Below, piece after piece: positions 1 through 39,717 of a DNA stretch of 39,717 nucleotides (the first letter of the stretch is position 1; each line of letters begins with the position of its first letter). Position numbers and translations under genes: made by a program. Below the pieces are notes generated by a model, which saw nothing but the letters and a program-made list of their open reading frames with translations, was not told where the DNA came from and ran no database searches. This stretch comes from Bacteroidota bacterium (lineage in GTDB: Bacteria > Bacteroidota > Bacteroidia > Chitinophagales > Saprospiraceae). The stretch spans positions 1-39,717 of the forward strand of contig JAKQJD010000573.1 in the NCBI GenBank assembly GCA_029561355.1. Direction: 5' to 3'.

Positions 1-110
1 CCGCTTCGCTCGTCGGAAGGTGCGGAGATGGGGAAAGTGATTTGGGCGAAGAGGGCAGCCCGGCTGATCAACAGCGTAAAACCCAGGAGGACACGGGTCA
101 ATTGTTTCAT
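1..110 (-). CDS. N-terminus of a secreted protein (partial)
   Basis: Reading the minus strand from an ATG at 110 gives about 36 residues before the window edge. They start MKQLTRVLLGFTLLISRAA and continue through a hydrophobic stretch to an LFAQ site, a typical Bacteroidota Sec signal peptide cleaved after AQ. The rest of the gene lies outside the window, so its function cannot be judged. It follows the 89-residue gene on the same strand after a gap of about 100 nt. Confidence 0.6.
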   Translation of the reverse strand, partial: MKQLTRVLLGFTLLISRAALFAQITFPISAPSDERS

Positions 111-208
111 GAAAGTGAATTTTGCGCCGTGAAAATAGGGATACAAAGATTTTCAAGTTCAGTTTTCCACAGATATTCCGTCTTTGGGCCACATAAATAA
201 TCAATAAT

Positions 209-478
209 CTAAGCACCTAGGAAATCGGAAATAGATTCCCAGAGCCCTTTTTTATTATTTTTTAATTGCATTTTTGAAATTAAGTCTTTCTCGATTTCTT
301 TTAATCGTGCCAAATCTTCAGGGTCGAAAAAATGAAGTGTAGTCGTGGCTTCTTGATTCGACAAGGAAATGCCATTAAGATTCGAATGGTCTATAATTCG
401 CTTAAAAATCGCTTCTTCAGAATTTGATGAAAGGACTTCAAACTCAATTTGGTTTTCGAAAATCTTAGTGTCTTGCAT
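209..478 (-). CDS. Small hypothetical protein, partner of the upstream GAF-like membrane protein
   Basis: An 89-residue protein with no recognised family. It is acidic and polar, with a likely helical segment near residues 52-70 (LARLKEIEKDLISKMQ) and no signal peptide or membrane helix. Its start overlaps the last 14 nt of the upstream gene on the same strand, so the two are probably translationally coupled and co-transcribed. Both are visibly AT-rich with AT-ending codons, unlike the genes from 2 kb onward, which suggests they arrived together by transfer. Function unknown. Confidence 0.65.
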   Translation of the reverse strand: MQDTKIFENQIEFEVLSSNSEEAIFKRIIDHSNLNGISLSNQEATTTLHFFDPEDLARLKEIEKDLISKMQLKNNKKGLWESISDFLGA

Positions 479-1382
479 TAGTTCTGTTTTTAAAACGATT
501 TCTTTCTGAAATTATATCATAAATACCGTCTGCTACTCCTTCGAGAATAGCAATTTCGTATTTTGATTTAAATGCATTTTTTTTATCACTGTCAACGCAG
601 ATGAAGCCCCTGCAATCGGAGTTAGGTTGCCTAATATTTAGTAATGGAACAATTGGATGAACAAGCTCACTTTCATATGGTAGAATGCCTCCTTCATATG
701 AAGGCCTGCTTGTTGACTCGTAATTAGATGTGCTCTTAACAAAATTGTTTAGATAGTATTTTTCTCGACTACCTTCAATCACCCTATTAAACGCATATAT
801 AAATGCAGTATTTCCAATCAAAGTATGTTTAATCCGTTCATACTCTTTTGTATCTCTCTTTTTATGCTCAACATTTCTAGCAAGATTGAACATAACCGTT
901 TTTTCATGTACCTTACTATCTGCGACAGGTACCTTAATTGATACACAGCAATTGCTATTGGTTGTAGTATCAAAAATTTTTTTTAAGGTGCTGCAAAATG
1001 AAAGCATTGTTTTCATAAATTCTTCATCTTGATGCCCGGGCGTTTTTCGATATAAATGAGTTTGAGCAAAACTATCTGTTAGAAGGATGATTGCTTCTCC
1101 ATAGTTGGAGTTCAAATAAATCTCGTGATAGTACTTCATTCCATTTCTTATAAAAATAAGTACGAAACGAAATACAAAAAAAACTCCTAAGGCTATTACC
1201 GCAGATTTGACAGAGTCTTCAATTTCTAAGCCAAAAAAATTTTTTCCAATTTGCAATAAACCTAAAATAGCACCTACGCTACCAATAAGCCAACTCCAAA
1301 ATTTTAGCGCTAAAGTTTGTTTGATTGAAATTTTAACTAGGTCCCAAATTTTTCCATAATTAAATGTATCGAAGGCTGTCAT
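465..1382 (-). CDS. Two-helix membrane protein with a GAF-like cytoplasmic domain
   Basis: A 305-residue protein. Two hydrophobic segments lie near residues 28-46 and 58-78, giving an N-terminal membrane hairpin. Residues about 90-300 look like a GAF-type sensory fold: the segment LPYESELVHPIVPL (233-246) followed by GFICVDS (259-265) and a helical tail matches the pattern in which GAF domains end (PI, then G-x-(L/I)-x-VDS). No kinase, cyclase or HTH is attached, so output must pass through another protein, perhaps the 89-residue partner whose start overlaps its stop. The gene is strongly AT-rich. The GAF assignment is by eye and is an inference. A defence or stress-sensing role is possible but not shown. 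Confidence 0.7.
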   Translation of the reverse strand: MTAFDTFNYGKIWDLVKISIKQTLALKFWSWLIGSVGAILGLLQIGKNFFGLEIEDSVKSAVIALGVFFVFRFVLIFIRNGMKYYHEIYLNSNYGEAIILLTDSFAQTHLYRKTPGHQDEEFMKTMLSFCSTLKKIFDTTTNSNCCVSIKVPVADSKVHEKTVMFNLARNVEHKKRDTKEYERIKHTLIGNTAFIYAFNRVIEGSREKYYLNNFVKSTSNYESTSRPSYEGGILPYESELVHPIVPLLNIRQPNSDCRGFICVDSDKKNAFKSKYEIAILEGVADGIYDIISERNRFKNRTNARH

Positions 1383-1399
1383 GCTATAATTGATTATTG

Positions 1400-1552
1400 A
1401 TGTTTAGAGAAATAAAGAATTTCTCTGATATAAATACATTTCTAAATTCGTTGGATTTTCATATCCTTAATAAACAAGACATGGTGGTCTCAATTCTTAC
1501 GAAAATCTTCTTGGATCCTAACGCAATAAAAGAAATGGCTAAGGTAGCCTAA
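1400..1552 (+). CDS. Possible 50-residue small protein
   Basis: An ATG-to-TAA frame of 50 residues (starts MFREIKNFSDINTFLNSLDF), divergent from the GAF-like gene with 17 nt between the two starts. TATAAT occurs at 1385-1390. The frame is followed by an imperfect hairpin (arms GTTGTA and TACAAC near 1554-1570) and a T-rich run at 1581-1587 that could end a short transcript. It shares the AT-rich composition of its neighbour. No family is recognised and it may be chance. Confidence 0.3.
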   Translation: MFREIKNFSDINTFLNSLDFHILNKQDMVVSILTKIFLDPNAIKEMAKVA

Positions 1553-1645
1553 GTTGTAAATTATACAACATTATAGGTAGTTTTTTGTGCCAAAAGTCAT
1601 TTAAACTCCTGTACTCATGATGAAATTGCACTGATTTTAATAGTG

Positions 1646-1837
1646 CTAGCGTTCGTCACCAGATTTTTCATTGGATGTTTCCTTCTTCTCTTTCATCCGT
1701 CCCGCCTCTTTCAGCGCCTGGTGTATCATCCATTCCAGTTGGCCGTTCACGCTGCGAAACTCGTCGGCAGCCCATTTCTCGAGGGCAGCGTAGGTGGCCT
1801 CGTCGATGCGGAGTACGAAAGATTTTTTTGCAGACAT
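1646..1837 (-). CDS. Arc-type ribbon-helix-helix DNA-binding protein
   Basis: 63 residues from the ATG at 1837. A longer frame to 1900 runs into repeat DNA, so I prefer the inner start MSAKKSFVLRID. The sequence fits an Arc/MetJ-like RHH fold: a beta strand KSFVLRID, helix EATYAALEKWAADEF, turn RSVNG and helix QLEWMIHQALKEAG. Such proteins dimerise and bind DNA through the N-terminal strand. The C-terminus is a charged tail. It lies downstream of the SPFH gene on the same strand, separated by a 160-nt inverted repeat. I recall a similar RHH gene beside SPFH genes in other Bacteroidota, so autoregulation of the pair is plausible but unproven. Confidence 0.8.
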   Translation of the reverse strand: MSAKKSFVLRIDEATYAALEKWAADEFRSVNGQLEWMIHQALKEAGRMKEKKETSNEKSGDER

Positions 1838-1854
1838 GCGATAGAAATGTGAGA

Positions 1855-1997
1855 AGTGAGAAGTGAGAAGTGAGAGGGTGAGAGCCGGCTTCGATTTCAC
1901 CTGACTACTTTTGGCATCCTTTTATTGGAATGCACAAGTAATCAGGTGTAATCGAAGTCGGCTCTCACTTTCTCACCTCTCACCCTCTCACCTCTAA
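1855..1997. repeat. Imperfect inverted repeat built on GTGAGAAGTGAGAAG words
   Basis: The left arm consists of GTGAGAA-type words and then AGAGCCGGCTTCGATTTCAC up to 1904. The right arm (1942 to 1997) reads back the same segment with a few mismatches, then CTCACC-type words. Best-matching arms are about 1869-1904 and 1942-1977, with a 37-nt loop. It fills the gap between the SPFH stop and the RHH start and could fold as a long hairpin in the transcript. Confidence 0.8.
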
Positions 1998-2849
1998 TTA
2001 ATGGTGTAGGGTGCCCGTGTTTACGATTGGTTGTGCGTTGCGGTCGCCGCAAAGAACGACCAGCAGGTTGCTGACCATGGCGGCTTTTTTCTCTTCGTCG
2101 AGTTCGACGATTTTTTTGTGCGAAAGTTGTTCGAGGGCCATTTCGACCATACCGACGGCGCCTTCCACGATTTTGGCGCGGGCGGCCACGATAGCGGTGG
2201 CTTGCTGGCGCTGTAGCATGGCGCCCGCAATTTCAGTTGCGTAGGCCAGGTTGTTGATACGCGCCTCGATAACTTCGATGCCGGCGATTTGCAGGCGTTC
2301 GGTGATCTCGTGGGCCAGTTGGTGGTTCACCTCGTCGGATGACGTACGCAGGGAAACGGTGGCGGTTTCGTCTTCCAGATTGTCGTAACTGTACAGGCCG
2401 GCCAGTTTGCGCACAGCGGCTTCACTCTGTATTTTGATGAAATCTGGGTAGTTCTCCACATCGAACGTCGCTTTGAACGTATCGCGGACGCGGTACATGA
2501 CCACGGCGCCGATCATGATCGGATTGCCTTGTTTGTCGTTCACTTTGATCATCGGAACGTCGAGGGTAACAGCGCGCAGCGAGATTTTTTTCTTCGAGAA
2601 AAAAGGGTTGGCGTAAAAAAATCCGCTTTCCCGGATGGTTCCGATGTAGTTTCCGAAGAGGTTGAGTACCCGGCTGTTATTGGGTTCGATGGCCAGGAAG
2701 CCCGGGGCAATAATCAACAGGTCGACCAAAATGAGAATGACACCGGCAGCGAACAATTTCATTACAAACAGCGCGATGCCTGCTGCCAGCAGCAAAAAGA
2801 CGACCCCTAACATGGCCCAGCCTGAAGTTGGTTTTATAATTTTTTCCAT
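1998..2849 (-). CDS. SPFH/band-7 domain membrane protein
   Basis: 283 residues. Two adjacent hydrophobic segments (about 11-29 and 33-51) anchor the N-terminus. Residues 52-230 form an SPFH (stomatin/prohibitin/flotillin/HflK) domain: [38 protein letters not shown] and the helical ALQRQQA-like segment [25 protein letters not shown]. Such proteins oligomerise in the inner membrane as scaffolds, often modulating proteases or membrane domains. No NfeD-type partner is nearby. A TACATTTG -7 box on the minus strand at 2888-2895 leaves a leader of about 35 nt. The RHH gene lies downstream. Confidence 0.9.
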
Positions 2850-2887
2850 TGTTTTGTGTTGATTTTAGTTTGATATCATTTTGATAG

Positions 2888-2895
2888 CAAATGTA
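2888..2895 (-). promoter_or_regulatory. -7 box TACATTTG for the SPFH gene
   Basis: Exact match to the Bacteroidota -7 consensus TAnnTTTG on the minus strand, 39 nt upstream of the SPFH start codon. No convincing TTTG -33 element was seen. Confidence 0.5.
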
Positions 2896-3012
2896 TGTGC
2901 ATCCGGCTATGTTTGTCAAGGGTTTGGGGCTTGAATTTTCATTTTAAACGACGAATGGGAGCGGCGGTGCGACGAACCGTCGATTTGATGCACCGCATTT
3001 GTGGGCAATTCT

Positions 3013-3102
3013 ACCAGCGTAGAGTAATATTAACCACAAGGGCACGAGGGCACTACGCATAGTGTCCTCGTGCCCTTGTGGTTAATATTACTCTACGCTG
3101 GT
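3013..3102. repeat. 90-bp near-perfect palindrome (TTAACCACAAGGGCACGAGG word)
   Basis: Two 43-nt arms (3013-3055 and 3060-3102) differ at one position and enclose a 4-nt loop, CGCA. The arms contain TTAACCACAAGGGCACGAGG. A single-arm relative, TTAACCACAAAGGACACAAA, lies at about 5417-5436. It sits between the SPFH promoter and the terminator of the Cys-rich gene. It could be a palindromic mobile remnant or a transcription barrier. Confidence 0.9.
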
Positions 3103-3106
3103 TTCG

Positions 3107-3145
3107 AAAATCCGCATCAATCCGCCTGATCCGCAAAATCCGAGT
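3107..3145. repeat. Single-arm ATCCGC word repeat
   Basis: Four successive ATCCG-type words (ATCCGCATC, ATCCGCCTG, ATCCGCAAA, ATCCGAG) directly beside the 90-bp palindrome. The same word forms the 47-nt palindrome arms at 12228-12350 and recurs at 31267-31350. Confidence 0.6.
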
Positions 3146-3157
3146 TCCCATCTCAAA

Positions 3158-3196
3158 CAAAAAATCCCGAATGCTTCACAAAGGAAACATTCGGGA
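3158..3196 (-). terminator. Intrinsic terminator of the Cys-rich protein gene
   Basis: A perfect 9-bp stem (3165-3173 with 3188-3196, TCCCGAATG/CATTCGGGA) with a 14-nt loop. On the minus strand it is followed by six T residues (complement of 3159-3164). It lies about 33 nt beyond the stop of the minus-strand gene at 3229. Confidence 0.85.
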
Positions 3197-3228
3197 CCGG
3201 TTATATAGAAGGACTAAGCCTCCGCAAT

Positions 3229-3615
3229 TTATTGCTCTTGCTCTTTCGCGCAGGATTTGCCTGCGGTTTTGCCGGCGCAGCATGCTTTTCCGGTGGTAGC
3301 AGCCGAGCAGGATTTTTTCGTCATGTCTGCTTTGTCGGAAGCGGTAGCAGTTTTAGGCGCTACGTTTACGAATGCGTTGGCAGTTTCGTCGTACTGAACG
3401 CTTACGAAACGTACGTTGCCTTGTGCATCAGCCTCTTTGCGAACATAAGAAACAGTACCGTCGTCAGCCATACGTTTTTCGATGCTGGCATCGGAAGAAG
3501 CGGCTTTGGACATTTTGCTGGCGCATGCGGTTTTACCGGCGCAGCAAGACTGTGCATTGGCGCTCGCCATTCCCAGCGCAAAAATGAAGGCGAAGAAAAA
3601 GATTGCTTTTTTCAT
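3229..3615 (-). CDS. Small secreted Cys-rich protein with duplicated CCAGKTA motif
   Basis: 128 residues. An N-terminal signal peptide (MKKAIFFFAFIFALGMASANAQ) is followed at once by SCCAGKTAC. A near copy, ACCAGKTAGKSC, lies near the C-terminus, and the middle is a small charged beta-like segment (TVSYVRKEADAQGNVRFVSVQYDE). Nine Cys in about 106 mature residues, concentrated at both ends, suggest metal binding or disulfide formation in the periplasm. No known family is recognised. It has its own terminator and a possible -7 box (TACTTTTG, minus strand, 3712-3719), so it is probably monocistronic. Confidence 0.75.
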   Translation of the reverse strand: MKKAIFFFAFIFALGMASANAQSCCAGKTACASKMSKAASSDASIEKRMADDGTVSYVRKEADAQGNVRFVSVQYDETANAFVNVAPKTATASDKADMTKKSCSAATTGKACCAGKTAGKSCAKEQEQ

Positions 3616-3711
3616 GAGTCAATCTGACAATTTTGAAAAGTTAAGAAATACTTGGTGTTTCACGAAGCCTGCAAATGATTGCAAAACCCTGCACAGGCTT
3701 TATTGCGACTT

Positions 3712-3719
3712 CAAAAGTA
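3712..3719 (-). promoter_or_regulatory. -7 box TACTTTTG for the Cys-rich protein gene
   Basis: TAnnTTTG match on the minus strand, giving a leader of roughly 90 nt before the start at 3615. Confidence 0.45.
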
Positions 3720-3771
3720 AACATATTTTTCCCGTAGTTGCCTGTTTCAGAAAACCTTAACAAGCAGCCGC

Positions 3772-5391
3772 CTATTTACCTGCCAGCAGTGCCCGGTACT
3801 TGTCGGGTTCGTTCAGCAATTTGACGGCATCCTTGATTTCCGGATCGTTCACGAGGTTCTTGCGCACCCTGCCGCGCTGGAAATAGTAGCGGCCTACGAT
3901 GTCCTGCTCGATTTCGTGCAGAATGCGGTCGCGATTTTTTACCAGTTCTCCTTTTTTCTCTGCTTTGATCTTGCTTTCCAATTGCGTGATTTCAGTGCCC
4001 AGCGCCAGGTTTTCATTCAGGGAAATATCGCGGAGTTCTTTCAGTTTTTTCTCCGTAGCGGTTTGGTAGTCGAAATTTTTACCCTGCACGTATTGTGCGA
4101 ACCCGTCGAAATCCGTGAATTCGAATACTTCGATGGAGTCGATGTTAGCATGTTTCTGTGTAAAATCGGTCACGTAATCGAAAATGACGTTTTGCTCCAG
4201 CAAGGCTTTTACGATACCGGCAGCCGTGTCGTGCGGTAATACTACGTCCGGTTTGATGCCGCCGCCGTCGAGCACGATGCGGCCGTTGCGGGTTTTGAAC
4301 TGGGCGCGTTCGGATTCGGGAATGTCTACCGGAGCACCGTTTTTGTAGCGTACCGACTGAATGCAGCGACCCGACGGGACGTAGTATTTGGCGGTGGTGA
4401 GTTTGATGCGTGCGTTGTAGCCGAGTTCTTTGGTGTTTTGTACCAGGCCCTTGCCGTAACTGCGCTGACCCATGATGATGCCGCGGTCGAGATCCTGCAA
4501 AGCGCCGGAAGTGACCTCACTGGCGGAAGCGCTGTGGCTGTCCATCAGTACCACGAGCGGAATGTCTTTATCTACCGGTGCGTGCTGGGTTTTCAGGCTG
4601 ATGTCCCATTCCGGTACTTTCCCTTTGGTGCTGGCGACGAACTCGCCTTTGGGCACGAACACGTTTACCAGGTTGATGGCTTCGTTGAGCAGACCGCCGC
4701 CATTGCCGCGTAGGTCGAGGATCACGCCTTTCAGGTTCGGGTTTTTTTCTTTCAGCGTACGCAGCGCGTTGCCCACGTTTTCGCCGGCATCCTGCGAGAA
4801 GGTGGTCAGGTTGATGTAACCCACGCCATCGGCCACGAGGCCGGAGTGCGGTACGTTGGGAATGATCACTTCGCCGCGTTCGAGCGTGATGTTCAGGTCC
4901 TTCTTTTCGCCGGCGCGGCGCACTACCAGTTGCGATTTGGTGCCCGGGAAGCCGCGCAGGAAATCGAGTACCTGGTTTTCGGTTTTGCCCTTGGCGTTCT
5001 GGCCGTCGATAGCAATGAACGAATCGCCCACTTTCAGGCCCGCCTTGTGCGCAGGGCTGTTTTCATAAATTTCTGTGATCACGACATAGTCGCCGATGCG
5101 TTTGCCCTGGGCGCCCACACCATTGTACGTGCCGTCTACCTGAATGCGGTAGCCCTCGATATCCGTTTCGGAAATGTAGTTGGTAAACGGATCGAGCCCT
5201 TCGAGCATGGCGTCGAGGCCCTGCCGCATAAGTTTGTTGGGGTCGAGTTCGTCCACATAGGAGTGGTTCACTTCGCGGTAGGCATTGGCGAAGATTTCCA
5301 TGTTTTTGGCAATGTCGAAGTATTTGCCCTGGGCAGATACAACGCCTGCCAGCAGGAAAAAGACCGGGAGAAATTTGAGTTTGCGAATCAT
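3772..5391 (-). CDS. S41-family C-terminal processing peptidase (CtpA/Prc type)
   Basis: 539 residues from the ATG at 5391. A longer frame to 5487 would put an implausible Cys-rich leader before the signal peptide MIRKLKFLPVFFLLAGVVSAQ. Residues 25-80 form the N-terminal helical cap, 85-165 a PDZ domain (GVGAQGKRIGDYVVITEI, AGLKVGDSFIAIDG), and 170-415 the S41 core. Visible catalytic elements are the Ser cluster SASASE (287-292) and the Lys of YGKGLVQ (Lys314); VILDLRGNGGGLL (223-235) is the family core strand. The C-terminal 120 residues are helical. The enzyme should cut secreted or outer-membrane proteins in the periplasm. The alpha/beta hydrolase gene lies 92 nt upstream on the same strand, separated by a repeat arm. 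Confidence 0.95.
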   Translation of the reverse strand: MIRKLKFLPVFFLLAGVVSAQGKYFDIAKNMEIFANAYREVNHSYVDELDPNKLMRQGLDAMLEGLDPFTNYISETDIEGYRIQVDGTYNGVGAQGKRIGDYVVITEIYENSPAHKAGLKVGDSFIAIDGQNAKGKTENQVLDFLRGFPGTKSQLVVRRAGEKKDLNITLERGEVIIPNVPHSGLVADGVGYINLTTFSQDAGENVGNALRTLKEKNPNLKGVILDLRGNGGGLLNEAINLVNVFVPKGEFVASTKGKVPEWDISLKTQHAPVDKDIPLVVLMDSHSASASEVTSGALQDLDRGIIMGQRSYGKGLVQNTKELGYNARIKLTTAKYYVPSGRCIQSVRYKNGAPVDIPESERAQFKTRNGRIVLDGGGIKPDVVLPHDTAAGIVKALLEQNVIFDYVTDFTQKHANIDSIEVFEFTDFDGFAQYVQGKNFDYQTATEKKLKELRDISLNENLALGTEITQLESKIKAEKKGELVKNRDRILHEIEQDIVGRYYFQRGRVRKNLVNDPEIKDAVKLLNEPDKYRALLAGK

Positions 5392-5416
5392 GCTTATTTG
5401 TTGAGTAGAAGGGAAT

Positions 5417-5455
5417 TTAACCACAAAGGACACAAAGGTTTTGCACAAGGTGCAC
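5417..5455. repeat. Single-arm TTAACCACAAAGGACACAAA repeat
   Basis: Relative of the palindrome arm at 3013-3055, here as one arm only. It lies between the hydrolase stop and the protease start and is followed by GCACAAGGTGCACGAG. Confidence 0.6.
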
Positions 5456-5483
5456 GAGTTTGTCGCGCCTTGAGATAAAATCC

Positions 5484-6245
5484 TCACTGCGTTAAAAAAT
5501 CTTTCAGTGTTTGCAGTAATTCATTCGGTTTGTCGGCGTGCACCCAGTGTCCCGCGCCTTCGATCGTAACGACCCGGGCTTTCGGGAACAGGGAATGTAT
5601 CAACGGAATATCCTTGTCTTTGATATAATCGGAGCGGCTTCCGCGAATAAAAAGTGCCGGTTTATCATAAGGTTCTCCGGTTACTCCGGCCAGGATATCG
5701 CTGTAATGCGTCCAAAGTACCGGCAGGTTTATTTTCCAGGTAAAACGGCCGTCGTCTTCGCGGGTTACATTTTTTAACAGGAATTGTCGTGTGCCGGTGT
5801 CGGGAATCCTGTCTGTAAGATAGGCTTCGATGTCTTTCCGGCTGGTCATTTTCGACAAATCCAGGTCCAGCAAGGCGCGAAAAATCGAAGAATGGTTGTC
5901 TTCGGCTTTGCCGGGTTCCATATCTACTACCACCAGGCGGTCTACCATTTCCGGGTGCGTCAGTGCCAGTTGCATCGCCACCTTGCCGCCCATGCTGTGC
6001 CCGATGACCGCAGCGGAAAACATCCAGTGTTTTTCCAGAAACTGACGGATGTCTTCCGCCATTTCCGGGTATGAATGTTTGTCTGCATGCGGCGAACGGC
6101 CATGGTTGCGCAGGTCGGGCGTAACGACCAGAAACTGATCGGACAGACCTTTGGCAATTGTTTGCCAGTTGTCGGAAAAGCCGAACAGGCCGTGCAGGAT
6201 CAGGACCGGACTGCCTTGTCCGAATTCGCGGTAAAAGAGTTCCAT
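5484..6245 (-). CDS. Alpha/beta-fold hydrolase (YbfF-like esterase)
   Basis: 253 residues, the usual length for the YbfF/BioH-like group. Visible features: oxyanion-hole HGLFG (18-22), the loop FSDNW, nucleophile elbow GHSMGG (82-87, Ser84), the acid-bearing segment FIRGSRSDYI, and GAGHWVHADKP carrying the catalytic His. No signal peptide, so cytoplasmic. The likely reaction is hydrolysis of a short acyl ester or thioester; the physiological substrate cannot be read from sequence. It is divergent from the recA side and probably the first gene of the segment running into the S41 protease. Confidence 0.9.
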   Translation of the reverse strand: MELFYREFGQGSPVLILHGLFGFSDNWQTIAKGLSDQFLVVTPDLRNHGRSPHADKHSYPEMAEDIRQFLEKHWMFSAAVIGHSMGGKVAMQLALTHPEMVDRLVVVDMEPGKAEDNHSSIFRALLDLDLSKMTSRKDIEAYLTDRIPDTGTRQFLLKNVTREDDGRFTWKINLPVLWTHYSDILAGVTGEPYDKPALFIRGSRSDYIKDKDIPLIHSLFPKARVVTIEGAGHWVHADKPNELLQTLKDFLTQ

Positions 6246-6294
6246 TTTTTCTTCGAATGCCGGAATGACCGGTTTTTAACACCTTTAAATTATG

Positions 6295-6302
6295 TATGTT
6301 TG
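6295..6302 (+). promoter_or_regulatory. -7 box TATGTTTG upstream of the recA leader or candidate small RNA
   Basis: TAnnTTTG match on the plus strand, about 295 nt before the recA start. There is no credible reading frame between it and recA, so it would drive either a long recA leader or a separate small RNA. Confidence 0.4.
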
Positions 6303-6308
6303 CCTGAT

Positions 6309-6500
6309 GGCAAACGTTCGGTTATCATTAAGTTTTGGTTACCCGCTTTTGAACGGCCAGAGCATGTTGAGTTTTTCGTTTGCAATCCGGCAATGAAAAT
6401 CAACATGCTCGTAAAGGATCAATCGGATGGCTCTCCGGCGCACCGCTGGTTTTCAATATTTCCTTTCTAAGGAAATGTCAACCGGCAAAACAATTTTTTT
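6309..6500 (+). ncRNA. Candidate structured RNA upstream of recA
   Basis: About 190 nt without a coding frame, starting after a TAnnTTTG box. It contains an 11-bp stem (6360-6370 with 6400-6410, GAGCATGTTGA/TCAACATGCTC) that encloses a smaller TTGC/GCAA hairpin. A second hairpin has an 8-bp stem (6458-6465 with 6469-6476, loop TCT) extended below an internal loop by GGTT/AACC (6448-6451 with 6480-6483). Seven T residues follow at 6494-6500, which would suit an intrinsic terminator. recA has its own -7 box at 6544-6551, so this may be an independent small RNA. It could also be part of the recA 5' leader. Not matched to any family. Confidence 0.35.
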
Positions 6501-6543
6501 AAAAATAAAAGACAAAATGTTTTTTAAATACAAACACTTTGTT

Positions 6544-6551
6544 TATTTTTG
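6544..6551 (+). promoter_or_regulatory. -7 box TATTTTTG for recA
   Basis: TAnnTTTG match 45 nt upstream of the chosen recA ATG. No clear -33 TTTG at the usual spacing and no recognisable LexA-type operator. Confidence 0.5.
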
Positions 6552-6595
6552 TCCCAGTTTTTAACCATGTATTACCTAAACAGCACGCACCAACC

Positions 6596-7666
6596 ATGGC
6601 AGACGAAAAAGAAAATAAACTTAAAACCCTCCAGTCTACAATAGACCGCCTCGACAAAACGTACGGCAAAGGTACGATTATGCGTCTGGGCGACAAGCAG
6701 GCCGTTGAAGTCGAGGTAATTCCTACCGGCTCCCTTGGTCTGGATATCGCTCTTGGCTGTTACGGGCTTCCCAAAGGCCGTATTATTGAAATATACGGCC
6801 CGGAATCTTCCGGTAAAACCACGCTCGCTATCCATGCGGTGGCAGAGTGCCAGAAACGCGGCGGTATCGCTGCAATCATCGACGCCGAACACGCTTTCGA
6901 CCGTTTTTATGCAGAAGCGCTGGGTGTCGATGTCAACAACCTCCTCATCAGCCAGCCCGACAACGGCGAACAGGCACTGGAAATCGCCGAAAACCTGATT
7001 CGTTCCGGCGCAGTCGACATCCTCGTGATCGACTCTGTGGCGGCACTCGTACCGCGGTCGGAGATCGAAGGTGAAATGGGCGACTCCAAAATGGGTCTCC
7101 AGGCGCGCCTGATGAGCCAGGCTATGCGTAAAATGACCGCCAACATCGGCCGTACCGGCTGCTGCTGTATTTTTATCAACCAGTTGCGTGAAAAAATCGG
7201 TGTGATGTTCGGTAACCCCGAAACCACTACCGGTGGTAACGCCCTCAAATTCTACGCTTCGGTTCGCCTCGACATTCGTAAAAGCGGCGCCGCTATCAAG
7301 GATAAAGATGGCAACCTCGTGGGCAACCAGGTAAAGGTAAAAGTGGTGAAAAATAAACTCGCGCCGCCATTCCGGATTGCGTCTTTCGATATCGTATTCG
7401 GTGAAGGCATTTCCAAAACGGGCGAGATCATCGACCTGGGCTCCGATATGGACATCGTTCAGAAAAGTGGCGCCTGGTACAGTTACAACGGCGTGAAAAT
7501 TGCGCAGGGCCGCGATGCAGCGAAAAACTTCCTGCACGACAACCCGGAAATGGCGCTGGAAATTGAACAAAAAATCAAGGAACGGGTCGCTTCCGGTTCG
7601 CTCAAACCCGCCACAGCAGCAGCCAAAGTGGCCGCGCTGGACGACGGTGAAGAAGATGATTTTTAA
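6596..7666 (+). CDS. recA: Recombinase RecA
   Basis: 356 residues from MADEKENK; an upstream in-frame ATG at 6539 would lie over the promoter. RecA forms ATP-dependent filaments on ssDNA for homologous recombination and SOS signalling. Seen: Walker [10 protein letters not shown] (68-76), the second ATP-site acid in IIDAEHAFD (94-102), Walker [13 protein letters not shown] (140-151), loop L1 [23 protein letters not shown], the conserved [21 protein letters not shown] with loop L2, and an acidic C-terminus DDGEEDDF. Length and motifs are standard. A strong terminator follows, so it is monocistronic, with recJ just beyond. Confidence 0.99.
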
Positions 7667-7685
7667 GCATCTAAATTGATAGTGC

Positions 7686-7734
7686 AAAACCCCGGATCGA
7701 AGGATTTTTCCTCCATCCGGGGTTTTGTTTTTAG
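7686..7734 (+). terminator. Intrinsic terminator of recA
   Basis: A perfect 12-bp stem (7686-7697 with 7715-7726, AAAACCCCGGAT/ATCCGGGGTTTT) followed by GTTTTTA, 20 nt after the recA stop. Confidence 0.9.
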
Positions 7735-7775
7735 CGCGGCTTATCTTCGCTCCCTGAAACACTACGAAACACGCA

Positions 7776-9479
7776 ATGAAATCCCCGCTTTGGCAGTTCT
7801 CTCCCGTCGACGTTCCACTCGTCGATCAGTTGCAGGCCGATTTAAAAATCGACCGCATTTTTTGCACGTTGCTGGCACAACGCGGAATTGACGGTCTGGA
7901 TATGGCCAAACAATTCTTTCGCCCCACATGGGAGCATCTGCACGATCCTTTTTTAATGAAAGATATGGATCTGGCTGTGCAGCGGCTCGACCAGGCCGTA
8001 AAAAGTGGAGAACGTATTCTGCTTTATGGCGATTACGATGTAGACGGTACTACCAGCGTGGCGATGATGTATCGCTTTATTTCCCGTTTTTATAAAAACC
8101 TCGATTATTACCTGCCCGACAGGGACAAGGAAGGTTATGGCGTAAGCCTGGCAGGGGTGGAATATGCCCGTGAAAACAAATGCGGACTTGTCATCGCTAT
8201 GGATTGCGGCATCAAAGCGCATGCGGCCGTTGCACTGGCCAAATCCTACGGGATCGATTTTATCATTTGCGATCACCATGTGCCGGAAGGCGGTCTTCCC
8301 GAAGCGGTAGCCAACCTCGATCCGAAGCGCACGGACTGTCCTTATCCATACAAGGAATTGAGTGGCTGCGGTATTTCCTTCAAACTCGCCCAGGCATTTG
8401 CCTTGTACCACGACATGCCAGCCGAAGAACTGAATGAATTGCTCGATCTGGTGGCGGTCAGCATTGCCTGCGATATCGTGCCCATGACCGGCGAGAACCG
8501 TGTGCTGGCACATTTGGGCCTGCAATGCCTGCACCACTCGCCCAGCATCGGACTGTGGGCGCTCATGCAACGCACCAACCGGCCTGTGCCGCTGAACATC
8601 AACGACCTGGTTTTTGCCGTAGGGCCGCTCATCAATGCTGCCGGCCGACTGGGCGATGCACGCGACGCGGTTCGTTTGATGCTTTCAGCTGACCGCCACA
8701 GCGCCCTGGATTATGCCGGAAAACTGGTGCACAAGAACAAAGAGCGTCGCACAGTCGACCACCTGATGGCCGGCGAAGCCACGGGCCGCATACTGGCGCA
8801 ACCGGGTCTGGAAACAAATAAAAGCATCGTACTCTTCAGTTCGGAATGGCACAAAGGTATTATCGGCATTGCCGCCAGCCGTATGGCCGAACGGTTTCAC
8901 CGGCCGGCCGTTATTCTGACCGAAAGCAACGGCCGCGCAGTGGGTTCCGCCCGCTCCGTGCCGGGTTTTGATTTATATGCTGCCCTGCAATCCTGCGAAG
9001 ATTTGTTTTATTCCTACGGCGGCCATGCCCACGCCGCAGGCATGCAAATGCCGCTGGAAAACGTGGATGCATTTGTCGAACGTTTCGAAAACGTGGTGCA
9101 GCAACAACTTACCGTGGAGGCGGAGCAGCCGATCCTGGAAATTTGCAGCGAGCTTCAACTGGAAGACATCACCCCGAATTTCTGGAAAATGCTCAAACGG
9201 TTCGAGCCTTTCGGACCGCACAACAGAAATCCCATCTTTTGTGCCACCAACGTAATGGATACCGGGCATAGTCGGCTACTGGACAATAACCACGTCCGGT
9301 TTTCCCTGAAAAGCCTCAACGGCAAGTCTGTTTTCGGCGGCATCGGCTTCGATCTGGGTGAAACATTTCAAGCGATCAGGGACCAGCCTTTCGACATTGC
9401 TTTCAATATTCGGGAGGAGTACTGGCGCGGGGAAAGAGGTATTTCCCTGCAAATCAAAGGCCTCCGGACAAAAAGTTGA
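7776..9479 (+). CDS. recJ: Single-stranded-DNA-specific exonuclease RecJ
   Basis: 567 residues, normal for RecJ. A 5'-3' ssDNA exonuclease of the DHH phosphoesterase family, acting in recombination and repair. Metal-binding motifs: GDYDVDGTTS (85-94), MDCG (142-145), CDHH (165-168), then LSGCGISFKLAQA. The DHHA1 part contains SEWHKGIIGIAASRMAERFHRPAVIL, GSARSVPGFDL and YGGHAHAAGM; the C-terminal OB-like domain carries EPFGPHNRNPIF. The start overlaps no other gene and lies 109 nt after recA, beyond its terminator, so it should have its own promoter (possibly TATCTTCG at 7742-7749, one mismatch to consensus). The recA-recJ neighbourhood is functionally coherent. Confidence 0.97.
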   Translation: MKSPLWQFSPVDVPLVDQLQADLKIDRIFCTLLAQRGIDGLDMAKQFFRPTWEHLHDPFLMKDMDLAVQRLDQAVKSGERILLYGDYDVDGTTSVAMMYRFISRFYKNLDYYLPDRDKEGYGVSLAGVEYARENKCGLVIAMDCGIKAHAAVALAKSYGIDFIICDHHVPEGGLPEAVANLDPKRTDCPYPYKELSGCGISFKLAQAFALYHDMPAEELNELLDLVAVSIACDIVPMTGENRVLAHLGLQCLHHSPSIGLWALMQRTNRPVPLNINDLVFAVGPLINAAGRLGDARDAVRLMLSADRHSALDYAGKLVHKNKERRTVDHLMAGEATGRILAQPGLETNKSIVLFSSEWHKGIIGIAASRMAERFHRPAVILTESNGRAVGSARSVPGFDLYAALQSCEDLFYSYGGHAHAAGMQMPLENVDAFVERFENVVQQQLTVEAEQPILEICSELQLEDITPNFWKMLKRFEPFGPHNRNPIFCATNVMDTGHSRLLDNNHVRFSLKSLNGKSVFGGIGFDLGETFQAIRDQPFDIAFNIREEYWRGERGISLQIKGLRTKS

Positions 9480-9643
9480 AACCCCTGTTTTTTGAGTGGA
9501 AAAATATTATTGCACAGGATGGTTTTCAATTGCAGAATAATTGTTGGCAAAATGACCTGTTCTCCTTCCCGATTCTTTTGATTTTCAAATGTGTTAATTT
9601 CTGCAAAAACCATGCATTTGCATGATTTTTCGTAAAAAAATGC
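9480..9643. other. Intergenic region after recJ, nothing recognised
   Basis: AT-rich spacer between the recJ stop and the glutamine synthetase promoter. I see no coding frame and no strong terminator hairpin. Confidence 0.5.
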
Positions 9644-9651
9644 TACATTTG
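9644..9651 (+). promoter_or_regulatory. -7 box TACATTTG for glutamine synthetase
   Basis: TAnnTTTG match; a TTTG at 9617-9620 lies 23 nt upstream and could be the -33 element. It predicts a leader of about 310 nt before the ATG at 9971. Confidence 0.45.
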
Positions 9652-9656
9652 CACCA

Positions 9657-9970
9657 TTGATAGCGCGTTTACTAACCACAAATGCAGCTCTTGCCCTTCT
9701 CTTTGTGCTTTATTGTTGCAATGCCGACCCTGATCGGCAAATGGAGAAGACGCCTTCGTTTAGAAGTCAAATCCCAATATTATTTGGTTTGTCAAACCAG
9801 TGTTGCTGCCCTAACTGCAATCAAATCCGATTCCTTCGCGTACCATTTTTCTGCCGGTACGGACGCATACGCGTTCGCACGGCGGATCGGTCTTTTTCCG
9901 GCAGGATGGCGCTCGCGAATAACCTGTTCACGCGTTCACTTTCATTCATTCATTATACCAGATTTTTAAG
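9657..9970 (+). promoter_or_regulatory. Long structured leader of glutamine synthetase
   Basis: About 310 nt between the -7 box and the start codon. Hairpins visible by eye: GCCGA/TCGGC at 9723-9727 with 9734-9738; GTACC/GGTAC at 9840-9844 with 9856-9860; and a competing 7-bp stem CTGCCGG/CCGGCAG at 9851-9857 with 9898-9904. The last two share 9856-9857 and overlap, so they would be mutually exclusive. A run of five T residues (9893-9897) lies between the arms of the second. This could be a nitrogen-responsive leader. Open frames here (such as one from 9657 that runs into the gene) look non-coding. Confidence 0.4.
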
Positions 9971-12163
9971 ATGTCTCTCACTCGTTTCAACGCCCTCCAG
10001 ACTATGGAGACCCGTGTAGATCCTTTCCCCGTGGAGTTCGGCGAAGGCCCTGCAGAAAAAATCGCTTCCTACTTTGGAGAAAACGTCTTCACTGACGAGG
10101 CCATGAAAAAGTTCTTGCCTGAGAATGCTTACCTCAGTGTCAAAGCGGCCGTTCAAAGCGGACAAAAACTGACGCGCGAGGTAGCCGACGACGTGGCAAC
10201 GGGTATGAAAAAATGGTCGGAAGAAAAAGGCTGCACCCACTTTGCGCACTGGTTCCAGCCGCTTACCGGCAAAACTGCCGAGAAGCACGACTCGTTCTTT
10301 AACCTGACCCACGACGGGTTGGTGATTGAAGAGTTCTCGGGTTCTGCACTCGTTCAGCAGGAGCCGGACGGTTCCTCGTTCCCCTCCGGCGGTATGCGCA
10401 GCACGTTCGAAGCCCGCGGTTATACCGTTTGGGATCCGAGCAGCCCGGCATTTATCATGGAAGTCGGCGACGGCAAAACGCTGTGTATCCCGACAATTTT
10501 TGTCACCTACGGTGGCGAAGCACAGGACTACAAACTGCCGCTGCTCCGTTCGCAGGCATTTCTGGACAAGTCTGCCGTTCCGGTGGCGCAGTTGTTCGAT
10601 TCTAATATCAATAAAATTACCGCTACCCTGGGCTGGGAGCAGGAGTATTTCGTAGTGGACGACGCTTTGTTCAGCGCCCGCCCCGACCTGGTCATGACCG
10701 GCCGCACCCTGCTTGGCCGTCCCGCTGCCAAGCACCAGCAGCTGGAAGACCACTATTTCGGTTCCATTCCGGAACGCGTGTACGCATTTATGCGCGATCT
10801 GGAAACGGAAAGCCACAAACTCGGTATTCCGGTTCGTACGCGCCACAACGAGGTGGCGCCTGCACAGTACGAAGTAGCGCCAATGTTTGAAGAAATCAAC
10901 GTTGCTGTCGACCACAACCAATTGCTGATGGACCTGATGGAACGTGTAGCGCGCCGCCACAAACTGCGCGTGCTGTTGCACGAAAAACCATTCGCAGGCA
11001 TCAACGGTTCGGGAAAGCACAACAACTGGAGCATGGGCACCAACACAGGCGTCAACCTCCTGTCGCCGGGTAAAAACCCCAGCACCAACCTCCGCTTCCT
11101 TACCTTCTTCGTGAATACGATCGCGGCGGTACATAAATATGCCGACATCCTGCGCTCTACCATCGCCCATGCAGGCAACGACCACCGTTTGGGCGCTAAT
11201 GAAGCACCGCCTGCCATCATTTCCGTGTTTATCGGCGATGCCATGACGAAACTGCTCGACCAGTTGGTAAGAGACAGAAAAGCGGACGGACAGGAAGTAA
11301 AACGCGCCATCGACCTGATTTCGAAACTGCCGAACCTCGAAATGGATAACACCGACCGCAACCGGACTTCTCCGTTTGCCTTCACCGGTAACAAATTCGA
11401 GATACGTGCTGTAGGCAGCAGCCAGAACTGCGCTGCCCCGATGGCTGCCATGAATGCGATGATGGGCCTGCAACTGGTGGAGTTCAAAGCCGAACTCGAC
11501 AAACTGACCGCCAAGGGCGCGAAACAAGACGAGGCCATCCTGACCGTTCTGAAAAGCTACATCCGCAAATCGAAAGCGGTCTGTTTCGAAGGAAATAACT
11601 ACTCCGACGAATGGAAAGAAGAAGCGGCCAAACGTGGCCTTAACAACTTCGCCACTACACCGGAAGCGCTGGATGTGCTGTCGAAAAAACTCGCACAGGA
11701 CCTCTATGGTAAATCCGGTGTGATGAGCAAAGTCGAACTGGACGCTTACCACAATGTACAGTTGCACACCTACTGCACCAAACTGAGCATCGAAGCCAAA
11801 GCGCTGGAAGATATCGTGCATTCCATGGTGATGCCGGCCGCCATTCGTTACCAGACGGAACTGGCGACCAACATCGCTGCAATGCGCGCTATCGACATGG
11901 ACGATTCACTTGGATACCAGAAGGATACGCTGAAACGTGTTGTAAGCAACATCGGCGATATTCGAGAAGGACTGAACGAACTCCACAAAGCGCTGGAAAA
12001 ACTGCACGAAGCAAGCGATGTACGGGAAGAGGCCGGAATCCTCTGCCACGAAGCGAAACCGCAGATGGACAAGATCCGCGATGCAGTAGACGATATGGAA
12101 ACACTCGTAGACGACCAGTACTGGCCGCTGGTGAAATACCACGAACTGCTGTTCGTACGCTAA
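9971..12163 (+). CDS. glnN: Glutamine synthetase type III
   Basis: 730 residues, the length of GSIII (about 700-730), much longer than GSI or GSII. It makes glutamine from glutamate, ammonia and ATP in the cytoplasm, the main ammonium-assimilation step in Bacteroidota. Visible GSIII features: N-terminal THFAHWFQPLTGKTAEKHDSF, DGSSFPSGGMRSTFEARGY, catalytic-core segments LGWEQEYFVVD, RHNEVAPAQYEVAP and NGSGKHNNWSMGTNTG, then NDHRLGANEAPPAI and NRTSPFAFTGNKFEIRAVGS. The C-terminal helical extension is also typical. The long upstream leader suggests post-initiation control. A terminator follows and no ammonium transporter or PII gene is adjacent. Confidence 0.98.
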   Translation: MSLTRFNALQTMETRVDPFPVEFGEGPAEKIASYFGENVFTDEAMKKFLPENAYLSVKAAVQSGQKLTREVADDVATGMKKWSEEKGCTHFAHWFQPLTGKTAEKHDSFFNLTHDGLVIEEFSGSALVQQEPDGSSFPSGGMRSTFEARGYTVWDPSSPAFIMEVGDGKTLCIPTIFVTYGGEAQDYKLPLLRSQAFLDKSAVPVAQLFDSNINKITATLGWEQEYFVVDDALFSARPDLVMTGRTLLGRPAAKHQQLEDHYFGSIPERVYAFMRDLETESHKLGIPVRTRHNEVAPAQYEVAPMFEEINVAVDHNQLLMDLMERVARRHKLRVLLHEKPFAGINGSGKHNNWSMGTNTGVNLLSPGKNPSTNLRFLTFFVNTIAAVHKYADILRSTIAHAGNDHRLGANEAPPAIISVFIGDAMTKLLDQLVRDRKADGQEVKRAIDLISKLPNLEMDNTDRNRTSPFAFTGNKFEIRAVGSSQNCAAPMAAMNAMMGLQLVEFKAELDKLTAKGAKQDEAILTVLKSYIRKSKAVCFEGNNYSDEWKEEAAKRGLNNFATTPEALDVLSKKLAQDLYGKSGVMSKVELDAYHNVQLHTYCTKLSIEAKALEDIVHSMVMPAAIRYQTELATNIAAMRAIDMDDSLGYQKDTLKRVVSNIGDIREGLNELHKALEKLHEASDVREEAGILCHEAKPQMDKIRDAVDDMETLVDDQYWPLVKYHELLFVR

Positions 12164-12190
12164 GAGGATTAAATTTGATGAATTTATATG

Positions 12191-12226
12191 AAGAGTCGTT
12201 CCGGTTTCGGGGCGGCTCTTTCTTTT
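12191..12226 (+). terminator. Intrinsic terminator of glnN
   Basis: An 8-bp stem with one G-U pair (12191-12198 with 12213-12220, AAGAGTCG/CGGCTCTT), followed by TCTTTT, 28 nt after the stop. Confidence 0.7.
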
Positions 12227-12227
12227 G

Positions 12228-12350
12228 CAACGCGGATTACGCGGACTGTTAGCGGATTTACGCGGATTTGATTTGGAGTAATGGACAAATCCTTCTTTAC
12301 CGCAAATCAAATCCGCGTAAATCCGCTAATGATCTGCGTAATCCGCGTTG
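12228..12350. repeat. 123-bp palindrome of ATCCGCGTAATCCGC words
   Basis: Two 47-nt arms (12228-12274 and 12304-12350) match at 43 positions around a 29-nt loop. The arms are made of repeated CGCGGATTTA/AATCCGCGTA words. It fills the convergent gap between glnN and the CDGSH gene, reaching 2 nt from the latter's stop. It could act as a bidirectional transcription stop. Confidence 0.9.
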
Positions 12351-12351
12351 C

Positions 12352-12777
12352 TCAGCCGGTAAATCCAATTTTTCCGTGCGTTCCGTCGCAGTACGGTTTG
12401 TTTTGCGATCCGCCGCAGCGGCAAAATGCCGTCACTTTGTATTTGACGGTTTCGTTTCCTTCCGCATCTTTCACTTTGATATTTCCATATACCATCAACG
12501 GGCCATTGGGCGAGACTTCCACGATGGTTTCCACGTCTACGGTTTCCGGGAGTGCTTCCGGCGCACTGTTTTTATAAAAACTGAGCGCACCGGAAGGGCA
12601 CTTTTCCACCTGCGCGATAATCGCTTCGCTATCAGTGCCTTCCATATCGATCCAGGGACGTTTTTTGGGATTGAATACATTGGTTAGCCCGCGCCAGCAA
12701 AGCGTGGAGTGAATGCAGGAATCGGGTTTCCAAACGACGGTGATATCTCCGTTCGAATATTTTTTTTCCATATACAA
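12352..12777 (-). CDS. Iron-sulfur protein: divergent 4Fe-4S domain plus CDGSH domain
   Basis: 141 residues (an alternative start, MEKKYSN, is two codons in). The N-terminal half resembles the divergent Fer4_19-type domain: WKPDSCIHSTLCWRGLTNVF, then VEKCPSGALSF. The C-terminal half has the CDGSH signature FCRCGGSQNKPYCDGTH (C-x-C-x2-S-x3-P-x2-C-D-G-x-H), with Thr in the usual Ser position, which binds a 2Fe-2S cluster through three Cys and one His. The protein has no signal peptide and probably acts in cytoplasmic electron transfer or cluster handling. The two-domain order is known in bacteria. It is separated from neighbours by a palindrome and a 62-nt gap. Confidence 0.92.
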   Translation of the reverse strand: MYMEKKYSNGDITVVWKPDSCIHSTLCWRGLTNVFNPKKRPWIDMEGTDSEAIIAQVEKCPSGALSFYKNSAPEALPETVDVETIVEVSPNGPLMVYGNIKVKDAEGNETVKYKVTAFCRCGGSQNKPYCDGTHGKIGFTG

Positions 12778-12839
12778 GAGAGAAGTTTAAAATAACAGCC
12801 TGACAAAAATAAACCAATAAACCATCAACTCATAAACCT

Positions 12840-14246
12840 TCAAAAAACATCTCCCATCGCGAAATCCGCTTTCCGTTCCGTCCAGCGGCCGCGAGTAAAA
12901 TCGGGGAAGGCCTGCGGAGTACTGCCCGTGGCAATGCTGGCTTCCGAAAGGGGTGTAATAGCGAGCCAGGTAGCGGCGTCGTACACGTCGATTTGCGGAG
13001 CGATGTTCTGTTTAGCGCTTTCCACGAAATGATGGAACACGAAAAAATCCATACCACCGTGACCGGCCGCTTTGGCATCGGCGCCGTATTTTTTCCACAG
13101 CGGATGGTCGTATCGCTCGAGCCACGATTGTGCTTCTTCCCATTTGTGAGCGGCCGTTTTGCCTTCCAGGAGCAGGCTTTTATTCACGTCCATCCAGATA
13201 CCCTGTGTGCCTTGCACCCGGAAGCCCAGCGAATAGGGGCGCGGTAGTCCGGTATCGTGCGACAACAGAATGGTTTCGCCGTTGGAAGTTTTCAAAACGC
13301 TGGTTACCACGTCGCCAAGGTTGAATCCCACTTTAGCATTCGGATGATCAGCGCCGCCTTTCGGGTGGTTGACGATGTAATTGTGCAGGCCGCGCGCTTT
13401 GGTGGCTGTGGAGGTCAGAAACAAAAACCGGTTGCCGCGATTGATATTGGTCATCATCGCAACTGGGCCGACACCGTGTGTGGGATACAGGTCACCATTG
13501 CGGTAGACCGAATGCTTTGTGCGCCAGCGGGCTTCCGAAAAAGCATTTGCACCGAATTCCACGCCGGAATCGTACGGCGATTGTCCGTCGTTGAACTTCA
13601 CGCCCCGTAAATCGTGCTGGTATCCGCCTTCCAGGTGCATCAGTTCGCCGAACAAGCCTTCGCGCACCATTTGAAGCACGGCCATCACGTCGCGTCGGTA
13701 GCATACGTTTTCCATAAACATCAGGTGTGAGCCGGTGGCTTCGTGCGTATTCACCAGTTGCCAGCACTCGTCGAGGGAAAACCCGCCGCTCACTTCGGAG
13801 CCCACGTATTTTCCGGCCTGCATAGCGGCTACGCATTGCTGCGTGTGCCATTCCCAGGGAGAGGCGATGATGACGGCGTCGATGTTTTTATCTTCCAGCA
13901 AATTCAGGTAATCGCGGTCGCCGTTGCCGTACACGTCCGGTTTTTTGCGGCCTTTTTCCGCAATCATTTTGAGGGTATCCGCAATCATACGCGGATCCGG
14001 ATCGGCGATGGCCGCTACCTCGCAGTCTTCGCGCAGCAAGGCCTCTTCCACATGGTTTTGTCCACGCAGCCCGGTTCCGATAAACCCGATCCGGAGTTTG
14101 GTTTTTGGTTTTTCCGGTAAAATACCAGGCGATGCAATGGCGTGGCTGTCAGCGTTTTCAGCAGATAAAATGGTGGGAGCGGCCAGTGCGGCGCCTGCCA
14201 GTGCGGTTTTTTGAAGAAAAGAGCGGCGATCGAGTTGGTGTGGCAT
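12840..14246 (-). CDS. Gfo/Idh/MocA-family oxidoreductase, GH109-type (alpha-N-acetylgalactosaminidase-like)
   Basis: 468 residues from MPHQLDRRSFLQ; an upstream in-frame ATG at 14345 would precede a twin-arginine signal by 33 residues, so I reject it. The twin-arginine motif DRRSFLQKTALAGAALAAP predicts Tat export. The Rossmann NAD site is LRIGFIGTGLRGQNH, followed by AAIADPDPRM and VIIASPWEWHT. The EVSGG, ENVCYRRDVMAVL, YPTHGVGPVAMM, HDTGLPRPYSLGFRVQGTQG, GHGGMDFF and DFTRGRW segments closely resemble GH109 enzymes, which use a bound NAD+ redox mechanism to cleave terminal alpha-GalNAc. The exact sugar specificity is inferred. It is divergent from the radical SAM gene. Confidence 0.92.
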   Translation of the reverse strand: MPHQLDRRSFLQKTALAGAALAAPTILSAENADSHAIASPGILPEKPKTKLRIGFIGTGLRGQNHVEEALLREDCEVAAIADPDPRMIADTLKMIAEKGRKKPDVYGNGDRDYLNLLEDKNIDAVIIASPWEWHTQQCVAAMQAGKYVGSEVSGGFSLDECWQLVNTHEATGSHLMFMENVCYRRDVMAVLQMVREGLFGELMHLEGGYQHDLRGVKFNDGQSPYDSGVEFGANAFSEARWRTKHSVYRNGDLYPTHGVGPVAMMTNINRGNRFLFLTSTATKARGLHNYIVNHPKGGADHPNAKVGFNLGDVVTSVLKTSNGETILLSHDTGLPRPYSLGFRVQGTQGIWMDVNKSLLLEGKTAAHKWEEAQSWLERYDHPLWKKYGADAKAAGHGGMDFFVFHHFVESAKQNIAPQIDVYDAATWLAITPLSEASIATGSTPQAFPDFTRGRWTERKADFAMGDVF

Positions 14247-14349
14247 GTGCGGGACGTTTTGTTGTGACAGCAGCAAACTTATGTCGTGTTGCGCAATGAA
14301 CGGGTAAATATTAATGGCGTTTTTTGCGCGTACTTGACACGCCATGCTT

Positions 14350-14357
14350 TACTTTTG
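14350..14357 (+). promoter_or_regulatory. -7 box TACTTTTG for the radical SAM-methyltransferase operon
   Basis: TAnnTTTG match 25 nt before the ATG at 14383, which predicts a short leader. Confidence 0.55.
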
Positions 14358-14382
14358 AAACCCGTCACGTACAAAACCATAT

Positions 14383-15858
14383 ATGTCCGACATCCTTTTC
14401 ACACACTCCTATTTTTACAAATTCGATCGTAAACAATGGGAAACACAGCAGCCTTACCCGCCTTACGGTACCATATACGCTGCGGCGCTGATGCGTTCCG
14501 TTGGTTTTGAAGTAGGATTGTTTGACGTGGCGCTGAAAGATTCGCCGGCCGAACTGGAATCGGTTTTAGAACGCGAACGGCCTCGTTACCTGGTTGTCTA
14601 CGACGACGGATTCAATTACCTGACCAAAATGTGCCTCACGCGGATGCGGGAAGCCGCATTTGAAATGGCAAAAACGGGCAGGCAGTTTGGCTGCAAGGTG
14701 ATCGTGAGCAGCAGCGACAGTACCGATCATTTTGCACAATACCTGGCCGAAGGCGCCGACTTCGTGATATTGGGAGAAGGAGAACTGACCCTTCGTGAAC
14801 TGATATCAAATCTGGAAGCGGGTGCGCAGGATTTTTCGGCAATTGCCGGACTTACTTACCGGTCCGCAGAAACCAACGAAATCGTCAGAACTGCCCCGCG
14901 ACCGGTTTTGCACAACCTCGACGATTTGCCCGACCCTGCCTGGGATCTCGTCGATATGGAAGCCTATCGCAAGGTATGGATGCAGGCGCATGGAACGTTT
15001 TCGCTCAACCTGGCCACTACCCGCGGCTGTCCGTATAAATGCAACTGGTGCGCCAAACCGATTTATGGCAATCGCTACAATTCGCGCAGCCCGGAGCGGG
15101 TGGCGGGTGAAATCGAAATGTTGATCCGCCAGTTTGGCGTCCGCCATTTCTGGATGGCCGATGATATCTTCGGACTCAAACCTGGCTGGGTGCAACGCTT
15201 TCGCGACCTGATAAAAGCCAAAAACCTGCAATTCGATTACAAAATTCAAAGCCGGGTAGATTTGCTGCTCCAGGAGGATACCATCGATGCGCTGGCCGCT
15301 TCCGGGCTTCGCCAGGTGTGGGTAGGCGCTGAAAGCGGCAGCCAGAAAATACTGGATGCCATGGACAAGGGAACCAAAGTGGAAGAAATTGCGGAAGCCA
15401 CCCGGTTGCTGAAAAGCAAAGGTATTGAAGTGTGTTTTTTTCTGCAGTTCGGTTACCTGGGCGAAACAAAAGAGGATATTGTTGCTACACAGGCAATGGT
15501 GAAAAAATTGCAGCCGCACGACATCGGGATTTCCGTTTCTTATCCGTTGCCCGGAACAAAATTTTACGAAAAGGTGAAGTCGATGCTCGGTGATAAACAA
15601 AACTGGGAAGTATCGGACGACCTGGCCATGATGTACCCGGCCACTTTTGCACCGGCGTATTACCGGCGGCTGCACCGGCTGGTACACAAACAATTCCGGC
15701 TGCAACAAGGTAAAACCGAGTGGTCGCGGTTATTCAAGGGGCAAAAAGCCAACCTGCGCCGCGCTATCCGTACGTTTTACTATGCGCCGGCGGCACTACT
15801 GGATAAATGGCGTTTGAATCAACTTGAACAACAACCTGCCACTTCCTATGTCCGGTGA
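14383..15858 (+). CDS. B12-binding-domain radical SAM protein
   Basis: 491 residues. The N-terminal part (about 1-155) has the layout of a cobalamin-binding Rossmann domain: PYPPYGTIYAAALMRSVGFEVGLFD, then ADFVILGEGELTLRELI. The radical SAM core carries CPYKCNWC (Cys216, Cys220, Cys223) for the 4Fe-4S cluster, with RHFWMADDIFGLKPGW, VWVGAESGSQKILDAMDKGT and FFLQFGYLGETKEDI as typical barrel segments. The C-terminal ~80 residues are basic and helical. Members of this class methylate unreactive carbons or rearrange lipids and natural products, but the substrate here is unknown. The stop overlaps the start of the methyltransferase gene, so the two form an operon. Confidence 0.93.
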   Translation: MSDILFTHSYFYKFDRKQWETQQPYPPYGTIYAAALMRSVGFEVGLFDVALKDSPAELESVLERERPRYLVVYDDGFNYLTKMCLTRMREAAFEMAKTGRQFGCKVIVSSSDSTDHFAQYLAEGADFVILGEGELTLRELISNLEAGAQDFSAIAGLTYRSAETNEIVRTAPRPVLHNLDDLPDPAWDLVDMEAYRKVWMQAHGTFSLNLATTRGCPYKCNWCAKPIYGNRYNSRSPERVAGEIEMLIRQFGVRHFWMADDIFGLKPGWVQRFRDLIKAKNLQFDYKIQSRVDLLLQEDTIDALAASGLRQVWVGAESGSQKILDAMDKGTKVEEIAEATRLLKSKGIEVCFFLQFGYLGETKEDIVATQAMVKKLQPHDIGISVSYPLPGTKFYEKVKSMLGDKQNWEVSDDLAMMYPATFAPAYYRRLHRLVHKQFRLQQGKTEWSRLFKGQKANLRRAIRTFYYAPAALLDKWRLNQLEQQPATSYVR

Positions 15859-16675
15859 ACAAAAATCGTCCCGGGCATTCGATGCCGTTGCGGCTGATTA
15901 CGACCTGAGTTTTTCCGATACGGCCATTGGTCTGGCGCAGCGGAACCGCGTCTGGTATTTTCTTGGACGGTTACTTCATGACCGGAAAATATCGACTGTA
16001 CTGGAATGCAATTGCGGTACCGGAGTAGACGCCCGGTGGCTGGCCTCACAAGGCCTGAAAGTAACCGCTACCGACGCATCACCGGAGATGGTATCTATTA
16101 CGCGCACAAGAACAGAAGGGCTGGACGTTCAAACGGCCGTGTGCACTTTGCAGGGAATTCACCGTGACGTCGTGGTGTCACATTCGGCGCCGTATGATCT
16201 GTTGTTTTCAGATTTCGGCGGATTGAATTGCCTTTCTCCAGGCGAAATAAGGCAATGGAACAATGATCTGCGTTCTGTTATGGCACCGGATGCGGGGCTT
16301 GCACTGGTAGTGATGAGCCGTTTTTCTTGGTGGGAAACCCTGTATTTTTTATTGAAACGGAAACCTAAAACCGCATTTCGCAGGTGGAGCCGGAAGGCCG
16401 TACATGCCCGGCTCGACGCACACACGACGATTCCGACCTGGTATTACGGCCCGCGTGAATTGTCGGCATTGCTGCCCGATTTCCAGGTGAAAAAATGTTA
16501 CCCGATCGGGTTCTGGCTACCGCCCTCGTACCTCGATCCGTTTTTTCAGCACAAGAAGGCTTGGTTGCACGTTTTGAAATGGCTGGAAAAAAAATCGGCA
16601 ACCGGGTTGTTAGCGCCGGCTGCCGATCATTATTTTTTATGGCTGGAAAGAAAATCAGCGAAGCAGGCTGAATAA
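15848..16675 (+). CDS. Class I SAM-dependent methyltransferase
   Basis: 275 residues from MSGEQKSS at 15848; a start 24 nt earlier (15824) is possible. The chosen ATG overlaps the end of the radical SAM gene by 11 nt, implying coupled translation. The Rossmann SAM site is VLECNCGTGVDARWLASQG (motif I, 51-69) then VTATDASPEMV; YDLLFSDFGGLNCL is motif IV. A basic C-terminal region (RKPKTAFRRWSRKAVHAR, then aromatic-rich FWLPPSYLDPFF) may contact a membrane or a lipid substrate. The pairing suggests successive modification of the same molecule. Its 3' end overlaps the convergent regulator gene by 21 nt. Confidence 0.92.
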   Translation: MSGEQKSSRAFDAVAADYDLSFSDTAIGLAQRNRVWYFLGRLLHDRKISTVLECNCGTGVDARWLASQGLKVTATDASPEMVSITRTRTEGLDVQTAVCTLQGIHRDVVVSHSAPYDLLFSDFGGLNCLSPGEIRQWNNDLRSVMAPDAGLALVVMSRFSWWETLYFLLKRKPKTAFRRWSRKAVHARLDAHTTIPTWYYGPRELSALLPDFQVKKCYPIGFWLPPSYLDPFFQHKKAWLHVLKWLEKKSATGLLAPAADHYFLWLERKSAKQAE

Positions 16676-17155
16676 TGGATTGCCCAGCCAGGCCACATCG
16701 GCTTTCACCAATGCATCCAGGGTCTGGTTGGCTTTGCCGGAAAACTTGCGGATATCGCGTATCACGGCGCAAAAACTTTCCGATTCGGGGCAGTTGTTTT
16801 CCACGCCCGCTATTTCGTCGAGCACTTTCAGCATGGGTTCCAGTTCGCGCTTTTTACGGTTGAGGATGATCTGGCGGACGACTACCCACATGTCTTTTTC
16901 AGCATAAAAATACTCTTTGCGCTCGCCTGTGCGCAGTTGTTTGTGCACGAGCCCCCAATCCATCAATGCGCGGATGTTCATGTTGGAGTTGCCGCGGGAA
17001 ATATCCAGTTCGCTCATGACCTGATCGGCTGTCATCGGTTCGGCCGCAATCAGGAGCAGCGCGTGTACCTGAGCCATTGTCCGGTTAATACCCCAGTCGC
17101 TGGCCATTTTCCCCCAGGATTCGATGAATTTTTGTTTGCCTTCTTTGATGTCCAT
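16655..17155 (-). CDS. GbsR/MarR-family transcriptional regulator
   Basis: 166 residues from MDIKEGKQKFIESWGKMASDWG at 17155; earlier ATGs at 17182 and 17197 are less likely. The winged HTH is NRTMAQVHALLLIAAEPMTADQVMSELDISRGNSNMNIRALMDWGLV, matching the GbsR-like branch (ISRGN-S-N-N recognition helix), followed by the wing RTGERKEYFYAEKDMW and a C-terminal dimerisation helix. In Bacillus the relatives control choline and betaine genes; the target here is not evident. A -7 box (TACTTTTG, minus strand, 17211-17218) lies about 55 nt upstream. Tail-to-tail overlap with the methyltransferase could give antisense interference. Confidence 0.9.
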   Translation of the reverse strand: MDIKEGKQKFIESWGKMASDWGINRTMAQVHALLLIAAEPMTADQVMSELDISRGNSNMNIRALMDWGLVHKQLRTGERKEYFYAEKDMWVVVRQIILNRKKRELEPMLKVLDEIAGVENNCPESESFCAVIRDIRKFSGKANQTLDALVKADVAWLGNPLFSLLR

Positions 17156-17210
17156 ATGTATCGGATCAGACGATTTCCGCATTAAATAGCAAATCAACCC
17201 ATTTTGTTTT

Positions 17211-17218
17211 CAAAAGTA
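17211..17218 (-). promoter_or_regulatory. -7 box TACTTTTG for the GbsR-type regulator
   Basis: TAnnTTTG match on the minus strand between the M14 peptidase stop and the regulator start. Confidence 0.45.
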
Positions 17219-17258
17219 TTTGAAAATTCTGATAAACCATTTAGGAAACCGCGCAGAA

Positions 17259-19817
17259 TTATTTGCTGCGCACCACCGTGTCTCCATTTATAAGGTTGCC
17301 GAAAAAGAGGGCATTGGCCAACAGGCGGTTGGTTCCGTACCAAAATGACCTGAAAGCAGGGTCGCCTGAGAATCCAATCAAGCGACCGCTGCCGATACCA
17401 CCTACTACTACGGCGGCGGCATTTTTGGTCAGCGGCAGAAATTTCGGATGGATATAACCTGCCAACAAAGGTTTTTCGGTAAAAGTGACCGGAGCGGCAT
17501 AAGAATTGGCCGGCGCTTCCGCGAAAATCGAGTCGCCCAGAAATACAGGCAGCATCGTGCGATCATAACCGTAGCACACCGGGTGCGTGAGATCGAGCAG
17601 CGCCTCAAAAATACAGCCGGGCAGGCGCCGCGCGCCGAGGTCTTCCTCCACGCCATCGTACGGGCGGCGCATGTTTTTTTCCGAGGCAGCAGTTTTAAAT
17701 TCTACTGCAAGAAGATTTTGTTTTGCCAGCCATTTGAGTGCTCCTCCTATGGCTACTACCGTTCCGCCGTTTTGAGTGAACTGGCGAATTTTATCGGGAG
17801 AAAGGCTGCCATATGTGCCGTCGGCCATCAGTATTACATTGTATTTCAACAGATTAACATCATCCAGCCGACTAATTTCCACCATTGTAACGGGTATCTG
17901 GTACCTGGTATCGAGCAAATGCCAGAGCTCGCCTGCACTTTCGGCTGCTACACCCCGACCAGTCAGCAACAGGATTTTAGGAAGCCGGACGACCATAAAA
18001 TTGTCGCTTCCCAAATCCGGCCCGCTGGAAGTAAGGCCGTTGGTTATGATAAAAACCGGCAGCAGCGACTGAATGGAATTCATTCTTTTGAGCAAGTCTT
18101 CGGGCGACAAGGATTGGCGGTCTGTGGAAATTACCAGGCTGCCTGCCCTGAAAGATCGTCCTTCCGCTTCAAAAGGTTTGGTAGCAACTTTGACCCGAAT
18201 ATTGTCGGCCAGAAGTTTGTACAAGACTTGCGGCACCTCATATCCAACGGCATCGATCGCATAGGCATAGGCTGGTTGCGAAATTTGCGACAGGCCGTAA
18301 CGGGACGTAAGTGCAATGCCGGAAGCAGGTGCCCAGTTTTTGGGCAGGTCGGATGCCTGCACCTGCGACCACTGCAAACCGAAAGCATCGGGCAGGGTCC
18401 AGGCAGAAATATCGTAAAAAATGCTGTCCTGGAAAACGGTTTGCCTGGTAAATATACCCTTGATAAGCCGGTAGTTCGGTTGGTTCAGTGGCACCCAGAA
18501 GGCATTTCCGGCCCGATACGTCTGGTCGTTTATCTTCAGGTCTTCTTTCACATTGTGCACTTCAATATGGTGCCGCATCAGTAATTGCAGAAATTCACGG
18601 GCAGGCAAATCGCGGCCGGCATCGCTGAAAACATAACCTTTGAGATGATCATGGGCGGATTCGTCCAGCGCAGTTTTGAAAAAATCGCGCTGGTATTCGT
18701 TCAATTCCACACGCATGGCCGATACGGCCTGTAGGGTCGACAGGGACGCCAGCACCTGATTGCGGATGGAATATGGAAAAGTGAGCAGTCCGTTCTGCGT
18801 TTCCTGCGCGCTGCCCCGGCTACTGGCCTGCTCGAACAGAATACCGATGCTGCCGTTGGCATCCGGATACGTGGAGCCTTTTCCGTAATAGAAATCGTCG
18901 AAATTTTCCTGCGTGTAAAAAGGGATGTTTTTTTGAGAAAGTAACCTGGCATGAAATCCGGCGATTTTGGCGGTCAGTTCCTGGTTGCGCGCCGGCGTAA
19001 TGGGATTTACACGCGAAGGCACACCCGGCTGGAAAAAGAAAGTGGATCCGCTGCCCATTTCGTGGTGGTCGGTCAGCACATTTGGGTGCCATTCCTGAAA
19101 AATAGCTACCCTTCCTACACTTTCGGGCTGCTGGGTTACCAGCCAGTCGCGGTTAAGGTCGAACCAGTAGTGGTTATAACGGCCCCGCGGCCAGGGTTCG
19201 TTGAATTCGTCGCCTGCCGGATCGGGCGCTGATTGTTTGCTTCGGCGGCTGTTTACCCAGGAGGAAAAACGTTGCATCCCATCGGGATTGAAACACGGAT
19301 CCAGCAGAATAAGGGTATTCTGAAGCAACTGCTCTATTTCGGGCGACTGCCCGGCCGCCAGGTAATAGGCTACCAGCAAGGCGGCATTGCAACCGCTGGC
19401 TTCATTTCCATGAATGGAATAACCCATGTAATTGACCGCAGGCATGTTTATAAGGTCGAGTCCGGCGCTTTCTTTCGGATCGGTCAGTTTTTGCCTTTCC
19501 AAGCGAATGGCATCGATCCGGGCATAATTGGAAGGAGCCGTAATAGTCAGGCACAACATGGGTCGTTGCTCATGCGAGCGGCCGTATTCTTTCAAGTGAA
19601 CGCGATTGCTGGTGCGCGCGAGTTCCTTCATGTAGGCTACCAACTGGTCGTGGCTGGTATGCCATTCTCCGACCTCATAACCCAGGTATTGTGCCGGTGA
19701 GGGAACCGAGGGGTCATATGATATGCCAGGAAGGTAATATTGAAGGTCAGGTTTTTCCTGAGCGTAGGAGGTTACGAGGCTGCACAAAAGGAAGCCGAAC
19801 AAAAAATGAAATTTCAT
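17259..19817 (-). CDS. Secreted M14-family zinc metallopeptidase
   Basis: 852 residues from MKFHFLFGFLLCSLVTSYAQ (signal peptide); an ATG 12 codons earlier is rejected because it precedes the signal. The carboxypeptidase domain spans about 45-370: zinc ligands H136 and E139 in SIHGNEASG, NPDG (177-180), DLNRDW (220-225) and a later His in LTDHHEMGSGSTFFF (HH at 251-252). The remaining ~450 residues include a ThuA/glutamine-amidotransferase-like segment (KILLLTGRGVAAESAGELWHLLD, NVILMADGTYGSLSPDKIRQF, GGTVVAIGGALKWLA), common in large Bacteroidota M14 proteins. It probably trims peptides in the periplasm or outside the cell. It stands alone. The small-RNA array begins just upstream on the opposite strand. 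Confidence 0.93.
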   Translation of the reverse strand: MKFHFLFGFLLCSLVTSYAQEKPDLQYYLPGISYDPSVPSPAQYLGYEVGEWHTSHDQLVAYMKELARTSNRVHLKEYGRSHEQRPMLCLTITAPSNYARIDAIRLERQKLTDPKESAGLDLINMPAVNYMGYSIHGNEASGCNAALLVAYYLAAGQSPEIEQLLQNTLILLDPCFNPDGMQRFSSWVNSRRSKQSAPDPAGDEFNEPWPRGRYNHYWFDLNRDWLVTQQPESVGRVAIFQEWHPNVLTDHHEMGSGSTFFFQPGVPSRVNPITPARNQELTAKIAGFHARLLSQKNIPFYTQENFDDFYYGKGSTYPDANGSIGILFEQASSRGSAQETQNGLLTFPYSIRNQVLASLSTLQAVSAMRVELNEYQRDFFKTALDESAHDHLKGYVFSDAGRDLPAREFLQLLMRHHIEVHNVKEDLKINDQTYRAGNAFWVPLNQPNYRLIKGIFTRQTVFQDSIFYDISAWTLPDAFGLQWSQVQASDLPKNWAPASGIALTSRYGLSQISQPAYAYAIDAVGYEVPQVLYKLLADNIRVKVATKPFEAEGRSFRAGSLVISTDRQSLSPEDLLKRMNSIQSLLPVFIITNGLTSSGPDLGSDNFMVVRLPKILLLTGRGVAAESAGELWHLLDTRYQIPVTMVEISRLDDVNLLKYNVILMADGTYGSLSPDKIRQFTQNGGTVVAIGGALKWLAKQNLLAVEFKTAASEKNMRRPYDGVEEDLGARRLPGCIFEALLDLTHPVCYGYDRTMLPVFLGDSIFAEAPANSYAAPVTFTEKPLLAGYIHPKFLPLTKNAAAVVVGGIGSGRLIGFSGDPAFRSFWYGTNRLLANALFFGNLINGDTVVRSK

Positions 19818-20065
19818 AGGATTCGTATTTGGCGGAAAAATACACGAATCCATTCATCCTGCCATTCCGATTTATGGAACTGCCTAAGCGCACAGGCTCT
19901 GTATATGGGAAAAATCCTTTTCTACAGAAAAAAATAAAAAAAATCAGCATATTTTTCGTTAAAAAAATCAACAAAACGCCTTAATGTGGCTACTAATTAT
20001 GTCAAAAATGATTGATTTTGGGTTAAATAGATTCAAAACAGTTTACTTTCGATAAAATATACAGC

Positions 20066-20119
20066 TCAACAAAATTGTTTTTTTGTTCTTTCGCACTGGT
20101 TTTCTATGCTGCACTTTTG
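20066..20119 (+). promoter_or_regulatory. Promoter of small-RNA copy 1
   Basis: TCAACAAA (20066-20073), 10 nt, TGTTCTTT (20084-20091), 18 nt, TGCACTTTTG (20110-20119). The last element fits the -7 form nAnnTTTG. A second TCAACAAA lies 98 nt upstream at 19968-19975, after seven A residues. Confidence 0.7.
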
Positions 20120-20123
20120 TATC

Positions 20124-20248
20124 ATCAAAGAAAGCAAACGGCGGTGCGGCAAGAGAAAGCGGTGGTCTTTGATACACAGATTTGAAACTTTTCATGAGAT
20201 TATATACGGGAAACCGACCCGGCGCAAACGAGCGCCGGGTTTTTTTTT
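20124..20248 (+). ncRNA. Small RNA, array copy 1
   Basis: Predicted 125-nt transcript. The 5' stem ATCAAAGA/TCTTTGAT (20124-20131 with 20166-20173) encloses a 34-nt purine-rich loop ending AAGCGGTGG. After a 10-nt linker comes the 70-nt domain shared by all copies (20184-20253): an unpaired-looking GAAACTTTTCATGAG, a mini-hairpin CGG-GAAA-CCG (20207-20216), and a terminator with an 8-bp stem CCCGGCGC/GCGCCGGG (20218-20225 with 20232-20239) and nine T. Promoter and terminator flank it tightly, which is why I call it a gene. Function and family unknown. Confidence 0.7.
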
Positions 20249-20252
20249 GCCC

Positions 20253-20285
20253 CTACAAATGTTGGGCTTCTCCGAAGCCGGTGGT
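20253..20285. repeat. 33-nt hairpin unit 1
   Basis: CTACAAATGTT followed by GGGCTTCTCCGAAGCC and GGTGGT. The core forms a 6-bp stem GGCTTC/GAAGCC with loop TCC. It starts directly after the terminator of small-RNA copy 1. Confidence 0.85.
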
Positions 20286-20301
20286 TATTGTTTATGATGG
20301 T

Positions 20302-20334
20302 CTACAAATGTTGGGCTTCTCCGAAGCCGGTGGT
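20302..20334. repeat. 33-nt hairpin unit 2
   Basis: Identical to unit 1, 16 nt downstream of it, with an unrelated spacer. Confidence 0.85.
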
Positions 20335-20569
20335 TCTCATTTGTGGATATTTTGGAAGCAGGCACGCTTTTTTAGGAAATAAAAAAGCCTCAAAAAGCTT
20401 CGGGGAAAAAAAATGAAAAAAAATTATGATTTTTTTCAAGTCAAAAAAATCAACAAATAGAATCACAATCGTATATGTATTTGTAGCGATTGTATGCGGA
20501 TACATGTAATTTTCATTATATTTTTAAAAAACACGCTATTTGAGTACCGTTAATACAGGCAATAACAAA

Positions 20570-20623
20570 TCAACAAATTCGTTTTTATGTTCTTTGCATA
20601 TGGTATGAATGTTTGCACTTTTG
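20570..20623 (+). promoter_or_regulatory. Promoter of small-RNA copy 2
   Basis: TCAACAAA (20570-20577), 10 nt, TGTTCTTT (20588-20595), 18 nt, TGCACTTTTG (20614-20623). An upstream TCAACAAA lies at 20450-20457, again after seven A. Confidence 0.7.
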
Positions 20624-20627
20624 TACT

Positions 20628-20753
20628 GTCAATAAAAGAAAGCGGCGGCGATAGATGAGGAAGCGGTAATTATTGACCCACAGTTTTTGAAACTTTTCAT
20701 GAGATTATATACGGGAAACCGACCCGGCGCAAACGAGCGCCGGGTTTTTTTTT
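20628..20753 (+). ncRNA. Small RNA, array copy 2
   Basis: Predicted 126-nt transcript. The 5' stem is GTCAATAA/TTATTGAC (20628-20635 with 20670-20677), which differs from copy 1 at three positions on each arm yet keeps every pair. The loop is again 34 nt. The shared 70-nt domain (20689-20758) is identical to copy 1. Unlike the others, no complete 33-nt hairpin unit follows. Confidence 0.7.
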
Positions 20754-20991
20754 GCCCCTATGACAAGGGCATCACGGGTGGCATTTTGAGCAGACGGCAA
20801 CCTGTTTTCATTTTGGATCCACTCGTTTTTATAAAATTTGAATTTTTTTTGATTAAAATAAATATTTTTTAAGGCGTATTTTTTAAACAAATACCCTGAA
20901 AAAAGAACAGAAGGTGGGATTAAACAATTCTTTTTCGGCCCTATTCGACTAAAAATACGTATTAAGATAATCTAGAGGCATAGATTGCTTT

Positions 20992-21045
20992 TCAACAAAA
21001 GAGTATTAATGTTCTTTTTTTGCCATGCAACCTGCTGCACTTTTG
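20992..21045 (+). promoter_or_regulatory. Promoter of small-RNA copy 3
   Basis: TCAACAAA (20992-20999), 10 nt, TGTTCTTT (21010-21017), 18 nt, TGCACTTTTG (21036-21045). No second upstream TCAACAAA was found for this copy. Confidence 0.65.
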
Positions 21046-21049
21046 TATC

Positions 21050-21176
21050 ATCAATAACAAACAAGGGCACACGAACAGAACAAGCGAGCATTTTTCAGCC
21101 CTCACAGATTCGAAACTTTTCATGAGATTATATACGGGAAACCGACCCGGCGCAAACGAGCGCCGGGTTTTTTTTT
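21050..21176 (+). ncRNA. Small RNA, array copy 3 (divergent 5' domain)
   Basis: Predicted 127-nt transcript beginning ATCAATAA, but the pairing arm expected 34 nt later is absent. A different 5-bp stem, AGGGC/GCCCT (21064-21068 with 21098-21102), ends 9 nt before the shared domain, almost where the stem ends in other copies. The 70-nt domain (21112-21181) is identical to the rest. This copy may have a different partner or be decaying. Confidence 0.6.
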
Positions 21177-21190
21177 GCCCCTACAAATGG

Positions 21191-21365
21191 CTACAAATGT
21201 TGGGCTTCTCCGAAGCCGGTGGTAACTACTGGTTTTTCTACAAATGTTGGGCTTCTCCGAAGCCGGTGGTAACTACTGGTTTTTCTACAAATGTTGGGCT
21301 TCTCCGAAGCCGGCGGTAACTACTGGTTTTTTCTACAAATGTTGGGCTTCTCCGAAGCCGGTGGT
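21191..21365. repeat. Tandem array of four 33-nt hairpin units (units 3-6)
   Basis: Units at 21191-21223, 21238-21270, 21285-21317 and 21333-21365, separated by 14-15 nt spacers of AACTACTGGTTTTT type, for a period of 47-48 bp. Unit 5 has one substitution (GGCGGT for GGTGGT). A fragment, CTACAAATGG, precedes unit 3. It is too short and too regular in its spacers to be a CRISPR. Confidence 0.9.
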
Positions 21366-21737
21366 CCATTGCCTTTGTTCTTGCCGTTAACTACGACCCC
21401 GGATATTTTCTGATTCACCCGCGCCTTTAAAATCTTTGCGCTCAAGTCGTCACCTCGCTCCGTATTCGGGTAGGCAGAGATTGTATTGGAAGGGCATTCG
21501 GATTGTTTAGCCATCCCGACCGGCCAGACTTATTACGCCCTGCTTCCAAAAATTTCAAAAAAATCACGTGTCAGAATTTTTTTTTCAATAAAAAGCACTT
21601 GTTTTTTATATAAAAAAATCAACAAAACAGCGTGTTAGAAGATGAAATTATTGCGAAAAAGCGCCCAGTAACTATTTAAATAAAATATTTAGCGTTAAAA
21701 AGGCGGCTTTTCAGTAGTTCTGTCGAAAACCTTTCGC

Positions 21738-21791
21738 TCAACAAAATTGTTTTTTTGTTCTTTGCTACTGGTATTCCATGCTGCACTTTTG
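21738..21791 (+). promoter_or_regulatory. Promoter of small-RNA copy 4
   Basis: TCAACAAA (21738-21745), 10 nt, TGTTCTTT (21756-21763), 18 nt, TGCACTTTTG (21782-21791). An upstream TCAACAAA follows seven A residues at 21619-21626. Confidence 0.7.
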
Positions 21792-21795
21792 TATC

Positions 21796-21920
21796 ATCAA
21801 AGAAAGCGAACGGCGGAGCAGCAAGAGAAAGCGGTGATCTTTGATACACAGATTCGAAACTTTTCATGAGATTATATACGGGAAACCGACCCGGCGCAAA
21901 CGAGCGCCGGGTTTTTTTTT
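21796..21920 (+). ncRNA. Small RNA, array copy 4
   Basis: Predicted 125-nt transcript and closest relative of copy 1: the same 5' stem ATCAAAGA/TCTTTGAT (21796-21803 with 21838-21845), and a 34-nt loop differing at only a few positions. The shared 70-nt domain is at 21856-21925. It points toward the 3' end of recQ, 83 nt beyond its terminator. Confidence 0.7.
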
Positions 21921-21924
21921 GCCC

Positions 21925-21951
21925 CTACAAATGTTGGGCTTCTCCGAAGCC
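21925..21951. repeat. 33-nt hairpin unit 7 (truncated)
   Basis: Matches the first 27 nt of the unit and lacks the final GGTGGT. It directly follows the terminator of small-RNA copy 4. Confidence 0.8.
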
Positions 21952-22002
21952 ATTTCGCATTATTATTCAAAATGCTGGTCTGTTGCGAAACACCAAACAC
22001 GC

Positions 22003-24141
22003 TTATTTGCGCTGCTTCCGAAAATCTGCGATGGAAAACTGAATCTGGGAATAGGAAAATTTATGCTCGAAGTGTTCGAAAATTTCCTTCAACTGGTATG
22101 GTTCGCTGAAAAGGGCCAGAGCGCCCTGAATCAGATCCATTTGTTCGGGCTGCACCCACTTGCGGATATCCAGCAGTTCGCCGCGCTCGTACATGATGGC
22201 CAGGTGGCCGGTAACCGTGACCGGGCTCATGCTGCGTTTTTCCGCAATCGCTTCCACGGAATTCCCCTGTTTGAATAATTCCCAGGTCTGTAGGTAACTG
22301 CTGCCCGTCATCGCTGCGCCTTCGCCTGATTTTTCGAGCACAAAACTGCGGATTGCATGCATGAACGCATCTCCATACAAATGTAACTTGCGTTCGCCTA
22401 CACCTGATATCCGCATCATATCGGCATCCGTCAGCGGGCGTTTTTCCGACATTTCTGCCAGGGTGGCGTCGCTGAAAATGAGGTACGGCGGCATACCCTG
22501 CTGTTGGGCGATGCTGCGGCGGAGCGTGACGAGGGCTTCGAACAATTCGTCGCGGAATACCTGCGACTTGTTCTTTTCCACAAATTTCACGTGTTTCTCT
22601 TCTGCGGCGGCCTTTACCTGCGGAAGCGCCAGCGTCACTTTTTTATTTTCAAACAGGACTTTTTTGCCGGCCTCGGTGACGCGCAGGCGGCTGAAGTCGT
22701 CGTAGGCGATTTCGACAAGCCCCTGGTGCAACATTTGGGAAATGAGAAACATCCAGTTGTCGGGGCTGTATTCCTTGCCTGCGCCCCAGGTTTTGATCTG
22801 GTCGTACTGGTGTTCGAGAATTTCCTGGCGTCGGCTGCCGCGCAAAATGTCTATGAGCAGTTGCATGCCCACTTTTTCTTGTACCCTTACGATGGCCGAC
22901 AAGGCTTTTTGAGCAGTTACCGTGCCGTCGAAGCGGCGTGGCGGATTCTGGCACACATCGCAGTTGCCGCATTTACCGTCATAGGGCTCGCCGAAATAAT
23001 TGAGCACGGTTTGCCGCCTGCAAACGGGCGCTTCCGCAAACTGGAACACCCGCTCCAGTTTGGCGATCTTGAGTTCCTTTTGTTCTGTGCTTCCCTCACT
23101 TTTTTCAAACATTTCGCGGTATGCCTGCACGTCGCTGTAACTAAAAAACAACAAGGCGGTAGAAGGCAGTCCATCGCGGCCTGCGCGGCCGATTTCCTGG
23201 TAGTAAGATTCCAGGTTGCGCGGCAGGTTGTAATGGATCACAAAACGCACGTTGCTTTTATCGATGCCCATACCGAAAGCGATGGTAGCGCAGATAATGG
23301 GCGTTTTGTCGTTGATAAAATCTTCCTGTACCTGGCTGCGCTGTTTGGCAGGCACTTCTGCGTGGTAAAATCCCGTTTTGAAACCCTTGGCGTTGAGTTT
23401 ATCTGACAGTTCTTCACAACTTTTCCTTGAAAGGCAGTAAATGATGCCTGATTGCCTGGGGTATAGTTTCAGAAATTCGATGATCTGTTCGAGCCGCCGC
23501 TGCCCCGGGCGTACCTGCAGGCTGATATTGGGCCGGTCGAAAGAAGAAATAAAAACCTGCGGATTCCGGAGGTTCAACTGCGTAGTGATGTCCTTGCGCG
23601 TGAGTTTATCGGCCGTAGCCGTCAGCGCCAGGAGCGGTACTTTTGGGAACTGGTCTTTCAAAAAACGCAACTGCGTGTACTCCGGTCTGAAATCATGCCC
23701 CCAGGCAGAAATACAATGCGCCTCATCGATGGCGAACAGGCTGATTTTCAGGCGTTTTAATAAAGGCTGGAAGTTTTGCGACACCAGTTTTTCCGGACTT
23801 ACATACAGTAGTTTGATATAGCCTGCCAGCAGAGCGTCTTCCACATTTCTCGTTTGTTCCGCATCGAGCGAACTATTCAGAAATGCAGCGGGCACACCGT
23901 TGGCGCTCAGCCCTTCCACCTGGTCTTTCATGAGCGCGATCAGCGGGCTCAGCACAATGGCAGTACCGTCGAGCGTAATGGCAGGCACCTGGTAACAAAC
24001 GCTTTTGCCACCGCCGGTAGGCATCAGCACCAGCGTATCGCGCCCTTCGTACACGGCGCTGATAATTTCGGCCTGTAGAGGGCGAAAGGCATCGTAACCG
24101 AAATACTGTTTGAGTGCGGACCGGGCTTTTGTGAGCGACAT
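22003..24141 (-). CDS. recQ: ATP-dependent DNA helicase RecQ
   Basis: 712 residues. A 3'-5' helicase in recombination and fork repair. Seen in order: motif 0 FGYDAFRPLQAEII, Walker A PTGGGKS (41-47), DEAH (139-142) within FAIDEAHCISAWGHDFRPEY, ALTATAD, motif VI YQEIGRAGRDGLPS, the zinc-binding CRRQTVLNYFGE...CGNCDVC, a winged helix, and an HRDC domain (FEALVTLRRSIAQQQGMPPYLIFSDATL). A further C-terminal HTH (SVEAIAEKRSMSPVTVTGHLAIMYERGE) is common in Bacteroidota RecQ. It starts 7 nt after the TPR gene, so the two are probably co-transcribed. Its 3' end faces the small-RNA array. Confidence 0.97.
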   Translation of the reverse strand: MSLTKARSALKQYFGYDAFRPLQAEIISAVYEGRDTLVLMPTGGGKSVCYQVPAITLDGTAIVLSPLIALMKDQVEGLSANGVPAAFLNSSLDAEQTRNVEDALLAGYIKLLYVSPEKLVSQNFQPLLKRLKISLFAIDEAHCISAWGHDFRPEYTQLRFLKDQFPKVPLLALTATADKLTRKDITTQLNLRNPQVFISSFDRPNISLQVRPGQRRLEQIIEFLKLYPRQSGIIYCLSRKSCEELSDKLNAKGFKTGFYHAEVPAKQRSQVQEDFINDKTPIICATIAFGMGIDKSNVRFVIHYNLPRNLESYYQEIGRAGRDGLPSTALLFFSYSDVQAYREMFEKSEGSTEQKELKIAKLERVFQFAEAPVCRRQTVLNYFGEPYDGKCGNCDVCQNPPRRFDGTVTAQKALSAIVRVQEKVGMQLLIDILRGSRRQEILEHQYDQIKTWGAGKEYSPDNWMFLISQMLHQGLVEIAYDDFSRLRVTEAGKKVLFENKKVTLALPQVKAAAEEKHVKFVEKNKSQVFRDELFEALVTLRRSIAQQQGMPPYLIFSDATLAEMSEKRPLTDADMMRISGVGERKLHLYGDAFMHAIRSFVLEKSGEGAAMTGSSYLQTWELFKQGNSVEAIAEKRSMSPVTVTGHLAIMYERGELLDIRKWVQPEQMDLIQGALALFSEPYQLKEIFEHFEHKFSYSQIQFSIADFRKQRK

Positions 24142-24148
24142 TTCGTGG

Positions 24149-25642
24149 TTATTTATTTTTGCAGCGACTCAAGCCGGCTTTGGCCTGGGCGTGCAAACTA
24201 TTGGCATATTCGGAGGGGTGCATGTCCAGGCAACGTTGAAATGCATTGCGGGCACTCTGGAAATCGCGTTTTTCCTCATAGATCAGGCCGATTTGCAAGG
24301 CGGCGTTGCAGGCGAAGTACCAGGGTTCGGAAGCGCCGGAATCGATCGTTTGCCGGTAATATCCGATGGCTTCCGGCGACCGGTTCATTTTATGGGTAAT
24401 ACGCCCGATCCGGTAGGTGTATTCCAGCAGGCGTTTCCGGTCGGATTGGTAGTCGGATGCGGCGGGTTTCAGCAAATCGTAGGCGCGCTGGTAATAGCCG
24501 CCGTCGAACAGCAAACGGGCCTTGATGAGGCGCACATCCGGCGCATCATTGACTTTGGCTTCTTCCAGTGCCGCTTTGTCGGGCTCGGAATTGCTGGCGC
24601 CCGCTTGTCTGACCAGAGCGATATTTTGCCGGTAAGCATTTTGATTTCCCTGCACGAGGTGATACCAGGCCAGTTTTTGGTAACACTCTTTAATACCGTT
24701 GATGCCTTTGTATTGTTGTAAAAATATTTCGAGCGACTGATTGGCGTCGCTGTCGAGCCGCCGCAATTTTGCTACGCCGAGCATATAATAGCGGTGGTTC
24801 AGATCAAAATACATACTTCCACCGGGGAAATTTTGCAGCATTTTAATCGCTTCGTCGTTGTGTTCGGAGCGCATAGCCACGGTAGCGAAGGCATAATTCG
24901 CGAGGGGGTTGGTTTTCGGATTCAGTTTGCTGTTTTTGATGGTTTCCCAGGCGAGGGCGGGTTTGTTGTTGAGGTAAAGTTGCAAAAAGGCGTAGGTCAC
25001 CACAGCCTCATCTTCAAAAACAAATTCGTGCTGTTTTGAATACGCAAGTACCTCTTCCAGTTCTTTCAGGCCCTGTTCGGTTGTGCCACTCATGCCGCCA
25101 AAACTGCGGGCTACCCATTTGTAATCGTCGGGCAGGTTGCCGACCATGGCGTGCAGCAGGCCTAGGCTTTTTTTATTGGCAATGAAATCGGGGTATTTTT
25201 TCTGGTTTTGTTCGAGCAGGGCGTAAGCCTGTTTCACGTCGCTGGCGCCGCTCATATAATCGCTGAAACGGATGCGCAGTATGGCCCATTGCAGCCTGAT
25301 TTCTGCCTGCGTGTACAAGTAATAAGGCGAGCGGCGGTCGCCGCGCGAGATTTTGTCGAGCCTTTTATCCATGTTTTTGGAGAGGCTGCGGTATTCGCTT
25401 TCTACATCGTTGGCAAAAATGGTGACGAAATCGATGTAGTTTTCCAGGTAAACGGCCATCAGATTGTCGGGCTCGTCGCGTTTCATTTTGTCCAGCGTGG
25501 CCCGGGCTTCGGTCAGCCGCAGGCTCAGGGCATTTTGATAGGCCGATTTGGCGGAGGGTGTAAAATCGAAATATTTTCCTGCGTGCAGGACGTTGTTTTG
25601 GGCTAACAGGAATAAGACAAGGAGCGGGAGTACTTTTTTCAT
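24149..25642 (-). CDS. Secreted TPR-like repeat protein, co-operonic with recQ
   Basis: 497 residues with a signal peptide (MKKVLPLLVLFLLAQNNVLHAG). The rest is helical repeats of TPR type, e.g. AYDLLKPAASDYQSDRKRLLEYTYRIGRI, EAIGYYRQTIDSG and SARNAFQRCLDMHPSEYANSLH near the C-terminus. It probably acts as a periplasmic scaffold, function unknown. It ends 7 nt before recQ; transport and DNA-repair roles have no obvious link, so the pairing may be incidental. Its own promoter is not evident: a terminator-like hairpin lies only about 20 nt upstream of its start. Confidence 0.85.
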   Translation of the reverse strand: MKKVLPLLVLFLLAQNNVLHAGKYFDFTPSAKSAYQNALSLRLTEARATLDKMKRDEPDNLMAVYLENYIDFVTIFANDVESEYRSLSKNMDKRLDKISRGDRRSPYYLYTQAEIRLQWAILRIRFSDYMSGASDVKQAYALLEQNQKKYPDFIANKKSLGLLHAMVGNLPDDYKWVARSFGGMSGTTEQGLKELEEVLAYSKQHEFVFEDEAVVTYAFLQLYLNNKPALAWETIKNSKLNPKTNPLANYAFATVAMRSEHNDEAIKMLQNFPGGSMYFDLNHRYYMLGVAKLRRLDSDANQSLEIFLQQYKGINGIKECYQKLAWYHLVQGNQNAYRQNIALVRQAGASNSEPDKAALEEAKVNDAPDVRLIKARLLFDGGYYQRAYDLLKPAASDYQSDRKRLLEYTYRIGRITHKMNRSPEAIGYYRQTIDSGASEPWYFACNAALQIGLIYEEKRDFQSARNAFQRCLDMHPSEYANSLHAQAKAGLSRCKNK

Positions 25643-25660
25643 GCTTGACAGGAAGGTTGA

Positions 25661-25702
25661 TTAAAAACGGCGCTGAGGGGTAGATGTTCCCGCAGCGCCG
25701 TT
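25661..25702 (-). terminator. Terminator-like hairpin between ahcY and the TPR gene
   Basis: A 10-bp stem AACGGCGCTG/CAGCGCCGTT (25666-25675 with 25693-25702). On the minus strand five T end the stem region, then AATC. It could end ahcY transcripts or attenuate read-through into the TPR-recQ genes. Confidence 0.6.
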
Positions 25703-25719
25703 GTGAAATTTGAAAGAGG

Positions 25720-25803
25720 TATTTGAGGATAGGAGTATTTGAATATTTGAGGAATTGAGAAGCGGCATTCAAATCCTCGCATCCTCACATCCTCAAATCC
25801 TCA
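25720..25803. repeat. AAATCCTC word repeat region with weak dyad
   Basis: The right part is a run of ATCCTC words (CAAATCCTC, GCATCCTC, ACATCCTC, AAATCCTC). The left part has the complementary GAGGAT/TTTGAGGA words at 25722-25753. It directly follows the ahcY stop. The dyad is looser than in the other palindromes. Confidence 0.6.
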
Positions 25804-25807
25804 GTAA

Positions 25808-27124
25808 TCAATAGCGGTAGTAATCAGGTTTGAACGGACCTTCGGCAGTAACGCCGATGTATTCCGCCTGGTGTTGCTGGAGTTCTTCCAGTTCCACGCC
25901 GATTTTTGCAAGGTGCAGGCGCGCTACTTTTTCATCGAGGTGTTTGGGCAGCATGTACACCTTGTTTTCGTATTCCGAAGATTTCTCCCAGAGTTCGAGT
26001 TGGGCGAGCACCTGATTGGAGAAAGAGTTGGACATTACGAAGGAAGGGTGGCCTGTTCCGCAACCCAGATTCACGAGACGGCCTTCAGCCAGCACGATGA
26101 TATCTTTTCCGTCCAGGTTGTAGAGGTCTACCTGCGGTTTGATGGTCATTTTGCTTTGGCCGCAGGTTTCATTCAGCCATGCCATGTCGATCTCGTTGTC
26201 GAAGTGACCGATGTTACAAACGATGGTTTTATCGTTCATCAGTTTGAAATGCTTGCTGGTCACGATATCGCAGTTGCCGGTAGCCGTTACGATAATGTTG
26301 GCGCGTGGAATGGCATTTTCCATTTTTTTAACTTCAAAACCGTCCATAGCGGCCTGGAGGGCGCAGATCGGATCGATTTCCGTTACGATAACACGTGCGC
26401 CGGCGCCACGCAGTGAAGCGGCGGAACCTTTACCTACGTCGCCGTAACCAGCCACGACAGCCACTTTACCGGCCATCATGATATCGGTGGCACGGCGGAT
26501 CGCGTCGACGAGACTTTCCTTGCAACCGTATTTGTTGTCGAATTTCGATTTGGTAACCGAGTCGTTGATGTTGATTGCCGGCAGCGGCAGCGTACCTTTC
26601 GCTACGCGTTCGTACAGGCGGTGTACGCCGGTTGTGGTTTCCTCTGAAATACCGCGGATACCGGCAGCCAGTTCGGGGAACAGGTCCAGTACCATGTTGG
26701 TCAGGTCACCGCCGTCGTCGAGAATCATATTCAAAGGCTGGCCTTCACTGAAGGCAAACAGCGTCTGTTCGATACACCAGTCAAATTCTTCGGCATTCAT
26801 ACCTTTCCATGCAAAAACCGGGATGCCGGCAGCGGCGATAGCAGCGGCGGCGTGGTCTTGCGTAGAGAAAATATTGCAGGACGACCAGCTTACTTCGGCG
26901 CCCAGTTCGATGAGCGTTTCGATGAGTACAGCCGTCTGAATCGTCATGTGCAGGCAGCCTGCGATGCGGGCGCCTTTCAGGGGTTTGGAAGCGCCGAATT
27001 CTTCGCGCAGGGACATGAGTCCGGGCATTTCTGCTTCTGCGAGTTGAATTTCCTTGCGGCCCCATTCGGCGAGGGCTATGTCTTTAACTTTGTAAGCGGG
27101 GCGAGTTTCTGTTGCTACGGCCAT
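25808..27124 (-). CDS. ahcY: Adenosylhomocysteinase
   Basis: 438 residues. It hydrolyses S-adenosylhomocysteine to adenosine and homocysteine, clearing the product inhibitor of SAM-dependent methylation. Seen: SAH-site segment [45 protein letters not shown] site [15 protein letters not shown] (GYGDVGKG 226-233), [10 protein letters not shown], and the C-terminal PDYYRY tail that reaches the neighbouring subunit. Full length. The leader (about 110 nt from a TACCTTTG box) has a GAGGCAA/TTGCCTC pair but does not resemble the known SAH riboswitch. Confidence 0.98.
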
Positions 27125-27238
27125 TTTTCAAAAAAAGTGAGTATGCAATAAGTAAAAAGGATCGGTTTTATTTGGGAAATATGCGAGGCAAAACACACTA
27201 ACAGAATATCGTTCGGTTTGTTGCCTCAAAATGCGGCG

Positions 27239-27246
27239 CAAAGGTA
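27239..27246 (-). promoter_or_regulatory. -7 box TACCTTTG for ahcY
   Basis: TAnnTTTG match on the minus strand, about 115 nt upstream of the start at 27124. The leader between them holds a 7-bp dyad (27185-27191 with 27221-27227). Confidence 0.5.
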
Positions 27247-27340
27247 CGGTTTTATTGGTGTTTGATGTTTGGTTTTTCGTTTTTGGCAGCAAAAAAGGCA
27301 CAAATCATCCCTCCAAACACCCAACAATACATACCAAACA

Positions 27341-28360
27341 CTACTGCGGTTTCTGACCGAGCCGGATGAGCGCTTCTTTCGCATCCGGGAAATCGGGCGA
27401 CATACCGTTCGCCTGTTTGTAATCGGCCAGTGCCGCCTGTTTGTTGCCCTTCAACTCCGAGCACAAACCGCGGTAGTAGTACGCTTTTACAAACAGCGGA
27501 TCCGTTTTCGTGGCAATGTCGAAATTGGAATAGGCTTTATCCAGCGAATCCAGTTCGAGGTAAATAGTGCCCAGGTCGAAGTAGGCATTCGAATAATCGG
27601 GATTGTGTACAATGATATCCTGGTATGCCTGGAACGCCTTTTCGAAGTTGCCCGTTTTTTTATAAAAAATGCCTTTGTATTCGCGGGCTTCGAGGTTGGT
27701 AGAATCGAGCCGCAGTACGTTGTCGAAATACTGCAATGCGGTAGGGTTGTTGCGGTTGACGAAGATGCGCCCGAGGAACATCCAGGCGTCGAGGTGGCCG
27801 GCATCGTAGCGCGTCGATTTTTGAAGCGATGCAATGGCATTGGTCGTATCTCCTTTATCGAGTGCGATGCGGCCTGCCATGAAATAGGCTTCCGCGTTTT
27901 GCGGGTCGCGCTGAAGAATTTTATCCAGCGTTTTAAGCGCATCGCTGTGCTGTCGTACAATGAGTTGGTATTCACTCAGTTTCAGGAGGGTAGCGTACCG
28001 GTTGGGAAAACGTTTGACGGCCAGTTCCATCACGTCGAGCGCACGTTTGGAGTCGCCGGGGCGGGCATAATCCAGCAATGCATCGCCCAGCAGGTGGTAA
28101 TACTGCGGGCGCATCGAATCGATTTTTATTGCATTGGACAGGTCGCGAATGGCTTCGTCGTATGCATCGAGTTTGTAGTAAGCGTTGGCACGCAGGTACA
28201 GCAGCGAGTCGTTGTTGGGGTTTTCGGCTACCAGGGCATTTAGTTTGGCAAGCGCCGGATCCTGCCCTCCCTGTACATTGGAAGTGTCATTTTTAGGATC
28301 TTGTTTACAAGCCCAGAGGCATAAAAGCAGCAAGGGAAACAGGTAGTAGCGCAGTGTCAT
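27341..28360 (-). CDS. TPR-repeat lipoprotein
   Basis: 339 residues from MTLRYYLFPLLLLCLWACKQ at 28360. A much longer frame upstream (to 28789) is antisense to the response regulator and is rejected. The lipobox LWAC (Cys18) predicts a lipoprotein. About eight TPR units follow, e.g. DSLLYLRANAYYKLDAYDEAIRDLSNAIKIDS, AEAYFMAGRIALDKGDTTNAIASLQKSTRYD, SNAYFDLGTIYLELDSLDKAYSNFDIA. Probably a scaffold at the outer or inner membrane. The promoter (TACTTTTG, minus strand, 28399-28406) is divergent from the response regulator gene. Confidence 0.9.
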   Translation of the reverse strand: MTLRYYLFPLLLLCLWACKQDPKNDTSNVQGGQDPALAKLNALVAENPNNDSLLYLRANAYYKLDAYDEAIRDLSNAIKIDSMRPQYYHLLGDALLDYARPGDSKRALDVMELAVKRFPNRYATLLKLSEYQLIVRQHSDALKTLDKILQRDPQNAEAYFMAGRIALDKGDTTNAIASLQKSTRYDAGHLDAWMFLGRIFVNRNNPTALQYFDNVLRLDSTNLEAREYKGIFYKKTGNFEKAFQAYQDIIVHNPDYSNAYFDLGTIYLELDSLDKAYSNFDIATKTDPLFVKAYYYRGLCSELKGNKQAALADYKQANGMSPDFPDAKEALIRLGQKPQ

Positions 28361-28398
28361 AGATTGGATTTTTGCTGATAAGAACTTTAAAAAGTGTG

Positions 28399-28406
28399 CA
28401 AAAGTA
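28399..28406 (-). promoter_or_regulatory. -7 box TACTTTTG for the TPR lipoprotein
   Basis: TAnnTTTG match on the minus strand, 39 nt before the start codon. Confidence 0.5.
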
Positions 28407-28474
28407 CCCGTTTCGCACCCTTTTTTCAGGATCTGACTAAAAAATGGCATATTCGCACAGTAAAAAGCACAACC

Positions 28475-29140
28475 ATGCCCGAACCCGCTACCATACCCAT
28501 CCGAATTGCCCTCGTAGATGACCAGGAACTGTTTATTGAAAGCCTGAGTGCCCTGCTTGGCAACGTACGCGACGTAGTGGAAGTCGTGTGGAGTGCCCGG
28601 AGCCCGGAAGAGGCTATGGAAAACATCCGTCGCCAGATGCCCGACGTGTTGCTGATGGATTATTTTTTTCGTGGAAAAACCATCGATGGCGGCGAGGCCT
28701 GCCGTATGATCCGGGAGCAATTTCCCACGGTAGGAGTTCTGATGTTGAGCGTCAGTTGCGATATGTCGGTCATTCGGGAATCGCTGCAAAAAGGTGCTTT
28801 AGGGTACGTTTCGAAAGAAATCAGTAAAAATGAACTGTTGCAGGCGATCCTGCAAGTGGCCGCCGGCCATTATTTTCTGGACCGCAGCGCTTTGCACGAA
28901 CTGATCCAGGCGGTCGTGCAGCCCCCTCTGAAATCGCCGAAATCGGTGCTTACCCCGAGGGAAGTGGAAGTAGCGCGCATTTATGCCAAAGGCCCTTCTA
29001 TTCGCGAGATCAGCGCTTCTCTATTTATCAGTGAGGATACGGTGGAAAGCCACATCAAGAATATACGCGCCAAAACCGGCGCATCCAGCCGCTATGAGGT
29101 CGGCGAATTTCTCAAACAGCATGATCTGTGGATCGAGTAG
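28475..29140 (+). CDS. NarL/LuxR-family response regulator
   Basis: 221 residues from MPEPATIPIRIALVDDQELF; an upstream ATG at 28394 overlaps the divergent promoter and is rejected. Receiver domain: acidic pair DD (15-16), phospho-acceptor Asp62 in VLLMDYFF, Lys114 in GYVSKE. The receiver loop after Asp62 is longer than usual (FRGKTIDGGEAC). The C-terminal LuxR HTH is LTPREVEVARIYAKGPSIREISASLFISEDTVESHIKNIRAKTG. Its presumed partner is the convergent histidine kinase, whose 3' end overlaps by 29 nt. Confidence 0.95.
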   Translation: MPEPATIPIRIALVDDQELFIESLSALLGNVRDVVEVVWSARSPEEAMENIRRQMPDVLLMDYFFRGKTIDGGEACRMIREQFPTVGVLMLSVSCDMSVIRESLQKGALGYVSKEISKNELLQAILQVAAGHYFLDRSALHELIQAVVQPPLKSPKSVLTPREVEVARIYAKGPSIREISASLFISEDTVESHIKNIRAKTGASSRYEVGEFLKQHDLWIE

Positions 29141-31079
29141 CCTCCAGCGGCACACTGATATTAACGAATGTGCCGCGACCGGGCGCCGATTCCAGGTGAA
29201 GGGTTCCGCGCAGCACTTCTACGCGGGTACGGACATTGGCCAGCCCGATCCCGTCGGAACGCTCTACGTCGGAGCGTTGAAAACCCTTGCCATCGTCTTC
29301 CACAGTGATCAGTAAATCCTTCTGGTCTTCCAGCAATTGCACGCTCACCTCCCGGGCCTGCGCATGTTTGAGCGTATTTCCAAGCAACTCCTGCATAATG
29401 CGATAAATGTGGATTTTCGCCAGGCCGACGACATCTTCTGATTTGAACTGGGTATACAACTGGATGTCCAGGCGCGGTTGAGCATGCCGGCAACGCATGA
29501 CGAGGTCTTCCAGCGCGGCCTGCAGGTCCGTTTTTTCCAGTGCTTTCGACATAAGATCGTGCGAAATGTCGCGCAATTCACGATAGGTTTGCTCTATGTC
29601 GTCTGTCACATCCGACAGCCGTGCCGACAGTTCGGGCTGATCCGAGAGTCCTTCCCGCAGGGTGTCGAGTTGCATATTCACGGCAGCCAGGTGTACGCAG
29701 GCGCCGTCGTGCAGGTCGCGCGCGATGCGCCGGCGCTCGTTTTCCACGCCGAAGATCAGCGCATGGAGCCCTTCTTCGCGGGCTTTGGCGATTTTGAGCT
29801 GCGCCCGCTGGTCTTTTTCGAAAAGACGTATGTATTTCCGCAGGGAAAAATTGAACACCAGCAGGATTTCAAAAAAGAAAGCCGTCATCACCGGAACGGG
29901 AATATAAAACGTCTGGGTGGTGAAAATCACGGGATTTGCAAAAAGCCGTTCGGTGCCGAATTCCTGAAGGTCGTAACCCAGCGATTGCAGGGAAGTAGTA
30001 GCGAGGCCGATAAAATTCAGGGCAACCACCACAAAAAGCGCAGCGGAGCGCGTTCGGCGCTTGTAAAAAATTTCCCGCAAAGCCCAGGCCAGCACACTCA
30101 GGCTGAAAAAGACCAGATACAGGCAAAAGAAAAGATAACCATCATAGATGAGCGTAGGAAAAAAGCCTGGTACGGGGCGCGTGAGTACGTAAACTACCTG
30201 CAATACCAGCGTACAGACGAACAGTCCGATCGTGATATTCAGGAACATGTGGAATTGCTGTGCAGAACGCTGAATATCGAAGTACATGCGGAAAAACCAG
30301 ATCCCGAAAATGAGTCGCAAAATGTTGAAAGCCACCGGAATGATAAACTGCAGATCAGGATGATTCCGCCAGACATATTGAAAGCCATGGCCCAGATAAG
30401 TAGATATGAAACAGGCCGTCAGCAACACATATATAAAGTAATACCATTGAAAACGCTGCCGCGTGACCGAAAAAACGAAGGCAGATAAAATCAGATACAA
30501 AGAACAAAACACAAAAAAGACCGTCAGTAAAATATCTTCATACCGTCGGATAGTGCCTTCGCGGGTGTCATAATCAACCAGTAAAATATTGGAATTGGGC
30601 AAAAAGTCGCGGGCAATGGAAAAATAGATCCGGCAGGAATCGCCCGGCTCCAGTCGCAGCGGGAACATGAAATTGCGGCGTTGAACCGGTCTTTGGGAAA
30701 ACGGAAATGCTGCACCCGTCAGAAAAGTTGTGTCGATGGAACCGTCGCTTCCGATCTGGTAAAAGGTGAGTTTCGGAATAAAAGGATTCACCACTTCCGC
30801 CGTAAATATCCGGCTGTACTCCGCCCGGTTGACGACCTTGAACCGAATCCAAAGGGTTTCATGCCGGTACCCGGACAAAAATTTCATGTCCGCACGGGGT
30901 ATAAACCGGCTTTGCTGCACCTGCTGGATGGTGAGCGCATTTTCCGGGTCTTCCAGTACCTCCAGGTTCGTATTGAGGATAGAAAAAATAGTGTCGGTCA
31001 ACACCAGGGGATTGGATTGAGCGCGGACAACTACAGGTCCCAGAACGTGAACAGCAAGCAGAAATAAAAGGCGTTTCAT
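29112..31079 (-). CDS. 7TMR-DISM sensor histidine kinase
   Basis: 655 residues. Signal peptide 1-20; a 7TMR-DISMED2-like extracellular beta domain about 35-170 (ETLWIRFKVVNRAE, FMFPLRLEPGDSCRIYFSI); seven membrane helices about 183-415; coiled linker; HisKA_3 with phospho-acceptor His457 in RRRIARDLHDGA; N box ELLGNTLKHA (Asn568); G1 DDGKGF (595-600); G2 GIGLANVRTRV (610-620). The NarX/DesK-like catalytic class pairs with LuxR-type regulators such as the neighbour. The input is probably a small ligand, perhaps a carbohydrate, bound by the DISMED2 domain (inference). Its last 29 nt overlap the regulator gene tail to tail. Confidence 0.95.
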   Translation of the reverse strand: MKRLLFLLAVHVLGPVVVRAQSNPLVLTDTIFSILNTNLEVLEDPENALTIQQVQQSRFIPRADMKFLSGYRHETLWIRFKVVNRAEYSRIFTAEVVNPFIPKLTFYQIGSDGSIDTTFLTGAAFPFSQRPVQRRNFMFPLRLEPGDSCRIYFSIARDFLPNSNILLVDYDTREGTIRRYEDILLTVFFVFCSLYLILSAFVFSVTRQRFQWYYFIYVLLTACFISTYLGHGFQYVWRNHPDLQFIIPVAFNILRLIFGIWFFRMYFDIQRSAQQFHMFLNITIGLFVCTLVLQVVYVLTRPVPGFFPTLIYDGYLFFCLYLVFFSLSVLAWALREIFYKRRTRSAALFVVVALNFIGLATTSLQSLGYDLQEFGTERLFANPVIFTTQTFYIPVPVMTAFFFEILLVFNFSLRKYIRLFEKDQRAQLKIAKAREEGLHALIFGVENERRRIARDLHDGACVHLAAVNMQLDTLREGLSDQPELSARLSDVTDDIEQTYRELRDISHDLMSKALEKTDLQAALEDLVMRCRHAQPRLDIQLYTQFKSEDVVGLAKIHIYRIMQELLGNTLKHAQAREVSVQLLEDQKDLLITVEDDGKGFQRSDVERSDGIGLANVRTRVEVLRGTLHLESAPGRGTFVNISVPLEATRSTDHAV

Positions 31080-31152
31080 ACGGTCGTGTACAAAGAAACG
31101 CAGCCCGTCGATGGCATACCATTTTAGGCGCCGATATTATGTTTCGCTTCTC

Positions 31153-31237
31153 AAAAATCACGGCTTTCCGGGAGCAACAGCTCACTGCCTGCCGCGAAAA
31201 CCGTGATTTTTAATATTTCACCTTTTTCAGGGTGAAA
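31153..31237. promoter_or_regulatory. Structured intergenic element between the kinase and esterase genes
   Basis: An 11-bp dyad AAAAATCACGG/CCGTGATTTTT (31153-31163 with 31201-31211) encloses a GAGC-AACA-GCTC hairpin (31172-31183). A second 7-bp hairpin TTTCACC/GGTGAAA follows (31216-31222 with 31231-31237). The sequence TGCACTTTTG at 31255-31264 matches the -7 decamer of the small-RNA promoters but lacks TGTTCTTT 18 nt upstream. It may serve the esterase gene. Confidence 0.4.
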
Positions 31238-31266
31238 CGGAAAGCGGGATTTACTGCACTTTTGGG

Positions 31267-31350
31267 GACGCGGATTTCGCTGATTTTTAGCGGATCACGC
31301 CTTTCGATCCGTAACAAAAACGATATCCTCTTTAAATCCAATCCGCGTTA
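31267..31350. repeat. GCGGATT word repeat (partial dyad)
   Basis: GCGGATTTCGC, TAGCGGATCACGC on the left and AATCCAATCCGCGTTACC on the right. It is a degraded relative of the 12228-12350 palindrome and lies directly before the esterase start. Confidence 0.5.
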
Positions 31351-31356
31351 CCAATC

Positions 31357-32751
31357 ATGATGAAACCGATTTACACCTCATTCCTTTTATTATGCTGCTG
31401 CGGTTTTTCCAGCGCGCAGGGCTATTGCGCCGACGGCATCGTTTATCTTACTGAAAACCATGCAGTTACATACGACGACGTAATGTACAAACAGGCCGCC
31501 GCCATAGACGAATGGTTTTTTGATGTGCCGGAAAACATCCCGCTTCGGGTATATTACCCCAGCGATCTGCCCGCAGGCGAACAGCGACCGCTGGTCATAT
31601 TGATTCATGGCGGCTATTTTATCGCGGGCAGTTACCACGACTTCAACGCTTTTGCCGAAGCCTACGCCAAACTTGGTTTTGTGTGCGCTACGATCGATTA
31701 CCGGCTTTGCAAACGCAATGATTGCCTGCTGGCCAACGTGTTTTCGCCCTGCAATATCAGCTGGGGCTATTCCTTTATGCCCAGTGCCTACGTGGCGGCC
31801 GTAGATGTGAATGACGGTATCCGCTGGCTACAACAGCATGCCGCCGATTATCATATCGACCCGGAAAAAGTGGTGGTCAGCGGTCACAGCGCCGGCGCTT
31901 TTACGGCCATGAACGTCGCTTTCCTCGATCAGCAGGAAATTCAGGAAATAATGCCAGGCGCCGGCTTGCCCGGACATGATTACATCAGCGAGCCGCTCGA
32001 TCCTGTAGAAGGTATCCGTGCCGTGGTACCAATGGCCGGCGCTACGTTCAATCCTGAATGGATCGGAACGCAGGAGATTGTGGATCGAAACATCGCCGTC
32101 GGCGTCGTACACGGCACCGCCGACGGGGTGGTGGATTATGACGTCAGTGCCGCCATTCCCTGTTGCCAAACTTATCAAACCCAAGTATACGGCGGCTGCG
32201 CTATTGCCGAACGGGTACACCAACTGGGTGGTAACCTGTTTATGCTGAGTGGGGAAGGTTTCGGGCACGATATCGGCGATAGCCTGTTTTTGCAGGCTAT
32301 CATGCAGCAGGTACCCGCTTTTATCGTCAAAACCGTCCTGTGCGGCGAATCCGTTTCTCTTCATACTTCTGTACAGCGCGATCCGCCGCTGGCGTACTGT
32401 CCCGACGGTACCGGCACAGCGGAGGAATTGTGCGACGTACTGCCGCTTACGCCCGGAGGATTTACAGTGCCGGTGTACGAGCCCTCCGCAAAACCCGCCA
32501 TTCAACTGGCCTGTATGCCGTCTCCTTTATCCGGAACAGTGCTGCATGTTGACTTAAACATACCCGCGGAAGGTGTTTTTCAATGCGTTGTCCGTGACCA
32601 GAGCGGCCGGGTAGCGATACAAAAAACGTTGTACCTCTCTGCCGGCCGGCAGCGGTTCGAACTGGAAATGCCAGTGCCTGAAGGCCTGTATTATTTGAAC
32701 CTGCAAGGGGAAAACCTGCGCAGCCGGCCTGTGAAAATCGTGAAATTGTAA
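31357..32751 (+). CDS. Secreted alpha/beta-hydrolase esterase with T9SS sorting domain
   Basis: 464 residues (an alternative start is one codon in). Signal peptide MKPIYTSFLLLCCCGFSSAQ; hydrolase domain about 60-330: oxyanion HGGYF (84-88), nucleophile elbow GHSAG (176-180, Ser178), VVHGTADGVVDYD with the likely acid, and GFGHD with the likely His. This resembles carboxylesterase/BD-FAE-like enzymes that cleave ester substituents. Many Cys suggest disulfides. The last ~75 residues form a T9SS type A sorting domain (VFQCVVRDQSGRVAIQKTLYLSAG, LYYLNLQGENLRSRPVKIVKL), so it is exported across the outer membrane. The downstream T9SS gene, 121 nt away, is on the same strand. Confidence 0.9.
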   Translation: MMKPIYTSFLLLCCCGFSSAQGYCADGIVYLTENHAVTYDDVMYKQAAAIDEWFFDVPENIPLRVYYPSDLPAGEQRPLVILIHGGYFIAGSYHDFNAFAEAYAKLGFVCATIDYRLCKRNDCLLANVFSPCNISWGYSFMPSAYVAAVDVNDGIRWLQQHAADYHIDPEKVVVSGHSAGAFTAMNVAFLDQQEIQEIMPGAGLPGHDYISEPLDPVEGIRAVVPMAGATFNPEWIGTQEIVDRNIAVGVVHGTADGVVDYDVSAAIPCCQTYQTQVYGGCAIAERVHQLGGNLFMLSGEGFGHDIGDSLFLQAIMQQVPAFIVKTVLCGESVSLHTSVQRDPPLAYCPDGTGTAEELCDVLPLTPGGFTVPVYEPSAKPAIQLACMPSPLSGTVLHVDLNIPAEGVFQCVVRDQSGRVAIQKTLYLSAGRQRFELEMPVPEGLYYLNLQGENLRSRPVKIVKL

Positions 32752-32776
32752 GGAACATTTCTGGAAAGAATAACTA

Positions 32777-32805
32777 CACAATAATTTGAATTTCAAATGA
32801 TTGTG
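32777..32805. promoter_or_regulatory. 29-bp palindrome between two T9SS genes
   Basis: Arms of 14 nt (32777-32790 with 32792-32805) pair except at one position, centred on T32791; the core is ATTTGAATTTCAAAT. No T tract follows on either strand, so it looks more like an operator than a terminator. Confidence 0.45.
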
Positions 32806-32872
32806 GTGGAATTGTCATGTCCTGAAAGAAGATTTTCAACCAAATAAATATCATCACCAACCAACTTTTGTC

Positions 32873-34021
32873 ATGAAAACGATGCTCAGAATTTACCTGC
32901 TTGCACAGGTGTGTCTTGCCAGTGCTCACATCGGTGCACAACCCCTTTTCAAGGTACCCAAACCCACCTGTTCTTCCGTACCCATCTACCTGATCACGTC
33001 CGACATGTTTGAAACGTACCATTGGGATTTCGGCAATGGCGTAACATTCGAAGGGTATATTCCGCCGGTAGCACAGTATTCCGTCCCCGGCATGTATACC
33101 ATCAGTCTGACCGTAACGTCGACAACGCCTTTTCGCGTGATCGATTCGGTCATCATCACACAGATCCATCCGAATTCGTGGGTAGGCGGCGGATTTTGCC
33201 TTGGCGAGGGCTTGCCCGATATTTTTCTGGAATACTTGTCTTACACCACTGTAAGTCCGTATTGGGCGCGCACCGAAACGCAGGACGAAGCATCGACGCC
33301 GATCCGGTTCGGGTTGTCGGGGGTGTTGACCAATGCTGCTTTCCCGCTCACCGTTTGGGACCTCGACGACGGCTTCTGGTGCGGCGCCAGCGATTTCCTG
33401 GGCGAGATCATTGTGCCTGCCGGTACATCCGGAGGGGTATTTGCCGACCCGGTTCAACAGTTGATTTTGACAATCAAAACCAAAATGGTCAATACCACAA
33501 CCTACAGCCAGCGTTTCCTGGTACATGAATCGCCTGCCCAGCCGACGATCATCTGCGCCAATGACTCTTTGTATTCCAGTTATCCCACTTCGAATGTCTG
33601 GCTGGCCGCCAATCAGACGACTATTTTGGGCACTGGTTCCGCTTTTCACCCTATACAAGCGGGCACTTATTACGTGAAATACAATGTCCCGAACTGCCCA
33701 TCTATTTCCGAACCTTTCCAGTATGCTCCGGGTTGCTCGGTTGCGACGGAAGAACTGGCCGGAAATCCGCAACTGCTCGTATTTCCCAACCCCTCCTCCG
33801 GCATTTTTGAGATAGCGCTTCCAGCCGGCAGCAATGACCGCCTGTGGACCTGCCGCATGACAGATGTGCAGGGCAAAACAGTTCAACAACGGGAAAACGT
33901 AACCGCTCCAAACAATACCATCCATATGGATGCCACTGCCCAACCGGCCGGCATTTATTTCCTGCAGTTATCGGACGGAAAAATGATTTACCGGCAAAAA
34001 ATTACGATCGGAGGAGCGTGA
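32873..34021 (+). CDS. Secreted PKD/C2-like protein with T9SS sorting domain
   Basis: 382 residues from MKTMLRIYLLAQVCLASAHIGAQ (signal peptide). Residues about 24-100 form a PKD-type domain (YHWDFGNGVTFEG, YSVPGMYTISLTV). The middle contains PLTVWDLDDGFWCGASDFLGEIIVP, the D-x-D-x-x...DF-G pattern of a C2-like calcium-binding sandwich. The last ~75 residues are a T9SS type A sorting domain (LLVFPNPSSGIFEIAL, ITVGG-like KITIGGA end). Likely a cell-surface adhesin or binding protein; no enzyme motif was seen. The upstream esterase may be functionally linked. The gene ends within a few nt of a palindrome. Confidence 0.85.
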   Translation: MKTMLRIYLLAQVCLASAHIGAQPLFKVPKPTCSSVPIYLITSDMFETYHWDFGNGVTFEGYIPPVAQYSVPGMYTISLTVTSTTPFRVIDSVIITQIHPNSWVGGGFCLGEGLPDIFLEYLSYTTVSPYWARTETQDEASTPIRFGLSGVLTNAAFPLTVWDLDDGFWCGASDFLGEIIVPAGTSGGVFADPVQQLILTIKTKMVNTTTYSQRFLVHESPAQPTIICANDSLYSSYPTSNVWLAANQTTILGTGSAFHPIQAGTYYVKYNVPNCPSISEPFQYAPGCSVATEELAGNPQLLVFPNPSSGIFEIALPAGSNDRLWTCRMTDVQGKTVQQRENVTAPNNTIHMDATAQPAGIYFLQLSDGKMIYRQKITIGGA

Positions 34022-34024
34022 GAG

Positions 34025-34117
34025 CAGGAGTGCGAAGTCGTCAGTGCGAAGTACGAAATCTACATTCACTCGGATGTCTTGGGCTTCGCACTTCGCACTG
34101 ACGACTTCGCACTCCTG
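34025..34117. repeat. 93-bp palindrome of GTGCGAAGT words
   Basis: 33-nt arms (34025-34057 and 34085-34117) with one mismatch around a 27-nt loop. The arms are made of AGTGCGAAGTCGTCAGTGCG-type words. It lies at the convergent junction, and the right arm is inside the 3' end of the symporter gene. Confidence 0.9.
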
Positions 34118-35001
34118 AAGTAACTCGCGAGCCCCAGCCCCGTCACCAGGTCCCAGATTCCCCACCATGCCGCGATCAGGGCCATGCCGCCGAGGCCATT
34201 GAAAAAGCGGAAAATGAGCAGCAGTCCGAGTGCCGTATTGTGTACCCCCGATTCGAAAGCCAGTGTGCGGCAGTCGAGTTCGGGCAGTCGGGCGAGGCGA
34301 CCCAGGAGATAGCCGTTGGAGATAGCCACGATGTTGTGTACCAGTACGAGCAGGAAAACGAAGCCCAGGTAATTACCCAGGTTGTCGCGGTTGCCGAACA
34401 AAGCCAGCACCAGAATGATAAAAAAGATCAGCAGCGAGATACGTTGCACCCAGGGCCGGATGCGGGCGATGACGACCGGGAAACGCCGGTTCAGGAACAT
34501 GCCCAGCAGTAATGGCGCCAGAATCAGTTCCACGATGATCAGCGCCATGTCCAGGAATTTGATCTCGAACGATTGCCGCAGCTCCGCCGAATCCGGAATA
34601 AATTTCGACCAGAAAAGAAAGCCCGCCGGTGTGACTACCGTAGCCGACAGAATGATAATAGCATTGAGCGTTACGGAAAGCGCCACGTTGGCCCGGGCGA
34701 AATGCACCAGAAAATTGGTCATATTGCCCGAAGGACACATACTCACCAGTACCATGCCCATGGCCACACTTACCGGCGGACGGAAAGCATAAATGATCGC
34801 CAGCGTCAGCAGCGGAAAAATCAGGTATTGCGCCAGCAAACCTACCGCCACCGATTTGGGAAACTCGACCACTTTACGGAAGTCGCCGGGCTTTACGTCG
34901 AGCGCTACGCCGAACATCAGAAATGCCATCGCGATGTTCAGCACGATCATTTGGTCGGGATTGAAATGCAGTTGCAGGGTATCGACCGGGTGCATAGGCA
35001 A
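34066..35001 (-). CDS. Bile acid:sodium symporter (SBF/BASS) family transporter
   Basis: 311 residues (starting MPMHPVDTL, or two codons in). About nine to ten membrane helices, e.g. MIVLNIAMAFLMFGVALDV, SVAVGLLAQYLIFPLLTLAII, VSMCPSGNMTNFLVHFARANVALSV, FESGVHNTALGLLLIF. The SxxPSGN-M-TN and E-SG-HN-A segments are family signatures for sodium and substrate binding. Substrates of bacterial members include bile-salt-like and other organic anions; here unknown. The last ~17 residues (RSAKSSVRSAKPKTSE) are encoded by the palindrome and do not look like family sequence, so the original stop was probably lost. Confidence 0.9.
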   Translation of the reverse strand: MPMHPVDTLQLHFNPDQMIVLNIAMAFLMFGVALDVKPGDFRKVVEFPKSVAVGLLAQYLIFPLLTLAIIYAFRPPVSVAMGMVLVSMCPSGNMTNFLVHFARANVALSVTLNAIIILSATVVTPAGFLFWSKFIPDSAELRQSFEIKFLDMALIIVELILAPLLLGMFLNRRFPVVIARIRPWVQRISLLIFFIILVLALFGNRDNLGNYLGFVFLLVLVHNIVAISNGYLLGRLARLPELDCRTLAFESGVHNTALGLLLIFRFFNGLGGMALIAAWWGIWDLVTGLGLASYFRSAKSSVRSAKPKTSE

Positions 35002-35220
35002 ATAAAATTTTAGGGTGTAAAGGTTCTATAAAATCAGTGCTTTAATACTGTCTGGCACATGAAAAATTACAGAAATGGCCGGCGCGGAATCTTTCATTTT
35101 TGATGTTGAATTCACAACTGTCGCGCCTGGATCTTGGCACTGAATGAACTTTTAAGAGGGATAATAACTTGCCCCCGTAAATATTTTGTTTTAAGTTGTC
35201 GATTTTTTGTTATAAATTTT

Positions 35221-35228
35221 GATATTTG
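35221..35228 (+). promoter_or_regulatory. Possible -7 box GATATTTG for the SusE/F-like gene
   Basis: One mismatch to TAnnTTTG. A dyad AATATGAT/ATCATATT lies just downstream (35242-35249 with 35259-35266) and could be an operator. It predicts a leader of about 130 nt. The rest of 35002-35220 shows nothing recognisable. Confidence 0.35.
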
Positions 35229-35286
35229 CAACACGTATAAGAATATGATATTCTAAAAATCATATTAAAAAGGAACAAACGCTCTC

Positions 35287-35354
35287 TTGTTGAATGAACA
35301 TGAAGCAGCAATTTTATCAGCTGCTTCAAACAATTTTTTTCAACCATTCAACAA
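35287..35354 (+). promoter_or_regulatory. Nested stem-loop leader upstream of the SusE/F-like gene
   Basis: An outer 10-bp stem TTGTTGAATG/CATTCAACAA (35287-35296 with 35345-35354) ends 6 nt before the ATG. It encloses an 8-bp hairpin GAAGCAGC/GCTGCTTC (35302-35309 with 35320-35327), followed by seven T (35334-35340). The inner hairpin plus T tract resembles an intrinsic terminator, and the outer stem would use the sequence beside the start codon. This layout suits attenuation or translational control. Confidence 0.5.
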
Positions 35355-35360
35355 TTTATT

Positions 35361-36599
35361 ATGCGAGTAAGATTATTTTATTTGGTCTTGTCAAGCTTAT
35401 TGAGCTTTGCACTGAACGCTCAGACCCCTCAAGTAACCATTACCGGAACCGGAACCGGTGGCTGGAATCAACCCGGAAACCTGGCATTAACTTCGACAGA
35501 CGGAGTTGTTTGGACTGCCACCAATTTTGAAATCGTAGGTGACGGCAATATGAAGTTTTCCGAAGGCGGATCCTGGGAAACAACCGGCGGTTTTTCTACC
35601 GATACGCCCGCTCCCGGTTTTCCGTCGGGGAAAGTTACCATCAATGGCGGCTCTAACATTGTAGGTACGCTGGGTTTCTGGAACGTAACTTACAATGTAA
35701 CCACAAAAGAATATTCATTTACGGAAGGTATCAACCCCAACCCTGTTGTCAAGGTAAGCGGCGGCGGTTTGAGCGAAGACGTTCAAATGAATACACCCAA
35801 CGGAACCAGTTACTCCAAAAAAAGCTTGTATTTCCCTGGTGGAGACGTCAGTTTTAAGGAAACATCTCCGGTTGTAGCACAATGGGGTGGCGCATTTCCT
35901 GATGGCCCCGCTGTATCCGGCGGAACAATACCCGTACCGGCCGGCGCATTCAACACTTACTTCGTGTTGCCTACCGCAACGACGCCGGCAGAGTACATTT
36001 TCGAACCCGTAGTAGTGAGTATGATCGGTAACTTCGCCGGATCCGGCTGGGGTACCGATCTGGATATGGAAACAACCGATAACGTTATTTATACGAAATC
36101 GGGCTGGGCGCCGGTTGTCAACGGCACCTGGACGGATCCCGAATTGCACCTGAAATTCAGGGACAACCACGACTGGACCGCTCAATTCGGATGCAATGTC
36201 AGTGATAACGGAGGAAATAATCTTGCACTCACAGGTTCGGCACAAAATGGCGTCAACGGCGGTGGCGGAGATATTTTCGTACCATGGCCCGCGCCCAATG
36301 CCTACAACGTCACGTTTAACAGATCTACAGGCGAGTGGACATTTGGAGTCACGGTATCCACCCATGATGTTACAAGTTCCAACATCAAAGTCTCTCCGAA
36401 TCCGACCAGCAACAAATGGAATTTCACCATCAACGACAACTCGCTGGTGAAATCTATTCAGATTGTAGATATTCTGGGAAAAGTTATATCCACCACGGAT
36501 GTGTTTTCCAATGAAGTTTCCATCGATGCTTCCCGCCTCATCAAGGGCGTCTATTTTGCAAAAGTCGGTTCGGAAACCTTAAAACTGGTTAAGAACTAG
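35361..36599 (+). CDS. SusE/SusF-like carbohydrate-binding protein with T9SS sorting domain
   Basis: 412 residues. Signal peptide MRVRLFYLVLSSLLSFALNAQ, then three beta-sandwich modules of SusE/F type: about 22-120 (GWNQPGNLALTSTDGVVWT, GNMKFSEGGSW), 121-213 (FPGGDVSFKETS), and 214-335 (GNFAGSGWGTDLDMETTDNVIYT, ELHLKFRDNHDWTAQFG, GGGGDIFVP). Such modules bind starch or other glucans. The last ~70 residues are a T9SS type A sorting domain (IKVSPNPTSNKWNFTI, GVYFAKVGSETLKLVKN). Classic SusE and SusF are lipoproteins; here the T9SS route replaces the lipid anchor. It lies immediately upstream of the susC-like gene, suggesting a glycan-utilization locus. Confidence 0.88.
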   Translation: MRVRLFYLVLSSLLSFALNAQTPQVTITGTGTGGWNQPGNLALTSTDGVVWTATNFEIVGDGNMKFSEGGSWETTGGFSTDTPAPGFPSGKVTINGGSNIVGTLGFWNVTYNVTTKEYSFTEGINPNPVVKVSGGGLSEDVQMNTPNGTSYSKKSLYFPGGDVSFKETSPVVAQWGGAFPDGPAVSGGTIPVPAGAFNTYFVLPTATTPAEYIFEPVVVSMIGNFAGSGWGTDLDMETTDNVIYTKSGWAPVVNGTWTDPELHLKFRDNHDWTAQFGCNVSDNGGNNLALTGSAQNGVNGGGGDIFVPWPAPNAYNVTFNRSTGEWTFGVTVSTHDVTSSNIKVSPNPTSNKWNFTINDNSLVKSIQIVDILGKVISTTDVFSNEVSIDASRLIKGVYFAKVGSETLKLVKN

Positions 36600-36616
36600 T
36601 GCAAAAAGTGCTTTGA

Positions 36617-36635
36617 AACGTTCCGGGGGAACGTT
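36617..36635 (+). terminator. Hairpin after the SusE/F-like gene
   Basis: A perfect 8-bp stem AACGTTCC/GGAACGTT (36617-36624 with 36628-36635) with a 3-nt G loop, 17 nt after the stop. The T run (ATTTTTA) comes 7 nt later, so termination may be partial and let the downstream susC gene be read. Confidence 0.45.
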
Positions 36636-36675
36636 AAATCCATTTTTATGGAACGCTGAATTACTTCAATTTTTG

Positions 36676-36768
36676 AGAGGTTGACTCATAAGGAGCAGCA
36701 CCGGGAATGGCGCAGGTTTTATTTCAAACCGGACGCTTCTCCGTGTGTACACTTATGAGGCAACCTCT
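36676..36768 (+). promoter_or_regulatory. 93-nt structured element upstream of the susC-like gene
   Basis: 17-nt arms (36676-36692 with 36752-36768, AGAGGTTG and CAACCTCT ends) pair with one mismatch. They enclose an inner GGTTT/AAACC hairpin flanked by GCG/CGC. No T tract follows. It begins about 75 nt after the upstream gene and ends about 100 nt before the susC-like ATG. It could be an mRNA-processing or stability element, or a small palindromic insertion. Confidence 0.45.
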
Positions 36769-36871
36769 TGAAAATTATGCAAAGTAGTAACCCGACATCA
36801 CAGAGGTTGCTCTTGTTCCCAGGTAGTACAGGGTTCCGAACATTCTTTTCAAATAAAACCATTTTATAAAA

Positions 36872-39717
36872 ATGAGCATTAAAAACTACTTCAATATTCT
36901 ATTCATTTTTATTGCGGGTTTTGCTAATGCACAAACAATAGAAATAAACGGGAATGTTAAAGATTCGAACGGCAGCCAGGCTCTTCCCGGGGTTACTATT
37001 TTTGCCAAAAGCGCCAGAAATGGTGCGATAACAGATCTGGACGGCAACTTTTCTGTAAAAGTAAACCCGGTTGATACGCTGGTTTTTTCAGTCATCGGCT
37101 ACACCAAACAGGAAATCATCGTTCGCGAACCACAAACCCTGAATGTCAGTATGTCCGAAGACGCGAACAAACTTTCAGAAGTGGTCATCATCAGTGTCGG
37201 TTACGGCACACAAAGCAGAAAGCTGGTTACCAACGCCATTTCATCGGTGGGATCAAAAGATTTTGACGACCGACCGATTACTTCTGTGGGTCAGGCCCTG
37301 CAGGGCAATGCGGCAGGTGTACATGTCGTACAGCCTTCCGGCAAACCCGGCGGAGCGATCGACATCAGGATCAGGGGCCTGAGTTCCATTATTTCCGGCG
37401 TGAATCCGCTTTTTGTGATCGATGGCATTCAAACGTATTCGGCAGATGGAATCAACACCGATGACATCGTCGACATACAGATATTAAAAGACGCTACCGC
37501 TACGGCAATTTATGGCATTAACGGTAGCGCGGGCGTCGTGTTAATTACCACGAAAAGAGGCAAGGCAAATAAAAATGTATTCGGGTTCAGTACTTATCTG
37601 GGGATTTCCAAAATCGTTAAAAACATCGATGTGCTGGATCTGGATCAGTATAAAACATTGATGGGCGAACTGAGTTCGTCGTACGTCGACCAGGCAAATG
37701 CTCCCCAGTATGCCGGAATAAATACCAACTGGAGCGACAAGGTTTTCCAGACGGGGCAGGACAGGAATTATGAGCTTTCCTATTCCGGAGGCACCAAAAA
37801 ACTAAGGGCCTATACTTCTTTAGGCTATCAGGACACGAGAGGTATTGTCAAGCCTTCCAGGTTTTCCAGGCTTTCCGGCCGGCTGAACCTCGATTATGAT
37901 GCCATGTCGTGGCTCAAGGTTCATACCAATCTGAATGTGATCAACACGGAACTGGCCAATACCAGCGACAATAACAGCGCAAATCAGGGCGGCGTTATTT
38001 TGAGCGCATTAACGGCGCAACCTTATTTGCCGGTTTATGCGGACGATCTCATCGGCGGGGCAGAAGCCAATGGCCAGTTGCCCGGCCAGTTTGCCTCCAA
38101 TCCGATTGCTTCCCTCGAAAATCCGGTAGCCTTTCAAAGCAGGCAGGAAGACACCAACGTAAAAAGGTATTTGGGGAACCTGGGATTCGACGTTACCCTG
38201 ATCAAAGATCTGGTATGGAAACCTTCGGCCACCATCGATATGGCAAAAAGTAAGTATGAATATTTCGTGGACAGTTACCGGTCCAATTATGGCAGGAACA
38301 ATGACAATCCCGATCTGTCCACCAGGGGAATAGGACGACAAAGTATATATGAAAATTTTAATTTGAACATAGAGAATACCCTGGAGTATGCACTCCATCT
38401 GGGCAAACATGATCTGAATTTTTTGCTGGGCAACAGTGTGCAGCACTTCAATTACCAGCAGGATCAGTTGGAAGGAACCGGTTTTCCGCTCGAATTAAGG
38501 AAACTGGATCTGGATCAAATGCTGGATACCACGTATGCAAGAATCATCGAGCGGGAAAAAAACACCATTTCCTACTTTACCAGAACGACTTACAACTACC
38601 AGGATAGGTACATCATCAACGGCGTGTTCCGCTACAGTGGCTCCTCACAATTGGCAAAAGGGCATAAATGGGGCTATTTTCCCGGTATTTCTGCCGCCTG
38701 GGTCGTTTCAAACGAACATTTTTTCAGTGATGTAAAATTGATTTCCCTCCTTAAAGTAAGAGCGGGTTGGGGACGAACCGGCAATATTTCCGGCATTCCC
38801 GAATACGCCTCTTTCGGTCTGGCAGCCTATAGTTATACCAATCCGAATGCACTCGATCCGATCAACTACACGAACGATGATTTAACCTGGGAAACCACCA
38901 CAGATGTAAATGTGGGGCTGGATTTAAACATGTTCGATGCCAGGGTGAGAATAATGGCCGATGTGTTCAAAAGAAATACCCAAAACCTGCTTTTCCGGTT
39001 GAAAATCGAGGGTAAAGATTACCTCTACAATGCCGGAGAAATTGAGAACAAAGGCATCGATTTCGCTTTGAATACCACGAATATCAGAAACGAGGACTTT
39101 ATCTGGAATACCGGTTTCAATATTTCATTTTTGAAAAACAAAGTGGTGGAATACGGTAAAAACAAATACGAGGCCTACGGTTACCAGAGCGTCAACCGGA
39201 TAGAAGAAGGCCAGCCCCTGGGCAACTTCTTCGGTTATGCCGTTGCGCAAGTCAATCCTTTGAATGGAAACATCGAATACCGCGATGTCGACGGCAGCGG
39301 TTTTCTGAATGCTACGGACAGAACCATCATCGGCAACGCCATGCCGGATTTTACCTTCGGTCTTACCAATTCATTTTCCTTTAAAGGGTTTTCGCTCGAT
39401 GCCCTGGTTACAGGCAGCCAGGGAAATGATATTTTCAATGCTTCGAGGATCGATCTGGAAGGCATGCAAAATCCTAAAAATCAATCCATTGCGGTACTGG
39501 ACAGATGGCAACAGGAAGGCGACATCACCAGCATCCCCCGGGCAAACGACCCCAATGCCGTGCTGGCATCGGACAGATTTGTGGAGGATGGATCGTATGT
39601 GCGACTGAAATCCGTCACCCTTGCCTATAGTCTCAATAAGAGGTTTTTGGGCATGAATTCCGTGAAAATTTATGTGACCGGGCAGAATCTGGCAACGCTG
39701 ACAAATTATACCGGATT
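36872..39717 (+). CDS. SusC/RagA-type TonB-linked outer-membrane receptor (partial)
   Basis: 948 residues are visible and the frame runs off the window without a stop. Signal peptide MSIKNYFNILFIFIAGFANAQ; CarboxypepD_reg-like domain about 24-93 (GNVKDSNGSQALPGVTIFAKSARNGAITDLDGNFS); the plug begins VVIISVGYGTQSRKLVTNAISSV (104-126), with IRIRGLSSI and NPLFVIDGIQTYS; then a long beta-barrel with the terminal-type segment VRLKSVTLAYSLNKRFLGM and GQNLATLTNYTG. SusC proteins import oligosaccharides or peptides across the outer membrane with a SusD lid, presumably encoded just outside. The start is set by the signal peptide. Confidence 0.96.
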   Translation, partial: MSIKNYFNILFIFIAGFANAQTIEINGNVKDSNGSQALPGVTIFAKSARNGAITDLDGNFSVKVNPVDTLVFSVIGYTKQEIIVREPQTLNVSMSEDANKLSEVVIISVGYGTQSRKLVTNAISSVGSKDFDDRPITSVGQALQGNAAGVHVVQPSGKPGGAIDIRIRGLSSIISGVNPLFVIDGIQTYSADGINTDDIVDIQILKDATATAIYGINGSAGVVLITTKRGKANKNVFGFSTYLGISKIVKNIDVLDLDQYKTLMGELSSSYVDQANAPQYAGINTNWSDKVFQTGQDRNYELSYSGGTKKLRAYTSLGYQDTRGIVKPSRFSRLSGRLNLDYDAMSWLKVHTNLNVINTELANTSDNNSANQGGVILSALTAQPYLPVYADDLIGGAEANGQLPGQFASNPIASLENPVAFQSRQEDTNVKRYLGNLGFDVTLIKDLVWKPSATIDMAKSKYEYFVDSYRSNYGRNNDNPDLSTRGIGRQSIYENFNLNIENTLEYALHLGKHDLNFLLGNSVQHFNYQQDQLEGTGFPLELRKLDLDQMLDTTYARIIEREKNTISYFTRTTYNYQDRYIINGVFRYSGSSQLAKGHKWGYFPGISAAWVVSNEHFFSDVKLISLLKVRAGWGRTGNISGIPEYASFGLAAYSYTNPNALDPINYTNDDLTWETTTDVNVGLDLNMFDARVRIMADVFKRNTQNLLFRLKIEGKDYLYNAGEIENKGIDFALNTTNIRNEDFIWNTGFNISFLKNKVVEYGKNKYEAYGYQSVNRIEEGQPLGNFFGYAVAQVNPLNGNIEYRDVDGSGFLNATDRTIIGNAMPDFTFGLTNSFSFKGFSLDALVTGSQGNDIFNASRIDLEGMQNPKNQSIAVLDRWQQEGDITSIPRANDPNAVLASDRFVEDGSYVRLKSVTLAYSLNKRFLGMNSVKIYVTGQNLATLTNYTG

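Follow-up and report, generated by a model that had tools for sequence, protein, structure and literature searches.

A 2.1-kb interval without a convincing ORF lies between two minus-strand genes assigned with Pfam, an M14 carboxypeptidase-like gene (17259 to 19853) and recQ (22003 to 24141), in the 39,717-nt stretch of Saprospiraceae DNA analyzed here (the window). The interval carries four copies of one 70-nt sequence, raising the question of what these copies encode and on what their products act. A reading made from the sequence alone had proposed an unknown multicopy regulatory RNA with the layout of tandem sibling sRNAs, and genome comparison and covariation support that proposal. Our main reading, to which we assign a probability of roughly three in four, is that the copies mark four sibling genes for trans-acting antisense sRNAs, members of a family peculiar to one genus, the core of which pairs at the start codons of surface-protein mRNAs. 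Sequence comparison shows the existence, structure and distribution of this family and its complementarity to start codons. sRNA regulons of Bacteroidota are known mainly from Bacteroides, and to our knowledge the regulation of very large secreted Bacteroidota surface proteins is largely open.

Four Paralogous Units between an M14 Peptidase Gene and recQ

The array adjoins the start of the M14 gene and the end of recQ and consists of four plus-strand units of ∼125 to 130 nt each. The identical 70-nt 3′ block lies at 20184 to 20253, 20689 to 20758, 21112 to 21181 and 21856 to 21925, the same four positions found in the sequence-only reading, and at E ≤ 0.001 nothing else in the host genome matches it. 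That reading had called the region of the four units gene-free, which is nearly so: the longest listed ORF wholly within it has 99 aa, but a 145-aa TTG ORF (21841 to 22278) begins there and extends antisense into recQ. The spacers, described as unrelated, are so only in some of their parts; promoters and 5′ hairpins are homologous between units, and likeness reaches 95% across 216 nt of units 1 and 4.

As had been proposed, every unit has its own putative promoter and terminator. A common promoter-like block (TCAACAAA ... GTTCTTT ... TGCACTTTTG) spans the ∼54 nt before each predicted start; the four-unit alignment places it at 20066 to 20119 for unit 1 (TCAACAAA at 20066, GTTCTTT, and CACTTTTG at 20112 to 20119), 20570 to 20623 for unit 2, 20992 to 21045 for unit 3 and 21738 to 21791 for unit 4, all on the plus strand. 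The predicted unit 1 sRNA (20120 to 20248, plus strand; start about 20120 to 20126; model score 141.1 bits) contains a hairpin, P1, formed by 20124 to 20130 and 20167 to 20173, a core at 20189 to 20203, and a terminator at 20216 to 20241 followed by a T run. The other predicted sRNAs, also on the plus strand, are unit 2 (20624 to 20753; core 20694 to 20708; 137.9 bits), unit 3 (21046 to 21176; core 21117 to 21131; 108.4 bits) and unit 4 (21792 to 21920; core 21861 to 21875; 141.9 bits). Unit 3 has the most divergent 5′ part, and the consensus P1 is absent from its predicted fold. A 10-pair hairpin and then a T run are present in every window copy; terminator-like sites in the window number 5 against 2.9 expected in shuffles, which alone is weak evidence. 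In predicted folding, the four exceed shuffled sequences in stability by 2.3 to 3.5 standard deviations. A σ70 promoter scan was uninformative (four sites, all on the minus strand, against 5.2 expected), a tRNA scan of the window found none, and searches of plasmid and phage collections gave short matches only, with E of 0.5 or more.

A Structured RNA Family Found in a Single Saprospiraceae Genus

Of the 42 genomes of the genus, 41 have a match to the 70-nt domain at E ≤ 0.001, some matches being partial; the exception, G024, is 82% complete and gave a best E of 0.16. At least two matches were present in 35 genomes and a single match in six. Forty regions were retrieved, and the loci examined contain 99 distinct copies from 35 genomes, of which 91 scored 40 bits or more and eight scored below 40 bits. 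In 12 of the 40 regions recQ adjoins the array tail to tail. The promoter motif TTTG[TA] lies 45 to 95 nt upstream of the domain in 94 of the 99 copies, and all but six of these 94 entered an 88-row alignment (the omitted rows are G006:C37:12869, G014:C4:223014, three of G019:C116 and the promoter-bearing unit of an array in G012). The alignment was made with MAFFT, is sequence-based rather than structure-fitted, and had some row starts trimmed by hand where the promoter regular expression matched too far upstream. Promoters across the genus share the consensus TCAACAAA, followed by TTTTTTGTYCTTTG, a gap of about 20 nt and TGCACTTTTG; TCAACAAA keeps a single fixed position in 58 of 87 copies.

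The 88 copies define a common architecture. The predicted RNA starts with TATC or TACT, followed by the 5′ hairpin P1 (for example, ATCAATG/CATTGAT), which has a purine-rich loop that often reads CGGCGG...AAGCGG, and by a linker. The core, TTTTCATGAGATTAT, lies 3′ of the linker, about 70 nt into the transcript and before the terminator, and within it TTTCATGAGA is invariant across all aligned copies; 3′ of the core are a small CGG-GAAA-CCG hairpin and then a terminator with a conserved loop. Standard pairs fill 95.0% of pair cells (99.6% in the terminator helix), double changes occur at 12 of 19 pairs, the 5′ hairpin and the terminator covary, and the covariation score was reached by 0 of 500 shuffles, the structure having been chosen on the same alignment. 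The core is predicted to be only moderately open, with a mean unpaired probability of 0.55, no higher than that of the first 20 nt, and a value of at least 0.5 in 61 of 88 copies. On the strength of the covariation and of conservation in all but one of the 42 genomes, sequence analysis indicates that the four units are members of a real structured RNA family, beyond chance.

The copies could instead be no RNA genes at all, but either an element linked to repeats or transposons or a very small coding gene. A REP-like palindrome (CTACAAATGTTGGGCTTCTCCGAAGCC) does occur seven times among the units (window 20253 to 21951), with copies that begin directly past the terminator in three units (1, 3 and 4), and 63 times in the host genome at three or fewer mismatches, against 0 for the reversed control; and a closed ORF of at least 10 codons is found somewhere in 40 of 88 copies. 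The palindrome differs in sequence from the sRNA block, which occurs only four times in the host, in one block, with its own promoters and a covarying structure, and, given also the promoter motif in 94 of 99 copies, it does not look like a transposon end or REP element. A conserved coding gene is rejected: 2-nt indels follow the core ATG, and an in-frame stop after that ATG falls within the transcript in only 5 of 88 copies. We give almost no weight to a non-RNA origin.

The covariance-model search that had been suggested as a check, built on the 88 copies, matched 3 of 150 genomes of the family, all three of this genus, and found nothing in the other 147; among 395 genomes of the phylum it matched the host genome only, in both searches under stringent filtering, at the risk of missing weak matches. 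Genomes of named species, scanned with a pattern, gave 55 stretches, all MAG-titled and labeled Saprospiraceae, Saprospirales, Lewinellaceae, Chitinophagales, Bacteroidota or Bacteroidetes, a result that alone supports assignment at family or phylum level only. On this evidence, the RNA family appears confined to one genus of uncultured Saprospiraceae. Rfam gave no match above the gathering threshold for the window and eight related loci, and matches at a relaxed threshold were at chance level. Among bacterial sRNA families the best scores on the plus strand were those of OmrA-B (RF00079; 22.3 bits, where the cut-off is 40) and anti-hemB (RF02837; 17.3 bits, where it is 49.5); both were rejected as chance-level matches, the likeness being that of short sRNAs with a terminal hairpin. 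In the literature searched, no description of a Saprospiraceae sRNA was met, and FopS was the one close relative among the papers listed. By the Rfam and literature searches, the family is apparently undescribed.

Probable Concerted Evolution of the 3′ Module, and Variant Copies

Identity among the four 70-nt copies had been attributed to selection or gene conversion. Across 73 rows from 33 genomes, 3′ modules are 97.6% alike within genomes and 88.1% alike between them, whereas 5′ parts are 70.1% and 56.9% alike, respectively. The difference between within- and between-genome likeness of the 3′ modules suggests their concerted evolution, with exceptions in G014, G015 and G029. Besides selection, the comparison among genomes points to this process.

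Several variant copies were also observed. In one locus (L055, about 7389 to 7840; G012:C5), four 3′ modules lie about 129 nt apart, with the promoter motif at the first module only and a T run after the last hairpin only, as if a single transcript carried four cores. In another (L046:6681-6826; G008:C43), a module copy stands directly 3′ of a tRNA-like gene, to which ARAGORN gave no definite anticodon, as if the copy had been fused to the 3′ end of that gene. In G016 (L042/L043) and G008 (L044/L045), recQ and the M14 gene are about 28 to 36 kb apart with sRNA copies beside each, which we read as recombination or insertion within the array. A second sRNA subclass (L022:1159-1289, L011:1168-1297 and similar copies) has ACAAGGGAAAC in place of TATACGGGAAAC and a CACCTTTG promoter, apparently lacks TCAACAAA, and in several genomes adjoins an ordinary copy.

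The Core Is Complementary to Start Codons of Secreted Proteins

In reverse complement the core reads TAATCTC-ATG-AAAA, corresponding to UAAUCUC-AUG-AAAA at mRNA start codons. A search of the 42 genus genomes with the pattern AATCTCATGAAAAH gave 35 hits in 25 genomes, ten of them sRNA copies (nine flagged automatically and one, L199, by position). The number of non-sRNA sites is not raised genus-wide (25 against 27 for a permuted pattern); what is raised is their location. By eye, the 25 comprise eight starts of a secreted-protein family with the N terminus MKKVYEAS... (family A), four starts of a family of giant HYR proteins (family B), five other signal-peptide-like starts, five short-ORF leaders and three unexplained sites, so that 17 of 25 have signal-peptide-like N-termini. 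Of the 27 permuted-pattern hits, five begin ORFs of at least 60 aa and two have a hydrophobic N-terminus; one signal-peptide-like control ORF of 59 aa (L216) falls just below this mechanical cut-off. Scored mechanically, 18 of 26 test hits, a set that includes the sRNA copy L199, are at ORF starts compared to 5 of 27 permuted hits (p = 2.8e-4), and 15 of 26 compared to 2 of 27 have hydrophobic N-termini (p = 9.9e-5); these p values are too small, because hits within a family (eight in A, four in B) are dependent. As there is no genus-wide surplus of sites, the case for targets rests on site location and on the analysis of orthologues.

A protein search finds family A in 8 of 42 genomes, and all eight members have AATCTCATGAAAA at the start, a 13-nt match to the core. 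Family B is an ∼1,490-aa HYR protein (1,470 aa in G031), with HYR above the curated cut-off and a type IX sorting domain just under its cut-off. All 42 genomes were matched in the family B search, many matches being paralogues, and start regions were read from 39 of them, one each; G020, G022 and G030 gave weak hits only. At least 10 contiguous nucleotides are complementary to the core in 26 of these 39 starts and fewer than 10 in the other 13, compared to 0 of 599 background starts, which were the first ATGs of ORFs of at least 150 aa and include wrong starts and spurious ORFs. Together with the eight family A starts, these counts indicate complementarity beyond chance at such starts, the genus-wide number of sites not being raised. 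Exact TAATCTC precedes the ATG in 18 of 39 family B starts and in 0 of 599 background starts. The longest core complementarity averages 9.9 nt in family B, 5.2 nt in the background (n = 599) and 6.6 nt in outgroup homologues (n = 28), and 200 shuffled cores gave family B means averaging 5.16 with a maximum of 7.18. Conservation in family B is 0.64 to 0.90 over positions −7 to −1 and does not exceed 0.64 between −25 and −8, and upstream conservation ends where core complementarity ends; outgroup homologues show 0.39 to 0.50 over −7 to −1. At the family B start of the host genome (TTAATTAATCTC-ATGAGAAAAGCA), the predicted duplex has an energy of −17.4 kcal/mol.

The start motif might instead be read by a protein or serve as a ribosome-entry feature, in which case the sRNA would be a protein-binding decoy and its complementarity not its function. 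Outgroup homologues, from genera without a detected sRNA, would fit such an arrangement in that TCTC precedes the ATG in 4 of 28 and TCCC in 5 of 28 (at least 10 nt are complementary to the core in 4 of 28). As a negative control for the antisense reading, these homologues were therefore not clean; their start codons are less certain, an assigned ATG lying as much as 34 aa away from where it would be expected. Moreover, the self-complementarity of TCATGA makes a DNA-binding reader conceivable. Yet TCTC precedes 0 of 599 unselected starts of the genus (3.6 expected), the invariant core is an exact complement with which the family B footprint ends, and a decoy would be expected to bear the motif itself rather than its complement. 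We regard the decoy explanation as improbable. The outgroup start motif may reflect diverged sister-genus sRNAs beyond the reach of the model, or another role of the motif.

TCCC-ATG was also noted at starts of giant homologues in other genera (L313, L314, L321, L323 and L329, the 5 of 28 above), a possible hint of diverged cognate sRNAs; among ordinary starts of the genus, TCCC before ATG is raised (7 of 599 against 1.3 expected).

The units could also be independent regulatory RNAs with their true targets elsewhere, the start-codon matches belonging to a lesser share of the regulon. In that case the purine-rich loop conserved in the 5′ hairpin could provide a second contact; the complementarity to start codons is strong and conserved, and makes such an assignment very improbable.

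Target Sites in the Host Genome and Conserved Leaders

In the host genome, the 17-nt complement of the core has 21 non-sRNA sites at three or fewer mismatches compared to 11 control sites, and exact TAATCTCATG has 10 compared to 2. Nine of these ten exact sites are at an ORF or within 344 nt before one. Four begin long ORFs, encoding the family B protein, a proprotein P-domain protein of >1,000 aa and two others, neither of which looks secreted. Five lie 106 to 344 nt before an ORF, the downstream ORFs including those of a Big_9/cadherin-like protein and a giant secreted protein, and the tenth site fits nothing.

Six leaders align around AATC[TA]CATGAAA, and four of five that were folded have a long hairpin 3′ of the site (z of −5.3 to −7.1), followed in three of the four by a clear U stretch on inspection. 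Main partners of the sRNA might thus be short leader RNAs of giant-protein operons, acting through attenuation control or as sponges, with effects at ORF starts secondary or even activating. The common site and the strong hairpins speak for this arrangement. The fifth folded leader has a z of only −1.5, a terminator scan with loops limited to 8 nt did not report the leader hairpins, and families A and B have the site at a real start codon without the need of a leader, leading us to consider leaders unlikely as the main partners.

Conserved leaders were observed at L233:2523-2625, L290:1775-1880, L289:11745-11842 (minus strand) and L291:3498-3605, 5′ of secreted-protein genes. They consist of the target site, in some AACTGTACTCAGTT, and then a strong terminator-like hairpin, have no match in Rfam, and could be attenuators, decoy RNAs or both. 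In the host genome (contig C372), a PorP/SprF-family gene (L233:914-1864; 180 bits) lies just 5′ of such a leader and a giant target-like gene.

Proposed Mechanism and Comparison with Known Systems

In the antisense model that we favor, each unit would be read from its own Bacteroidota-type promoter as an RNA of ∼125 to 130 nt, made up of the covarying 5′ hairpin, the invariant core (UUUUCAUGAGAUUAU), a small hairpin of GNRA-like type and, at the end, a Rho-independent terminator. This core would pair with the UAAUCUC-AUG-AAAA translation start in mRNAs that encode secreted surface proteins of very large size, which have HYR, Ig-like and cadherin-like domains and are probably exported by the type IX system, and could also pair with the short leaders of some target operons. 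Pairing over the AUG would keep ribosomes off and lower production, and multiple copies per genome would raise the sRNA dose. We infer that the units are transcribed, that they pair inside the cell and that they repress instead of activate, the last from the pairing geometry and the precedent of FopS; we think that the RNA probably represses translation by covering the start codon. Weighing against the model are the genus-wide site count, which is not raised, the shorter complementarity of 13 of 39 family B starts, the outgroup homologues with similar complementarity, the two host-genome start sites of proteins without a secreted look together with the one site that fits nothing, and the moderate predicted openness of the core. 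A fuller picture, in which one multicopy sRNA with a seed over the start codon itself acts on giant surface proteins, terminator-bearing leaders with the same site serve as attenuators or sponges and the 3′ modules evolve in concert, all jointly, is tentative, and we think it more probably wrong than right in at least one part.

If right, the antisense model would provide a sequence-defined sRNA family with a seed and a short target list in an uncultured group, and would place a FopS-like layout (paralogues, start-codon pairing and surface-protein targets) in a second Bacteroidota lineage.

FopS and GibS are sRNAs of Bacteroides thetaiotaomicron, with 14 paralogous FopS RNAs and Bacteroidota-type promoters; FopS sRNAs bind beside the start codon of a SusC mRNA, blocking translation in vitro, and their targets were predicted with 5′ positions 1 to 21 (PMC11697453). 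The family described here has in common with FopS its occurrence in Bacteroidota, its multicopy paralogues behind Bacteroidota-type promoters, putative here, and pairing, here predicted, at start codons of surface- or outer-membrane-protein mRNAs, and it probably works like FopS. The two differ in the seed, which in FopS is at 5′ positions 1 to 21 and here is in the 3′ module beside the terminator and includes the complement of the AUG, and in the targets, SusC-like transporters for FopS and predicted giant HYR/Ig-like secreted proteins here. The likeness is one of layout and predicted action, set against the FopS description, and the covariance model, under strict filters, matched the host genome only among 395 phylum genomes. 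We do not claim homology to FopS, nor, with the different seed position, membership of that family. LhrC1-7 of Listeria are multicopy sibling sRNAs (PMC11697453), likewise with several near-identical genes per genome and a common active segment, a likeness in layout only; set beside LhrC1-7, the Saprospiraceae family has in addition the suggested concerted evolution of its 3′ module.
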